Positions 1-64,000 of a DNA stretch of 64,000 nucleotides are shown here, piece after piece (positions within the stretch are counted from its first letter, which is position 1; each line of letters starts with the position of its first letter). The position numbers were made by a program, and so were the translations under genes. This DNA is from Chrysophaeum taylorii (lineage: Eukaryota; Sar; Pelagophyceae; Pelagomonadales; Pelagomonadaceae): NCBI GenBank assembly GCA_029834535.1, contig JAQMWT010000667.1, positions 62,001-126,000 of the forward strand, given 5' to 3'. The notes under the pieces were generated by a model. The model was not told the DNA's origin and made no database searches. It saw nothing but the letters and a program-made list of their open reading frames with translations.

Positions 1-686
1 TCGACGGCACGACGTTGACCACGCCCGACTACACTTTTGAGGCCAGCAAAGCGGCAATCTTCGCCCCGGGAGCGTGGCTCTCGCCATTGTCGAAACGACT
101 CTTCAATTTCGAGATCCCTACCCGCGTTACCGCCGAGTGCGTTTCGTACCACCGACCAGCGGACGCGTCCTACTCGGTAGCCAACGGAATGCCCGTCTTT
201 ACGATGCGTATCGACAACGGCCTCGGGCCCTTTGGCTACTACGGCATCCCTGCTATCGACATCCCAGGGGTCAAGGTCTCGGCCCACCACTGCGGTCCCG
301 TCCTCGATTCGAACCAACTTTCCGGCGCGGCCAACCTCCCCGATCGCGACGAAAACGTTCTCGACGCCAACTCCCGCCTCGTGCGAACATTTTGGGGCCC
401 AGACCGCCTCGACCCCACGCCCTTCTACACCCAGCGCTGCCTCTACACCGCCACCCCCGACCACGATTACGTCCTCGGCCGCCTCCCCTCGAACCCTAAA
501 ATTATCCTCGCCGGCGGCGGCAGCGGCCACGCGTTCAAGATGGGCCCCGCCATCGGCGAAGCCCTCGCCTGCCTCGCCCTAAACGAGCCCACGCCCTTCG
601 ACATTTCCCAATTCAAACCGGACCGACCCGCCCTCGTCAACGCGCGGGGCCACTTTCCTGTACCACAGCCCGCCTATTGCAAGTAA
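1..686 (+). CDS. Sarcosine oxidase/MTOX-like FAD amine oxidase, 3' part (5' cut by window)
   Basis: The reading frame is open from the window edge (first full codon at base 3) to the TAA at 684, so only the C-terminal ~227 residues are present. The block C-L-Y-T-A-T-P-D-H-D-Y followed about 20 residues later by A-G-G-G-S-G-H-A-F-K matches the C-terminal FAD-binding part of monomeric sarcosine oxidase, N-methyltryptophan oxidase and peroxisomal PIPOX; the Cys at the start is where these enzymes attach FAD covalently. Known family role: oxidative demethylation of N-methyl amino acids, giving formaldehyde and H2O2. The protein ends in Y-C-K, so a PTS1 peroxisomal signal is not evident. The N-terminal Rossmann GxGxxG is outside the window. 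Family assignment is firm; substrate is not. Confidence 0.85.
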   Translation, partial: DGTTLTTPDYTFEASKAAIFAPGAWLSPLSKRLFNFEIPTRVTAECVSYHRPADASYSVANGMPVFTMRIDNGLGPFGYYGIPAIDIPGVKVSAHHCGPVLDSNQLSGAANLPDRDENVLDANSRLVRTFWGPDRLDPTPFYTQRCLYTATPDHDYVLGRLPSNPKIILAGGGSGHAFKMGPAIGEALACLALNEPTPFDISQFKPDRPALVNARGHFPVPQPAYCK

Positions 687-1149
687 CGATCTCCACCAGC
701 ATAATACGAGACTATCATGCCAGCTGCGGACTCACGGTCGTGGTAGGGCTGTGCGGACGCGCCGTCATGGAATAACAAGGAGCCTGCCTCTGGGGGCACA
801 TCCAGGGACTTGTTGCGTGCGTGCCACCCGGAGGGAGCAAATTATTGCGCATCATTAATATTGGGCGGGTGTGAGAGAGTAAGTAGGGTCCACGGACGCA
901 TCTTTTTTTCTCATCAGACTATTATGTTGCAGTTGGTCTATAGTACAAAATATTCTTTTGGTACCACAGATAAAAATGTATTATGTGCAAAATGTACCGT
1001 AAATCTACGAACGATATCTCCTCCTCTTCTTCTTCTTCAAGGTCGTCCGTCCGTGTCGTCAAAAGGCGAGGGCGTTTCCGACGACGAATCAAAGCGCCGA
1101 CACCCGCCGGCAGGTCGACCCGTTCTGCTGCTTGGGTAACGCAGGCACC
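687..1149. other. Intergenic, no gene seen
   Basis: Downstream flank of the oxidase. It holds short T-rich runs and a TCTTCTTCTT tract near 1026-1040, and I see no supported coding sequence or RNA gene. Confidence 0.5.
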
Positions 1150-2370
1150 CAAGTGGCGCCTCCTCGTGCCCTCGACATCCCGCACCTCCCGGTACGCGAG
1201 ACAACGGCGATGCGTAGAACCAACGAGGCAGGTCTACTACGGCCACTCACGGCACCTTCCAGTTCTTCACGGTGATCGAGTAGGTGCTGACGATGATAGG
1301 GCAAGCTCGGTCTCTGGAGGGTCCAGGACAACGGTTTCATCCGCGAGTACGTCGCCGAGTGCGCCGACAGTTTAGCGGCAGGCTCCGATATCCATCCCAA
1401 CTACACCGATCGATCTCCCCCACTGGTACTGCACGATGTGGCTGGATCCGTACGCCGAGGGATAATATCACGTGCCAGCGTCGTCGGTTCGCTCAAGAAG
1501 CGTGCCGGTCTCGAAATGAACGAGCTCAATCGTGAGAGAGAGGTACCCCCGAGAGGTACCCCCTTTGGAAATGCCTGCGTCAATAAACGTGTTCAACCAA
1601 ACCATTACGCAGAAAATGTCGGGTGAAAAGTAGAACCTCCTCGAGTGGCGACAAGCGACGACGTTGAATTCTACGAGATCGAGCATCTATTTTTTAACGT
1701 GCCGAACATTGTTGACACGGCGATCCTCGACGGCAACAAACATTTCCTTTCAATCGGCTTTGATGAATGAATGAATGACCAAAAAAAAACACAGCAAGCG
1801 ACAGAGTACCTCGAGTTCCAGTTTGAGGACGCTGCTTTCAAGGCGGTGTTCGGCACGTTGCTTTACTACGGTGTCAATCATCCCAATCGCCGCTTCGACT
1901 GCCTTTCCGGCGGGGCTTGCCCTCTCCGCGGCGACGATTGGGCCTACTATCCTGTCGGCAACTCCGGCTCTGGCTGGCCCACCAACTACCAGGAGGTCAC
2001 TCCGCGCTGCGACGCTGTTACCGCGTGATCATCAAGCTCTACGTCGACCCGTAATTGTTCGTTGGTAAGGCCGGGTTTTGGGATCATCGAAGTCGAATAC
2101 GTGATGGATGCCACAACATCTACGGCTACTTCACCGATCCGCACCTACCATCGACATGAGACCTCAGGCGGGTATCTCGCACCGCCGGGCTCGAAAGACT
2201 TCGAGTAGGTCAACGTCGCGCTTCTTGTCTGTCCTGCCGTCGTCTCGCCAATCACCTACGTCGCTGACCCGCGCGAGGACGGGGTTACGTGGTACGAGTG
2301 TGGCGACACGTCCTGCGGGGTGTTTGCTCGACTATCGTCTCGTGTTTTGTGGTCAGTGGCACTAGTGTGC
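1150..2370 (+). pseudogene. Unassigned coding-like blocks (decayed or intron-rich gene)
   Basis: Several short plus-strand blocks read like protein but lie in different frames and are broken by stops: a block near 1245-1440 containing F-Q-F-F-T and later E-Y-V-A-E-C-A-D, one at 1800-2025 containing D-D-W-A-Y-Y-P-V-G-N-S, and one near 2110-2340 containing Y-G-Y-F-T-D-P-H and then D-P-R-E-D-G-V-T-W-Y. A GT donor after the F-F-T codons and a CAG ending at 1329 would join two blocks in frame, so small introns may explain part of it. I do not recognise the family. Either a gene with several tiny introns or a decaying gene; no function is proposed. Confidence 0.25.
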
Positions 2371-5045
2371 GAGCGTGGGTGTATATTATCGCTTGCAACT
2401 TTGATTCCAGGTTCAAGGATGGCACCTGGGTGAGCGAGTAATGGACAAAGCCCTGCGATGCGATGGGCATGAACGATGCGATCTCCGCCCTTGTCAAAAC
2501 ACAGCGTTTGACATCGACAAAAAAAGGGTGGCCTCCGTCGCGTGCGGCAAATACTCTAAGAACGTAGCCGTCGAGACGACATTTCTGCACACCCAATATC
2601 ATGACGCAAAGCTGTTGATCCGATGCTTTCAAGACCCCATCTGATGCCTCCGGCACATCACATTGGTGTATAGACCCAACAATGCATTCGAGTGTCCTGA
2701 TTCTCAAAACATACGCGCGCGCGCGTGCGCGGGTGACCCGCTGTAAAAGAGCTAGGGGCAGTTGAAGGCATAGGGAAAGCCGCGAGGGCCAGATACTCCC
2801 ACATATGCAAGGATTAGAGCACTGTCCAAAACCTGACCGATACGCTGCACCATGTTATAGTTTTCAAACTGAGGGAGGGTCATTCTCCGTGTCGGCGCGT
2901 GGTGCCAGAGTGATTCAATTGGTGCATGCACCGGACCATCGAGCGCGCAGATGCTGAAGAATAGGACGAGGGATCGTCGCCTTCACGTCGAATTGCCGCC
3001 AGTCGGCCAATATAGAGATGACAGAGCGGTCCTTTCGCGGGTTCCTTCCCAAAAACCGAAACGACGTGATGCTGCGTTGAAAAGTACATGGTAACTTTGA
3101 CCCTGACGCACACGTCCGTGCCGAAACCAAAGTGGTTGTAGGGTAGTCACCCACGAACATAACTAAGTAGTTGTTGTTATCTGGCGGCCAAAAATGGGCG
3201 ACAATAACTCAGGTCAGCCGTCGGCGCTGTCAGCAGCGCGACCGATCGCGCTGTTCGCGCACGAAATAGACCAAGATCTTGCCGTAGTCGGAAATTCAAA
3301 TGTCGTCACTTATCTTCTCCGTGATACCGCCGTGAGTAGAACCACCAACCACAGTCGTTGGGTTGGCGCCTTTGGCTGCGACGTCCCAACAGCGTATCCA
3401 AAAGTGCGAGCGACGCCGATTTCTCGTGCGTCTGCGCTAAAGAATGAATGCCGACTTGCGACACTTCGACTTCGCCCTGGCTTGTCGCGGCGGGTGCCGT
3501 CGGCACAATCGTCCAGTCACGCGGTGGGACGCAGGGCCTAGCTGCCCGCGAAATCAGGGGGGCAGTCGCCGTTATAATGGTCCGGGTCATCATCGTTCTT
3601 CGTCATCATCATCATCAGACTCGTCCTCGAGAGCTGCGCCAATGCGGCGGCACGGCACGTGTCGTCGAGTTTCTTTTGAAGCAGGGTCCAGGACACAGCA
3701 GCCACCCTGGCAATCGTTCGCTCAGACCTTGCTCGTCTGTAGCCATCCCGCGGGCTGCGTCGCAGGCAGCTTCTTCTTGGACGCTGTCGTCATCACTTCG
3801 AAGGTGCAGCAACGCCGCGCCGGCGCTATAGAGCCGGGGTCGCCTCTCCGCAATTCTTGCTGCCAGCCATCATGCTCTGTCGTCAAGCGACCTGGCGTAT
3901 GTGCATGTACGCATCCTGCAAAGAATCTCAGAATATCTTAGGATTTGTGTACGCGTGAGGGTCCCCTCCTACGCGTGGACTGTAATTTCTGATGATGTTC
4001 TGAAACTGCCGGGGATCAATCACCACCATCGCATGAATTTTGATTAAGAGCTAACTAAATAATAAACGGGTTGTGGGCGGGCGGGGACAGCACGAGGTGG
4101 GTTGGGATAGTAATTTCGAGATGTGGTTTCGGCTGGGTGGTCGCGACGTCAATCGGCGGCGACCTCCGAAAGGCAAAATCACAAAGGTGGTTGTTCGATG
4201 GCGAGTATTCATTCGTCTCTGTAGTGCCTTTGTCTTTTTTTCGAAGGTCCGCCCTTTATTCATTCACGCCCTACCGCAGCCATTTTGACGCGTGTTGCAC
4301 AGATGCGCAATCAATCAATCCGTGGTCAAAAAAAGTGTTGAGTCGGCGTAATAAAGGAATCCGGACTTGTGTGGAAAAAAAGTACCTCGCATGTCGCGGA
4401 CATGAACAAAAGCCAGACCGCCGCCGCCGAGCAAAAGTTCACTTCATGGAATCAGCTCAAGCTGAGACGCGGCGGCGCTGGATGATAGGATTGATTCGCT
4501 GCTGGTTTTTCCCATTCGCGAGTAAAATACTCGAGGGTGGAGAACTTTTTTTTGACGGGTACAATTTAACACTTGTGTGTTTGTCCCAAATCCTCGCAGT
4601 ACCGAGAGTTAGGCTCTCACTGTTAGTCGTGGGCCCACGAGACGCAGTAGCGTTAGAGGCATGTCGAGTTGTGCATATCAAGCCATCATGAGAGGGAGTC
4701 GAGTTTTGCGGATGTTCTTCAAGACGGAGGGGATTTTAATATAGTTGGTGGGAGGGTGTTGTTGTCCCTGACCGAAGAGAACACACACACGAGGTGAGGT
4801 TTTTGTTGTTTTTGAGAGCGTGTAAAAAATAATTGCAAGGAGGCAGCTTTTGACACGAAACGAAAAAAAAAAAAAATGTGTTGGCCCCAAACAAAAACAA
4901 AGAAACAGTTATTAGTGTGGCAAGAAGGATGTTCCGAGAAGATAGACGTCCGTTTAGGTTACAACAAGCGTTTGAAAAGTAAAGGTTGGTCAGGAGAGAT
5001 GCTCCGCCGCGGCGGCGGCGGCGGCGGCGGCGACTAGATTGTTGC
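2371..5045. other. Long gene-poor stretch
   Basis: No convincing gene. It contains a (CG)n-like run at about 2708-2725, a CATCATCATC tract near 3600, A-rich and T-rich runs and an (A)14 tract near 4865. A short plus-strand reading frame at 3194-3541 (115 residues) and minus-strand frames near 2880-3160 have no recognisable motif. The last part, to 5045, is the upstream flank of the gelsolin-like gene, including a CGG-repeat run at 5010-5030. Confidence 0.4.
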
Positions 5046-8000
5046 ATGGTCGAGGGATCGACGCAGCGGGGTCCGTTTTTGGGTGCCGGGACGGGCGTCG
5101 GGGTGGAGGTATGGCGCGTGAAGAAGCGCAAGCTCGTGAAGGGCGTGATCGGGGAGGACGAGCTCCTCGAGGACGGTGTTGTGCGGTGCGATGATTGCGT
5201 GGTCGCGCTGCGGTCAGTGGAGGAAATGCGGCTCGGGCGGGCCGAGAAGAAGTGGATTGTGGTGACGTGGACGGGGTCGGGGGCGGGGATGAGCGCGAGC
5301 GGGCTGGCGGGGAGCATGGCCTCGAAGCTCGCGAGGCAGTTGGAGGCTGTCGCGAGCAGCACGCGCGTCTCGAGGTTGGATTGCTCGACGGCGGGCGAGC
5401 TCGGGGCGGCTCTGGGCATGGCCGTGGAGGCGAGGGGCGGGTCGTTTTTCGTCGCCGAAAAGGAACCCGCGGCGGCGGCGGCGGCGGACGTCGTCAAGGC
5501 GTACCGGCTCGGGTCGGGGATGATGCTCCGGCGGTGCTGTCCGAGCGGGGGGTCGGTCGAGGCGACGGCGGCGCTTGTCGTGGTCGCGCCCGGCGGCGGC
5601 GGCGAGGTGTTGTCGTGGGCGGGTCGAAAGTGCGGGCGCGTGCAGCGCGCCGTCGCCGAGGAGGCGGCGCGACGGATGGCCGCGGCGCTGGAGGTCGAAG
5701 CGCGCGTCGTCGACGACGAGCGAATAGTGAGGGATTTGCTGCGAGGAGGCGGCGAAGAGGCGCGCGAGGACGAGGACGTTGCGATCTGGGAGTGGGTGGA
5801 GGAGGGGTGGCGTCGCCTGGAGACCGACGCGAACGGCGACGGTATTTGCGGGGGAAGGCGCGCGGCCGTCGAAACGCTGCGTCGCGACGGAACGTTCTAC
5901 GTCGACGCGACGACCGAGCGGTGGGTGTGGCGCGGGCGGTTTTCGCGGGTCGTCGCCGCGGCGCCACCCGACGACGGGAAGAAGAAGAAGAAAAGGCCGT
6001 CGTATGTCGAGGAGGAGGCCGTCGAGGTGGTGCGCGACCGGTTCGAGCCCGTGCCTTTCCGGGAGCTGTTTTACGGCTGGGACGACGATCGGCTCGAGGT
6101 GGGCGCGTATCACGAAACGAAGAGCAGCCTCGCGAGGGGGCCGCGGCGGGGGATCGAGGCCGAGGCATCGCGGATGGTGCAGCGCGGGATCGGGTCGCTC
6201 GAGGCTGCGGGCGACGAGAGCGACGCCTGGCTCGCGGGGGACGCGACGGTGCCGAGGGCGGGCGACGACGCGAGGGCGTCTTTGGCGCTCGACCTCGCAG
6301 ACGAGTCTGAGCTCGATATTTACCGGCTCGAGGGCGACGCGCTCGTGCGGCGGCCGAGTCTGAGGCGGTGGATGTCTTCGGACGTGGTAGTCTGCGTGCT
6401 TCGATGCAAGAACGACAGCCTCCGGATCGCGTACGCGTGGGAGGGCGACGACGCGACGATAAAGGCGAGGGCTGCCGCGGGTCTCGGGCTGAGGCACCTC
6501 GGCGGAGAGCACGAGCTCCACGCGCGACAAAACGCCGAGCCCCCGTTGCTCGTGGCTGCCGCCGCCCGCCACTTCGGCGGACCCCCGATTATCCTAAAAG
6601 AAGCGAGGAGCGTATCGAGAGGCTACGCGCGCGGGACGGTCGACGCCGAGACGTACAAACCTCTGTGCGTCAAAGTCGCGGCGCCACCAGGCCTCGACTG
6701 CCTCGACGACCGCCTCATACGAGCCGTCCAGGAGCCTCTGACGACGGCCCGGACCTTCTACGACGAGGCCGCGTGCTATTTGATCGTCGAGGACGCTACG
6801 ACGTCGTGCAGGGTCGTCGTCGGAAAGGCGGCGCGCGAGACCGTCGTATCTATAGCCCGAGCCGTCGCGGCAATCCTCGGGTCGCGGGTCGTCGAGGACA
6901 CCGAGCCGCTCGTCGCCCGCGCCGTGGCGCCGCGCGAGCCACCCCGCCGCATGGCGCGACTCTTCGAGGTGTCGCGCGCGAGGCGCGAGGTCGGCGGCGT
7001 GTTCGCGGTCGACCTCGGCCGTACGTTCGGGCAGGCTGATCTCGGAGCCCGCGGCACTTACGTCCTCGACACGGGTGACCGCCCAAACCTCTTCGTCTGG
7101 CTCGGGGCTGCCGTTTTGCCCGAGGAGGCTAAGCTCGCGATCGCCGTCGCCGTCGCCTACGCGCGGGCGATGGAGGGCGCCGACTCGCACGGCTCGGTCG
7201 TCGATGTCGAACGCGTGGCCCGCGACCGAGGTCTCCGTCGCGTCGAGCGCGCGCGCGAAGTTTCGCGGTTTGTAGAGAAGACAACGTCCCCGCGAGCCTA
7301 CGAGGTCCGTCTCGTGCTCATGGGCCGCGAGCCCCCCGAGTTCGCGGGCGCGTTCTTCGGGTGGCGGAAGTTTGACGCCCTCAGAAACGAGGATTGGTCG
7401 GCGCGGTTTCTCCGGCGCGTCGAGGCTACCGCCGCGCCTCTCGAGACTTGCCTCCTCTCTTCTTCTTCTTCTTCTTCTTCTTCTAATGAAAAAGGAGAAA
7501 GCCCCGCGCCCCCCCCCAAGGCCGAAGCCAAGCGCAAGCGCAGGACCACCGTCGCCACCGCGACCTCGCGGATTCTCACGGTAGACGAGCGCCTCGGCGC
7601 GCGCGCGACGCGCGACGGCGCGCTCCTGAAGCTCGAGGACTTTGCGGTCGAGGAACCCCTCGACTCGGTTCTCGCGGATCTCAGGGCCGGCCTCGCCGAC
7701 TTTGCCGTCTTTTCGTACCGCGGAAAGGACCGCCTCAAGCTCGACGTCTCGGCGCGCGGCGACCTGAGCGACCTCCGCGCCGCTCTCCTGCTCGCCGGCA
7801 CCGCCGCCTACGGCCTCCTCGCCGTCGACGACGATTCGAGCCCCTTCCGCCTCTGCCTCCTCGTCACCTACATCCCCGACACGGTTCCGCCCCTCTTCCG
7901 AGGCCTGCTTAACGCCCGCCGTGCGATCACCCGCGCGATCTTCGAGCCGATCCACGTCGACCTGACTTGTTCGGGCGATCTCGACGCCCTTACCGACTCC

Positions 8001-8048
8001 GCGCTCGCTTCCGAGCTCGACACGCTCCACCGCCGCACCTCCTTCTAG
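5046..8048 (+). CDS. Gelsolin/villin-repeat actin-binding protein with C-terminal ADF-homology domain
   Basis: I use the first in-frame ATG at 5046 (1000 residues); the frame is open further upstream only without an ATG. The N-terminus has the villin-type opening F-L-G-A-G followed by V-E-V-W-R. Repeat signatures recur: R-F-E-P-V-P-F-R-E-L-F-Y-G-W, D-G-T-F-Y-V-D, T-Y-V-L-D-T-G-D-R-P-N-L-F-V-W-L-G, and E-P-P-E-F-A-G-A-F-F-G-W, consistent with about six gelsolin folds. After a Ser/Pro/Lys linker (residues ~800-850, encoded partly by a TTC repeat at 7459-7482), the last ~130 residues resemble an ADF-H/coactosin domain (A-D-F-A-V-F-S-Y-R-G-K, then C-L-L-V-T-Y-I-P-D). Known roles: gelsolin domains sever, cap or bundle actin under Ca2+ control and ADF-H domains bind actin. 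The gene is convergent with its downstream neighbour, 40 bp away. Confidence 0.85.
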   Translation: MVEGSTQRGPFLGAGTGVGVEVWRVKKRKLVKGVIGEDELLEDGVVRCDDCVVALRSVEEMRLGRAEKKWIVVTWTGSGAGMSASGLAGSMASKLARQLEAVASSTRVSRLDCSTAGELGAALGMAVEARGGSFFVAEKEPAAAAAADVVKAYRLGSGMMLRRCCPSGGSVEATAALVVVAPGGGGEVLSWAGRKCGRVQRAVAEEAARRMAAALEVEARVVDDERIVRDLLRGGGEEAREDEDVAIWEWVEEGWRRLETDANGDGICGGRRAAVETLRRDGTFYVDATTERWVWRGRFSRVVAAAPPDDGKKKKKRPSYVEEEAVEVVRDRFEPVPFRELFYGWDDDRLEVGAYHETKSSLARGPRRGIEAEASRMVQRGIGSLEAAGDESDAWLAGDATVPRAGDDARASLALDLADESELDIYRLEGDALVRRPSLRRWMSSDVVVCVLRCKNDSLRIAYAWEGDDATIKARAAAGLGLRHLGGEHELHARQNAEPPLLVAAAARHFGGPPIILKEARSVSRGYARGTVDAETYKPLCVKVAAPPGLDCLDDRLIRAVQEPLTTARTFYDEAACYLIVEDATTSCRVVVGKAARETVVSIARAVAAILGSRVVEDTEPLVARAVAPREPPRRMARLFEVSRARREVGGVFAVDLGRTFGQADLGARGTYVLDTGDRPNLFVWLGAAVLPEEAKLAIAVAVAYARAMEGADSHGSVVDVERVARDRGLRRVERAREVSRFVEKTTSPRAYEVRLVLMGREPPEFAGAFFGWRKFDALRNEDWSARFLRRVEATAAPLETCLLSSSSSSSSSNEKGESPAPPPKAEAKRKRRTTVATATSRILTVDERLGARATRDGALLKLEDFAVEEPLDSVLADLRAGLADFAVFSYRGKDRLKLDVSARGDLSDLRAALLLAGTAAYGLLAVDDDSSPFRLCLLVTYIPDTVPPLFRGLLNARRAITRAIFEPIHVDLTCSGDLDALTDSALASELDTLHRRTSF

Positions 8049-8088
8049 GACTCGATTATTCAATTCATCCAAGGCCCCGGGGCTTCCG

Positions 8089-8481
8089 CTAGATGATGAA
8101 GAGGCGGAGCAGGCAGAGGGATCCGATGAAGACGGGCGGTCCGACGGGTTCGCCGAGCTCGGCGTGCGTGTAGGTTGCGCACGCGCACAGGAGTGCGTAC
8201 AGAAGCGTGCAGGCCGTGTCGAGGGCGGGCCCGAACACCCCCCACATGCTGACGATGCCGAAGATCTTGCAGGCCCCCACGAATGGAAAAAAAGCCCGCG
8301 GGGTCAGCTTTATCTTCAAGATCTTCGACCAGAGCTCGACCATCTCAGGAAACTTCTTCGACATCTCGGCGGGGACAAACTGGGGGGCGACCCCGACCCC
8401 GATCATCATGAGCCCGGGGATCCCCGTGGCGCTGATCACGCCCGTCGCGACTTTGTGCCACAGACTCATCGACGTCAACAT
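8089..8481 (-). CDS. Small four-helix membrane protein, DoxX/TMEM35-like
   Basis: A 130-residue intronless minus-strand gene (ATG at 8481, TAG at 8089). Four hydrophobic segments are visible: V-A-T-G-V-I-S-A-T-G-I-P-G-L-M-M-I near the start, F-F-P-F-V-G-A-C-K-I-F-G-I-V, A-C-T-L-L-Y-A-L-L-C-A-C-A, and V-F-I-G-S-L-C-L-L-R-L-F-I-I at the end. The layout, with a Lys following G-A-C in helix two and a polar Y-T-H-A-E loop before helix four, resembles DoxX-like/TMEM35-type proteins, whose biochemical roles vary. Small membrane proteins are easy to misassign; the membrane topology is surer than the family name. Confidence 0.6.
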   Translation of the reverse strand: MLTSMSLWHKVATGVISATGIPGLMMIGVGVAPQFVPAEMSKKFPEMVELWSKILKIKLTPRAFFPFVGACKIFGIVSMWGVFGPALDTACTLLYALLCACATYTHAELGEPVGPPVFIGSLCLLRLFII

Positions 8482-9480
8482 CTTTTCTTATTCGGCCGAT
8501 GCGTCAGCAGCTCCCACCCACCAGAAGTACAGCAGTATACGTACTGATGATATACGAACCGACACTTTTTGAAACTGCGGGCAGGTTTTTTTCAAGAAGT
8601 AGGTCCGTCGGCGTCGTCGAGAAGGGTTTGTTTTTTTTTCCGAGCGGAGGGTTGTTGCGTGCGGGAGGGATGCCTGGGTTGTTGTTGTTGTTTAGGGAGG
8701 ACGCGAGGAATGCGCCTGGAAGGCGGAGGCATGTCCTAGGGCCCCCCCCCCCCCCATTCTGCGAAGCGCTGATCTCACTGCGCGATCGCGACTTCACCGG
8801 AGTTCTGGATGGTGTGGTGCCTGACATCCGCAGAGGAGGCGGATGTGCCCTGAGGCCCGCTGCACTATCAAAGAGGGCCTTTTTGCGCAGGGGGCGCATG
8901 CCTACTGCCGCCGTGGGGCTACCCTGTTGTTCGTCGCATGTGGCCGAGGGCGCAGCGTGCCCGAGGCATTGGAACTTGCTTTCCCCCTACTCGCGGCGGC
9001 GGCGGCGGCAAAATTACCATACCGCCGATTGGCCTCGGCGAAGTTGCCATTTTCATTCAACCCCAAGTCCGCGACGGGAGTATATTAGAGCGTGGCCCCA
9101 GGCGAGTGTTCTGACGACGTAGAGTTCCTTCCTCGCTGTCTATCAAGAAGAAGAAGAAGAAGAAGAATGGCGAGGATATCTGCAGCGACGTTGCGTTGGG
9201 CGGCGATACCTTGATACGGCGACGCCACCGCGAAAACAGCAGGAGAACGACCACACTCTTTGTTTGTACGCGAGGAGGAGGGTTTCGACCGAACCGCGAC
9301 TCAGATCATGAAGAAGACGCGCGAAACCACCACCACCACCACCACTACTACAGATGATAATAATAAAATAGACTGTATATAGGTAGGTGGTGGCAGCCCC
9401 AGCAGCATATCAAGGTGGCGGCACGGAAGCGGCCTCGTGAGGGGACCTCCGCCGCCGACGAGAGTGGATCGCGTAAGCGC
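8482..9480. other. Divergent upstream region with simple repeats
   Basis: The shared 5' flank of the DoxX-like gene (minus) and the HECT gene (plus). It contains a (C)13 run at 8744-8756, a CGG run near 8995-9009, an AAG repeat at 9147-9167 and an ACC repeat at about 9327-9346. A TATATA-like stretch lies at 9374-9380. No coding sequence is supported. Confidence 0.5.
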
Positions 9481-12400
9481 ATGGAACGAGAGGAGGGCCA
9501 GGAGCTGCGCGCGCAGGCGGCGTTTGCGCGGTCCGCGCAGGAGGAGGAGATGGCGAGGGTGGAGCGGACGCTGAGCAGCGAGGGTCGGATGCTGCTGGCC
9601 GAAGATGGTCTCGCCGCGAGTCGGCTCGCGAGCATCCGGTCGTCTTTGGATGGTCGCGTCGACCCGCGGTCGGAGCGCGCCAGACTGGCGCTCGAGCGGG
9701 GGATGCCTCTGGAGCGCGCGGCGTCGAGTCCGAGGGTTTTTGGAGAGGCGATCGTTCGACGTAACTCGCTGGACGTGTTGCCGTCGGCCGAGGCGATGGA
9801 CCTCGCGTCGTTGTCGCGGTCCTTTTCGTTGAAGAAGGAGGAGAGTACTGTCGTCGTCGTCGGTACGACAAGTTTAGAGGATTTGGACGAGCCCGCGGCG
9901 GAGGTGGCGGCGACGCGCGGCGCGGCGAGCTCGGTGTACTCTTGGGGTCGTAATCGGCTGATGCACGGGCCCGGCGAGGCGGCGCTGCGGTCGATCGAGC
10001 GGTTCGATGCGCGGCGCGTGAGGGCGTGCGCGACCTCGGGGTGGCACGCGCTCTGCGCGGACGACGAGGGTAATTTGTTCGGGGCGGGCGCGAACGCGAG
10101 CGGCGAAGCGGGCGAGGGTGGCGCCGACGTCGTCAAGCCCCAGCGCGTCGAGGCGCTTCCCGTGGGCGTGCGCGTGGCGCTCGTCGCGTGCGGGGTGTCG
10201 TTCTCGGTGTGCGTGACGTTTTCGGGGCAGGTTCTGGCGTGGGGCGCGAACGACGTCGGCCAGCTCGGAGACCCGAGCAAACCGGCGACGCGCGCGCCGA
10301 CGATCGTGAGGGGCGTTCCGAGGCGCGTCGCCGGGATAGGTGCCGGGGACGCCTTCGTGGTCGCGCGCACCGAGATCTCCGAGGTCTACGTGTGGGGGGC
10401 GGCCGACGCGTGCTGCGCCGACGACGCTTCCGCGCCGAAACGCCTCGACCATCTCGCCGGCGTGCCGGTCGCGTCGGTCGTCGCGGGCGCCGCGCACGCG
10501 ATCGCCGTGTCGGCCTCGGGCGCGGCGTATGCCTGGGGTCGCAACCAGTACGGCCAGTGCGGGGTCGAGGAGGCCGGAGACCTTGTTCGCGTTCCGCGGC
10601 GCGTCGAGGTTTCGGGCGAAGTGTCTATGGCGGCCGCCGGCCGCGCGCACTCGCTTTTCGCGGTGGAGTCGAGGCGGGTCTACGGGCTGGGTCGCGACCG
10701 CGCCGGCCAGATCTCGGGGTCGCCCGCGGGGGTCGTCCGCCCCCCCGGAGTGCGGCTTCCCATTCCGGCGGAGAAGGACGAGGACGCGGCGGTTGTCGCG
10801 GTGGCCGCGGGCGACTCGCACTCGTTGGTCGCGACGACCGAGGGAGTGTGGGCGGTGGGTTCGAATCGCGCGGGCGCGCTCGGGTGCGACGACGAGGCCG
10901 CGACCGTGTCGCGGCTTCCGCTGGCACCTCAAATCGTGTCTCTCGACGCGGCGGGCGACTGTTCGGTGGCCGTGGTGGCCGTCGAGGAGGAGGAGGAGGA
11001 GGAGAGCTCGAAAAAATTCGGGCGTCGCGAGGACTCGTTCCTCGTATTCCGGCGTCCTCTCTCGAGAGACGAGGTTCTCGACGACGAGGCCGGGCTCGGC
11101 CGAACGATCGCTACTTTTCGGGCCCCCGGGCTCCTGTCGGCGAGCTTTCTTCGGCGCGATCATTCTGATCTCTTAGGCCTCGACCTCGCGGCTTTGGAAG
11201 CCTTCCTCGCCCCTCTCGAATCCTCGCTTATTAGCTCGAAGGACGAGGTGGCGAAAGCCGTTCGCGCGGGGGCCGACAGTCTGTCGAGGGCTGCAGAAGC
11301 TAACACCGAGGAGGCCGCGCGGACCATGCTCGTGTACCTCCGAACGGCCGCGGCTCTGGACGCCGACGAGCGCCGGTCGGGTTGGGCCGCGGCGCGCGCG
11401 GCCGTGGAACTTCTGCTCGCGACTTCGGACGAGTGCCGAGCGGCTTTTCTGGCGGCGATCGTCGCTCCGGATCGAGAAGACCTCCGCGAAACCCTCCGCA
11501 AGCCCCTCAAGGCTCTGGTGAAGGTGGCCGCCATGCGCGCGGCCATCGAGGGCGCCCTCCCGAGCGGCGACGGCGTCGACCTGCGCGCGGCGACGGCTCT
11601 CGTCGACGATCTCGACGCCGCGGCTTCTTCTCGATCATCATCGTCGTCGTCGTCGTCGCCTCGAGAAGAAGAATCGCTCCGGTCGAGCCTCTTGGTGCCG
11701 GCGAACCTCGCGCGCCGAGCGATGCGGAGTAAGGAAGTGTTCCAGGGCGCGTCCGTCCGCGACGCGTTCGACGCCGCCTTCCGCGGCGCGATGGCTTTGG
11801 ACCTGCTCAGGTCTGCGTCCTGGCACCGCGTCCCGCGATCAGAACTTTCGGAAGGCTACAGGGTACCCGAGGTCGACGCGCTCGGCGTCATCGTGCCGCG
11901 GCGCGTTTCCGTTTCCTCTTCTCCGGGCGCGGCGATCGGAATCGCGCCCTCGGCCGGCGCGTTGCTGATCGACTTCATGCGCTGGCGCGATTCGGGGGCG
12001 CCCCGCGGCGGCAGAGATAAAAAAAAAGAAGACAAGTCGTCACCAACCTGGTGGTGCTTCGCGAGCTTTCCGTTCCTGCTCGCCCCGGAGACGAAACGCG
12101 AACTCTGCGCGGTCGAAGCCCGACGCCGCCAGGGCGCGGCCGGGGCTCGAGCTCAGCAAATGTTGGCCGCGAGGGGCGCGGCGGCGTTTGCGTTCGGAGG
12201 GTTCCCGCTCGCGGGCTCGCTCTCGGGCCACGCGGCGGCCCTCCCCTATCTCGTCCTCGAGGTCCCGCGCGCCCACCTCTTCCAAACGACTCTCGACCTC
12301 CTCTCGGGACTTCCGGATTCGGAATTTTCCAAGGAACTCAAGGTGGTCTTCCAAGGCGAGGAAGGCGTCGACGAGGGCGGCGTCAAGAAAGAATTTTTCG

Positions 12401-13329
12401 CGCTCCTCGTGCCGCAGCTCTTCGATCCCGTCGTCGGAATGTTCGTCGAATTAGATACGCTCTTCTTCAACCCTCTGTGCGACTGGTACGACGTCGAATA
12501 CGAGCTCGCCGGCATTTTGGTTGGCCTCGCGGCCTACAATCAAGTCGTCCTCGACGTCCGCCTCCCGCGCGTTGCCTACAAAAAGCTGCTCGCCTACCTC
12601 GAAGACGACGACGACCGCACGTATTCCGCGACTTTGGACGACCTCGCCGAGATCGACCGCGACCTCGCCGAGGGGCTGCGAAAACTACTTGAATTCACCC
12701 CGGCAAAAGATGTCGAGGACGTCTTTTGCCGCTCCTTCGTCGTCGACGACGGCGACGGCGCGATCCTCGACCTCGTCCCCGGCGGCAGCGAGATCGCCGT
12801 GACGGGCGACAACAGGCAACGTTTCGTCTCTTCGCTCTTGGAGTTCCGCCTCGAGACCTCCGTCGACACCCAGTTCCAGAAATTCGCTAAGGGTTTTGGC
12901 CGCGTCATGCGTACGGCGATGCTTCCCCGCATCGTCGAGCCCGAGGAACTCGCTTTGATGGTGCAGGGCGACCCCGAACTCGACTTCGAGGCCCTCGAGC
13001 GAGCCGCCTACTACGAGGGTTTCGACGCGAACCACCCCCTCGTCCGGGAGTTTTGGAACCTCCTCCACCACCTCGATCCCCTCGACAAGAAGAAATTTCT
13101 CATGTTCACCACCGGATCTAAGTCCGCCCCGATGGGCGGCCTCGCCGCCCTCCGACCCCCCGCGCACACCCCCTTCAAAATACAGCGCGCCGGACCGGAC
13201 TCCGACCGCCTTCCCACCGCCTCCGTCTGTTTTAACACCCTCCTCCTCCCGGACTACGACCCCCCCTCCAAATTAGGCCCGCGCCTCAAACTCGCCATCA
13301 CGGAGACCGAGGGCTTTGGCCTCAAGTAG
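9481..13329 (+). CDS. RCC1-repeat HECT-domain E3 ubiquitin ligase (HERC-like)
   Basis: The first in-frame ATG is at 9481 (1282 residues); a GTG at 9415 opens the frame without an ATG. Residues ~140-500 hold RCC1 blades with the signatures S-V-Y-S-W-G-R-N, V-L-A-W-G-A-N-D-V-G-Q-L-G, A-Y-A-W-G-R-N-Q-Y-G-Q-C-G, V-Y-G-L-G-R-D-R-A-G-Q and V-W-A-V-G-S-N-R-A-G-A-L-G. A helical middle part leads to a full HECT domain over the last ~330 residues: V-F-Q-G-E-E-G-V-D-E-G-G-V-K-K-E-F-F, then N-P-L-C-D, and the catalytic Cys in T-A-S-V-C-F-N-T-L-L-L-P (codon 13228-13230, 32 residues from the end, the usual place). HECT ligases take ubiquitin from E2 onto this Cys before transfer. The domain order matches small HERC proteins such as HERC4; substrates are unknown. 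Confidence 0.93.
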   Translation: MEREEGQELRAQAAFARSAQEEEMARVERTLSSEGRMLLAEDGLAASRLASIRSSLDGRVDPRSERARLALERGMPLERAASSPRVFGEAIVRRNSLDVLPSAEAMDLASLSRSFSLKKEESTVVVVGTTSLEDLDEPAAEVAATRGAASSVYSWGRNRLMHGPGEAALRSIERFDARRVRACATSGWHALCADDEGNLFGAGANASGEAGEGGADVVKPQRVEALPVGVRVALVACGVSFSVCVTFSGQVLAWGANDVGQLGDPSKPATRAPTIVRGVPRRVAGIGAGDAFVVARTEISEVYVWGAADACCADDASAPKRLDHLAGVPVASVVAGAAHAIAVSASGAAYAWGRNQYGQCGVEEAGDLVRVPRRVEVSGEVSMAAAGRAHSLFAVESRRVYGLGRDRAGQISGSPAGVVRPPGVRLPIPAEKDEDAAVVAVAAGDSHSLVATTEGVWAVGSNRAGALGCDDEAATVSRLPLAPQIVSLDAAGDCSVAVVAVEEEEEEESSKKFGRREDSFLVFRRPLSRDEVLDDEAGLGRTIATFRAPGLLSASFLRRDHSDLLGLDLAALEAFLAPLESSLISSKDEVAKAVRAGADSLSRAAEANTEEAARTMLVYLRTAAALDADERRSGWAAARAAVELLLATSDECRAAFLAAIVAPDREDLRETLRKPLKALVKVAAMRAAIEGALPSGDGVDLRAATALVDDLDAAASSRSSSSSSSSPREEESLRSSLLVPANLARRAMRSKEVFQGASVRDAFDAAFRGAMALDLLRSASWHRVPRSELSEGYRVPEVDALGVIVPRRVSVSSSPGAAIGIAPSAGALLIDFMRWRDSGAPRGGRDKKKEDKSSPTWWCFASFPFLLAPETKRELCAVEARRRQGAAGARAQQMLAARGAAAFAFGGFPLAGSLSGHAAALPYLVLEVPRAHLFQTTLDLLSGLPDSEFSKELKVVFQGEEGVDEGGVKKEFFALLVPQLFDPVVGMFVELDTLFFNPLCDWYDVEYELAGILVGLAAYNQVVLDVRLPRVAYKKLLAYLEDDDDRTYSATLDDLAEIDRDLAEGLRKLLEFTPAKDVEDVFCRSFVVDDGDGAILDLVPGGSEIAVTGDNRQRFVSSLLEFRLETSVDTQFQKFAKGFGRVMRTAMLPRIVEPEELALMVQGDPELDFEALERAAYYEGFDANHPLVREFWNLLHHLDPLDKKKFLMFTTGSKSAPMGGLAALRPPAHTPFKIQRAGPDSDRLPTASVCFNTLLLPDYDPPSKLGPRLKLAITETEGFGLK

Positions 13330-13353
13330 GTAGGTAGGTAGGTAGGTAGGTAG
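13327..13353. repeat. (TAGG)n microsatellite
   Basis: About seven copies of TAGG directly follow, and overlap, the HECT stop codon. An AT-rich ATTAATTA-type low-complexity tract follows at 13404-13443. Confidence 0.9.
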
Positions 13354-13775
13354 TACTATATTCCTTCATTCTTTGCACTACCTCCTTCCTCATTTCTAAA
13401 GGATTAATTAATTAAATTAATTAAATAATTAATTAATTAATTATAGGCTTCTTATTATTACTTACTATGCTTCTCCTAGAGACAAAATTAATTACGAGTA
13501 CTGTTTGTTTTGAGGTTGTTGCTTTTTTCTTGTCCTTGCAACGATGTGCGGCAGCTCTGGTGACTGCTGCTGAGAAGGAAAAATACAGAGCCCTTGAGGA
13601 GGAGGAGGAGAAAGAGGAGGAGAAAGAGGAGGAGGAGGAGCTTTTTTTCTTCTTGAGGGGGTCGTGTCACCACCGCGGGGCGGCTCGCCTTGTTTCTTTC
13701 GAACACTTTGATTTCGATCGGTGCCTCGCGTTGTAAAGAACGAACGAACGAACGAACGAACGAACGAAAAAAAAA
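13330..13775. other. Intergenic, repeat-rich
   Basis: Holds the TAGG repeat, an ATTA low-complexity tract (13404-13443), GAGGAG purine runs (13598-13640) and a (CGAA)n repeat at 13736-13768 that runs straight into the start of the channel gene. No gene is seen. Confidence 0.6.
13736..13768. repeat. (CGAA)n microsatellite
   Basis: About eight CGAA units followed by an A run directly upstream of the channel-gene start codon at 13776. Confidence 0.9.
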
Positions 13776-16037
13776 ATGGCCGCCGCTTTTTTTCACCACC
13801 ACAAAAGAACGTTTCGACGGTCAATCACGCCGAGGAACAAATACAAAAAGCACCGCGGACACGGCAGCTTGCACTACCTTAACATCGAACTCCAGGGAGC
13901 GTTCTCGAAGCAGTCGACGATCGGCATCGGGACCCCAAAATTAAGCCCTTCCTCGACCACCGACGAAGAGGCGTCCTTCGCGGTCGCGGCCGAGACGACG
14001 CGACACCAGGTCCAGAAGATGCGAGTGCCTGGCCGCGACACGATGGATCCGTTCTCGCGCGGCATGCAGGCCTGGGAATGGATCATGTGCTTGTCGCTTT
14101 TATACGTCGTTTTCGTCGTGCCCGCCGAGGTCGCTTTCACCAACCATCGCCGAAACCACGAGGAACAGAGCATCCTCGCGGTCATCGACCACGTCGTCTG
14201 GAGCTTGTACGTCGTGGACATGGTCCTGCGCTTCTTCGTCTGGTTCAAACTCCCCGAGGGACACTGGGTCAGAAACCACGGGATGATCGTCAGCTACTAC
14301 ATCAAGGGGGCCTTCGTGTGGGATCTATTGTCCTGCTTCCCCGTGTGGTTCATGTACGTGGGACGATCGAGTCGCTCGACGTCCTCCCAAAAGCTCCACC
14401 TCCTACGGCTCTTCAAGTTGCTCCGGCTCGCGAAGACGTTCCGCGTTCTGCGGAACACGACGCTCATGCGCAAGTTCCGGTACGAACGAGACTTCTCGGT
14501 CGTCAAGGTCCACCTCAGCTTCGTGCTCCTCTTCTACGTCACCGCGTCGCACTGGCTCGCCTGCCTTTGGGGGTACGTCGGCAACCACGCGGCGAGCCCA
14601 AAAAATTCCTGGATGTCGACGCTCGTCGATTTTCACGCCAATTCGAAGTACAACATCAAAAACCCAAAGGTCCAATACTTGTACTCGCTCTACTTCGTCA
14701 CGACGACGCTCACGACCGTCGGGTATGGCGATATCAGTCCGATAAATCTCACCGAGCGTGCGGTGTGCATCGCCGTCATGGTCGTCGGCGGCCTCGCGTG
14801 GGCCCTCATCGTCGCCACCATCACTCGGGCGCTCACGACGCTCGACATCGACAAAATCCGCTACAATCAGCTCTTCGACCAGGTCAACTGGATGCTGCGC
14901 GATTTGGACGTCACCCCCGCCACTCGCGCCAAGGCGCGAGCCTACCTTATCAATGCGATTAGCATTCACCGTCGCTCGAATTACGTCGGCCTCCTCAAAG
15001 CGCTCGGGACGGGCATCCAAACCCAAGTGTGCGAGGAGGTCTTCGCATCGAGGATGTGCGTCGTCTTCTTCTTCCGCCCGCTCCGCAAACACGTCCGCCT
15101 CCTTCTCTTTCAAGAGTTTGAGCATGTTTTGTTCTCGCCCGGCGAGGAAGTCCAGGTCTTCAAGACGCTCGTCATCATCAACAACTCCTCAGGACAGATC
15201 GGCTACCACGGCCGCTACCACTACTACGGCGCCCCCATTTTCCTCGACTTCCTCACCTCTGATAACGATCCTCCGGACCTCGCCGTCTCGATACACTACA
15301 CGCAGGCGCGCGTTTCTCGGTGTCGTTACGTGACGCGTCCGACCGTCCGTCTGTCTGTCTGTCTGTCTCAGGCGGCCACCATTACGCGCCAAGCGATCAA
15401 CCGCATCTGTCAGGACAACCCGATCGACACGTTTCCCATCGTCAAAGCACGCTGCTTCTACGCGCTTCTCAAGTTTTCCCGCGCGTTGCGGCTGCGACGA
15501 CAAAACGAGCGCTTCGTTTCGTTCGGCGACAACGAATCCATCACTCACTCCAACAGAAGCAACGTCCTCGACGCCGGATTCCAGCCGCGCAACAACATCG
15601 TCTACGCCCCCGGCTCTTCCTTTCGTCGATTCACCAAATTGGTCGACGAATCCCTCTCCGAAGCGCCCAGAAATCGAGATCTCGAATCTTTCGTTTCCGC
15701 GCCCTCGCTCGGCGCGTCGTATGGTGCTGGAGGAGATATCCGCGCGCCGTCGGTGCGGAAACGGAGGGCGAGCGAGCCCCCGCTGCTCGAGAGGATCGAC
15801 GATGACAGCCACAGGTCTCTAGAACCCCACGCCCTCTCCGACGTCGATTCCCGCGACCTCGTTGATTACGACTATGCTCGAGAGGAAAAGTACAATGGCG
15901 ACGACGACGACGACGACGACGACAAGACACCACAACGGCAGGCGGTCGAAGCCTTTGCTACAGCCTTCAAAACATTCCGCGCCACCCTCGCCGACGGTGA
16001 CCGCACTGCCCTCGACAATCTCACAGCAGCGACGTGA
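13776..16037 (+). CDS. Voltage-gated K+ channel of EAG/CNG/HCN type
   Basis: 753 residues from the ATG at 13776. It shows the six-helix voltage-gated channel plan: S1 near residue 100 (M-C-L-S-L-L-Y-V-V-F-V-V), an S4 with spaced Arg/Lys (R-L-F-K-L-L-R-L-A-K-T-F-R-V-L-R), S5 with S-H-W-L-A-C-L-W-G, the pore filter T-T-V-G-Y-G-D that indicates K+ selectivity, and S6 (A-V-M-V-V-G-G-L-A-W-A-L-I). A C-linker (D-Q-V-N-W-M-L-R-D-L) precedes a diverged cyclic-nucleotide-binding-like region starting S-P-G-E-E-V-Q-V-F. The tail has a poly-Asp run encoded by GAC repeats at 15898-15922. Bases ~15312-15371, which end in a CTGT repeat and CAG, look like an unspliced small intron inside the nucleotide-binding region, so the true protein may be 14-20 residues shorter. 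Confidence 0.9.
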   Translation: MAAAFFHHHKRTFRRSITPRNKYKKHRGHGSLHYLNIELQGAFSKQSTIGIGTPKLSPSSTTDEEASFAVAAETTRHQVQKMRVPGRDTMDPFSRGMQAWEWIMCLSLLYVVFVVPAEVAFTNHRRNHEEQSILAVIDHVVWSLYVVDMVLRFFVWFKLPEGHWVRNHGMIVSYYIKGAFVWDLLSCFPVWFMYVGRSSRSTSSQKLHLLRLFKLLRLAKTFRVLRNTTLMRKFRYERDFSVVKVHLSFVLLFYVTASHWLACLWGYVGNHAASPKNSWMSTLVDFHANSKYNIKNPKVQYLYSLYFVTTTLTTVGYGDISPINLTERAVCIAVMVVGGLAWALIVATITRALTTLDIDKIRYNQLFDQVNWMLRDLDVTPATRAKARAYLINAISIHRRSNYVGLLKALGTGIQTQVCEEVFASRMCVVFFFRPLRKHVRLLLFQEFEHVLFSPGEEVQVFKTLVIINNSSGQIGYHGRYHYYGAPIFLDFLTSDNDPPDLAVSIHYTQARVSRCRYVTRPTVRLSVCLSQAATITRQAINRICQDNPIDTFPIVKARCFYALLKFSRALRLRRQNERFVSFGDNESITHSNRSNVLDAGFQPRNNIVYAPGSSFRRFTKLVDESLSEAPRNRDLESFVSAPSLGASYGAGGDIRAPSVRKRRASEPPLLERIDDDSHRSLEPHALSDVDSRDLVDYDYAREEKYNGDDDDDDDDKTPQRQAVEAFATAFKTFRATLADGDRTALDNLTAAT
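15312..15371 (+). other. Probable small intron inside the K+ channel gene
   Basis: The segment ends with (CTGT)4-CTCAG, a polypyrimidine tract plus AG acceptor. GT dinucleotides at 15312 (60-bp intron) and 15330 (42-bp intron) keep the frame. The peptide it would encode (V-T-R-P-T-V-R-L-S-V-C-L-S-Q) interrupts an otherwise continuous nucleotide-binding-domain match. Confidence 0.5.
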
Positions 16038-17757
16038 CCGACGCGCGCGATCGTCGGAGACTCGCGCTTGTTGTTGTTGTCCTGGGTGGGTCGATATCAT
16101 CCACCGCGCTATCCCGACAAACGACGACGACGACGACGACGACGAAATACGGGGTTTTCGCACGCACGCACTTACCTCCTCGAAGAAGGGCGTTTTTTGT
16201 CTGCTGAAAGCCGTCGTCGTCGTCGAATTCCGTGTGATGTATGTGATTGACGAGGCCGAGGTGGTCGCTCAATTCTCGAGATGTGCTTCTCCTTGTGATC
16301 TCGGTGATCCCAGCGGGTTCTCCTCTAGTTGGGTGTGAGGCACAGACAGCAAACATAAATCGGAGGACGGGCGGCGCCGCCGAACTATACTACTACTGTA
16401 GCGACGAAATCTCCAAGCAAGAGGGGAAGCGGCTTCTTCCTTCTTCTTTATGGCCCTGCTTCGCATGCCAGCGGCCACCGTAGCAGAGTCGAGGGGCATC
16501 ATTAAACCACGCATGGCATACTTTTCTTCTTTGCAGGCGGTATTTCAGGGTAGTACCCTTCTCTTTCGGGAAAAAAAAAAATGAACGCCTCGAGCGACGA
16601 TAACTGGAGCGGACAATATGCATAATTCGTCCGGATGAATGAATGATTGCGCCGAGGAGGAGGAGGAGGAGGAGGAACAGACTGGGGAGCGCGCATGAGA
16701 GCGGCCTTCGACTTGCGGGGGAGGCATGTGGAGTCGTACAATGGGAGGCAATACCTGATGCGGCGATGCGTGCGAGAGCAAGCATAGTGAAATAGATGAT
16801 GTGACAACGCAGCAAAAAAGCGAACAAGGAAGGACCGAGAGAGCAAAAGCCGCAGCAGTACAAAGATTGGACGAGGAAAAGAGAGACGGATGATGTTGAG
16901 GCACGGGCCACACGACGCAAACACTAGCCTACAAGACAAAAAAAAAAGAAGGAAAGAGGGCGGATGCAAGCGCTGAGGCGACAAGAACAAAGAGAGCACC
17001 AAAGGTGGCAGAAAGGATATTGAGTATCCTGGATTGCGACTGCCCCGGCACCAGCGTGAACATCGGGCAGACGCATCGAGAAGGCGACGGCCGTCAAAAT
17101 CCCCCTCGCCAAAGTAATAAAACTTGGGCGACTCGGTGCTGCCCTGGTGCAGCGGAGAGACCCCGAACGTAGCTGGCTGGCCTGTGTGCAGTGAAGACTC
17201 TCGCGGGGTATCCGGACTGTTCCAGGTGAACCTCCAAAGGACCGGCGACAAGCGAAAGGAGGCGTAAAATCAATTCTCCCGATTCGTTTTTGGAAGAAGG
17301 GACTGAAGAGAGGTCGGGTTTCCGCAGGCAGACGGCAGCCTCCAAAAATCAGAAGCACGTCGCGCTGCTGCTGCCCGAGGCTGCGCTAGCATATGGCCAG
17401 GGGAAAATTGGGCTTGGCTGCAGGAGCCACCCTTTGGGCCAGGCGTCCGGAAGAATTCGTACCACCAGGCGCGCAAGCCACAGCATCAAAACCTTGGGAG
17501 GCGGGCGGTCGGGCACCGCAACTGTGAGCCGTGGCCCCAGCAGTTATTTTTGGTTTATGACGCCCGCCCCAATCCCATTTTTTGAAGACTTATTATGTAT
17601 CAAAAAGAGAGACTTGTACTTCTGCGGGCAGAACTGCCTCGCACGGTTGAAGTCATCAATGAGCATACTACTGGTCAAGAGTGTACTAAAAGTATACTGA
17701 ACCCTGTTGGCAGTCGGCATTTTTGCTAGAAGCGGGACGAAGGCGAAGCAGACCACA
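16038..17757. other. Intergenic, no gene supported
   Basis: Contains GAC repeats (16121-16145), GAGGAG purine runs (16651-16678) and A-rich runs. Long minus-strand frames here (for example 16502-17251) are Ser/Leu/Phe/Pro-biased products of purine-rich sequence and have no domain signature. No RNA gene was recognised. Confidence 0.45.
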
Positions 17758-18186
17758 ATGAGCCAACAGTGCCGTCGTTCGAAGAAGCATAGAGGGCGTC
17801 GCTCGAGCGAGATCGCGCAATTCGAGGCGCACCAGCGCGCTTTGGCGTTGCAAAAAGAGGTCGAAGGCGACTTGTGGCTGAGCGGCCAAGACTGGTACGT
17901 CGAAGACGACGAGACGACGAGCGACGATACGACGAGGCAACCCAAGGTACCGTCCAACAGGGCTTTCAAAGGGTCGCTGTTCAAGCCGGAAGAGGTGCTG
18001 TCGCCAGTCGCGATCGCTGGCACGTGGAGCTTCCGCGGCATCGTCGACGACCTCATCGCCGCTAATGAGGCCGTCTCGCCGAGCATCCCTAGGGACCCCG
18101 ACGGCGCCCTGGTCTACCTCGTCCACGCGACGCCCAGGGGGGCGTCGCAGTGCCCGTCGTCGCCCCATGCCACCGCCTCGCGTTGA
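17758..18186 (+). CDS. Short hypothetical protein
   Basis: 142 residues from the ATG at 17758 to the TGA at 18184-18186. The start is basic (Q-C-R-R-S-K-K-H-R-G-R-R), followed by a helical stretch (E-I-A-Q-F-E-A-H-Q-R-A-L-A-L-Q-K-E-V-E-G), an acidic D-D-E-T-T-S-D-D patch, and a more ordered end (G-T-W-S-F-R-G-I-V-D-D-L-I-A-A-N-E-A, then G-A-L-V-Y-L-V-H). The base composition matches neighbouring genes. I do not recognise the family. It could be complete, or the first exon of a longer gene. It is the only coding candidate between the channel gene and 19.4 kb. Confidence 0.4.
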   Translation: MSQQCRRSKKHRGRRSSEIAQFEAHQRALALQKEVEGDLWLSGQDWYVEDDETTSDDTTRQPKVPSNRAFKGSLFKPEEVLSPVAIAGTWSFRGIVDDLIAANEAVSPSIPRDPDGALVYLVHATPRGASQCPSSPHATASR

Positions 18187-19414
18187 GCGGAGGGAGAACC
18201 GCGGTCCTCCCGATGTTTTTTAACGCAGTGACGTTGAAGGCTGCCCCGCACGCGCATATGAATAAAAAATTAGTTCCACCACAGCATGGCGAGAGCCCGC
18301 CCACCCAGTCAATCGAGAGCGACGACGATGATGATCGCATTATTGCAACACAACTTCGCCACTACCACAACCGAGTCTCGCTCTCCTTAGTTTTTCATAC
18401 AATCTATAACTAACTAACGAGAGGCCAGCCTAATGCATAACGGCCTCGGCTAATCGCGGCGCCGTGAGGTGCAGAGTCACTGAGCAGTGAGACGCGGGGG
18501 GGGTAGAAAGGGGGATTGAGGGCGAGTTAATTTTATTTGCGGCAGTCGTCACGGCTTTGAGGGAGGGAGGGTGTTCCAGGTCTTCGCTAGTATGTTGAAT
18601 ATGCAGAGTGGAGCAATGTTGAGACCACGGTCTTACGAGAACTCTGGGGACCCGCAGGGATGTTTGGAGGCGCACCAGGAGGCGAGCATCTTCTTCCGAG
18701 GGAAGCGATGCCAGGGCATGCGGCGAGCAACGTGGCCTGGCTGCCCTGCGATGTTGTCGGCGAGAGTTATAATCTCCAAGACGCTGAAGAAGCCGGGTTG
18801 AAGTCGTGATATGATGTTGCCAGGTCTAGCGACGTGAAAACAACGCGGTACAGCGCGCACTGTGCGCGGCGAAAGCATCGTAGGCGATGTGTAGACACAG
18901 ACGACCGCGGTTGTTGTTAGTCACGAGGAGGATATAATTTTGTGCCCACAACCGAAAGAAAGCCCCTGCCGTCTCTGCTTCAGACGAGAATCAACGTCCT
19001 CAGACTCACTGCAGTTGCGAGAGAGTATCGAAGCCCACATTTCACCCCCACGGGGATATGACTGACGGCCGTCGCCTTCAGTCAGAGAGAAGTCGGCACA
19101 ATCGTAGGTTGCCGACGGTCATTGTAAGGGATGCCTGGCTCGGCAACACGCACAGTATTTCGGCGCTTTAAGACCCTGCTTGACGTTCACCCGTGTGGAC
19201 TGCAATACCCCATCTGGCAAAGTGCCGGAAATGATGATGATGACGGGGCGTCCCCTCAGGCTCGCATCACGACGATCGGGAAACGGCATCATCATCTGCG
19301 TACACTACCTCGACGAGCGCGACTTCCTCCGGGCCGCGTTTTTGTTAGCATAAAATCAAGAGTCGATAATCACCCATGACACGACGACGATCCGGCGTTC
19401 GTTTTACTAATGTC
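18187..19414. other. Intergenic, no gene seen
   Basis: Mixed-composition sequence with no reading frame that carries motifs. A GATGATGATGA run lies near 19231-19242. It forms the downstream flank of the minus-strand gene ending at 19415. Confidence 0.45.
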
Positions 19415-20281
19415 TTAAAAGGAGTCGCGGTAATCATCATCATCATCATCATCAGAAGCAGCAGCAGCAGCAGCAGCAGCTTGTACTTTCCAGTGAAGGT
19501 CGACGGCGGCGCAGGTTTCGACTTCGTCTTCGTCCGAATCGTCGTCCGAGACTTCGTGAATTTGCTGCGTTTGTAGTTGTTGTTGTTGTTTGGAGAGGCG
19601 GGTCGCGGAGGCGTTTCGGGAGTGAGTCTTCTTGGGGGTAATGACTGCGCGCTTCATTTTGAAATCCTCGAGTTTCTTTCTGGATATTTTTTCGCGGTTC
19701 TTCGCGTCGGGCAGGGTCTTGTCGGCTGTCAGAAAGGAGGCGCGCTTTGCCTGTCGCGCGGCGAGGTTCCTGCGGTCCATCGAGAGTGCCTCTTGCTTGG
19801 CCCTCAAGCGCGCCATGAAGGCCGAGGAGCCCGGCTTGAGCCAGAGCATCCGCTTCGGAGATTCGGGCTTGGCGGGGGGCGGGGGTTTAGGGACGCGGGT
19901 GGCGAAGAAGTGCCGCGTAGCCCGGGCGCGCGCCTCGACGCCCTCACCCGCTTTCAAGAGCGCGCGGCCGAGCTGTGCCAACTCCTCCTCGTCGAGCTCC
20001 TCGGTCGGGAACTCGTCCTCGACCGACCGCTTCTTCGGTTCTCTTATTTTCTTCTTCACGGGCTCCTCCTTGAGGACCTCGACGTCCCAGTAACTCCGCA
20101 CGCTCTCGGACATGTCCTCCTCGTCCCCGGACTCGTCCTCCTCGTCCGCGAAGCCCGCGCACGACACATCGAACCGCTCCCACCACCACGACTCCGAGTC
20201 GTGCGGCTCGACCGCCGCCTGCGACTCGACGGCGATCTCGAACCACGCTCGCCGGGACCAGGGTCCATCGTCTCGAGGCAT
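19415..20281 (-). CDS. Acidic, low-complexity unknown protein (probably nuclear)
   Basis: 288 residues from the ATG at 20281-20279 to the TAA at 19415. The open frame continues upstream, but that part lies antisense in the next gene and is not used. The N-terminus is the most ordered part (W-S-R-R-A-W-F-E-I-A-V-E-S, then S-W-W-W-E-R-F-D-V-S). Acidic patches follow (D-E-E-D-E-S-G-D-E-E-D), then a Lys/Arg-rich central region (K-K-K-I-R-E-P-K-K-R) with possible nuclear-localisation character, a helical Arg/Lys segment (~155-215), a poly-Gln run, poly-Ala and a final poly-Asp stretch encoded by ATC/GCA repeats at 19434-19480. No family is recognised; the nuclear location is inferred from composition only. 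Confidence 0.65.
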   Translation of the reverse strand: MPRDDGPWSRRAWFEIAVESQAAVEPHDSESWWWERFDVSCAGFADEEDESGDEEDMSESVRSYWDVEVLKEEPVKKKIREPKKRSVEDEFPTEELDEEELAQLGRALLKAGEGVEARARATRHFFATRVPKPPPPAKPESPKRMLWLKPGSSAFMARLRAKQEALSMDRRNLAARQAKRASFLTADKTLPDAKNREKISRKKLEDFKMKRAVITPKKTHSRNASATRLSKQQQQLQTQQIHEVSDDDSDEDEVETCAAVDLHWKVQAAAAAAAASDDDDDDDYRDSF

Positions 20282-20940
20282 TCTTCTTGTTTTTTGACAG
20301 CACGGCCGGCTCCTTTTCTTTCCTACGTCCGGGAAAATTTTGGCACCACCCTTCCTTCTGAAATGTATCTTCTTTTGGGGTGGTGCTGCTGCAGGAAGAC
20401 GAAGGACAACGCCGACGACAACCCGAGGCGTGTCAATGCCGTCGTCGACGAGCTGACATTCCGCACGGTGGCGGGAGGAACGCAGCTCAGGAGCGGCGAG
20501 TGGAACGGCTGGAGTCGCGCGAAGCCACTTCCGCGACTCGCCGCCGCGCGGGGGACCCCCGCGCCAGCCATACCCCCAACGCCAACGAGACTCGCCTGCG
20601 GCGAGTCCGTCTCGGCGAAACAGACTGCCCCCACAACGCCGCTCCGCAATCTCAGAACCACCACATCCCCTGGCAACCCTGCTCACCACCGCCGCCGCCG
20701 CCGTCGCGAGGACGTCCTTTTCGATCGCAGCGCGCGCGACGCGACCTGGCGGCGGCGGCGGCGGAATAAAAGCACGAGCTTGCGCAACGAGGTTCGCCGC
20801 ATGAAGAAGAACCCTCCACGTCCTGCCGGCATCGTCGTCGTCGCGACGCCCAACTACAACATCTTTGTCGACCGCCTCCACGTCTCCGTCTGCGCGCGGC
20901 TGAGTGATCATCATCATCATCATCATCACCAGACCTCCCC
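20282..20940. other. Intergenic between two minus-strand genes
   Basis: GC-rich sequence with CGC and GGC runs near 20690-20765 and an ATC repeat at 20906-20929. Open frames occur on both strands but show no motif. It is the 5' flank of the 19415-20281 gene. Confidence 0.45.
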
Positions 20941-22404
20941 TTAGATTCGGCAGATGTGGAGGTCGATGTCGAACTCCTTTGCGACGTCGTCGCACCGGTT
21001 TTGGAAGGCGGAGAGGTCGAAGGCGGGGGCGTCGATCATGCCGTAGGCGTAGAGCCGCTGCCTCGCTTGCTTCGCGGGCATCGCGAGAAAGACTTGTCGG
21101 TTGTGGTCGGCGATGGGCTTGAGGCAGGTGTCGTAGAGATGCCAGTAGTCCGAGTCGGAGAGCTTGGAGATGCGCTCGACTTCCCTGGCCGCGGCGCGCA
21201 TCCTGAGGTCGGGCGACCGAATCGACGCGTAGGATTCGTCGATGCAGGGCGCGAACGTCTTGAACCCATAAGCTCTCAGAAGATCGAGGGCGAGGTTCGT
21301 GGAGACGATGATAAAGGGGTGGCCAAAAGCCAGCGCTTCGAACGATTTCTCTGTAAGGCGTTCTTCCCAGTTGCAACTCGAAGAAACGGGCCGTCGTTCC
21401 CGCGTCTTTCCCCGGTCCGCCACGATATCGGAACTCGCAGGCCGCGACTCAAGAATGAGATGAATCCTGCCGCGCGGGTGGAGCATCGTCTCGTAGAAGT
21501 CGCGGTGGTAGGTTCGCGGCCCGACAGATCTGGAAAAATTTACCGCTACCTCGAGATTCGACTCCGAGCCGTGCTGACGCTCCAAACCCTCGCGGTCGTC
21601 GCACCCCTTGAGGGAATTGTAGCCCGTGTCGTAGAAGCTGCAGGCCGTGGGCCGGACCTTGGTCGTATAGGCTGTCAAGGGTATTAACCCGAGCTCGAAG
21701 AGGCGCGCGAGGAACCAGAATCGCCACGGTTTCGCCTTGTTGATCAGCGCGACGAAGCGCGTCGACGTCCGCGTGACATCGCTCGTGTACCGCCACCCAT
21801 TCCGCCGCTGGAGGGCCTCGTCGCGCAGCACAAACGTCAGGCACAAGTTGTAATGTCTGAGCCGCGGGTTCCCTTTGCCGTCGGTCTTGGCCGCGTCCAT
21901 GCCCGTGTACACGACGCGAATATCGCGTCCGTACTTTTCAGTTTCGAACTTGCGCTCCCACTCGAGCGCGGTCTCCATGTACCCGCGCGTGAACCCGATC
22001 TCGTACGGCTTGTCGAACACGATCGCCCGCAATCGCGATTTGTGCGACGGCCTCAGCTCGCGAGACGCCCACTCGCCCCATTCGCTGAACGAGTACCCAT
22101 TTTGCACCATTACGAACGCCTCCCCGAGCGCATCGAGACCCTCGCACGAGCTGCGGTTCAGCCGCCGACTCCCGTCCGTTTCGAGGACGTTGTAGTTCGT
22201 GCCAACCTCGTCCTGCATCCGCCCCCTTTGCCGATCGCGGAGCCACAGCTGCTTCACGCCACCGCACGACTCGCACCGGTAGCACCGCATCCATCCGAAC
22301 AACCCGTCTCCACCGCCGCCAGACCGCTGCCCACCGCTCACCTCAACTAACACCGATGATGCGAACACCACGAACACCGCCGCCGCCATCTTGCTTTTTA
22401 CCAC
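20941..22404 (-). CDS. Secreted/Golgi glycosyltransferase-like protein (exostosin-like C-terminus)
   Basis: 487 residues, intronless. The N-terminus (M-A-A-A-V-F-V-V-F-A-S-S-V-L-V) is a signal peptide or anchor and is followed by a Cys cluster C-Y-R-C-E-S-C. The C-terminal part carries L-T-E-K-S-F-E-A-L-A-F-G-H-P-F-I-I-V and then A-Y-G-F-K-T-F-A-P-C-I-D-E-S-Y. This block (E-K-x-x-x-A-x-x-x-x-x-P-F-I, G-F-x-T-F, I-D-E-S-Y) is typical of exostosin-like and related algal or viral glycosyltransferases, where it lies in the nucleotide-sugar half of the fold. The signal peptide suggests action in the secretory pathway. Substrate and linkage cannot be read from sequence; the family call is by motif only. 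Confidence 0.6.
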   Translation of the reverse strand: MVKSKMAAAVFVVFASSVLVEVSGGQRSGGGGDGLFGWMRCYRCESCGGVKQLWLRDRQRGRMQDEVGTNYNVLETDGSRRLNRSSCEGLDALGEAFVMVQNGYSFSEWGEWASRELRPSHKSRLRAIVFDKPYEIGFTRGYMETALEWERKFETEKYGRDIRVVYTGMDAAKTDGKGNPRLRHYNLCLTFVLRDEALQRRNGWRYTSDVTRTSTRFVALINKAKPWRFWFLARLFELGLIPLTAYTTKVRPTACSFYDTGYNSLKGCDDREGLERQHGSESNLEVAVNFSRSVGPRTYHRDFYETMLHPRGRIHLILESRPASSDIVADRGKTRERRPVSSSCNWEERLTEKSFEALAFGHPFIIVSTNLALDLLRAYGFKTFAPCIDESYASIRSPDLRMRAAAREVERISKLSDSDYWHLYDTCLKPIADHNRQVFLAMPAKQARQRLYAYGMIDAPAFDLSAFQNRCDDVAKEFDIDLHICRI

Positions 22405-24111
22405 ATCATTCTTCTTCTTGCCAGTGCACTCTTTCTTTCTTTCTTTCTTTCTTTCTCTTTCTTTAAAAAAACTCTCCTTCTTGGAGATACTCCGGTATTG
22501 CTAGTCGCGGCGTCGCTCGAGAGCGGTACTGGACTCGGTGTTCTCGATGCTCTTGGACTTATGGTCGTGCCGCATGCATTGAATCGAGTGTGCGGGCCAC
22601 GTCCTGGAACAAGGGAAAGGAAGATGCCAACGCTTCAACCACTTGGTGCCTGCCCCATGCGGACGACTGGATAATATTAGTCTGGGATAATGACTTTGAG
22701 ATGCGCGTGGTGCTCGACACAAAGGTTTAGGGGGTGGTTCGCTGACTACCCCATTAACAACATCGTGGGCACGTCGTGTGTCGACTTGCCTCAACGAAGC
22801 GAAGACGCCCTTCGGCAGGCCGACGGACCCCCCCGAAGCGAGCGAGCGGCTCTTGCCCCAAATGGGGACAAGACGGCCACACCTCGCTCGACTCGGCACC
22901 AACACTCGGTTCGCGACCAGTCTTCTCCGAAAGCGCTACGGCCTACGACTTGTTGGCCTCGGATGACACGTCGCCTCCGCAGCTTTCACTGCCGGCCCCA
23001 GCTCTGGCAGCAGCTGGCTCGCCTTGGCGGCTACGGGCTAAGACCTCTGTGCCTTGCTCGCCAAGGATCCCGCCTCGGCTGGTGGAAACCTCGTCGGGCC
23101 GATCCAACTTCGTTGGAACCTCGAGAGTACCCCCGAGTACCTCGAGCCGCAAGTTGAGCGACGCCACCACCAGCATCCGCTTGGGGGCTTCTCACGAACA
23201 TGCTCAAGCCGACTACCATGACTACGTGGCCGCGGGCTGGAATCACCCGCCCAGTCGGGAGTCTCGTTCGACGCGATGGCGACGGTGCCGGCGAGAAATT
23301 TCCTTCTCCCGCAGCGTTCTGGAGCGCCGTCTTTTTCGCGTGGCCGAAACGATTCGTAACAAAGGCCAGCCAGCAGCGACGTGTGGCCATCTGCTTTTCG
23401 GAACCGACGCCGGCTCGTGGCTGCACGGCGCTCCCTCGGCAAGGACACACCGTCTGGCGTTAAGGGCGGCCAGTAAGTCGTAGTCAGCACTGAAGATCAG
23501 CTGGAACACGTAAGCGGGGCAAAGCCCCGGTTGTGGTCTCAGCCCAAGTGCTCGCCTCTGTGTCGCACCGGGAACCCTAGACTGAGAGCGTTTACAAGTC
23601 GACGTCCGCAAGAGAGCGGCGGCGCATCCAGCACAAAAAAAAAAAAAAACGGATTTGGCAAGCAACGACGCCAACCCATAATAATATCAACGCCTGCACG
23701 GCATGCCTCCGCACCACGTTCTCGCGAGCCTTTTCGGGTTTTCGACCCTGCTTGCCGGCTTTCAAATTCTCGAACAGAACAAAGGATGCCGCGCTCGCGT
23801 CAAGTGCGGATTGCGAGACAGGCTGCGGTTGCGGCAAAATTCGCATGGCCGTGACTCGACGCAATGAGATCGCGTCTCGCGGGCGAAAGGTAAAAAAGAT
23901 GCTGCGACAAAACACACTTTAGGCCGCGACTACTCGAAGCGCACGACGCAACGTCGCGAGCGCAAACAACAACCACGTCTCGCGGCGGACGGAGGGCCGT
24001 GAGGATCACGCGCTTCGGGAACACCACTTCTTACTGTTTTTTGTGAATGACGTCATCGCGATCCAAGTCGATGCAAAAAAAGTTAACCCCCGCCCCTAAG
24101 ATGCTCTAAAA
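22405..24111. other. Gene-poor stretch
   Basis: Begins with a (CTTT)n tract at 22431-22464, the upstream flank of the glycosyltransferase gene. Between 22690 and 23680 there are overlapping open frames on both strands; one minus-strand frame (23674-23243) starts with a signal-peptide-like Phe run, but that run is the complement of an (A)15 tract at 23634-23649. None has a domain signature. No RNA gene is seen. Confidence 0.4.
22431..22464. repeat. (CTTT)n microsatellite
   Basis: About eight CTTT units upstream of the minus-strand glycosyltransferase-like gene. Confidence 0.9.
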
Positions 24112-25389
24112 ATGCCGAGAAGTACTAGGCGGCCGCGTCTACCAAGCCGAAGGAGTCCCGTACGACAGCAGCCCGCCATCGAGATGGCGACGGGGCGACG
24201 CCCCATATCGGACAACACGCTGTGCCTGACGGACGCGGAGTTGGCGATGGTAGTGAATGACCTCGAACATGCGCGGAATTTGGAGATCGGATCCAAAGCC
24301 GAGATCGCGATTCTGGCTGCCTTGACGAAACGGTACGACGCCATCGACACGAACGGGTGCCTCGCGATCTTCGACATGATCGACACTGACCGGAACGGTT
24401 ACCTAACGCTCGACGAAGTCGAGCGAGGCGTCAAGGCGAGGGTCGTCAGAGATTACGTCGAAAAGACGAGAAACGTGACCCTCAAGGGGCTCCTCAAAAC
24501 TGACCGGCAGAAGTTCGAGGGCGTGTTCCGGAAAATCGACGCTTCGGATTCCGGTGTCATCACGAAGTCTGACTGGACGAGATTTGTTAAGACGATGGCT
24601 GTCGAGCGGGTCCGGTACATGCGCGTGATGGGGCTCCTCCACGGCCGGTGCTACTGGGGGCGAGGCCTTACCGAAAAGAGCTGTTGCGTGCCGGGGTATT
24701 GTGCCGACTGGAACTTTTACGTCCGCAACAACCACCCTTATCTGGCGCTGTTCATGCGCGACGAGGCGCACCCGTTTTCGCGTCGCGACGCGTTTTGCGC
24801 GGAGGTCATCAAGCAGTCCTACTGCCTCTGCGCCTCGATCCTCATCAACAATCTCGAGGAAAACTGGCTCACGGTGAGGGGCGCCTTGCACAACTGGCGC
24901 CTCTCGGTGGTCTACATCACTATACCCCTCATGATTCTCGGCGAGCTCTTGTTCTACCTTCTCGCGTGTCCTTGTCTTCAGTTCGAGCGCCGAGGCCGCA
25001 AACGCGAAGCGACCTTTGGCTTTTGCGAAGCTGCCTGCGGCTGCCTCGGCCGCATCGTGGTCTGGCCCCTCGCCTTGATCGCCCTCGCCTTGATCGCCGT
25101 CGCGATGGCAAAGTTCTACCAAAATCCTTCCGCGCACTCGGACTTTGCCGTACTATGGGTCGCTGGCCTCCTCTCCGAGTACCTCCTCACCTGGCCCCTC
25201 CTCCGGCTCTGCGTCCAGTTCAACTTGTGCTATCCCGATTGCGACCACTTCGCGTGTTGTTGCTACGGCTGCTGCGGCCTCTGGCACTTCGCCGGCTGCG
25301 GCCGCTGGGCGACCGAGCGCAGACGCGCTACTCGCCTTGCCATCAACGACGCCGACGACGACGCATACTTCTCCTACTTTCGCGTTTAA
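24112..25389 (+). CDS. EF-hand protein with C-terminal membrane segments
   Basis: 425 residues; ATG at 24112. Residues ~86-105 form a canonical EF-hand loop (D-T-D-R-N-G-Y-L-T-L-D-E) and ~140-152 a second, degenerate loop (D-A-S-D-S-G-V-I-T-K-S-D). A Cys/Trp-containing segment follows (H-G-R-C-Y-W-G-R-G-L, then C-V-P-G-Y-C-A-D-W). The C-terminal half has three hydrophobic helices (V-Y-I-T-I-P-L-M-I-L-G-E-L-L-F-Y; W-P-L-A-L-I-A-L-A-L-I-A-V; V-L-W-V-A-G-L-L-S-E-Y-L-L) and a Cys-rich tail (C-C-C-Y-G-C-C-G). The likely role is a Ca2+-responsive membrane protein; no named family is recognised. The EF-hand is sure, the function is inferred. Confidence 0.8.
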   Translation: MPRSTRRPRLPSRRSPVRQQPAIEMATGRRPISDNTLCLTDAELAMVVNDLEHARNLEIGSKAEIAILAALTKRYDAIDTNGCLAIFDMIDTDRNGYLTLDEVERGVKARVVRDYVEKTRNVTLKGLLKTDRQKFEGVFRKIDASDSGVITKSDWTRFVKTMAVERVRYMRVMGLLHGRCYWGRGLTEKSCCVPGYCADWNFYVRNNHPYLALFMRDEAHPFSRRDAFCAEVIKQSYCLCASILINNLEENWLTVRGALHNWRLSVVYITIPLMILGELLFYLLACPCLQFERRGRKREATFGFCEAACGCLGRIVVWPLALIALALIAVAMAKFYQNPSAHSDFAVLWVAGLLSEYLLTWPLLRLCVQFNLCYPDCDHFACCCYGCCGLWHFAGCGRWATERRRATRLAINDADDDAYFSYFRV

Positions 25390-25548
25390 AAATCGGAGAT
25401 ATTTTGATCATCATCATCATCATCATCATTCGTCTATTCACTCAACTTCATTCTTTCGTTCGTTCGCACGATGCGGGATTTTTTTTTTTCTTTTTGGGGG
25501 GGGGGGCGCTGCGAGAAGCGGCAAAGAAGCAAAAGGGCCCAGGAATCT

Positions 25549-25598
<50 letters not shown>

Positions 25599-26881
25599 CC
25601 GAAAAACCGTAAGCCGCCCGCGATCGATCGTGTACTCCGCGGTGAGCGTGCAGAGGAAGTTGTTGTCGCGGTGGTCGTTTACACTACTGTCGTTGTGAGG
25701 CTCTCAGCCATCAACGGGTGTTTGAAATAGAGAAACCAGGTGGCCCCGCTGTCGCGTTCAGTTGCTCGTGCGGCTCAGGGTCATCAAATAGCGTTCGCCC
25801 CCACGTTTGATGGCGACCTAAGCTTGTGGCCATATCTCTTTTAGGCTGGACAGACCGACGCCCTCGCCGAAGCTCTTACGTGCGGCGTGATTGGTCTTGT
25901 TTAGCGAGGTGGTGCAGCGAGGTGCCTCCTCGCAATTGCCAAGCTGTGTTATTTTAAGCATGTCCTCGAGGACCTTTGCCGGGGCTTGTTTGTTTGGCGC
26001 CACCGTCGAGAAAGGGGCTTGTTACCTGAACATGCGCGCGACTGTCGAGGCATCTTTTTTTTTACGGACTTCGTTAAGTTTCCGAGAAGAAGACGGTGGC
26101 AGTTAGCGTGGTCGATCTTGACGAAGCTGGCGCACTCGATGGTCGACAGCAAGTCCGTCCCACTCTTCGTCGCCACAGCACTGCCGCCTTGACATGCTTC
26201 TGGAGCTCGCGGACAGAGGTAATCGCCGTCGATGCGGTCTCGGTTTTGCGTCCGCCACGCCGGCGAGTCTCTGGACGCCCGCTCTGGGAAGGCCATGGGT
26301 GCGGGGTCGGCTCCATAGCGCCCTTCAAAGACTCTCTCTCCTCCGCACCATAGTAAAGAGCATTCTGCTCCGCCCCCCGGGAGCATCCTCCAACGAGAGC
26401 AGCTGCAGTCGGGGGTTCGGAGTGCGGAGCCGCCATGAGAAAATGCCGGTGGCGGGTCTCGGGGGTGGAGCCCACCATCCGGATGGTTCGGGGGGGGGGT
26501 GCGTAGCCCTTTTAGGGGAGAAGAAAAAGTCAAGGCTCGGGCGTGCTTCTGCGTTAATACTTCGGCGGTAACTACTACCCCTTCGAAAGGACAAACAACC
26601 CCCTTGCTTGCGCACACCACCACACTCCCTCTTTCAGCATTTCGACTTTTAATAATAAATAAGCCCGTTTCGACCGCTCTACAGTCTAGATTTCAATTTT
26701 CTTCACCCACCTTACTACTGAACATCTCGAAGAAGCCGCCCGAGCTGTGGCTAGAAGAACGTGAGTCTTCGGGCCGCTTATTAGTCGACCCACGCATGTT
26801 TTTTAAGCTAGGTAACCAGGAAATCTCGTCGACCCTGACCGCCGCGGTGTCCTGAGGGAGCTCGCCGGAATGCGTAGTGCG
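25390..26881. other. Intergenic, repeat-bearing
   Basis: Contains an ATC repeat (25408-25430), a (T)n-(G)n junction (25482-25507) and a (GTC)n microsatellite at 25549-25594. Minus-strand frames between 25818 and 26623 look weakly coding but carry no motif. Nothing else is supported. Confidence 0.45.
25549..25594. repeat. (GTC)n microsatellite
   Basis: About fifteen uninterrupted GTC units in the intergenic region after the EF-hand gene. Confidence 0.95.
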
Positions 26882-27703
26882 CTAGGCCTCCGTTTCGTTG
26901 CGACAAGAAGTGCGTGTGGCACGCTCGAAGATGCCGCAATACTCGATCGCCATCGCGCGCGGGCTGTCGATGGTCAGGTCAGTGGGAATATCAGAACAAC
27001 TGAGTTCGCTCGTGCGGAATGAGAACGTCTCGCGGAACTTGGCTCGGTGCATGATATGGGCGGTTAGTGCGACGAGGCCGACGAAAGCGAGGAAGGTGGC
27101 GGCGACAAAGCTCATGACGTAGAAGATCGCATCGTCGCGCCGCGCCTTGTCGGCAGTGTGATTATTATCATCATCATTGTCGTAGGAAGGGGGAACGCAA
27201 CACGCGGCGACCGATTCGCAGCACCATGCGTGACAAGCGGCCTCTGCCCTGCACTCGAGCGCGTTGCTGCCGCAGTCGGGACACCGCAGGGGGCCTTGGA
27301 GAAGTTGTCCCGACCCGCAGAGCGCAGGCAGAAGCGCGTCGCGGGTTTGAATGTGCCACTCGCCCTCAACCGACAAGCTGGCGACGACCGGCTCCTCGGA
27401 CTGGATGACCATCGAGAGGTCAACAGTGCGCCAAGCACCATCGTACCACGTCCACCGATCCCCGTGCCACTCGCCGCCGACATAGGCCTCCTTCAGGCCG
27501 ACGGCTGTCAAGGCGGTGGCCGCGGCGTCCATTGCATCAGTGGCGATTGTGGCGATTGTCAGGTTGTGCCACGCGTAGGCAGCAACGGCCGCCTCGTAAT
27601 GGACGGCGCCTGCGAGCGCCACAAAGGGCTGGGTCGCACCAGGAGAGGTCTGCTCGCACTCGCAGACACCAATTGCCCAGGCAACGACGATCGAGCGCCT
27701 CAT
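26882..27703 (-). CDS. Type I membrane protein with C-type-lectin-like ectodomain
   Basis: 273 residues. It starts with a signal peptide (M-R-R-S-I-V-V-A-W-A-I-G-V-C). The ectodomain pattern A-Y-V-G-G-E-W-H-G-D-R-W-T-W-Y-D-G, a Trp about six residues on, then G-E-W-H-I-Q-T and L-L-P-A-L-C-G follows the second half of C-type-lectin-like domains (W-x-W-x-D-G, then G-x-W, then a final Leu-Pro-x-x-C), but the usual Ca2+/sugar motifs EPN/QPD and WND are not seen. A Cys-rich segment (C-H-A-W-C-C-E-S-V-A-A-C-C) precedes one transmembrane helix (F-Y-V-M-S-F-V-A-A-T-F-L-A-F-V-G-L-V-A-L) and a ~60-residue cytoplasmic tail. The tetraspan gene lies 255 bp upstream on the same strand. Membrane topology is firm; the lectin-like call is moderate. 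Confidence 0.65.
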   Translation of the reverse strand: MRRSIVVAWAIGVCECEQTSPGATQPFVALAGAVHYEAAVAAYAWHNLTIATIATDAMDAAATALTAVGLKEAYVGGEWHGDRWTWYDGAWRTVDLSMVIQSEEPVVASLSVEGEWHIQTRDALLPALCGSGQLLQGPLRCPDCGSNALECRAEAACHAWCCESVAACCVPPSYDNDDDNNHTADKARRDDAIFYVMSFVAATFLAFVGLVALTAHIMHRAKFRETFSFRTSELSCSDIPTDLTIDSPRAMAIEYCGIFERATRTSCRNETEA

Positions 27704-27958
27704 AGCTTGTAACTTTTACAAGTCATCCGCAGTCACAATCATCTGCGTTGGGGCAGCTCGAGGCGAAACGTGTGGTCAGTGTGCTCTTGGATTCTTGAAC
27801 TCTCGCGTCAGCACGCAGCGTACTCATCTTTTCAGGAGTTGTGTTCAAAAGATCTTCCTGGATCTTCCCGTGCTCAAGCCGCGAGAATGCTAGTGTTCCA
27901 GGCCTGGGGATACGATGCTTGTTTCGGAGAAGGGGGTGGGGGGCAAGATGGCGCGCCG

Positions 27959-28726
27959 TCAGACAGGGAACATGGCATCATCCGACGCATCCTCCTCCGA
28001 TGGCAGTTTTGAGGCGACGATGCTCTCCTGGCTGGACTTTGGTTCCTCTTCGGTGTCGCGCCGTGCTGCGCGCCGCAGGAGGTCATTTTCGACCTCGCGG
28101 GAGTTGGTGCTGGTGCTACTGTTACTCCAAGAGAGAGGACGGTCGAGGCGCATCGCCCCACCAATGAGCATGATGATGCCGAGGCCGACCGAGAAAAGGG
28201 CGTCGACGCCCTGGAGCCAACAGCCCAGGTCGCAGAACATTTCCCTGCTCGGGGACTCCAGGCCGTCGAGGAGGTCCTCCACTTCGCTCTCGATGGTCTT
28301 GGCCCAGAAGGCGCTCGCGGAGCAAGACAGTACGCCGACGAGCGCTATCGTAATGCCGCAGAGCATTTCTAGCGGGGCCACGCGGCAGGTGGTCGCCATG
28401 CCGACAAAGACGCCAGAGACGACGAGGCCCGATATGGCGCCGAGCGCCGTCGTCGCGCGATTCATTTCGATGGCCGTCCACGCGGCGCTGGTGACGTCGG
28501 CTCTCGAGACCACCGTGTTGACACACTTGTCGATGCGGTATCGCCAGATGCCGAACTCGACGGTGATCTTGTTCATCTTGGGGTCGTTTGTGTCGTAGGC
28601 GTGCCACGTTGCCCAGAGCGTGGTGCTCGCCGCGGCGATGCAGAGGACTGGCAAGACCAAGGCGCACAGGCCCCAGAACAGAGCGGTTCGGTTGAGCACG
28701 CAGTCGCGACGCGGGACCGCCGTCAT
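27959..28726 (-). CDS. Four-pass (claudin/tetraspan-like) membrane protein
   Basis: 255 residues from the ATG at 28726-28724; the frame is open further upstream but that sequence overlaps the neighbouring promoter and lacks protein character. Four hydrophobic helices are seen: W-G-L-C-A-L-V-L-P-V-L-C-I-A-A-A-S near the start, G-A-I-S-G-L-V-V-S-G-V-F-V-G-M, L-C-G-I-T-I-A-L-V-G-V-L-S-C-S-A-S-A-F, and V-G-L-G-I-I-M-L-I-G-G-A-M. The first loop has F-G-I-W-R-Y-R-I-D-K-C, reminiscent of the G-L-W...C motif of claudin/PMP22/SUR7-type proteins. The tail is Ser- and Glu-rich and probably cytoplasmic. It is transcribed away from the dioxygenase gene. The four-pass topology is sure; the superfamily is suggestive only. 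Confidence 0.7.
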   Translation of the reverse strand: MTAVPRRDCVLNRTALFWGLCALVLPVLCIAAASTTLWATWHAYDTNDPKMNKITVEFGIWRYRIDKCVNTVVSRADVTSAAWTAIEMNRATTALGAISGLVVSGVFVGMATTCRVAPLEMLCGITIALVGVLSCSASAFWAKTIESEVEDLLDGLESPSREMFCDLGCWLQGVDALFSVGLGIIMLIGGAMRLDRPLSWSNSSTSTNSREVENDLLRRAARRDTEEEPKSSQESIVASKLPSEEDASDDAMFPV

Positions 28727-29265
28727 CCTTGTCTCGTCTTGTGATTCCTTGTTGAACACAGGTTGACGTTGACCACCATTCCTATGCTCATCCGAAAGTT
28801 GAACACCAGGAAAAGAACAACGACGAGAATCCCAAACCTTAAAATGGGTTGTCAGAATCCTGCCCAAGATGATGATGATGTCAGAAGTAATAATAATAGC
28901 GTGGGGTACATACTTTTTTTTTTTTTTGCTTTGCGGGGATCCATCCTTGTGGTGGCGCGGGAGGTGTGCCTGCCGCCAGCGAGACACGCGGCCTCCGGTA
29001 CCACCCGAGTGTGCAAGAGGGGACTTCTCTCTCACCACTACTGCCTTGCGGTGGTGGTGGGTTCGGTGCGTGGGGAGACGGACGAAAAGTAGACGCGCTC
29101 CCCCCTCTTGAGACGAAAACGATGATACATTCGAATACATCCTTCTACGATATCCCTCCTACAATCCGAAAAAAGGGGGAGGGCTGCAAAACATACCTGC
29201 CCCTTCCTTCTCCGAAGAAGAAGAAGACGAATGGACAACGAGAGAAGCTCCTCCCTAGGATCTTG
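28727..29265. promoter_or_regulatory. Divergent intergenic region between tetraspan and dioxygenase genes
   Basis: About 540 bp separate the two divergent start codons, so both promoters must lie here. It holds a (T)14 tract at 28914-28927 and an AAG run near 29213-29227. Box elements cannot be assigned from sequence alone. Confidence 0.5.
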
Positions 29266-31461
29266 ATGATGAGGGTGTGGGTGTTGTGCGAGGTGTTGAA
29301 GTTGGCGTGGGGCGAGGTCGCCGCGCTGCGGCGCGTGTCTGTCCGCGCGTACCGCGAGGGATCTGATGCCGAACGGGGCGAGGCCATCGCGCAGCTGAAA
29401 GCGTCGATGGAGGGCCAGGGCATGGCGCTGGTCGTGGAGCATGGTGTCCCGAGTGCCGTGATTGAGGAGTGCGTGAGGACGTCGCGGTTGTTCTTCGGGC
29501 TCGACGAAAAAACAAAGAGTACGCTCGAGTTTGTTGGGGGTGACAACGACCTGCCGCCGCGGTCTTACGCGGCGATCGGAACCCCGAGAGGTCGCGCGTA
29601 CTCGGTCCAACAAAGGTCGGCCGACGACCAGATCGTGAACGAGTGGCTCCAGTTCAAGGACACGTCGTTCGAGGCGGATCCCTTTGATCCCTACTACACG
29701 AGCCCCGAGGGCCGCGAATTTTACACGTTTGCCGAGCCGCCGGCTTGGCCGCCGGGACTGGACGCGGAAGGTGCGACCCGGAACTACTATGGAGAAATGG
29801 AGAAACTCGTCGACACAATGTACGAGATGCTCGCTGTGGCTTTGGGACTAGAGACGGACATTTTCAAGCCGCGGCACGCCCCGAACTGGCCGGTGACGGC
29901 GGCGCACTACCCGCCGCTCGCCGACGGAAGCCGCGCGCCGCCAAGGATTGGACCGCACTACGACCGCACCGTATTCTCGCTCGTCAAGGTCGACGAGCAG
30001 GACGACGAGGGTAAGGGTGGTAACCTCCAAGTGCTCCTGAACCCCCGCACTCACAACGCCGCCGACGGCCGCGACGCGGACCCGACGTGGTACGACGTCG
30101 TCGCGCCGGAGAGCGCTATCGTCCTCAACTCCGGCGAGATGCTGCGACGATGGTCCAACGGCAAGTTCCGGCGCGTCGTCCACCGCGTCGGGAACCCGAC
30201 CGGCGTGCAGACGCGGGGCCGCCTCTCGTTGATGGTGTACGCGTCGCCCGACTACGACCAGCGCGTTCGGAACCCGTACGAAGACGAGACCCCCGAGTTC
30301 CCGGCGTCTACGGTCGGCGAGATGTTTAATTGGGGCTCGAGCCTGCCGACCTACAACGCGACGCTCCAGGACGAGATGCGCCGCGCGCAGGCCCTCTACA
30401 CGGTTGCTGGCGACCAGTTCGAGCACGAGGCCCTGCCGATGGCGACGATCGACGTCGTCGACGTCGGCGCCTTGCTGTCGACTGATGACGACGACGACGA
30501 CAAGGCTCGAGGAGCGGCCGAGGCGCTGTCGGCGGCATTCGAGCGCACGGGGTTCTGCGTGGTCGTGGGCCACGACGTGAGGCAGAGTACCCTCGACGAC
30601 CTGCGGCGCGGTGCCTACGAATTCTTCGGCTCGGAGGAAAAGCACGACTACGATCACGGCAAGGGCTACGGCTTTGGCGGCTACGTGAGGTACCGGGAGA
30701 GCGGGGCCCAGCTTCTCGGGGACTTCTCGAAGCCGACCGACCTCGTCGAATCCCTGACCGTTAAGGGGTTTACCGACGAAGCGTGCGAAGACCCGGTCTT
30801 CGGCCGCGCGACCGACGTGCCGAGATGGATGGCCCCTGCGGCAGCTTTATTCTTGAACGAGAGCCGGTCGCTCGGCCGAGCCTTGGCGCGCGCGATGCGC
30901 CTTTCGCTCGACGTCCCCGAGGCAGAGCTCGACCTCGTCCTTGACGTCGACAACAAGTCCGGCCTGCGGCTCGCGTATTACCCCGACGTTCCTAACCCCG
31001 AGCCGGGCCGGATGCGCTACGGCGCGCACGTCGACTCGGGAACCTTCACGGTCCTCGCCCTCGACCCCGCCAACCCCGAGGGCCTCCAGGTCCAGCTCAA
31101 GGACTATTCGTGGCTCGACGTACCCCACGTCTCCGGCGGCCTCGTCGTCAACGTCGGCGCTCTCCTCTCGCGCTGGACGGCAAAAAAATGGCGAGCTTCT
31201 GTCCACCGCGTCCTCCCCAAGCCCGGCGACCGCCTCTCCATCGTCACCAGCGCGCTCGGCGCGAGGTCCGACGGACCACCCTTCGCTGCCTTTTCGTCCC
31301 TCGAACGCGGCGACCGCCGCCCGCTCGACCCCGTCCAGGCCAGACACTTCCTCGCCGAGCGCGTCGCGCTCCATCGCCCCGAGTTCGCCGAGGAGACCGG
31401 CCTCAAGACCCCCGAGGACTTCAAGCAAGAGACCGCCCGCATCATCAACCTCCACAAGTAG
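29266..31461 (+). CDS. Tandem 2-oxoglutarate/Fe(II) dioxygenase (two IPNS-like modules in one chain)
   Basis: 731 residues from the ATG at 29266; an ATG at 29122 is in frame but encodes a Lys-rich extension with no family resemblance. Module 1 (~25-335): a DIOX_N-type start ending V-V-E-H-G-V-P, then the metal ligands H231-x-D233 in G-P-H-Y-D, H306 in R-R-V-V-H-R-V and the 2OG-binding R319-L-S. Module 2 (~393-700): G-F-C-V-V-V-G-H-D-V, H588-x-D590 in G-A-H-V-D, H647 in A-S-V-H-R-V and R656-L-S. Both iron triads and both Arg residues are intact, so both modules could be active. The family is isopenicillin-N-synthase-like, which oxidises many small molecules. A GAC-repeat linker (residues 407-413) joins the modules. 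Substrates are not predictable. A weakly hydrophobic N-terminus could be a targeting signal. Confidence 0.92.
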   Translation: MMRVWVLCEVLKLAWGEVAALRRVSVRAYREGSDAERGEAIAQLKASMEGQGMALVVEHGVPSAVIEECVRTSRLFFGLDEKTKSTLEFVGGDNDLPPRSYAAIGTPRGRAYSVQQRSADDQIVNEWLQFKDTSFEADPFDPYYTSPEGREFYTFAEPPAWPPGLDAEGATRNYYGEMEKLVDTMYEMLAVALGLETDIFKPRHAPNWPVTAAHYPPLADGSRAPPRIGPHYDRTVFSLVKVDEQDDEGKGGNLQVLLNPRTHNAADGRDADPTWYDVVAPESAIVLNSGEMLRRWSNGKFRRVVHRVGNPTGVQTRGRLSLMVYASPDYDQRVRNPYEDETPEFPASTVGEMFNWGSSLPTYNATLQDEMRRAQALYTVAGDQFEHEALPMATIDVVDVGALLSTDDDDDDKARGAAEALSAAFERTGFCVVVGHDVRQSTLDDLRRGAYEFFGSEEKHDYDHGKGYGFGGYVRYRESGAQLLGDFSKPTDLVESLTVKGFTDEACEDPVFGRATDVPRWMAPAAALFLNESRSLGRALARAMRLSLDVPEAELDLVLDVDNKSGLRLAYYPDVPNPEPGRMRYGAHVDSGTFTVLALDPANPEGLQVQLKDYSWLDVPHVSGGLVVNVGALLSRWTAKKWRASVHRVLPKPGDRLSIVTSALGARSDGPPFAAFSSLERGDRRPLDPVQARHFLAERVALHRPEFAEETGLKTPEDFKQETARIINLHK

Positions 31462-31599
31462 CGACGACGGCGATCTTTGTATGCCGTGTACATACGCCCT
31501 CCTCCTGTGCGAGCTTTTCCGCCGCGGCGGCGGCCTGCTGCCTGTACGATCTACGGCCTCCCAGCCTCCCGACTCGACTCGGAAAGCAGCATAGTAAAT
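31462..31599. other. Short intergenic segment
   Basis: 3' flank of the dioxygenase; nothing specific is seen. Confidence 0.4.
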
Positions 31600-32113
31600 A
31601 TAAGGAATTCGATGATGATGGCGAGACCGTTCGTTCGGAGTACGCGCGGTCAACGACGGCTTGGAGCAAACTGTGGGTGCGCTAATCGTCATTCCCCGTG
31701 GAGGCCTCCGGACGTCGATTTCAAAGGCAGCGAAGAACGGTGTGGAGGGCTCGAGGATGGGCTGCGCGGGATAGTGCGCGACGATCCACCAGTCGTCGCC
31801 CCAGCGCACGAGGTAGACGAAGACCGCGGCGACGTCACCGGGCGCGAGCTCGGTGAAGCTGCTCGATAGAACAGAATCGTCGAGGAGGAGCGTGACGACC
31901 GGCGCAGAGAGCAATATTAGGCGCCGGCCAGCACGGGGCACGAAAAAAGCAAGCCGACACTTCCGAGCTGTGTACGCGAGGCCCATTTCGTTGATGACTA
32001 CTCCGGGAGGATCAGGCGCAGCACAGCGCGACCGCTTCGAACAAACCCCTTGCAACCGCGTTCGCGGCGCCAACAGCGGCGCTCACGAGCCGCGGATCTC
32101 CGGACGCACCCAT
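31600..32113 (-). CDS. Possible small intron-containing gene, product unknown
   Basis: Two minus-strand blocks read as protein. An ATG at 32113 opens a block containing D-P-R-L-V-S-A-A-V-G-A-A-N-A-V-A-R-G that runs into a stop near 32012. From about 31967 another frame encodes C-R-L-A-F-F-V-P-R-A-G-R-R-L-I-L-L and later D-V-A-A-V-F-V-Y-L-V-R-W-G-D-D-W-W-I-V. A GT donor near 32045 and a CAG ending at 31968 could join the blocks; the precise donor and the stop codon are not fixed, so both ends are approximate. No family is recognised. The second block's Trp-rich beta pattern makes chance unlikely, but expression data would be needed to confirm it. Confidence 0.35.
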
Positions 32114-32911
32114 CACGTTGCACCACCAACGCGAAGGTCAAGACCGCGCCATCACGCCTTCTTCGGATCCCGCACCAACCAACATTCGACCTTGCCACCT
32201 GGACGACAACAACAATGCACATACTGGCACGACAATCAGCAGCAACAAACCCGAACCACAACAACCGCAGCCAACATCTTGTCAGGTGTGTGGATTCTCG
32301 ATGCGACGTCGTACTGAAAGAATTCATGTTGAGTCGTCTGTGTTTGATTCTTGACCCTATCCGTCATCTTGACATTTCAACCAGTCGAGTTCTATCTATC
32401 CCGGAATTTTTCCTTCACCTCTTCCAAAAAAACAATGTTTTGACATCAGTGTTGTCGCGTGGCCACAAGGATTGCGAGGGGTGTTTGACGTCGACGTCCG
32501 CAGCAGACCGCACGCGAGATCAAAACGAATCCACGGCCTCACCTAGTACCAGTACCTAGCTAGGTCGCCCCGCCTCTCTCTCTCTACTTTGGGAGTGCGG
32601 TTTGTACCACACCGGGACGTCGCCCGATGCAGCGCTGCATCCTTACATAACAGTGCCAGGCTGTTATCCAACAGAGACAGAATCGTGGGCTGGCTAGCTA
32701 GCTAGCTATTTCCGAAATGGGCGTTCGTGAAGGTGGGGAGTGAATTGGCTACACAGCGAGCAAACTGAGCAGCCGCTTTGATTTCAAGGTCATTCATTGT
32801 GCCTATATCGCCAGCGCAGCGCGCAAAATTGTGTTTGTTGCTACTTGAGCCTCGTGGCGGGTAATTAAAAAAAATTTCTGCACGCTGCAGGCCTGCGTGT
32901 GTGTATGCCAT
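32114..32911. other. Intergenic with short repeats
   Basis: Carries a CT run (32572-32585) and a (GCTA)n run at 32691-32707. No coding sequence is supported. It is the 3' flank of the LPMO-like gene. Confidence 0.45.
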
Positions 32912-33956
32912 TCAAGGCGCCAGGGCATCTTCGTCGATGATGCTGCTTTGTCTTCTGAGCCTGACTGGGCTGCTGTCGTTCATGGAAGCGACTTGCGTTT
33001 CTTCGAGGTGTACGAGCGTCATGGTGGAGGAAAAGTCGGACTGCGGTGGTTCGAGGTGGTTTTGGAAAAATGTGCCCGTGTGCACTTTGGGCGTGATTTG
33101 GGTCCACATGTCAGTCATCGCGCCAATTTCGGCCGCGGATGATGCGTCCCGCTGGTCGCGCGAGTCGCATTTCGCCTTCTTTTTCGAAGACCGTGCATGA
33201 TAAAGCAGGAACAGTAGGACCACGAGAATCACAAAGTAGAAGTGGGTTTTCTTGTCGGTGTCGTGCCTTTGAGACGTTCCCCGCAGGTACGCCTGGACCG
33301 TACCGGCAGCCTCTGCCGCGGACGGCGTCTTGTTCGCAGAGACACCTTTCAACTCGAGGTCGGCGCAGGCGAACGCTTCTCCGTCAGCCGAATCGAGAAA
33401 ACGCCACGACAGTACCGTGCGACCGGGCGTCGTGGGGAGTTTGACTTTGCGTACCACACTCTGGAGGTCGCCGCCGCAGAGGCTCTTGGCGTGCGCTTCG
33501 CCAAACGTCTCCGGATCATACGCTGGAACCTGTCCCTTATTGAAGCAATCCTCGAGATCGGTCCGTAGCTTGAGCGAGAGCGGTTTTGGACCCCACATTT
33601 TGGCCACCAAGCTGGGGTTGTCGCAAAACCGAAAGACGTGCGTCCCTTCCGTAAACGGTGACACGCACACCTCGACCTCGACAGTTGTGCCCGCGAACAC
33701 AACGTTCTCACTTTCGACGGGCCACGGACCATAGTTGTATCCCGCAGTCCCGCACACGCTCGTGCTCACCCCGCTCCCCCTCAACTCGGGCGTGCGTTCG
33801 AATGTCGATCCCACAACCGAATCCACCATCGTCCACCGCCGACTTGCGGGCCGAGCCATGAAACCTGAGAGAAAGTGAACCTTCTCTTTGCAGAGGACAC
33901 GCACCGTGGCCATCGACTTGAGCGACCGACACGAATAACAAAATGGCGCCCCGCAT
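32912..33956 (-). CDS. AA15-LPMO-like secreted, membrane-anchored protein (one 40-bp intron)
   Basis: Two exons are proposed: 33956-33905 and 33864-32912 (334 residues). Exon 1 encodes a signal peptide (M-R-G-A-I-L-L-F-V-S-V-A-Q-V-D-G) ending at His17; the intron (GTGCGT...CTCAG) splits Gly18. Spliced, the mature start is H-G-F-M-A-R-P-A-S-R-R-W, matching the H-G-x-M-x-x-P-x-S-R start of AA15 lytic polysaccharide monooxygenases, whose N-terminal His binds copper. Later features also fit AA15: E-V-E-V-C-V, V-F-R-F-C, D-C-F-N-K, a V-K-L-P segment and A-C-A-D-L-E-L. The second copper His is not in its usual place; the nearest is in G-T-H-V-F-R-F-C, about four residues later. A single transmembrane helix (~225-241) and an ~90-residue tail follow, so it is probably displayed at the cell surface. 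Activity is uncertain. Confidence 0.7.
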
Positions 33957-34266
33957 CCTCGTCTTCCTTCTGGTAGTTCGTATCCGCGGCGTTAATAAGA
34001 CGGGCGATACTGATTCAATGTACTTCACTATTTTTGTTATTATCGTGGTTACAGTACTGTAGCAACTCCCAAAAGCTCAGAGAACCAGAAAGGATGATTG
34101 AGCAAACAAAGAGAAAGAAGAAGAGTCCACGGACGACCCCAGCGGACGGCAAAAGAAAACGCAAGAAAGCCAAAGAAGACTAGAGAAGGCATGGAAACGC
34201 AGAAAGAATCAGGGTGAGAACAACAACGAGGGGCGGGCGCAAGAAAGGGTGCAGAACGAAGTGGGT

Positions 34267-34318
34267 GGTAGAAGTGCTGTTAGTGGCAAGGAAGGTAGAA
34301 GTGCTGTTAGTGGCAAGG
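34267..34318. repeat. Two-copy tandem repeat, unit ~28 bp
   Basis: The motif GTAGAAGTGCTGTTAGTGGC occurs twice, starting near 34267 and 34295, separated by a few purines. The copies are identical over at least 24 bp, so the duplication is recent. Confidence 0.8.
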
Positions 34319-34372
34319 TGGGGACGGCAAAGAAAAAAGCAGGAAAAAAATGAGAAGGGTGTTTGAGACTTG

Positions 34373-34373
<1 letters not shown>

Positions 34374-34428
<55 letters not shown>

Positions 34429-34430
34429 CG
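34374..34430. repeat. (GA)n microsatellite ending in a G run
   Basis: A nearly pure GA dinucleotide tract of ~50 bp followed by eight or more G. It is purine-only on the plus strand. Confidence 0.9.
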
Positions 34431-35289
34431 TGGTTCAGATGAAGGTCCGCCTCAGCCGCGGCGCCGCCATTACCACCCATGAAACATGGGGCAATCCACG
34501 TCCGGCGTTTGTTCTAAGGAAGGACAGTGAGCCCACTCAACGCAGATTGAGGGAACAAAAAGAAAAAGAAACCAAATGACAAAGTCACCGAAATCGCCGA
34601 TTGTTCTAAGGGAGGAGAGTGCTCCCGGTCAACGCAGATTGAGTAAAAAATGCAAAGTTCGTACAAAGACGGGAGTGCAGTATTTATTTCCATGATCATG
34701 GAAGCAACTCCTAGGCTCGGAGAGCCAGCATGGATAAGGGTCGGCGAAGAAGAAGCAAGAAGTCTCAAAGGGAAAAGAGAGAAGGGAAAGAGAGTGCCAA
34801 CCTACGCCGGGAGGGCGGATACCGCCCTCGCAAGGCTCAGGATTCATGAGGCACCGTCCACCATCGCAACCATGCGGTCGGCGATCACATTTGAGTCCCC
34901 ACACATTCTCACGTTGAAGGGGCTGCTAGGACTCTGCACGAACCCGGCAGCGCGATTTGGACGGATATAAAATACGGTCGAGAGATGTGTATAACTGGCG
35001 ATGGCAAAGATGAACTCGGCTACAGAAAAAAAGATCGGAACAAGAACGAAAAAGGTGGCGACACCGTAGCCTATAAAATATAGGGAGGAGGGATCCAACG
35101 GAGGGATACCAAAACTGAGCTACGTCCTCAAAGGCGCTCCGCTATCTCACATTGAAAGTAGCAGGCGATATAAAATTCAGCCCGACTATCCAAATATGCG
35201 TCGATGATGACTTTTGTCGGCTGAGGCGCACCTTCGGAGGGGAAGCTGGGAAAATGGAGGGTTTCAAATCTGAGCGAAGAATGAGTGTT

Positions 35290-35860
35290 ATGTGGTGTCA
35301 AAGACTAGCAGGCGCCATATCGTGTGGCGTCAGAGAGGAGCGGGCACACGTTAAGCACATGGTCGATCGTGTCTTCAGCGCCCGCAAATCGTGAACGAGA
35401 GCAAGGGCAAGAAGGATTTACACGGGACGAAATTGGAACGACGCGGACGCCGAGGAAGGATGAGACAGCGGCGAAAGTACGGCAGGCTGAGGACAAGATT
35501 GAAGGGGAAGCAAAAAAAAGAGAAAGAGCTGAATCATGGTTCAATACTCTTTTGGGGGAGGGTTGGGAACGCGAGTGGTTAATTTGTCGCCATGGCCGCG
35601 GGGACGTTGGGGCAGGCAGCAGTGCCTGTGTGGGTTCATCCATCTCGACGGTTCGCATTAGGCATCAACTCCGGGCTCGGAGATATGGGCGTGTTTCATC
35701 GATATGTTTGCCAATTGCGAGCGGTGCGCGTCGACAGATTGCAATCTCCCATAATCGACAACCGAGCATCATCTTGTCCACTGCCCTCGTGACCAAGAGA
35801 GCCGCGCAGAATGATTCACATCCGGCTCTCGCAAGGGTAGTAGGCGGTATGCGAATATTT
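35290..35860. mobile_element. Fragments resembling the 3' end of non-LTR (LINE-type) retrotransposons
   Basis: Minus strand, 35400-35300: a frame with C-P-C-S-R then E-D-T-I-D-H-V-L-N-V-C-P. Plus strand, 35709-35800: a frame with C-E-R-C-A-S-T-D-C, an interrupting stop, then T-T-E-H-H-L-V-H-C-P-R. Both match the C-x-x-C...T-x-x-H-x-L-x-x-C-P zinc-knuckle that follows the reverse transcriptase in many LINEs. The plus copy is preceded, in other frames, by F-H-R and A-E-S-W-F-N-T-L-L. No reverse-transcriptase core motif is seen here, so these are short, broken 3' scraps. Element limits are not visible. Confidence 0.4.
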
Positions 35861-35945
35861 GCTGGGCAGGATATAAGGGTTTCAGGATTAGCAGCAGCAT
35901 TCAGGATTACGCATATCCATGTGATGTAGATTCAAACATTTTTGG

Positions 35946-37208
35946 ATGGGTGGCCGCCGCCTTTCGCGCTTAGCCGCAGTCGCGATCGTTGCGTTAAGTG
36001 AGGACATCAACCCGTGCCTGGACCCTGGGGCCCTCGTCTTGGACAATGCTTACCTGGTGAAATGTGAGGGCGATGTCGTCTGCGAGCCCGAGACAGCAAG
36101 CTGCGTGGGCGTGAACACGACGGGATGTGCTGTTCGGCGATGCGACGAGACCGGGATCGTCGGCAATCTGACTGGGCACGAAGATGTCACGACGGCGTGC
36201 GCACGAGCCGAGGACGTGATGGATACGCTAGCAGAATCGTGCTGCTCTGACGGCTCGGCGATTTGCTCCGACCTCGAGCCAACGATAGTCGCGTCGTCTT
36301 TCGACTTCGTCGGCATTTCATACGTGGAGGCGGTGCGTTACACGACTGTCTTCGAGGGTGCCATCCGGGAGCTGACGGCGATTGGTAGTGCTCAAATTGA
36401 TTTCGCGTTTTACCTAGAAGAAGATTTGACGGCGTTCTACTACGTCTTATCGGACGATCCCGACGAGACTTTCAATATCTTATCCAGCGCCGATGTTACC
36501 GCCATCGAACAAGCGATCCTCAACGAAGCCGATACGCGAGATGTATCCGATTTCAATGAGTTTCGGGTGCTCTCGGTCGGAGAAGTCGTCGCGTACGCCG
36601 CCACGACCGAGCCGACCCTCGCGCCAACGGCAAAAAAATTGGCGTTCTCGACGCCGTCCGCCGCGCCGACTCCGATACCGTTCGGGTACCCAACTTCAGA
36701 GCCACCGACACCAAAACCGATCCAAGAGCCGACGACGACGACTAAATTGCCAACAACTCGAGAGCCGACGACCGTACCTACGCTCGCCGTCGTCTCGGCG
36801 AGCCACAACGATAGTAAAAAGAAGTCGCGAGTGACAGCGGCGATTGTCGCTCCTATTGCCTTCGTCGCATTTGCCGGCCTCCTGCTCGCGGGCGCCGTGC
36901 GCAAATGGTCTGCATCGCGCCGCGCCCAAGACTGCCTCGCCGAGGACGACGACTACTGCGAACGCCAGTACGAGGTCGTTTCCATCGGCAAGCACTTTGC
37001 ATCAAACGAAGAAGTGCCGCCGCCGCCGCCGCCGGGATCCCTCAGGCCCACCGAGGGCAGCACCGAGGTCCAGGACATCACGTACAATCCTGTCATTGGT
37101 GCGAGTTCCAGGCGGCGGCGGCGGCAGACATCGTCTGGCCGCCTCGCGTTGCGGCCATCATCATCGGCACGCCTCACGCTATCGGAGCCCCCCGCGGGTG
37201 CTGCATGA
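35946..37208 (+). CDS. Type I membrane protein with Thr/Pro-rich stalk
   Basis: 420 residues; ATG at 35946. A signal peptide (L-S-R-L-A-A-V-A-I-V-A-L-S) is followed by a Cys-rich ectodomain with about ten Cys in the first 110 residues. Around residues 225-285 lies a repetitive Thr/Pro stalk (E-P-T-L-A-P-T, then P-T-S-E-P-P-T-P-K-P, then R-E-P-T-T-V-P-T) of the kind that is heavily O-glycosylated in stramenopile surface proteins. One transmembrane helix follows (A-I-V-A-P-I-A-F-V-A-F-A-G-L-L-L-A-G-A-V), then a cytoplasmic tail with poly-Pro (P-P-P-P-P-P-G-S) and Arg/Ser-rich segments. A surface or cell-covering protein is likely. No ectodomain family is recognised. Confidence 0.75.
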   Translation: MGGRRLSRLAAVAIVALSEDINPCLDPGALVLDNAYLVKCEGDVVCEPETASCVGVNTTGCAVRRCDETGIVGNLTGHEDVTTACARAEDVMDTLAESCCSDGSAICSDLEPTIVASSFDFVGISYVEAVRYTTVFEGAIRELTAIGSAQIDFAFYLEEDLTAFYYVLSDDPDETFNILSSADVTAIEQAILNEADTRDVSDFNEFRVLSVGEVVAYAATTEPTLAPTAKKLAFSTPSAAPTPIPFGYPTSEPPTPKPIQEPTTTTKLPTTREPTTVPTLAVVSASHNDSKKKSRVTAAIVAPIAFVAFAGLLLAGAVRKWSASRRAQDCLAEDDDYCERQYEVVSIGKHFASNEEVPPPPPPGSLRPTEGSTEVQDITYNPVIGASSRRRRRQTSSGRLALRPSSSARLTLSEPPAGAA

Positions 37209-37307
37209 ATATGGCGCCACCCACACCCCCTCTTTTTTTGGACCTAACACCGTCACCCTTGTGAATGGATGGATGGTTGCCCTTAATTTCCAGCACTACG
37301 TGCGGGA

Positions 37308-38342
37308 CTAGTATCCTTCGCAAGGGACGCAGTGTTTATTCCGTCGGCGGACGAGGGCGAGGCTGGCGCGCGCCATGATTTCGGTCTCGACGCCAAAGAG
37401 AAAGAGGTTGTCGCTTCGGAGGAGCATGGCAACGACGTTCGATTGTTGTTGCCGCGCGCCGTTGTGATCAACGACGAAAGAGGCATTTCGGAGTGCTGCG
37501 TCGAGGTGGAGGACGTCGGCAAAGTGGACTTTTGTCGATCGTCGAAGCGCATCCATGACACGCGTCACATATCCGTTGGCGTTCGTGTCGTCCGTGTTGA
37601 GGAGCAAGGTGACGTTGGACGTTCGGGCATTGACGACGAGCGAGCATTCGACGTATTCGAGCACCACAGGAACTGAGGTGTCGCATTGGTGCACCGCGTC
37701 GCCGCGACGAAGATGCAGCTGCACAAATGGCTTGTTGCCGAGTGTTTTTTCGATGAACAACGTCGCCACTCTTTTTACCATTCTCGAGCTCTCGACCTTT
37801 GGAGGGACACACCTCGACGCTCCGAGTTGCGTCGCGTGCTTCCATAGCTTCGACAAATTCTTTTGCTTCCGACACGTGTACCACTCGTCCTTGATGTCCC
37901 AGAACCACGCAGAAGATCTGTTCTTCCAAGCCGTCTCAACAGTGGCGTCGCGACACCCGTGGAGTTGCCTCGGGCTCCCAAGCTGCGGAGCAAAGTCGTT
38001 TTGGCTCAGCGACACCTCGCGACCTTCGCTCGTCGTGACGAGTACAAACGCCGACCAGTCGAGCGCGCAAGACACCTTTCCGTGCGACCCGCCGAGCAGG
38101 TGGCACGGGGGCTCGACGAGAAGACGCGCGCACAGGGCATCCGCTATCGCGTTGAGGCTCGTGATCACTGCCCTGCGATCGCTCAGCCCGGATTGGAAAT
38201 GGCGGCTCCACCGGAGGACATTTGGTCGCCCCTTTGAACACGCGGGCCGAGCGTCGCAGGACGAGACCGTTGCGGAGAAGACGAAGAAGAAGAAGAAGAA
38301 GAGCAAGACGACGACGCGATGATCCATTATTTTTATGAGCAC
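37308..38342 (-). CDS. Fucosyltransferase-like (LHLRRGD-type) secretory glycosyltransferase
   Basis: 344 residues (ATG 38342; a second ATG six codons in is equally possible). The N-terminus has a Phe-rich hydrophobic run (V-V-L-L-F-F-F-F-F-F-V-F), encoded by a TTC repeat, serving as signal or anchor. The core motif F-V-Q-L-H-L-R-R-G-D matches the GDP-fucose-binding H-x-R-R-G-D of alpha-1,6- and O-fucosyltransferases (GT23/GT65/GT68 superfamily). The later L-L-L-N-T-D-D, D-V-L-H-L-D-A-A and D-N-L-F-L-F-G-V-E-T-E blocks fit the C-terminal nucleotide-binding half, where the final acidic/Ser segment usually reads (S/T)-x-F-(S/T). Several Asn-x-Ser/Thr sites suggest glycosylation. Donor and acceptor are inferred only from the superfamily. 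Confidence 0.7.
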   Translation of the reverse strand: MLIKIMDHRVVVLLFFFFFFVFSATVSSCDARPACSKGRPNVLRWSRHFQSGLSDRRAVITSLNAIADALCARLLVEPPCHLLGGSHGKVSCALDWSAFVLVTTSEGREVSLSQNDFAPQLGSPRQLHGCRDATVETAWKNRSSAWFWDIKDEWYTCRKQKNLSKLWKHATQLGASRCVPPKVESSRMVKRVATLFIEKTLGNKPFVQLHLRRGDAVHQCDTSVPVVLEYVECSLVVNARTSNVTLLLNTDDTNANGYVTRVMDALRRSTKVHFADVLHLDAALRNASFVVDHNGARQQQSNVVAMLLRSDNLFLFGVETEIMARASLALVRRRNKHCVPCEGY

Positions 38343-38652
38343 GTTGGTATGTATGCATGTATGTATCTTTAAATGTCGACTGACTGCTAAGAGGGGTGTG
38401 TGTGTGTGGGGGATGTATGTATGTATCCTAGGTCCGCCGTTCGAGAGAGCAAATCATAATAGGGATCACACAATAATACAACGAGGGGGGGGCGGTTGAC
38501 AATATGGTGCTTAAAAGCCCCCCGGACATAGTACAGTGAAGACAATTTTCAGTCCCCCGGCCGCGAGCGCGCGTGACCCAGACGACGACGAGGACAAAGC
38601 GAAATAACTAAGTAATATCTCTGGAGGAGGAGTTTGCGGGGCTCAAAGTAAG
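38343..38652. other. Intergenic, simple repeats
   Basis: ATGT-type tetranucleotide tracts (38346-38367 and 38415-38428), a short (GT)n run (38396-38408) and a (G)8 run near 38486. No gene is seen. Confidence 0.6.
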
Positions 38653-39201
38653 TTAGTGGCGTCTCTGAAGGAGTTTGCGGAGCTCGGAACTTGAACCGCC
38701 GGTGCGATGAAAAAGGGAGACCCAAGCGGCCTTTTCGTAATAGATCGCGTCACCGAGGCGGACAGCGGCGCGGACGTTGGCGAAGTAATAAAAAGCTGCG
38801 AGGAGCTTGTGGAGGTGGGAGATGGTGGTATACCTGAGTCCGGCCTGGGTCGTGGTGTCCCACATGCCGTTATCCTGGCGGAAATGTCGTCTGCCGGCCG
38901 AAAGCTGGGGGAATTGGACGATGCGGAAGAGGCCCAGGAAAAGCGTCGCGAAGAAGTAGCTCGGGTGGAGCCAGAAGACTTCCCGGAATTCAGCATGGAG
39001 GGCACCGATGAGGCCAACACGGAAGGGATAGGTCTCGCAGAGCATGAGAAAGACGACGACGAAGCTGCAGAGGACGACGAAGAGCTGGATCCCGAACATG
39101 GTCGGATAGGAACTATAGTCGTCGTACTCGAGAGACGAGTTCATCATGAGGTCCGTGAAGAGGAGGCCGAAGAGCAAGATGGACTTGATATGGTTTCTCA
39201 T
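38653..39201 (-). CDS. TMEM138: TMEM138 orthologue (ciliary transition-zone membrane protein)
   Basis: 182 residues; the human protein has 162. Four hydrophobic segments are seen: S-I-L-L-F-G-L-L-F-T-D-L, F-G-I-Q-L-F-V-V-L-C-S-F-V-V-V-F-L-M-L, Y-F-F-A-T-L-F-L-G-L-F, and L-H-K-L-L-A-A-F-Y-Y-F. The C-terminal signature A-V-R-L-G-D-A-I-Y-Y-E-K-A-A-W matches the conserved R-L-G-D-P-x-x-Y...W block of TMEM138. In animals TMEM138 acts at the ciliary transition zone and its loss causes Joubert syndrome. Its presence implies that the organism makes a flagellum or cilium at some stage. Not found next to TMEM216, its vertebrate partner gene. Confidence 0.85.
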   Translation of the reverse strand: MRNHIKSILLFGLLFTDLMMNSSLEYDDYSSYPTMFGIQLFVVLCSFVVVFLMLCETYPFRVGLIGALHAEFREVFWLHPSYFFATLFLGLFRIVQFPQLSAGRRHFRQDNGMWDTTTQAGLRYTTISHLHKLLAAFYYFANVRAAVRLGDAIYYEKAAWVSLFHRTGGSSSELRKLLQRRH

Positions 39202-39270
39202 CGTTATTCATATAGAGGGTAAGAAGAAGTAAGCGTCACGAGAGAGAGGGTAAGCTTAATCGTCGTCGTT

Positions 39271-39828
39271 ATGAGGTGGTTGATGTTGGTTGCCGCGGCA
39301 GTGCCGGAGTTTCGGCGGGCGATGACTCGTCTGCGAGCAGCGGAGGACCTAGAGGACGCGGATGCGATGCGGATAGCGGAAATCAAAGCCGAGCTCGATC
39401 TGCGGGGGGTTAGCTACGCGGGCATCTTCGAGGGAAGCGAGTTGCGGAAGGCCCTCAAGGAGGCGCGGCTGACGGGCAAGGCCGACGGCAAAATCTTGAA
39501 CGAGTTCAATCGCCAGCGCGCCGAGGTGATGGCAGACCCCGCCCTCAAGGTCGAGCTCGATGACAGCGACAAGCTCAGCGCGGTAACCGGGGCGGACGGG
39601 ACGGTACCCGGAGGCCTGCGGCCCGACGAACTCCAAAAGCTGATGCAAAATCCGGAGATCATGGCGCTCCTCGCAAAGCCTGAATTCCAGAAAATCATGA
39701 AGGAGGCCATGGAGGGCGGTCCTGAGAGTATCGCCAAGTACATGGATGACCCCGAGACCCGCGACCTGCTGCAGACAGCGTCCAAGCTCGTTCAAGGGGC
39801 AGGGCTTGCCCCGCCGCCACCCGGGTAA
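39271..39828 (+). CDS. STI1/HOP-DP-domain protein with SAP-like N-terminal motif
   Basis: 185 residues. A short hydrophobic N-terminus (M-R-W-L-M-L-V-A-A-A-V) could be a signal peptide. Residues ~33-70 (I-A-E-I-K-A-E-L-D-L-R-G-V, then F-E-G-S-E-L-R-K-A-L-K-E-A) form a SAP-like helix-turn-helix motif. Residues ~125-175 (N-P-E-I-M-A-L-L-A-K-P-E-F-Q-K-I-M, then Y-M-D-D-P-E-T-R-D-L-L) are an STI1/DP repeat like those in Hop, Hip and Tic40, which hold co-chaperone clients. It ends in a Pro run and lies only 20 bp upstream of the RNase H1 start codon on the same strand. A chaperone cofactor in the secretory pathway or plastid is inferred; the domain call is solid. Confidence 0.75.
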   Translation: MRWLMLVAAAVPEFRRAMTRLRAAEDLEDADAMRIAEIKAELDLRGVSYAGIFEGSELRKALKEARLTGKADGKILNEFNRQRAEVMADPALKVELDDSDKLSAVTGADGTVPGGLRPDELQKLMQNPEIMALLAKPEFQKIMKEAMEGGPESIAKYMDDPETRDLLQTASKLVQGAGLAPPPPG

Positions 39829-39848
39829 TAAGGAAGGTAAAGCAAGTT

Positions 39849-40631
39849 ATGGGGAAGAAGTTTTACGCTGTTTTTCGGGGGCGGCGGACGGGGGTGTTCG
39901 AGTCGTGGGCCGAGGTCGACCGACTGGTGTCGGGGTTCACCGGAGCGAGGTTCAAGGGTTTCCAAACGCTGTCGGACGCCGAGCACTTCGCCGCAACGGG
40001 TCAGTCGAAGGAGACGGCGACGCGCGGGGCGCCGCCCAAGGCGAAGCGCGCGGCGCAGAGCTTGTTCGAGGGGTACGAGATCTTCACGGACGGGGGGTGT
40101 ATTGGAAACAGGAACGTTAAGGATAACCCGACGCAGCCGGCGGGGTGGGGCGTCGTCGTGACGCGCGGCGAGGAGACCGTCGACGAATTGTTCGGTCCGG
40201 TGGAGCTGGACCCGCGGTCTGAGTACTTCCTCGGCGCCGAGGTGAGGTCGAACAACACGGGGGAACTTTCGGGAATCGCCGAGGCTCTTCTATGGCTCGG
40301 GTGTACGCCGGACGACGTGCCCGCGCGTCTCAACTACGACTCGGAGTACGCGGCAAAGATAACCCAACGCATATTTAAAGCCAAGAAAAATGTCGCGCTC
40401 GCCGAACGCTGTCAGTCGCTCCTCGATACGGCCCGCGCACGCCGCACGATCGTCTTCCGACACGTCAAGGGTCACGCCGGCATCGCCGGAAACGAGCGCG
40501 CCGACGCTCTCGTGCAGCTCGGGAGCCAGGGCCGCCGCTCCGGCCGCCGCGCCTCCGACTTTTTCGCAACAAAGACGGCGCCCCCGACAAAGCGACACCG
40601 TACGACTCCTCCCGTAATTGACTTGACCTAG
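39849..40631 (+). CDS. RNASEH1: Ribonuclease H1
   Basis: 260 residues, the usual eukaryotic size. Residues 4-47 are the hybrid-binding domain (F-Y-A-V-F-R-G-R-R-T-G-V-F, later F-K-G-F-Q-T-L-S-D-A-E-H-F). The catalytic domain (~75-225) keeps all active-site residues: D81 in I-F-T-D-G-G, E139 in N-T-G-E-L, D164 in N-Y-D-S-E, H209 in K-G-H-A-G and D219 in N-E-R-A-D. RNase H1 cleaves RNA in RNA-DNA hybrids in the nucleus and mitochondria. The extreme C-terminus, V-I-D-L-T, matches a SUMO-interacting motif. No mitochondrial presequence is obvious at the first Met. Confidence 0.95.
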   Translation: MGKKFYAVFRGRRTGVFESWAEVDRLVSGFTGARFKGFQTLSDAEHFAATGQSKETATRGAPPKAKRAAQSLFEGYEIFTDGGCIGNRNVKDNPTQPAGWGVVVTRGEETVDELFGPVELDPRSEYFLGAEVRSNNTGELSGIAEALLWLGCTPDDVPARLNYDSEYAAKITQRIFKAKKNVALAERCQSLLDTARARRTIVFRHVKGHAGIAGNERADALVQLGSQGRRSGRRASDFFATKTAPPTKRHRTTPPVIDLT

Positions 40632-40964
40632 GGTCGACGCGATGACGACGACCCGGACCCGGAACCGACCGGGGGGTGGTTATCTTATCTTATCTTATCT
40701 TGTCTTGTCTTGTCTTGTCTTTCTCCCGGGAGCGCTATCGAGGAGGAGGAGGAGGTTGTTGGTCTCGGACGACGACCGACCCACTAGGCAGCAGCAGGAA
40801 CCACACCAGTTTGTGTCAACTTGCCATCAAAAAAAGTGCGCTAGATAATGATTAATTATTATGGATTGATGTACTGAGAGAAAACGAATTCCCTGCGCTG
40901 TACTACTCAGCAGCAGGAGCAGCAGCACCAGGCGCTATAATTCGCCTAAAATGGTAAATGCGTG
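40632..40964. repeat. Intergenic with pentanucleotide microsatellite (TTATC)4(TTGTC)4
   Basis: Bases ~40680-40720 are four TTATC units followed by four TTGTC units. The rest is the upstream flank of the SLC26-like gene; an ATG at 40951 is out of frame and meets a stop after four codons. Confidence 0.8.
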
Positions 40965-43727
40965 ATGGTGACCTGGGGGGATCTAGAAACTCGCGACGGT
41001 CGGCGGGACCCCGGGGATAACGACAGCGAGGATGAGTGCCGGGGGTCGTCGCACTTTCGTTTCGAGTGGGCGCGGTCGCTGTCGGCAGACTTTGAGAGAA
41101 GCGGCGAACTTGATCGCCAGTCTTCGTCAATGGTCGACGACCTCGAGGACGCCGGCCGCGGCGACGCGATCAACCCGCTCAAAGTCAGCGAGCCGACGAC
41201 GGCGTTTGTGCTTGCGAACTTGGAGGAGGAGAAGGACGACGGCGACGACGAGGAGGACCCCGAGGAGGAACGTTGGGGGATGCGCGAGTTCGTCGACAAC
41301 AGCAACTACGTCTCGCCCGAGCGGACGCGCAGGCTGAGCACGCAAAGCGTCATGTCGGTCGCGACGGACGCCGAGTCCTTGCCCGAAGATATCGACGACC
41401 AGCAGCAGCCGTGCGAGTTTTCGCGCGAGACGTTCCGACAGATGAGCGTGAACGTCCTCGGGGCAGTCTTCTTGTTCTTCATGATGTGCGTCATCTACAT
41501 CTCGGCGGCGTCCTCGATTTTCGGGTCGCTCGATCCTTCTCTTTCGTTCGGGGCAATCGACACGATGCTGGCGGGCTCGACGATCGTGGGCGCGTGGTTT
41601 ACGTGCCTCTCGACGGTGCCTTGGGCGAGTCCTGTGATGGACGTCGCCTTCGTGCCATTCCTGGCGCAGCTCGCGCAGGTGTGTTGGCTCCACGTCGTCC
41701 TCAAGTCGGACGCGAGGCACACGGATGTCGACGCGACCCACTACCAGCGCTCGCTGCGCGGAAAGTTTTTGATCACGTACGTTGTCGCGCAAGCTGGATT
41801 TTTTGTCTTGTTAGGCCTCACGCTCACGGTGCTCGGGACGCTCAAACTCGTCAAGTTGGTCGTCTACTTGCCGTACACCGTGACGGCCGGACTCCTCGCG
41901 GCAACCGGGGTTTCGCTCGTGAAGCGCGGTACGGCAGTAGCCGCGTGCGGTGGGTTCGAGCAGTCGCCGTTGTTGGGCTGGACTTGGCTCGGGCTCTCGG
42001 TGTTTTACGCGTTCGCGTCCCTTTGCCTCAAGCAGTCGAGAAGACTTCCAGCTCACCTCGTGATGCCATCGCTTGTCGCCGTAAGTTCGGCACTCGTCTT
42101 TGGTGCGGCGGCCGTGTGCGGCGTTTCGTTCGACGATCTCCGGGAGGTCGGCGCGCTCTTTCCGCCGACGGACGACGAGGTCGGGTGGTGGGCGTACGCG
42201 GCGTCCGACGATCGCGGCTACCTGCTCGCGCGCGTCGACTGGAATGCCGTGTTCGAGTGCCGGAACGTGGTCTTTGCCGCAGTGTTTCTCGGAACTTTGA
42301 ACGTCGGGATCAAGTGCGGGGCCTACACCTCGATGTTCCCCGCCGAGAATATCAGTCCAGATTTCGAGGCCAAGCTCGCCGGCGTCGCGAGCCTCGTGGG
42401 CGCCGCCTTCCTTACGAGCGGCCAGGTCCACAGTTTTCCCGGCATCAAGACCCAACAGCGACTCGCAGCGTCGCGGAAGGGCGCGGCCTACGTCCTCCCC
42501 GTGCTCTGCGCGATCGTCTGGCTCGTGTCGGGCGTCAAGTCGTTCGCGGCCGTCGTCCCGCGTTTCGTGTTCGGCGGGCTGCTCGTCGAGCTCGGGATGG
42601 ACTTGGTCGAAACGTTCCTCGTGTATCCGCTCCTCCAGCGCAAAGGTTTCGAGGCCCTCGACATCGCCACCATGCTCGTCATCGTCCTCACGGCGGTCCT
42701 GATGTCGCTTCTCGAAGCCGTGGGAATCGGCCTCGCGATCGCGCTCCTCGCGTCGTCGCGGCGCCTCGCGCAGAACAAGGTCGTCCAGTCGACCGCGTCG
42801 GGCAAGCGGCTGCGGTCGAGCATCGAGCGGAACACGATCGATCTCCGGCTCCTCGAGAAACGTGCCGACGCGATCTACGTCATAACACTCTCCGGTTACG
42901 TATTCTTTGGCTCGGCGAATCAAATCGTCGACGCCGTCATGCTGCGCGCGCGCAGACTCAAGGGCCGCGCACGCCTCAGGTATCTCGTCCTCGACGTCGA
43001 GCAGTGCGTGCCAACCTTCGATCCAACCGCCCTCGCGGCCTTTTCGAAACTTCTAGTCCTCGCCGCCGCAAAGGGCTTCGAAGTCCACGTCGCGCCCAGG
43101 GATTCGCCCGCGTGTCGCGTCCTCGAGCGCGACCTCGGCGACGTGCTCTTCTTCGAGTCTGTCGACGACGCCCTCGAGCACGCCGAAGACGCACTTCTCC
43201 TCCTGAGTCCCCACTCAAAAAACCTCGGCGAGTCCACCGAGGACCTCGTCCGGGAGTGGCTTCGGTGTGCCGCCGCCGAGCCGAGCGACGAGCTCGTCGA
43301 CGCCCTCGCCAAGTTCGCGACCGCCAACGTCGTCCCGGCGGGCACCTACAACCGCCAGGGTAAGCTCAGCCTCGTTGTTTCCGGCCGATTCCGCTTGGTA
43401 GACGACGAGGGCCACCTCGTTCGCAAGTTAGCACCGGGTGCCGCGGTCGGCCTCGGCGACTTCTACACGCAACAGGCGGCCGCGTCGCTCCGCATGAGCG
43501 CCTCCGTCCGGGCGATTGTCCTCGAGTTCGCGTACGCCGACATCCAGCAGTTTAACGCCACCCAGCCCCAGCTCGCGCTTCATTTCCACCTCATCATGGC
43601 CAAGACCCTTGCACTCAAGAATCGTGCCTCGCGCCTCTCTAAGCACTCCCAGCCGCGTCGAGCACCCCTCTCGCTCAGGGGTCACTCCCACGACAGCGAC
43701 CTCTTCCGTTCCGACCTCTTCGTTTGA
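40965..43727 (+). CDS. SulP/SLC26-family transporter with STAS and cyclic-nucleotide-binding-like domains
   Basis: 920 residues from the ATG at 40965. An acidic ~150-residue N-terminus precedes a SulP membrane core with about 10-12 helices (for example V-L-G-A-V-F-L-F-F-M-M-C-V-I-Y; V-V-Y-L-P-Y-T-V-T-A-G-L-L-A-A-T-G; V-F-G-G-L-L-V-E-L-G-M-D-L). A STAS domain follows at ~625-750 (I-Y-V-I-T-L-S-G-Y-V-F-F-G-S, then Y-L-V-L-D-V-E-Q-C-V-P-T-F-D). The last ~150 residues fit a cNMP-binding fold (V-P-A-G-T-Y-N-R-Q-G-K-L-S-L-V-V-S-G). This order, SulP-STAS-cNMP, is that of fungal vacuolar YGR125W/Vsb1-like proteins and algal relatives, not of classical plant sulfate transporters. The substrate is therefore uncertain (anion or amino acid). 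Confidence 0.88.
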   Translation: MVTWGDLETRDGRRDPGDNDSEDECRGSSHFRFEWARSLSADFERSGELDRQSSSMVDDLEDAGRGDAINPLKVSEPTTAFVLANLEEEKDDGDDEEDPEEERWGMREFVDNSNYVSPERTRRLSTQSVMSVATDAESLPEDIDDQQQPCEFSRETFRQMSVNVLGAVFLFFMMCVIYISAASSIFGSLDPSLSFGAIDTMLAGSTIVGAWFTCLSTVPWASPVMDVAFVPFLAQLAQVCWLHVVLKSDARHTDVDATHYQRSLRGKFLITYVVAQAGFFVLLGLTLTVLGTLKLVKLVVYLPYTVTAGLLAATGVSLVKRGTAVAACGGFEQSPLLGWTWLGLSVFYAFASLCLKQSRRLPAHLVMPSLVAVSSALVFGAAAVCGVSFDDLREVGALFPPTDDEVGWWAYAASDDRGYLLARVDWNAVFECRNVVFAAVFLGTLNVGIKCGAYTSMFPAENISPDFEAKLAGVASLVGAAFLTSGQVHSFPGIKTQQRLAASRKGAAYVLPVLCAIVWLVSGVKSFAAVVPRFVFGGLLVELGMDLVETFLVYPLLQRKGFEALDIATMLVIVLTAVLMSLLEAVGIGLAIALLASSRRLAQNKVVQSTASGKRLRSSIERNTIDLRLLEKRADAIYVITLSGYVFFGSANQIVDAVMLRARRLKGRARLRYLVLDVEQCVPTFDPTALAAFSKLLVLAAAKGFEVHVAPRDSPACRVLERDLGDVLFFESVDDALEHAEDALLLLSPHSKNLGESTEDLVREWLRCAAAEPSDELVDALAKFATANVVPAGTYNRQGKLSLVVSGRFRLVDDEGHLVRKLAPGAAVGLGDFYTQQAAASLRMSASVRAIVLEFAYADIQQFNATQPQLALHFHLIMAKTLALKNRASRLSKHSQPRRAPLSLRGHSHDSDLFRSDLFV

Positions 43728-43787
43728 ACAAGGAAGGAACCAAGCCTTGGGCAAGGAAGACCATCGCTTGTTTGTTATCATGCATGC

Positions 43788-43820
43788 ATGCATTCATTCA
43801 TTCATTCATTCATTCATTCA
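43788..43820. repeat. (CATT)n microsatellite
   Basis: About eight CATT units just downstream of the SLC26-like gene. Confidence 0.9.
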
Positions 43821-44305
43821 TGGTGCCTATCCTCGTCGCGACGCGACTCGTCGCATCGCAGCACCCGATCGACAATATCTACGTGCTTCGTGACGCGTAT
43901 AATATCTCGAGCCCCCGATACCCACATCGGCGCGTGGGCCCACCACAACAGTCTGTTTGATCTCAAATTTATTTCAAACCAATGTCCCCGAGAGGTTCGC
44001 GTGTGAACGCGCGCCCCGCACAGAAAAATAAAACCGTCGTTTTCTCCGACGTTTAATAACGTCCGTCTCTATGTTGCTTCCTCAACGGCAAGCACACAAG
44101 CGAAGAGCACGTCTCGTTCTTCCCCTCTTGTCGTCGCGCAAAACGCCTATTACAGTGCTTTCACGACGACGCTCGACGACGACGACGCCCTCGCCTGTCC
44201 TGTTAACAAATAATAAAAGTTGTTATTGCTGCATTGCATTGGGTCATAGTGGTGGCTCGATCAAGTATTTTGGCTGGCCACACGAGTTTGTTGTTGTTCG
44301 CTGGC

Positions 44306-44306
<1 letters not shown>

Positions 44307-44341
<35 letters not shown>
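44307..44341. repeat. (AACT)n microsatellite
   Basis: About nine AACT units; the tract ends 85 bp before the stop codon of the LYR-ApaG gene. Confidence 0.9.
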
Positions 44342-44426
44342 TTCAAGTGGGCCGAGCACCTCGAAAGAAGGAGCGTCGTCCGTTGATGAGATAACATGTA
44401 CATAATCTTCTTCTTCTTCTTCTTCT

Positions 44427-45146
44427 TCAATGGGTGCGATCGGGGGCGACGAGGCTGAAGGGCCCAACCAGGGCATCGAACGTCTGTCCGTCGTCGGTGA
44501 CGAACTCGAAGGAACCTTTGATGAAGCCTCTGGGAGCCGCGAGCTCGGTCCCGGAAACGTACTCGAACTGCGCGCCCTTGACGAGTCGCGGGGTCTGGCC
44601 GACGACGCCAGGTGATCCCTTCGGAACCACGACGGAACCCCCCCTTTCGTCCTCGATGATCCAGTGTCTCGAGCGGAGCTGTACGTTGCGGTCCGTGTTG
44701 GCGATCCTTATCCTGTACGCGAAGACGTGGGTGCCACTCTCGTCGGAGACCCCCAGGAACTTGGAGACGGCGTGGACGCGAACGCCGTTTGTCGTCGCCG
44801 TCGAGCTCGTCTCCAGCTGTTCGAACAATTCCCCAAAATTACGGAGTGCGGCAAAACCGTCGTTTATTGCCGCGTCGACGTCCTTCGTCGAGTCGCGGAA
44901 CCGCCGCCGCACCAACCGCAACAACGCGTTGGCCTCGATCACCCCGAAGCTCGACGCGTCGCTCGCCGATGCCCAGGGAAACACGGCTGACCGTTCCGCG
45001 TCTAGTTGTTGCTCCGTCAGACGTTGGAACTTTCCCCAGTCGGAACCCTTTATGCTCGGCTGCAGGGGGAGAGGGCGTCCCTTGAGCGATTTCACGGCCG
45101 TCAGCGACGCCCTGTAGAGTGCGTGGATGACCACGCGGTCGCTCAT
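44427..45146 (-). CDS. LYR-motif protein fused to an ApaG (DUF525) domain
   Basis: 239 residues. The N-terminal half (V-I-H-A-L-Y-R-A-S-L-T-A-V-K-S-L, later L-L-R-L-V-R-R-R-F-R) has an L-Y-R tripeptide in a basic helical setting like mitochondrial LYR proteins, which act in Fe-S and respiratory-complex assembly. The C-terminal ~115 residues are an ApaG domain (G-V-R-V-H-A-V-S-K-F-L, then R-S-R-H-W-I-I-E-D-E, G-V-V-G-Q-T-P-R-L and G-S-F-E-F-V), a small beta-sandwich also found in FBXO3 and POLDIP2. ApaG is a sure call; the LYR part is a motif-level call. Mitochondrial location is inferred and supported only weakly by the adjacent BCS1 gene. Confidence 0.8.
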   Translation of the reverse strand: MSDRVVIHALYRASLTAVKSLKGRPLPLQPSIKGSDWGKFQRLTEQQLDAERSAVFPWASASDASSFGVIEANALLRLVRRRFRDSTKDVDAAINDGFAALRNFGELFEQLETSSTATTNGVRVHAVSKFLGVSDESGTHVFAYRIRIANTDRNVQLRSRHWIIEDERGGSVVVPKGSPGVVGQTPRLVKGAQFEYVSGTELAAPRGFIKGSFEFVTDDGQTFDALVGPFSLVAPDRTH

Positions 45147-45397
45147 CCACTTGAGGGTTTGTAATCAAGATCGTTTGCTCGTCGGTTCTTTCTTTCTTCT
45201 AAGACCAGGGCAAGTCTCATTCATCATCAGAATCTGATGATGATGATGATGATGATGTCGGCCGCTTCAAGAGATAATCGCATTGGGCGTGCGTGCGCAC
45301 AATGTCATCCAGCTGATGAGTTTGGTTGTTATAGCGTCGCAACGCACGAAAGCTGATTTCTTTTTTATTTTTCTAAAACTAGACTACGCAAAAAAAG
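45147..45397. repeat. Intergenic with (TGA)n tract
   Basis: A (TGA)n microsatellite lies at 45235-45257. No gene is seen. Confidence 0.7.
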
Positions 45398-46807
45398 CTA
45401 CTCGATCTTGCCCACGCGTTCTTCCCAGCCTGGTTGTGGGTTGAAGACCATCTTGTCGACCTCGAGTGGGCTGAGCTTCCGAAATGGTCGGCGATGCCGT
45501 TTTTCGCGAGGCGAAGATATCGCCCCGTCCTCGCTGCTGCCGCCGCCGCCGCCGCCGCCGAATTGTCTGGAAATAAGAACGTCGGCAACGAGGGTCGCGT
45601 CGCGGAGAGCCTGGTCTGGATGGTGTTTGCGCGCGATCAAAAACGCCTGGAGCTCGGCCATGGAGGGTCGTCGGCCGGCGCGATGGATGGCCGCGTCGAC
45701 AGCGCGGTTACCAAAGTCGGCGGCAGCCGCATCGTCGTCGGCGGCGTCGTAGAAGGCTCGGAAAAGTTTGGAAGCCTGGTCGGGGTCGGCGTAGTCGACG
45801 AGCTCGACGAGGTCGACGCGGCCAGGTCTGACGAGCGCGGGGTCGAGGCGGTCGGCAAAATTCGTGGTCAGAACCATGAGCCGCCCCTCGGTCGCGGCGG
45901 CGCCGTCGAGCGCGTTGAGCAAGCCGCCGAGCGTGAGCGCCGAGGCGCCGGAAACGAAGGCCCTGTCGACGTCCTCGAGGAGGACGAGGGAGCGGGGGGG
46001 GACGTGGGAAAGGGCGATGGCGAGCCTGTCGTCGGTGAGGGCGTCGTCGCTCAGGCTGAGGAGCGCAACGTCGAGGTCGAAGTGGCCGGCCAAGGCGACC
46101 GCGAGACTAGTTTTACCGCCGCCCGGCGGTCCGTGCAGCAAGTAGCCGCGGCGGTACGGAACCCCGCGGGTCGCGTACCAGCGCGCGGAGGCGCGCCACT
46201 CGGACACGTCGTCGAGAAGGCGTTCTTTGAGGCCCGCGGCGAGCACGACGCTGTCTATTGGCCGCTTGGGTCTCGGCCGACCGAACGGCCGCCACTCGGT
46301 TCCCCAGCACGTGTAGAGCGTCGTATGGGAACCGTCCCGCGAAGCCTCGGCGGTCGCCCGCGCCTCCGCCAAGAGCTCCTGGAACAGATTTCCTTCTAGA
46401 AAGGACGGCGCGACGAGCGTTACGCGTTCCCACGGCGTTCCGGAAGTCGCGTTCACCGTTCCGTATTCGCGCGCGCGGTCGACCAGCATCGGCGTCCCGC
46501 GAAACCTAACGAGGTGCCGCCCGGGTGCGGGCACGAGCTCGAAACGGGCCGCCTCCTCCTCGACGCGCGTCACGACCGAGAGATGCCGAGTCAGCGCCTG
46601 CCGCTGCACCCAGTTCAACACCCACGGGTACGCCGCGTCCTTCGATGTTACTTCCAGGGTCGTGGTCAGCCGTCGTCGAAGCGCCGTCACCACCAGCCGG
46701 CTCGAGCTCCGCGCGATCCCGAGCCCGAGCCCCACGGCGGCGACGCCCGCGCCGCCGGCGAACACGGCGGGAAACACGTCGTTCTGCGACAAGATGCTTT
46801 CCAGCAT
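45398..46807 (-). CDS. BCS1: Mitochondrial AAA-type translocase/chaperone BCS1
   Basis: 469 residues from the ATG at 46807. A Gly/Ala-rich transmembrane segment near residues 15-35 (F-A-G-G-A-G-V-A-A-V-G-L-G-L-G) precedes the BCS1 N-terminal domain, which contains L-N-W-V and later T-L-V-A-P-S. The AAA domain has Walker A G-P-P-G-G-G-K-T-S, Walker B L-V-L-L-E-D-V-D and a conserved T-T-N-F-A-D-R-L-D-P-A-L-V-R-P-G-R-V-D segment. BCS1 moves the folded Rieske protein across the mitochondrial inner membrane during complex III assembly. The tail includes a poly-Gly run encoded by GCC repeats (45538-45560). It starts only 40 bp from the divergent GT34 gene. Confidence 0.92.
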   Translation of the reverse strand: MLESILSQNDVFPAVFAGGAGVAAVGLGLGIARSSSRLVVTALRRRLTTTLEVTSKDAAYPWVLNWVQRQALTRHLSVVTRVEEEAARFELVPAPGRHLVRFRGTPMLVDRAREYGTVNATSGTPWERVTLVAPSFLEGNLFQELLAEARATAEASRDGSHTTLYTCWGTEWRPFGRPRPKRPIDSVVLAAGLKERLLDDVSEWRASARWYATRGVPYRRGYLLHGPPGGGKTSLAVALAGHFDLDVALLSLSDDALTDDRLAIALSHVPPRSLVLLEDVDRAFVSGASALTLGGLLNALDGAAATEGRLMVLTTNFADRLDPALVRPGRVDLVELVDYADPDQASKLFRAFYDAADDDAAAADFGNRAVDAAIHRAGRRPSMAELQAFLIARKHHPDQALRDATLVADVLISRQFGGGGGGGSSEDGAISSPREKRHRRPFRKLSPLEVDKMVFNPQPGWEERVGKIE

Positions 46808-46847
46808 CTGATGAAACAAACAAAGGGTTTGTTTATTAGGAGGAATA
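46808..46847. promoter_or_regulatory. 40-bp divergent promoter between BCS1 and the GT34 gene
   Basis: Only 40 bp separate the two start codons, so regulatory sequence must extend into one or both coding regions, or the 5' UTRs overlap. An in-frame upstream extension of BCS1 (to an ATG at 46897) would overlap the GT34 gene and is judged non-coding. Confidence 0.55.
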
Positions 46848-47810
46848 ATGAGGTGGGCAAACAAGAAAACCCGGCGGCGGCAGCGACATCCGCACATCGT
46901 GTGGGTGTTGTTGTTGGGGTTGATTGTTGTCGCGTGGCGGCTATACTCGAACTACGGATGGTGGTACGCGCTGTGGTTGGGTCCCGGCGACCCCCCTCGA
47001 AGCTGTGTGTTGCCGCGAATCGAGAGCCCCCCCGACAAAGACTATCCGCCAAAAATAGGTATTTTGTGCCTGCGGGACACGGGGCGGCCCAACCTCGCGC
47101 GGTATGCCCAGCTCGAGCGGTTTGCCGAGGCGGCGCTCGAAAACAAAAAGCGGTACGCGTCGCGGCACTCGTACGCCCTCGTGGTCGCCGACGCGAACGC
47201 CGGAAACCGACCGGCGCCGTGGGCCAAGCTCCCCGCGCTCCGACGAGCGCTCCCGCAGTTCGACTGGCTCCTCTACATCGACGGCGATGCGCTCTTCGCT
47301 AACCCTGAACCGCGGCTCGAGGCCCTCGTCGACGACGCGTACGACGTCGTGATTTCCGAGGACTGGGGCGGCTACAATACGGGGGTTTTTCTTGTCAAAA
47401 ACTCGAGTTTCGTGGCCAAGCTCCTCGACGACATGTGGGACGCGGGCACGCGCTACGGCCTCGCCAAGCCAAACAAGTGGTGGCGCCACGAAATGCCATT
47501 CGAATTCGAGCAGCGCGCGCTCCATTTTCTTACGCGATCGGAGACGTGGCAGGCCAGCGCGGACCGCTACGGCCTTCCGACGGTGCCCCCCGATGTCGCC
47601 GCACCCATCCGCGACCGCATCAAGGTCCTCCCGCAGTGCGCGCTCAACAGCTACCTCGTGCGCCCGCGTCTCCTTCCCCAGGACGCGAGACACCGAGCGG
47701 CCCGGTACGCGCGCGGAGATTTTGTCGTCCACCTCGCCGGCCACAAGGGCGCGAACAAAGCGGCGCTTCTCGAGTACGCCCTCGACCATCTTGTACGACG
47801 AGAAGTATAG
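46848..47810 (+). CDS. GT34-family (GMA12/MNN10-like) Golgi glycosyltransferase
   Basis: 320 residues with type II topology: a basic N-terminus (K-K-T-R-R-R-Q-R-H) then one membrane helix (I-V-W-V-L-L-L-G-L-I-V-V-A-W). The lumenal domain has the GT34 core: W-L-L-Y-I-D-G-D-A-L-F with the DxD metal-binding site, V-I-S-E-D-W-G-G-Y-N-T-G-V-F-L-V-K-N, F-E-F-E-Q-R-A-L, L-P-Q-C-A-L-N-S-Y and F-V-V-H-L-A-G-H-K-G. GT34 enzymes add galactose, mannose or xylose to glycans in the Golgi. All expected motifs are present and the length is normal; donor specificity is not readable. Confidence 0.9.
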   Translation: MRWANKKTRRRQRHPHIVWVLLLGLIVVAWRLYSNYGWWYALWLGPGDPPRSCVLPRIESPPDKDYPPKIGILCLRDTGRPNLARYAQLERFAEAALENKKRYASRHSYALVVADANAGNRPAPWAKLPALRRALPQFDWLLYIDGDALFANPEPRLEALVDDAYDVVISEDWGGYNTGVFLVKNSSFVAKLLDDMWDAGTRYGLAKPNKWWRHEMPFEFEQRALHFLTRSETWQASADRYGLPTVPPDVAAPIRDRIKVLPQCALNSYLVRPRLLPQDARHRAARYARGDFVVHLAGHKGANKAALLEYALDHLVRREV

Positions 47811-48167
47811 TAGCATTTTATTAATGCAAACGGGAGGGTCATCGCGACACGAGGAGATGATCAGATCGCGAGGGGGGGTATTCGCTTCGCTTCTTTGAGG
47901 AGGGGGCGGGCGGTGGCGAGAATTATTGAGTGGGGAGCAAAGGAGGGTGAGACGGGCACGGAGACAGCCGCTATAGCAATAAAGGCCGGCCAGCCAGCCA
48001 GCCAGCCAGCCAGGCAGGCAAAAGGAGGATGATGATGATGATAGTGTGTACGCTCGCGTGCCAGTACGTCGTGTGCGGGGGGTTGTGCGGTGTTTCTCGC
48101 TCGACACCACCACGAAGATCACAAGGCTTGATGACGAGTTGCTTGGTTGGTTTGTAGGTTGGTTGGT
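47811..48167. other. Intergenic with (CCAG)n and (GAT)n repeats
   Basis: (CCAG)n at 47988-48012 and (GAT)n at 48027-48041. It lies between two convergent genes; no other feature is seen. Confidence 0.65.
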
Positions 48168-49901
48168 TCAAGCGGCCGCGACCGAGCGCGGCGGCGTGAC
48201 CGAGCGCGGAGCTGCGAGGTTGTCGATGCGGACGTGCGCCGTACGGGTCTGAAGGTTGGCGCGCGCGGCGTTTCGCCAGCGTGTGAGCGTGTCCATCGCC
48301 TCGTCGTATCGCTTGTTCCCGGTGCAAGCTTTGGCGAGCTCGATGTTGTTGACGTCGACGCACGCGAGGGCTTCGACCGTGTGGATCCCCTGGCGCTTGA
48401 GCTTTGTGGCCTTGGCGACGCCGATACCCTGGAGGTCGGTGAGCTCGGCGACGGGGGCTGGCGCGGCGGGCGGAGGGGCAGCACGGGGCTCGTCCATGAG
48501 GACGGCGGGCACGTGGTACTCGTTCGAGGTCTTGGCCGGCACCGCGAAGCGGCGCGCCGGTGGGCTCAAGTCGGTCGTGACGCGCGTCGCCGCGCTCCGC
48601 TCGCTGCTGTTGCTCCGGCTCCTCGGGGGAGCTTGGTGGAGCTGCTGGGCGAAGTGTCGCTGTCGCGGGAAGCGGGTCACGGGCGCCGGGGGAGGCGGGC
48701 GCTGGGGCACCTGCGGGAACGGCCGCGCGAACCCCCGGCGCGCCAAGACGGGTCTCTCCGGTTCCTCCTCTCGTTCTTGCTCTTCTTCTTCTTCTTCGAG
48801 GACGAGGTCTTCAAAGTGAAAGGCCCCGTCGTTCATGTAGGGGACGCCGCACGGGAGGGCGGTGTTGGCGTCGAGCTCGACTTGCTGGTCGTCGATGAAG
48901 AAGCGAAGGCTGTCGATGAGAGAATCCGTCGGCGAGATGTCGCCGCTGCTGCTCAAAACGTCGTTGTCATGGAAATCTTTTTGGGTGGAGGCGTCAACTC
49001 TGGTGAAGTCGGCCTGGAGGCTCGCGAGGACGGACCACGAAGGCTCGCGCGCCTCGAGGATCGTGCTGGTGCTCGAAGAGGTGCCGCTGCTGCTCCGAAA
49101 GCGCTTGGTCCAGGAATCGTCGTCGTAGGCGGCGTCGAGCCGGCGCGTCGGCGCGCCGTCGGGGCAGTCGACGTCGCTCGACTGGAGCTCGAACGCGCTC
49201 GAGGACTGGTGTGAGAGGAGACGGCCGGGCATCGCCTCGCGAATGGCGTCCTCGTCCGTCGGGTCGACGAGGCGGAATTTTGGAACTTTTTGGCGCCCCC
49301 TGGCGAGGCGTTCCTGGGCCAGCGTGAAGGCGTCGTCGATGTTCGCGCCGCGCGACAGGATGTGGTAGAAGAGGGCCGCCAGCATGACGGCGCCCTCCTC
49401 GACGCACGCCGATCTCCAGCCGAACGCCCGCGAGTCGAGCCGGTCGGCGAGCTTTGACGTGTGCGACGCGTTCGCAAACACCAGATCGACCTTGCGCTTC
49501 CGGAGCACGTCCACCAAATCGGAGAGGCTCGATTTCACGCCGACCTTGGCGCTCTGGAGTTCCCCCAGCTTCGAAGACACCGGTACCAGCGACACGACTT
49601 CGCACGGTAAATTCCGGCGCGCGTCGCCCAAAGAACAGTGGTGACCGACCAAATGCACGATCATCTTCCGCCGCTTCTTCCATTCCGCCTCGAGCGTCGC
49701 GTCCAGCTCGCTCGCTTCGCACTCGACCACGCGCGTCCCCGACCCCGCAAACGCCTTGTGAATCGCTGCACCCTCGGCCGACCGCCGCGCCGCCGACCCC
49801 GTCTCACCGTAAGACACCACCACCACGTCCAGCTCGTGCTGGTGCGCCGCGAGACGCAACTTCCCGACCGCTGAACTCAGGGACGTCAAAAGCGATGGCA
49901 T
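48168..49901 (-). CDS. CHAT-protease-like protein with C-terminal helix-hairpin-helix (intronless paralogue 1)
   Basis: 577 residues, one exon. The N-terminal ~200 residues follow the CHAT (caspase-like) plan: a strand V-D-V-V-V-S, the His region I-V-H-L-V-G-H-H-C (residues 81-89), the strand and turn D-L-V-F-A-N-A-S-H-T (139-148) and the helix A-C-V-E-E-G-A-V-M-L-A-A-L-F-Y. In CHAT peptidases the turn normally carries the catalytic Cys (A-C-x-S/T); here it is Ser146. A long Ser/Pro/Glu-rich middle (200-485) is probably disordered. Residues ~487-550 form a helix-hairpin-helix-like module (D-L-Q-G-I-G-V-A-K-A-T-K-L, G-I-H-T-V-E-A-L-A) ending L-T-R-W-R. A paralogue lies at 54.2-56.1 kb on the same strand. 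The fold call is moderate; the function is unknown. Confidence 0.7.
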   Translation of the reverse strand: MPSLLTSLSSAVGKLRLAAHQHELDVVVVSYGETGSAARRSAEGAAIHKAFAGSGTRVVECEASELDATLEAEWKKRRKMIVHLVGHHCSLGDARRNLPCEVVSLVPVSSKLGELQSAKVGVKSSLSDLVDVLRKRKVDLVFANASHTSKLADRLDSRAFGWRSACVEEGAVMLAALFYHILSRGANIDDAFTLAQERLARGRQKVPKFRLVDPTDEDAIREAMPGRLLSHQSSSAFELQSSDVDCPDGAPTRRLDAAYDDDSWTKRFRSSSGTSSSTSTILEAREPSWSVLASLQADFTRVDASTQKDFHDNDVLSSSGDISPTDSLIDSLRFFIDDQQVELDANTALPCGVPYMNDGAFHFEDLVLEEEEEEQEREEEPERPVLARRGFARPFPQVPQRPPPPAPVTRFPRQRHFAQQLHQAPPRSRSNSSERSAATRVTTDLSPPARRFAVPAKTSNEYHVPAVLMDEPRAAPPPAAPAPVAELTDLQGIGVAKATKLKRQGIHTVEALACVDVNNIELAKACTGNKRYDEAMDTLTRWRNAARANLQTRTAHVRIDNLAAPRSVTPPRSVAAA

Positions 49902-50430
49902 ATCCTTCGCCCGAACTTGCTGCCTTCCAGACGTCCGGTCGACCCCAATACCTTGAACAATCCAAGCACTTTTTTTTGACCAAGAAGGAGGCGATGTATT
50001 CGAGGAATTAATTACGTTCGGCTTACATATTTATTATTTATTTACTATTTTAAGATCTGGTAGGGCGAATTACAGAGAATTTTCAGTATTTAGAGTAAGG
50101 TGACGTAAACACACACCTTTACCCTTGCCTCGCGCACGTTCCAAACGGGAACATCCCTCCCATCTTTCTTCTTCGAAGAAGAAGAAGATCTCTCGAAGAA
50201 GATCTTCTTCGAAGAAGCATCCCCATCTTCTTCGATCTCGGACGTTCTCGAGTGAATGTGACCAATTCAAGTCTCTACGCCGATGTTCATTGGACGAGGA
50301 GTATATGGCCGGCAGGGACTCCAAGGATGATCATTCTTGTGCGGCCGTTCATGCACAGAGAGATGAAGCGTTCGATAGGCAAAAGCGACGCGCTGTCTCC
50401 GCGGCCGACAGCGTCCGACGACTCGAGTGT
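49902..50430. other. Upstream flank with palindromic GAAGAA/TTCTTC cluster
   Basis: At 50167-50219 the self-complementary motif CTTCTTCGAAGAAG occurs twice with related half-sites between, and a TTCTTCGATC lies at 50229-50238. No gene is supported. Confidence 0.5.
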
Positions 50431-50725
50431 GTGCGCCACGCCGCCAGCTCCATCAGTCCGCTGATTTTGCGAGCGCTTTCATGAATGCGCCACGTTCCCC
50501 CAGTACAAGCCGCTCGAAGTCGAGGAAATGAGCGTCATCCTCTTCTCCGGCGTCCGCGGCTTCGTCGACGAGGTCGACATCGCCTCCGTCCAGGCCTACG
50601 AGACCGCCTGCCTCGACCACCTCAAGACCTCACATTCCGAAATCTTCTTCCAGATCAAGGCAGACAAAATGGTCATCACCAAGCCAATCTCGCCAAACTC
50701 TGCGACGATGAAAATCGTCGCCTAA
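50431..50725 (+). pseudogene. Fragment of mitochondrial ATP synthase alpha subunit
   Basis: The frame from ~50495 to the TAA at 50723-50725 reads F-P-Q-Y-K-P-L-E-V-E-E-M, then V-I-L-F-S-G-V-R-G-F-V-D-E-V and F-F-Q-I-K. This matches the C-terminal region of F1 alpha (Q-Y-x-P-x-x-V-E-E-Q-V, then I-Y-A-G-V-x-G-(Y/F)-x-D). Just upstream, in another frame, L-H-Q-S-A-D-F-A-S-A-F recalls the preceding L-A-Q-Y-R-E-V-A-A-F-A-Q-F helix. The nucleotide-binding P-loop part of alpha (~500 residues) is absent, so this is a broken C-terminal copy. Assignment rests on motif recall. Confidence 0.5.
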
Positions 50726-52318
50726 CATCACCTCTTTTGCATTCTCTTCCGCGCGAGGATCCTCTCTTCTGGCGTGCCCACCCTCTCTCTCTCTCCGCGC
50801 TCTGTACACACACCTTCGAATGTCGATGTTAGCGTCGCTCGTCACGTTAACGTCACGTTAACGCCGCTCGTCGTGGGGAAAAGAAATGCGCTAGTACTCA
50901 CGACGTTCGTGCAGGTCGCGAATGTTGCAAGCCACTTCAAAGTTGTCAGACGACGAACCACACAAGCCGACTCGAGGGTTTGAACCGCGCCGCTCCGGTG
51001 CGATTCCGTCATCTGTCCTGGCGCCAATACTCACGATGTTCTCGTCGTGGCGAATAAACTTGCGCTGACGCCCGTGACGTTGCTGAGGGTCGCGAGGAAT
51101 GCCAGGCAGCGCGAAGTTGTCAAACGAACGGTTTGACTGCGAAACGACACTACGCTCAGCTTAGTAAGCTGTCCGCTCGAACGGAGCCACCACGATCAGG
51201 GGCCGCAGTATGTGTATGCGTATGTCGAATGACCCAAACACCGCACGGCTGGCCATACACCCGCATCTACGTACCTTAATCTAGACAAGGAGAGGAGAGC
51301 TCGAGGAGGAGGAGGAGGAGGGCGCGAACGCGCTTACGCTTATGTGCCAGCTCGGCGAAAACATTCCGACGAAGCGAGGCGCACCGCCGAACAACATACA
51401 TTGAACGCTAAAGGACAAGTGTCATTAAACGGAGTGCCTCACGGTCGTCGGCCAACGGGAGGTCGGGACAATACGTAGTGCTACATCTTCGAGTCGGACG
51501 ACGGCGTGGTCTGTTACCAACCAAACAACCCGCCTCGTTAGGAACAAGAGCAAGAGCTGCTGAGACTCGACGGAGATTCTCGCGCATTTCTCAATGGCAA
51601 TAAAGGAAGGAGAAGATGGGGGTGTCGAGAAAGCATGGAAGAAGCCGCTGGTGATAACTCGACGGGCCCAAGGAAGGCGAGATTCGTGCGTTAAGGCGAT
51701 GACGATCAAGTAGGGCACTGATGCTGTCACGCTTGTCTTATTGGAGCGCTTCTTCGTCTACGGCGCGCAGTACATCTCCAAGCGCACGTTCGACGAATGG
51801 CAGTTCCGTGCCCTTCTCGATGCATATTACAAGGCGGGTGGTTAGAAGTAAAACGCGTTCCTCACGAAAATGGGGCTCATCTACTGAGTCAGGGGCGAGT
51901 TTGATACTTCTCTGTGACTCGTCAGCATGTCGTTGCGATCAAGTGCGACGTTGCCAAAAGCAATCAACATGGGGAATCTCTCCGCGATGGCGGCGCCTAA
52001 GCGCAAGTCCATCGGTTTCTCTATATTCCAATGTTTTTTTAGGTTTGACTCCTCGTCATCTGCATTGACCTGCCGCGCATTGCCGACGGCACATCCGTGA
52101 CCACGGCTTTTTATGGGGAAAATGGTATGGGCGTCGAGTACCAGCGGGCCGCCGTGAGTGTTAAGCAAGACCGCGCCGTCCGTCGCAGGAGAACTAGGGT
52201 ATGAGGCGGAAGCCTGTTCCGTACACAACATTCGCAGGGTCTCGCCGTCGACAATCGCCGATCTCGAGCACAAAAGGAAGGAATTGCCATTGAACTCTTT
52301 CCCCAAGGTCAGCTCGAC
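50726..52318. other. Gene-poor stretch with a diverged duplication
   Basis: Contains two related ~95-bp segments (50870-50965 and 51035-51125), a GAGGAG run (51306-51320) and no supported gene. Minus-strand frames near 51881-52369 are without motif. Confidence 0.4.
50870..51125. repeat. Diverged direct duplication, two ~95-bp copies
   Basis: CTCGTCGTGG...GCGCT...GACGTT...GGTCGCGA...GAAGTTGTC recurs in the same order at about 50870-50965 and 51035-51125. Both copies can be read as similar peptides (L-V-V-G-K-R-N-A-L-V-L and L-V-V-A-N-K-L-A-L-T-P), so this may be a duplicated coding segment now decayed. Confidence 0.5.
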
Positions 52319-53460
52319 GTGAAGAAGACCCACGACATGTGCAAGTGTTCTTCGCACTCGAAGTTTCACTACGAACGAACTCTCGTACGTCGTCTATACC
52401 CCCAAGTCTTAGCACCGTCGCTTCGGATCGTGCTCGATCTGAGAGGCACTTGCGTTAGAGCGCGCAGCCGCCCACTGCACTCCGAACGCGGCCAACAGAG
52501 ACTGAAGCTGCACCAGCTCCAAAATTATCTTGTTTGGATGCTCTCCGACACCAACCGAGAGCAAATTGCCGAGTTCGCGGGTATCCTGCGCATGACCGCC
52601 AGACACCCCGACGAAGCTGGTCCAGCTCGAATCGCTCTTTCTCGGCCGTGCGCTACCGCCCTTAAGATTGACATGACCAACAATATTCACGCGGACGACA
52701 GCTCGGTCGTGAAGCTGGACAATGCCGCCGAGTCGCCCCTGATGCGGCGCGAGAAGACGGGAGAGTATGACCTCATGCTGGTCGGTCAGGCATGCCTCAA
52801 TCGCGCCCGGTTCAGAAGCATAGCTGCGGTGTTGCGGCAACAAATAATAAGTCAACCCAGACCTGAACTTGTCCAATGTCTGCGAGCTTAGTGCCACCCT
52901 CCTACACTTCCGGACCCTCTCTTGACGCCCACAAGACGAAATCGCTACGTCAGGTATGCCACGCAAGCCTTCTACTACCATCGCGATAACGTAGGAAACG
53001 AGGCCGGCGGCGAGGCAGCGACGGTTTTGGCGGCCAGCCGTAGCTGCTCGCGAACCCGAGGGTGCGATGCTCACAGCAAGGAGTCCGACACCGACGACGA
53101 GGAGGTGGAGGACGACCACGTGTGCCTCGGGGCTTGGGCGGTTGTTGCGATGTAAGTGGTGGAGTTGTATGTTGAAGAAGATGACCAACCTCCCAACTTG
53201 AGCGACGAGCTTCAGTACAAAAGGAGCGACCCTACCTCCCCAATCAATCTCGCGCGAGCTTCGCGCGGCTCGATCGGCGCGCTCCAGGCCGAGGGTTTCT
53301 GCGAGCGCGTCATCTCTGGTGGCAACCTCGTCGTCGTGACCGAGGGCAACACCTAGCTTGACAATGAGGAGCTCGACAAGTTCGACGTCCTGCGCATGAA
53401 AGTGACTTCATGAACTGGTCCCGTTCCAGCGCCACCCGCGGCAAGTTCCGCAAACGCTCG
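52319..53460 (+). pseudogene. Uncertain coding blocks, product unknown
   Basis: A 190-residue plus-strand frame runs 52319-52891 (with N-Y-L-V-W-M-L-S-D-T-N-R-E-Q-I-A-E-F). A second block at 53156-53440 reads E-R-V-I-S-G-G-N-L-V-V-V-T-E-G-N-T, a stop, then L-D-N-E-E-L-D-K-F-D-V-L-R-M and, after a frame change, D-F-M-N-W-S-R. The second block has strong protein character but is interrupted at least twice, suggesting a decayed gene. The family is not recognised and the two blocks may be unrelated. Confidence 0.25.
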
Positions 53461-54234
53461 AGTCCGTGAAAAGCAAAGCATTCCTTGAATGATATGAATT
53501 CCTCGAATGCCCTGACGCTTTTCCGGCGACTCCGCTCTTCCTTATTTCGGGTGTTTATTTCGGGTGTTAGTGTATTAAAAAAAACTGTTAAAAGACCCTT
53601 TCTTTCTGGGTGTCAAGGTGCCCCGACGAATTAATTTCCTTGGCTCCTGATATGCGATTGAAAGGATTTGCGTCATCGTCTTGTGACGTATTTTTGCGGA
53701 CTCTGGCAGCAGCGACGATTTTGGGCACTTTCCAGGCGGCTGAAAGAATCAGAATGAAGGGACGCGTAATGAATGGGTGCAGAAAGGGGCGCATAGAGCT
53801 GAGTATCCGCGGCGCCACCGTATCGCAGTTGATGCATGCCAAGGATGTGGGGGAGAACAAGAAAAGTGTGAAAGGAGATTCCCTCAGGGTCGAAAGCAGT
53901 GCCGCCAAGCAATGTAGTCGCCGCCGCTGCCACCCATGGAATATGGGGTAATCCACCAAGCCCGCTGGACTATAAAATGGCGGGACAACGCCCGCTTTAT
54001 TTATTAATTTATCTCAAGAGAGAAGGTGTAGCGGCCGACCGACGAATACCGAGCATCCCGCGAATCGCGCGACGTGGGCGCACAGGACTCTTCCCTAAAC
54101 ATGGGATAAGATCAATTATAGTTCACCACGCTGTCCCTAAGGAGGGACGAAACGACAAAGCGAGGCGGAGTAGTTCCTCCATTGGGATCCCGCAACATTT
54201 CATTTCCCGCGAGCCGATTCCATGCCGTAGCCGG
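53461..54234. other. Intergenic; second copy of a dispersed repeat
   Basis: The segment 53911-53960 (GCCGCCGCTGCCACCCATGG...ATGGGGTAATCCACC) resembles 34450-34500 (GCGCCGCCATTACCACCCAT...ATGGGGCAATCCACG). A perfect short palindrome GTCCCTAAGGAGGGAC is at 54132-54147. It is the 3' flank of the gene ending at 54235. Confidence 0.5.
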
Positions 54235-56066
54235 CTATTGCTGCACGGCGGGGGGGCGCTCCGCGGTCGAGTCGTCGCGGGCATAATGTCGTACGAGGGC
54301 GGGAGCGGGCACGCACGGTTGCGAGGAAGTGGGAATGTCGCCACTCTCCGTCGCGGCGTTCGTCGGCGAGGAGGCCGCGGCCGCCTTTTGCTGCTTACTC
54401 GAAATCGCCCGAAGCTCGTGCGCGAGGCGGTTGTCTAAGTACTGGTTCGCCGTGTCGCGCCAGCGCGTCAGCGTCTGGATCGCCTCGTCCCATCGACCTG
54501 CGCGCGAAGTCGAGTCAAACGTCGACTACCAAAAAGGTACGCGCGGTTCCCAGTCGCTCGCACGGCCAAACTGGCGTCGGTCAGGTCCTGCGCGTCGATC
54601 GCATCGACGATCTAAACTCAAAGCGACGTACCACCCACGCGAGCGCCTCAATGGTCATGATCTGCAACTTTGTTGTCAAACGACGCGCGCAACAAACGCT
54701 CACGCCGAGCTTGGAAAGCTTGTTAATCTTAGCCTCGCCGATGCCGACGAGCGTGGACGGCTTGAGCGGCGTGCCGTCCTCGGGACGAAAATCTTTTTTG
54801 TTAGTCATTGCGGCCCAGACGCCCGTCGTCGCGGGCAAACCCGGGGGTACCAAGGACGAACGGGTCTTGCGCGACCTCGCCGGAGGTGACTTGGGGGGGT
54901 CACGTCGCGACACATCCGAGGAGGCCTTGGCGGAAACGACGGCGCCGGTACCGTCCTCTTTGTCGGCACCTCGAAGACGACGAAATCTGGTAGGGTCCTC
55001 GGGCGGCGGCGGCAAAGTTCGCTCGTCACCAACACCCGAGGCGGCGAGTTGGCGAGGCAGATCTGCCCTAGGCGACGTCGTCGTATCCGATACAACCCTT
55101 CGTCTCTTCACTCGTCGTTGCTGTTCTATATCGAAGACGTCGTCGAGGTCGCGGTCCATGTCCGCGACGGTGACCTCTCGAGGAAAATACGCCTCGCGTG
55201 CGGCGGCGGGGTGCCAGCCGTCGGCTCGGCGCGAAGGCACGACGCGGTCGTCGTTGGCCTGCGAGAAAGCGGTGGTGGTGCCGCGAATTCATTTCATCAA
55301 GGGAAGATCCGACGATGGAGACCCACAACAACAGGAGTTTTGTGGTGTCCACAAAGGAAGAGACACCACGGACCGTCATCCACGGGTCGTCGAGCGAGTA
55401 CCGACGGAGAGCCGCCAAAGGCGGATGATGGCGTCTGGCTGGCGCGCGCGTTTTCGCCGCCGCCTCTCTTCGTTGCTGGCGCTCCAGCAGGAGCGCGGGA
55501 GGGTTTGTGACGGAGCGCATGGCGTTCTCGAAGGCGTGCTCTACCGGGAAGCCGTGGGCGATCGCGTCGTAAAAGAAGCTGGCGAACAAAACGGCGCCTT
55601 CCTCGACGCACGCCGTCGCCCAGCCAAAAGCAAGGGGCGCGAGCGCATCGGCGAGCGTGCGCGTGTGCGAGGCGTTGCAGAAGACCAATTCGAGAGAGGG
55701 GCCGGCTTGCTTGATGAGGTTGACAAAGGCGCCAAAGCTCGTTTCCGTGTCAATTATATCTCGCACGAGCTCGAGAGCTTCCCCTACCGAGTCGACGTGC
55801 AGCACCTCTTCGGAGTGCGTTCCCTCCTCGGGTGCCGTCGCGCAGTGATGCCCCAGCAGGTGGAGCCAGACTCTCTGGCCCTTGCCGCACACACGTTTGA
55901 GCGTCGCTTCGAGAGTGACGTGCGTGCATTCCACCAGTCGGACGCGCTCGCTCTCGTCCAGCTGGTCGAGTGCCGCGCCGATCCCGTTGGGCTCGGCCTC
56001 GAGCCGAAGCGCGGAGGCCTTGCCCTTGGAGAGAAGGACGACCTCCGGCGGGCCAGTGATGGGCAT
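54235..56066 (-). CDS. CHAT-protease-like protein with helix-hairpin-helix tail (intron-containing paralogue 2)
   Basis: Model of five exons: 56066-55374, 55258-54704, 54661-54632, 54587-54530 and 54497-54235 (about 532 residues, stop TAG at 54237-54235). Introns are 115, 42, 44 and ~32 bp; introns 1-3 keep frame at good GT-AG sites (GTCCGT, GTGAGC, GTACGT), while intron 4's donor is less certain. The spliced protein parallels paralogue 1: W-L-H-L-L-G-H-H-C, L-V-F-C-N-A-S-H-T, A-C-V-E-E-G-A-V-L-F-A-S-F-F-Y, then G-I-G-E-A-K-I-N-K-L, G-I-M-T-I-E-A-L-A-W-V-D and W-D-E-A-I-Q-T-L-T-R-W-R. Ser again replaces the CHAT Cys. The first ATG in frame (56066) is used; a pyrimidine tract and CAG just upstream may mean a further 5' exon. 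Not a pseudogene once spliced. Confidence 0.65.
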
Positions 56067-57460
56067 CTTCGGAGAAGTGGCTGCGTCGAGACGGCGAAAA
56101 AAAGCCACGAGTGAATGTTTTTTCAGTCCGTTGGGAGATTTGTGGAATCAGCCAATACCTGCCTCGAGGACAATTCTCGTGCCACATTTGACACGACTTC
56201 CCTAGCACGGATATTGAAGTTTCTTCTCTCTGAAGAGTCGTATTGTTGAGGCCGCGGAAATTGGAGGTACGAATGCCAGAGTCCGCGGAACTGGGAGTTT
56301 ACATGTTTGAGGAAGCCGTTGGACCTCATCGTCGTTGTCTACATACGAACGACGACGGTCAAATTTTCGAATTGAAAATTTTTTAAATTGCTTTCTAGTC
56401 GGGCATCCTGAAGCGGCGCAGCGGTGGCGGCGGCCATAATACATTGGCGCGGCTCGAGGCTTGGGCAGCCGTGCCGCGGGTGCGAGTGGTGCCGCAGCCC
56501 ACTGCGCCATGTCGCGAGGTGGTCGAGGCTGAAGAATCAAAAGGTCGTTCGTTGACAACGTGGACAAGATACTCCTCCTCGAGGCAAAAAGGAGACGGGC
56601 GACCCTGAGCACATACGCCTCTTGAAGGTGAAGGAGGCACAGTAGGCAGCTGTAATTTTGAGCGGCCTTTCTGTTGGAGGCTCGCAAGTGAGCGCAAGGC
56701 GAGCAGACGGCTGTGGCGCAGACGGTTGCGACGAAGCAGACGTCGACCGAGACGAGGTCAACGGTCAACACGACGAAAACCCTCCTCGAAGAAGCCCGCA
56801 TCGCCCTCCGAAACATCATCAACTTGCAGTACCCACCGAGGTGCCTGCTGCTGCCAAGTGCGTCAACTTCGACATCCCCGATGTCACCTCCGACGGCGCT
56901 GGCTTCGTCATATGCCCCCCCGAATGCGGAGCGGTGCAGCAGCCCGAATAGGGCCCCGTTGTTCGTCGGCACCTCGCCGCAAACGGACCACTTGCGGAAG
57001 ACCACCACGCGACGCTCGTGTGTCCAATCGTCGTCGCCCTTGATATGGCGGCCTAAGCAAGGAACATCCCAGGTAATAGTTGCCTACGGCCAGGCAAGGT
57101 CAGGGGCGCGGGCGTCGTAGCGCGCTGTTCCGCGAAGGAGTTCATTTCAGTGCCGGGAAGTTAAAAATAGCAAGAGAGTCGACGAGAGCGCCGGTGTCAA
57201 CAGGTGCGAGCGAGCCTGTGTTGCAGCTGCACGAGATATTCAAGCACGACTTCGAGACCAACCACACACAACACGTATTCTGTCGACGAGCGACGGCGAG
57301 AGGTCTCCCGGCAACGGACGACGACGCTTACGACCACACACATCGCACATTAAAAGGAGGGGTCGTGCACCTAGTTGAACGACGAGCAAGTTTCGACGAC
57401 AATAAAGCACCAGCGAGTGAAAAGGTGGACTAATTGATAGTATTCTTTCGACCCCACGAC
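56067..57460. other. Unresolved stretch with weak coding signal
   Basis: Open frames overlap on both strands (for example minus 57008-56202 and plus 56713-57120). A plus-strand block near 56860-56945 (N-F-D-I-P-D-V-T-S-D-G, then I-C-P-P-E-C-G) and its antisense both look protein-like, so the strand cannot be decided. No gene is called. Confidence 0.3.
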
Positions 57461-57720
57461 GTCTACTAGACGACTCGCGACGTCATGCCCGGCTTAGCCG
57501 AGCTTTTTTCACGGGGAGACCCCATCCCAGGGTATGATGTCGTCTGGCGCGGCGAGATGCGCCTGGACGAGTGTCCTGTCCCTTTCCCCGCGCGTCCCCA
57601 CCAGTCGTCGCCGTCTGAAACACCCATGTGACAAGCTCCTCGTCGACGACCGTGAAATCGACCACTGGGCAACCTGCTCCATGGCAGTCGGCGCGTTTCC
57701 TCACAACCTGGGCCACAAAA
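57461..57720 (-). pseudogene. Short coding remnant, unknown
   Basis: The minus-strand frame 57716-57483 contains G-C-P-V-V-D-F-T-V-V-D-E-E-L-V-T-W-V-F-Q, an alternating beta-strand pattern, then turns Arg-rich. It loosely recalls the strand pair before CHAT domains in larger CHAT proteins, but this is only suggestive. No start codon or full gene is seen. Confidence 0.2.
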
Positions 57721-58227
57721 AGCCCCTTACTGGCGACCGCGAGGCATACCTGGGGCGGTCTTGGTCTCCGCTTGACCGATATCCGCTGGGGAATGCCGCC
57801 CGGGCCGCCGGGGCCAACTATTTCAGATCAACCGTGCGGATTTTGAGTGCCCTCATAACGCCGCAAGTGCCCCGTGGTGCGAGTTCTGAAGTTGCCAATT
57901 TCCGACGAGGGCTTACTTACAATATGGCCCGAGTAGGGGTGGGGATGGTCACATGAAGCTATAATTTGGGTAAAATGAACGGTATGCACATCCAGGGCGG
58001 TCACCACCAGGTCCACGCGATGTCGCTCGCGTCGACCTTCGACAAATCATAGCGATGAGGCAGGTCCAAGGACGTCCGCCGTGGCCGTCTCGTTGATCAC
58101 CGTGCTCATCCATCACATAATCATCTGAGAGTTCCTTGCCATCGTTCTCGTCATTCTCGCGGTCCTCATCACCGTATTCATTGTGCGTCGACTCAAATGC
58201 AGAAGAATCCGGGATTAGTGAAGAATG
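57721..58227. other. Unresolved stretch
   Basis: At 58050-58220 one strand encodes a hydrophobic run with a basic tail (V-L-V-I-L-A-V-L-I-T-V-F-I-V-R-R on plus) and the other an acidic run; which is real cannot be decided. Confidence 0.3.
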
Positions 58228-58905
58228 TCAGACGATGCGCCTCGAGCGCCATCGTCCTACTTGAGAAAGACCCACTTTCCGGTGTCCGTCCTTGAAAGGC
58301 ACAATCAAGATCGTTTCAACGACGCTGGGCATCCCGGAGGAGGTGCCTGGCTGGCAAGCCAACTTGCAAAGAACGTCGACCCAAGTACCCGCCAACACGT
58401 CATCGATCGTCGGCTGTTGTGAGCGACGAGTTGGTCGCTCCTTGCGCTTCTTCGACGCGCGTGGCTCCTCGGCGCGGCGCTCGAGCTCTTTGTAGAGCTT
58501 GCAAGCCGCCGAGATCGACGCGCTGCGCCATCGAGGTACCAAGGAAGGGCAATTGCCGTATACAGTTTCGCAGCGCCTCAGTCGACAGCTAGCGGCGCTC
58601 GATTTGTCGTAGATGAGTTTCAGGTTTCCCGTCAAAAATGCCACGTCCTGGGCGAAGGCGGCCTTGCCCGCGGTCGCATTCTGCGTGGACGTGTAGTACT
58701 CAGGCGCGAGGTCTTCCTTCCATACCCACACCGACCAAGGGCAATACGTTGCGCATCGGATGATGATCTCGTTCGGCGATTTGGTTAGGCGGACGTGCCT
58801 CGTGTGGTTGCCCCTTTGCCAAATGATTTCATCAATAAACTCCTTGAGGAGTAATGGCCATGGTTTCGGCACCACCGTCGAGTACGATGCTACTTGCACA
58901 CGCAC
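58228..58905 (-). CDS. Hypothetical coding block, possibly part of a longer gene
   Basis: Up to 225 codons without a stop on the minus strand and no ATG at the 5' end (it opens with GTG). It reads as protein: P-L-L-L-K-E-F-I-D-E-I-I-W-Q-R-G, R-L-T-K-S-P-N-E-I-I-I-R-C, W-S-V-W-V-W-K-E-D-L, then S-A-S-I-S-A-A-C-K-L-Y-K-E-L-E-R-R and a Lys/Arg-rich segment (S-K-K-R-K-E-R-P-T-R-R) like a nuclear-localisation signal. No family is recognised. It may be an internal exon or a 5'-truncated gene. Confidence 0.35.
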   Translation of the reverse strand: MRVQVASYSTVVPKPWPLLLKEFIDEIIWQRGNHTRHVRLTKSPNEIIIRCATYCPWSVWVWKEDLAPEYYTSTQNATAGKAAFAQDVAFLTGNLKLIYDKSSAASCRLRRCETVYGNCPSLVPRWRSASISAACKLYKELERRAEEPRASKKRKERPTRRSQQPTIDDVLAGTWVDVLCKLACQPGTSSGMPSVVETILIVPFKDGHRKVGLSQVGRWRSRRIV

Positions 58906-59159
58906 ACGACAGTCAAGGTAGGATGATGACGGATGTCAACGACTTTCGAAATTCAATGTGGCTCTGCTGTACGTGGTAGACTTCGATGATGAAATATTGT
59001 GGGCTTTATAGTCAGTCGAAAGCAACTCTCACTGGTCGTCGTCGCCGAGTTCCTTGCATTCAGCGTTGTGCATTTACTAAAACCGGCCGTAATGCTCGAC
59101 TTTTACTTTACGAATTACTGAACTCAAAAAAAGGTGTGGCAAGTAATGCTCGTTACATT

Positions 59160-59998
59160 ACTAAACTGATCTAGTAAATGAATGCACAACGATGCTTGCA
59201 TTCAGCCGAATTACCAAATTTATAGAGCTCGTAGAGCTCGTGGACGGTGTCGATAGCCACATCACGCTCGCGCGACTTCTCTCCTTGGAGTCATGGTGGT
59301 GGCGTTCGATGACGACCTGGAGCCGTGCCTCCCGACGTTCGACATCGTAGACGTCGTTCTCGTACTTCCCCTCGCACGACGACACCCGCGTTTGAACCAT
59401 CTCCCTGGCCTCAGCCTCGGAGGCATCGCTGTCGACAATCTCTTTCTCGTGCTTTGAAATGAGAGAGAGCCATTGCCGCGTCTCCTTTGCCACCTCGAGA
59501 TTGCTAATGATCTTGTCCTTCTACGCTAATAACTAAGTGCTTCCGAAACCATGTTGAGGATGGGCTGGACGCATCGCCTGGACGAGCGAGCGTCGCTTGC
59601 GACTCGTCGTCCCTTTTCCTTCTCTTTCGCGAACGCCGGGAAGGTCAACGTCGACGATCGCGCGTTGCCGACAACGTACTCGACGGCGACCATCGTGATT
59701 CCCACTTCTAGGTGCTCTGTCAGCGAACCGAGATAGGAGCAAGAAATGCTTGCACCGGCTCCAAATTGCGGTACCGACGAGCGAAATCATCCAGCATCCC
59801 GCGACGTCGTACACAAAGAAGCCCAACCACCTCGCCAAAGACCCGAAGAATCGGCCCCACGTTGATCGGCGTAACGCTGATAATACACCACGAACGTCAT
59901 TGCGTCTCACGCGCGTTGCGGCTCTCGAACGCTTCGCCAGACGACGGATCTGACTCGTCGGCCCCTTTGGCGGCCAAACCCAAGCGCCCCCTAGGCAT
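59160..59998 (-). CDS. Probable multi-exon gene with very short introns, product unknown
   Basis: Proposed exons: 59998-59911, 59876-59775, 59716-59550 and 59520 to ~59160, with introns of 34, 58 and 29 bp, all GT-AG and frame-keeping. The ATG at 59998 gives a polar start (G-L-A-A-K-G-A-D-E-S-D), then a hydrophobic region (L-A-R-W-L-G-F-F-V-Y-D-V-A-G-C-W-M-I-S-L-V), then E-H-L-E-V-G-I-T-M-V-A-V-E-Y-V-V-G. The last block (S-N-L-E-V-A-K-E-T-R-Q-W-L-S-L-I, E-K-Y-E... type charged helix) is probably coiled coil. Without the last intron the frame ends at 59526. Near 59260 the apparent frame shifts, so the 3' end is not fixed and the gene may be damaged. The family is unknown. Confidence 0.4.
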
Positions 59999-60123
59999 CT
60001 TCTGTTTTCACGAGCACCACTTGAAAGAAAGAAGAATGATATTAGTATTAGGGCCTAGTTTTCGAAAAAATAAAACTACTCAACGGTCGTCGAAAGAAGG
60101 TCGGTCCCTCGAACGGACCATTG

Positions 60124-61188
60124 ATGTTCCTCGTCTCGACCGCATTATTGGTGTCGTTCAAGTGGCGCGTGGTGGATGTGCGGTCCGTGCGTGTCGCCTC
60201 TACCGCCCAGGATCAGGAGGTTATGCGTATGCAGCTGTTCGACGCATGCCGTCGCGGGCTCGCCGCGGAGGTGCGGGAGGTTGTCGAGCGCGAGGATTCC
60301 GTTATCCGTCTCGTGGACAGGAACGGATGCTCGGCTCTGAGCGCCGCGAGCCAGGCGGGTTTCGTGGACATCGCGCGGTACCTGTTGGGTGCGGGGGCGA
60401 GCGTGGACACGGCCGACCAGTACGGCTGCACGCCGTTGTTTGCAGCAAGCGAGAAGGGTCACGTCGCGTGCGTCGAACTTCTAGTCGAAAGAGGCGCGCT
60501 TCCTTGTCGCGTGAACCAGGCGGGATTCTCGCCGCTCTGGATCGCGGCATCGCGAGGCCACGCCTATACGGTGCGACGCTTGGTCGAAGCTGGCGCCGAT
60601 CCGTTGCACCTCGATCGATACGGCCGATCTCCGCTGTACGCGAGTTGCGAGCGAGGTCACGCGGACGTCGCCGCGTTTCTGATTGATGTGGGCGCCGAGG
60701 TCACCCAGACCGACCAAGACGGGATGTCTCCGCTGCACGCGGCGAGCCAGAACGGCAAGGTCGAGGTTATGAAACTGCTGCTCGAGAAGGGAGCCCCGGT
60801 CGACGCGGTAGATAGAGACGACCGCTCGCCCTTGTTTATCGCCGTGTCGCTCAGCCAGCTCCGCACGGCGCGCCTCCTTGTGGAGGCTGGTGCCGACGTC
60901 AACAAGCCCGGGAGGGCCGGCCGTTTGCCCCTATACTCAGCCTGCAAAAATGGCAACTTGAACCTCGTCGAGCTCTTGGTCGACGCCGGAGCCGACGTCA
61001 ACGAGGGCTACGCGAACGCCGACCCGAGCGACAGGACACCCGACGGCGCGCCCGTGTCGCCTCTACTTATTGCGCGCGAGTGCGACCACATCGACGTCAT
61101 GCGCTATCTCCTCGACCGCGGAGGCTGTTATCCCGGTTTCCCGCCAATCTCCCCCCCGAGCTGCCCCCCGAGGCCCCGCTCCCTCTAG
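60124..61188 (+). CDS. Ankyrin-repeat protein
   Basis: 354 residues from the ATG at 60124; an ATG at 60223 is an alternative that would drop a hydrophobic start (F-L-V-S-T-A-L-L-V-S-F) resembling a signal or anchor. About eight ankyrin repeats run from residue ~38 to ~335, with units such as G-C-T-P-L-F-A-A-S-E-K-G-H-V-A-C-V-E-L-L-V-E-R-G-A, G-M-S-P-L-H-A-A-S-Q-N-G-K-V-E-V-M-K-L-L-L-E-K-G-A and G-R-L-P-L-Y-S-A-C-K-N-G-N-L-N-L-V-E-L-L. Ankyrin repeats mediate protein binding; no enzymatic domain is attached. The short Pro-rich tail (P-P-I-S-P-P-S-C-P-P-R-P) ends the chain. Confidence 0.9.
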   Translation: MFLVSTALLVSFKWRVVDVRSVRVASTAQDQEVMRMQLFDACRRGLAAEVREVVEREDSVIRLVDRNGCSALSAASQAGFVDIARYLLGAGASVDTADQYGCTPLFAASEKGHVACVELLVERGALPCRVNQAGFSPLWIAASRGHAYTVRRLVEAGADPLHLDRYGRSPLYASCERGHADVAAFLIDVGAEVTQTDQDGMSPLHAASQNGKVEVMKLLLEKGAPVDAVDRDDRSPLFIAVSLSQLRTARLLVEAGADVNKPGRAGRLPLYSACKNGNLNLVELLVDAGADVNEGYANADPSDRTPDGAPVSPLLIARECDHIDVMRYLLDRGGCYPGFPPISPPSCPPRPRSL

Positions 61189-61629
61189 CGCCGCTTTTTC
61201 GCGCCTCTATGTGTATATTCGCTTCTTCGACCGCGACTATGTATCCATCCATCTATTCGCGGGGGTGGTGATTTTTTGGGGGTGGTCCCGAGGGCCTTCC
61301 GACGACGATGGCGCGATGGAGGAGGAATTTCGAGGGAGGGCCGCCGTTGTGTGATGGGATTGAAGGGGAAATTTTTCGCAGGAGACGATACGATGACCAT
61401 CATCATCGAGACGAGACCTGTTGTTGTAGCGAAAATTCAACAAATCGGCGGCCTTGGCGTGGCGCGCGCGATGTGATGCCCGAGTCAGAGAGCAGCGGAA
61501 ACGACGAGGTTGTTGTGAATGATATTTCGTATGGTGGTGCAGCAGCACGAGAGGGAGGGAGAGTCTCGGGTCCGTCCGATATCTTTCTTTCTTTTTAGGT
61601 CTGGTATTATGGTCCTCGATGTCTATCAC
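61189..61629. other. Intergenic between convergent genes
   Basis: 3' flanks of the ankyrin and RBR genes. A short TCTTTCTTTCTTTTT tract lies near 61582-61597. No gene is seen. Confidence 0.55.
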
Positions 61630-63036
61630 CTAGATCTCGTCGCGACGACCCGCGGGGACGGCGAGGTGGGTCCAAGTACCCGCCGCGGAGGTAGCAACGT
61701 CACGTTCCAAGACCTCAAAGGAGAGCGGCTCGGCGTCGAATTCCGGGAGCGTGTCCAAGATGTTCAAATCAACTTGGGGCCTGTACGACGATTCGAGCGA
61801 ATACCAGTACCAGCGAGCGATGCGCGCTCGTTGTCGGGCGAGCGCGAGCCAGGCAGCCGAGAGCGTCAACCCGACGGCGCGATTAAAAATCCGACCGATG
61901 CCCCGCGGCGACGAAAGTATCATCGTTGGTCCCGGCGGAACTTGCCCCAAGCACACGACGCACGTGCCGTCGCACTGGCTGCACGGGTTACGATGTCGGC
62001 ACTCTGGGCAGAAACCTGAAGGCGTTGTTGCGCGTGAACGACGAGTTGTCTTTCCTGCCGTACTTACAGCAGCCGCATCGCTTGTCGTGGGGATACGGCG
62101 TGGTCACGACATTGACCTGGATGTCGTGGCTCTGGCAAGATGCCATCCAAGTTCGTCTCGGGCAGGCGCAGGCCGACCTGCTGCCTCGCGCGTTCAAGTT
62201 CTGCTCGGCGGTCGACCCGCAGCGATAGCACCAATGAGTGCGGCACAAGACGCAGCCGTCGCTGCTCGGAGAGATGTGGTGACCTGCGAGGCACGCGAAT
62301 CTCGTCGACAAGAAGGAAGCGACACAATAGTAGTCAGTCAGAGCGCCGGGGTGCGACAGCCGTGGCCGTGCCAATGCGTGGTCGGCGTCGAGCAGATCGG
62401 GCAAGGTCTGGTCGTTGCTTTCACCAGCGCGGCCGAATTGTCGCCGACGTTCCCTCGGCGCGCCTGGTACTCGTCGCAGGTGGCGCCAACGTGCCACGGC
62501 ACGAGGCATTTCCTACAAAATGACTCGCTGCAGTACGGGCATCGCACCAAGGCGGGATCGTCGTCCGCAACTTCCGCGACGCGGTTGCACGTCGGGCAGA
62601 AACAGCGTCGCGAGACGGGGAGCGTGGCCTCGACGCTGTAGCGATGGAACTTGGCGACCTCTTCGGTACCAAGCGGGGCCTCGAGGCATCGGGAGACGAG
62701 CACCAGCGCGCGGACGCGGTCGAACGTGAGGATCGAGCCGCAGCTCGCCACAAAGCACTTGAGGCCACCCGGAAGGAAGCGCTGAGTGCGATTGCCGAGT
62801 CCCTCGCGAACGTAGTCGAGCGTGCAGGTGACGCACATTTGATGGCCGCAGGCCTCGTCGATCGAAAACATGATCTGCGGTGTCTCGGAGGTCCCTAAAC
62901 AGCACTGGCACACCATCTCCTCCCTTACTTCGTCAGAGCCGACGTGCGTCTTGTAGTAGTTCATTCTCTTAATTTTCTTGCGCCCAAGGCGGCGCCGACC
63001 TTTTTTGACAGCCTTCCGCTGCAGCTGGCCGGGCAT
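61630..63036 (-). CDS. RBR-type (RING-IBR-RING) E3 ubiquitin ligase with two introns
   Basis: Exons: 63036-62358, 62283-62068 and 62015-61630 (426 residues), introns 74 and 52 bp, both phase 1; the second has a perfect GTAAGT donor. RING1 begins C-Q-C-C (43-46) with C-G-H-Q-M-C-V-T-C (63-71). The IBR is F-C-P-T-C...C-P-Y-C...F-C-R-K-C...H-V-G-A-T-C (146-187). RING2 is P-C-P-I-C...H-G-H-G-C-H-H-I...C-V-L-C...W-C-Y-R-C-G, where Cys227 aligns with the catalytic Cys of parkin and HOIP; its codon is split by intron 1. A further Cys-rich segment (C-P-E-C...C-S-Q-C...C-V-V-C) and a hydrophobic stretch (V-G-L-T-L-S-A-A-W-L-A-L-A) follow. RBR ligases pass ubiquitin through this Cys. Unspliced, the frame stops before RING2 is complete, which supports the intron. 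Confidence 0.85.
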
Positions 63037-63410
63037 TCACGCGTGCGGGATGACGTCGGCTCTCTTAGGAAGTCATTTCACAGTTGTTGATCGTCAACCA
63101 GTCGAAAACGTGGATTTGTACAACACTTGCAGCAGCATTTTAGGCAAGTGTGCATGTCTTTGAAACGGTGGTTTAAGAAAAAATTCATCAGCCGTCGCAC
63201 AGACTTCTGGTACGTACTACTACTACTACTTAAGCCTTGTGTGCTCGCGGAAAGCAAAAAAAAAAAGAAAGTACAATGTAAGCCGCCAGTATATATATAG
63301 TGTCCGAACGAAAAACACGACGAGAGCTAGCCAGCCGCCTACTCGCCTTCAAAAGCCCCCAGCCGCGCCGGAAGTTCACGCACGATAAAAACAAACACAC
63401 CAGCAGAAGA
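63037..63410. other. Intergenic, no gene seen
   Basis: 5' flank of the RBR gene and 3' flank of the nitrilase. It has a CTACTACTACTA tract near 63219-63231, an (A)13 run near 63258 and a TATATATA run at 63292-63299. Confidence 0.5.
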
Positions 63411-64000
63411 CTAGCGCAGGAGGTCGGCGTAGAGCTCGGGGCGCCGATCCTGGAGGTAGTCGTCCTCTGTCTCATCGATGTCCTGGATATGGACATCTGT
63501 TGTCTTGACACCGCAAGATATGTCGTCGAACTTCTCAAGAACATGACCGTCGGGGCCGCAGATGCTCGATCGGCCGTTGAAATGCACGCCCTCCGCGCTG
63601 ACAAACTCGGCCCAGTTGCAGTAACACACGAAGGCGTGGTTTTCGAGGGCGCGGACGGGGACGACGACGTCGTTGACGACGTCGTACGGTTTCATGTTTG
63701 CCGTCGGCACTATTAAAATTTTCGCGCCGCGCAATGCAAGAGCGCGCGGTGCCTCGCAGAATTCGAGATCGTAGCAGATAAGGAGCGCGGCCTTGACGCC
63801 CTTGATGTCGAAGATGTCGCCGAGGCGGTCGCCGGGCGAGAAAGCGGCTCGCTCCGCCGCGCCGAAAAGATGCGTTTTCCGGTACTTTGCAACAACTGCG
63901 CCTTCCGCGTTGATAGCGAGTGCCGAGTTGTAGAGGCTACCGGAACGTTCGAAGTACCCAAAGACGACACACGTCGCGTTCCGCGCGGCGATGTCCTGGG
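63411..64000 (-). CDS. Carbon-nitrogen hydrolase (nitrilase superfamily), 5' cut by window
   Basis: The minus-strand frame is open from the window edge to the TAG at 63411 (about 195 residues). It has the Lys region K-Y-R-K-T-H-L-F-G and the nucleophile region L-I-C-Y-D-L-E-F-C-E-A-P-R, i.e. two of the catalytic Glu-Lys-Cys residues; the Glu lies in the missing part. Further family features are N-S-A-L-A-I-N-A-E-G, I-L-I-V-P-T-A-N-M and R-A-L-E-N-H-A-F-V-C-Y-C-N. The superfamily hydrolyses nitriles, amides and N-carbamoyl compounds. The order of motifs and the E-N-x-x-F-V segment are typical of aliphatic amidase or N-carbamoylputrescine-amidase-like members; the substrate is not decided. Confidence 0.9.
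   Translation of the reverse strand, partial: QDIAARNATCVVFGYFERSGSLYNSALAINAEGAVVAKYRKTHLFGAAERAAFSPGDRLGDIFDIKGVKAALLICYDLEFCEAPRALALRGAKILIVPTANMKPYDVVNDVVVPVRALENHAFVCYCNWAEFVSAEGVHFNGRSSICGPDGHVLEKFDDISCGVKTTDVHIQDIDETEDDYLQDRRPELYADLLR

Follow-up and report, generated by a model that had tools for sequence, protein, structure and literature searches.

Two proteins encoded on the minus strand of the window, the whole 64,000-nucleotide stretch of Chrysophaeum taylorii DNA that was analysed, combine a CHAT-type caspase-fold domain carrying serine at the nucleophile column with a helix-hairpin-helix (HhH) tail. Because serine replaces the cutting cysteine and a small HhH tail is present, both are probably regulators or scaffolds and not enzymes, and the reading as a whole, that of a soluble pseudo-CHAT acting by binding and tuning anchor-bearing paralogues that carry the cysteine, is held with slightly better than even confidence. 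Gene 1 (48168..49901, minus strand) encodes 577 amino acids in a single open frame that requires no intron and has in-frame relatives elsewhere in the genome. Its CHAT/caspase-fold domain (49266..49832, minus strand; approximately residues 24-212) was delimited using a profile match to 8tl0 and a structure model aligned to 8tl0, and is followed by a low-complexity middle and by the HhH tail (48246..48452, minus strand; approximately residues 484-552), which was assigned from its HHH_5 match. Paralogue alignments with verification of the codons, all on the minus strand, placed His87 (49641..49643) in the column of the catalytic histidine, Cys89 (49635..49637) two residues further along the GHHC loop (residues 86-89) and Ser146 (49464..49466), within NASHT (residues 144-148), in the nucleophile column; ACVEEGAV occupies residues 165-172 and TLTRWR lies in the tail. 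The sequence-only reading had reported GHHC, NASHT and ACVEEGAV in both proteins, and all three were recovered from the gene 1 frame and from the first exon of gene 2. The disordered middle that it had also described holds for gene 1 as far as composition goes, S, P, A, R, D and E being the most frequent residues at 241-480.

Gene 2 (54235..56066, minus strand) starts with a first exon from the ATG at 56066, and its last frame is open to the TAG stop at 54237-54235, the middle and the introns being uncertain. The first 207 amino acids form the CHAT-like domain (55446..56066, minus strand), in which the codons of His73 (55850-55848, minus strand; catalytic histidine column) and Ser133 (55670-55668, minus strand; nucleophile column) were verified. 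Over this length the N-terminal domains of the two genes are 36% identical, and a whole-genome search using gene 1 as the query recovered gene 2 at E 2.7e-24; their likeness is therefore not due to chance. The gene 2 tail (54420..54760, minus strand), which includes TLTRWR, lies in frames other than that of the first exon and was rebuilt only via putative introns on the same strand, for which the frame-keeping splice options were enumerated: 54703-54662 and 54631-54588 (GT-AG), followed by either 54544-54498 (GC-AG) or 54529-54498 (GT-AG). These short introns restore a tail resembling the gene 1 tail; however, since several splice options fit and at the third junction the option nearest to gene 1 requires a GC-AG intron, any one exon structure of gene 2 is putative. 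The earlier statement that both proteins end in LTRWR is thus correct in frame for gene 1, and for gene 2 only after putative splicing. Three very short introns seem to cut the gene 2 tail, whereas no intron is required for the gene 1 tail.

The CHAT-type caspase fold is assigned to both proteins with near certainty, in agreement with the layout first read from the sequence. The gene 1 domain gave a profile match to 8tl0 in which the GHG and NAC blocks of the latter were aligned with GHH and NAS, and 8tl0 was also the best structural match to the gene 1 structure model, aligned between residues 23 and 215. The model has a mean pLDDT of 55, with residues 93-122 below pLDDT 50, and yielded nothing in Foldseek at E <= 0.001, the best match being a caspase-4 at 8.2e-3. 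Against the CHAT family (PF12770, cut-off 24 bits), gene 1 scored 12.4 bits as a whole protein and 17.8 bits as a domain alone, below the cut-off in either case, no Pfam family was matched by the gene 2 exon, and the relative L012 scored 28.4 bits, above the cut-off. Of the features that define CHAT, the caspase-hemoglobinase fold and the catalytic histidine (His87 and His73 in the column) are present and the catalytic cysteine is absent (Ser146 and Ser133 in its place); a retained fold with a replaced catalytic residue is also what defines a clan CD pseudo-peptidase. Chance resemblance was rejected by the whole-genome relatives together with the 8tl0 profile alignment. A C14 metacaspase identity was rejected because neither gene 1 nor the gene 2 exon matched Peptidase_C14 (PF00656) at E up to 10; the whole-genome C14 search gave two places, neither of them gene 1 or gene 2. 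Pfam found no SAVED domain in gene 1, and gene 1 compared with the PDB as a single protein returned eight rows of ribosomal S19 (best E 0.61).

The genome searched comprises 70.8 Mb in 697 contigs and has 84 matches to chlorophyll-binding antenna proteins; one of these proteins, compared with the PDB at E <= 1e-50, hit 15 sequences, every one named as a fucoxanthin chlorophyll protein or FCP, which marks the genome as belonging to a fucoxanthin-type alga. The paralogue alignment contains eight domains: gene 1, gene 2, L009, L011a, L011b, L012, L007 and L006. The nucleophile column is serine in gene 1, gene 2, L009 and L011b, alanine in L011a and cysteine in L012, L007 and L006; cysteine also stands in this motif in the CHAT-like rows L028, L033, L003, L034 and L031 and in 8tl0. 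Histidine occupies its column in 7 of the 8 domains, L007 having asparagine followed by histidine (GNHSS), and the serine substitution with retention of histidine that had been proposed for the pair was thereby upheld. The other four Ser/Ala domains are 30-37% identical to gene 1. A branch separates all five from the remaining rows; its support is 85/83 in a 14-row tree and, with the nucleophile column masked, 89/90 in a 12-row tree lacking the long branches L031 and L033. The next to group with them are L007 and L012 (seven-row group, 82/92 with 14 rows and 89/91 with 12 rows); these supports are fair, not strong, the trees were drawn with a midpoint root and the Ser/Ala group is not starred. 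This grouping bears out the suggestion that the substitution is a family trait. Outside both trees are the CHAT hits L001/L002 and L005, the broken copy on contig C22 and L032; by eye, L005 shows no cysteine near the nucleophile column and L001 reads LAACESG. Further characters follow the same division. The segment that leads from the nucleophile to the following [GC]W measures 18 residues in all three Cys proteins, against 11 to 15 in all five Ser/Ala domains (17 residues to the aligned G in 8tl0), and a strongly hydrophobic stretch of 19 residues precedes the domain in 3/3 Cys proteins (2.49-2.87) and in 0/5 Ser/Ala proteins (0.52-1.48). The glycine after the histidine (GHG in L012 and 8tl0) is replaced by His, Ala or Arg in the Ser/Ala group, and L006 and L007 are also without it. 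The tail-bearing Cys proteins are L012 and L007, with both catalytic residues in L012 only; L006 has both residues, with no tail detected. The two adjoining CHAT-like genes of L011 (G000:C315, 1468-3158), one with Ala and one with Ser, showed no tail in the whole-genome tail searches.

Three readings had been offered for the substitution, namely a pseudo-peptidase, a serine-based variant and a new dyad. From the alignments the pseudo-peptidase is favoured, because a serine-based enzyme would leave unexplained an alanine paralogue with the same GHHC loop; as L011a combines Ala with an intact loop, the retained histidine need not signify catalysis. It is quite likely, judging from these residues, that the Ser/Ala proteins perform no proteolysis, and regulation of the Cys-bearing paralogues is put forward more tentatively, at somewhat less than even confidence. 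In the proposed mechanism a membrane-anchored CHAT-HhH protein would have been duplicated, and the Ser/Ala branch would then have lost both anchor and nucleophile, in a direction of loss that we infer, to give soluble pseudo-proteases. Through the CHAT fold and the common HhH tail these might occupy partners of the Cys paralogues, and would thus set the threshold of the membrane-anchored CHAT proteins or scaffold them, after the model of cFLIP or of trypanosome metacaspase 4 alongside active relatives. This reading is weakened in that L012 may be the sole active partner and the Ser/Ala group consists of five domains from one genome. If the proposal is true, the anchor-bearing Cys CHAT and the soluble Ser/Ala copies with one tail would make up a natural enzyme/pseudo-enzyme set in which the tuning of algal cell death or defence could be studied.

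The HhH module was supported by the isolated gene 1 tail, which passed the HHH_5 cut-off of 27 bits with 29.3 bits (24.8 bits for the whole protein). Like HHH_5 and DUF4332 domains, the tail has a GxG hairpin and subsequent helices, but it adds a T[GK]N...A..T...W motif, and besides CHAT proteins it occurs in an ankyrin protein and in small frames. When two of the tails were used as queries against the whole genome, nine places were identified, C22 being a weak match (0.016); the split gene 2 tail is a tenth. CHAT-like domains accompany six of these ten tails, namely those of gene 1, gene 2, L009, L012, L007 and the broken copy on C22, whereas the remaining four belong to one ankyrin protein and three small frames. 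In L014 (G000:C351, 823-2028) the same HhH module stands ahead of ankyrin repeats. The tail partner may be DNA or protein, as far as the sequences indicate, and an alternative to the regulator is a nucleic-acid-bound protein, in which the tail would tether the pseudo-CHAT to DNA, with the CHAT fold serving as a protein-binding platform at chromatin. HHH_5 is matched at E up to 0.1 by 7 of 8 tails, the closest solved relative by sequence is the HhH of polymerase IV (4.5e-4) and the net charge is positive in 8/8 tails (+3 to +11), all in keeping with DNA binding. However, the gene 1 tail is the least basic (+3), L012 and L007 bear the same tail together with an anchor-like segment, HhH/SAM-like folds bind protein too, and the single-sequence tail model is poor (pLDDT 61), with one long helix spanning the first hairpin. 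This alternative is considered unlikely.

A moved nucleophile or a metal/redox site, in which Cys89 beside His87 and His88 would catalyse or bind metal, is improbable. The cysteine directly after the second histidine had been pointed out beforehand and is indeed present in 4 of the 5 Ser/Ala domains (L011b is without it), as against 0/7 Cys-bearing rows of the 12-row tree. In the caspase fold, however, a cysteine on the histidine loop would not be expected at the nucleophile position, the residues that follow Cys89 (93-122) fall in the poorly modelled part of gene 1, and the cysteine is possibly common by descent alone. That the genes are decaying copies without function also has a low probability: the nucleophile is lost and the related C22 locus is broken across frames, but in five diverged domains the frames are open and both the histidine and the fold blocks are retained, three of these five also carrying the tail (that of gene 2 with putative introns), and gene 1 is open across 577 amino acids. 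A serine-based protease, with Ser146 as nucleophile and His87 forming a Ser-type enzyme in a caspase fold, would account for Ser in 4/5 and His in 5/5 of the Ser/Ala group; it is nevertheless very improbable, given the Ala of L011a beside an intact GHHC loop, the replaced glycine (missing in L006 and L007 as well), the shorter post-nucleophile segment and the inactivity described for the Cys-to-Ser variants of trypanosome metacaspases in the accessible part of PMC6657590. A rewired branch, in which the GHHC cysteine with His87/His88 would form a new active or metal site and the HhH tail would recruit it to DNA or to anchored CHAT-HhH partners, is given very little credence.

Bacterial defence systems, Craspase and SAVED-CHAT among them, are where CHAT proteases are best known. 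SAVED-CHAT (8tl0), the CHAT protease found in type III CRISPR systems, shares the caspase-type CHAT domain with gene 1 but carries Cys and a SAVED sensor, whereas the algal proteins carry Ser and an HhH tail in a eukaryotic host. Trypanosoma brucei metacaspases 1 and 4, described as inactive, likewise have a caspase fold in which Ser takes the place of Cys, and MCA4 is a pseudopeptidase that undergoes processing by an active relative, according to the accessible parts of PMC6657590 and PMC6426788; these proteins are, however, C14 members, unlike gene 1. The accessible part of PMC6426788 also describes pseudo-orthocaspases of phototrophic bacteria, which have Ser at the nucleophile as here, are assumed to derive from active forms and are compared with cFLIP; the variants described in its abstract carry Tyr-Ser, whereas the algal proteins keep His and their domain is CHAT. 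That small adaptor domains may be coupled to effectors is an idea found in the accessible part of PMC8195603. No paper on CHAT with HhH or with a pseudoprotease was found in a literature coverage that excludes most subscription journals, which leaves absence from print unproven, and none of the matches listed held 'chat domain' and 'algae' together.

Searches by tblastn, with a reach of close relatives only, found no viral relative behind 23 pattern matches in viral contigs and no prokaryotic relative behind 242 pattern matches in genome contigs; phage records gave no tblastn match at E 0.01, and PADLOC gave no match for four proteins. Neither a viral origin nor a close prokaryotic relative gained support from these tblastn searches. 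Elsewhere in the genome, CHAT occurs in combination with a STAND/NACHT-type ATPase and with leucine-rich repeats, and this wider set merits study. L003 (G000:C84, frame 1420-3519) combines CHAT with a STAND/NACHT-type ATPase and lies over the cut-offs of nSTAND1, NACHT and NB-ARC; by eye L034 (G000:C391) reads like it, and the pair reads like an NLR-type layout in an alga. In L033 (G000:C671, frame 1-1911) a Cys-bearing CHAT domain comes after leucine-rich repeats. In L028 (G000:C324, frame 298-3498) a CHAT-like domain just under the cut-off is followed downstream by a weak, sub-cut-off match to the MLKL N-terminal helical domain (E 5.8e-4). The C22 copy (L029/L056, G000:C22) is of the anchored CHAT-HhH type; it seems to be broken up over different frames, and by eye its nucleophile column holds Arg. 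Finally, L031 (G000:C163, minus strand) shows, by eye, a CHAT-like block with Cys followed by the helicase-like motif MPTGAGKS, and L032 (G000:C168) is a partial near copy of it with Cys in the motif.
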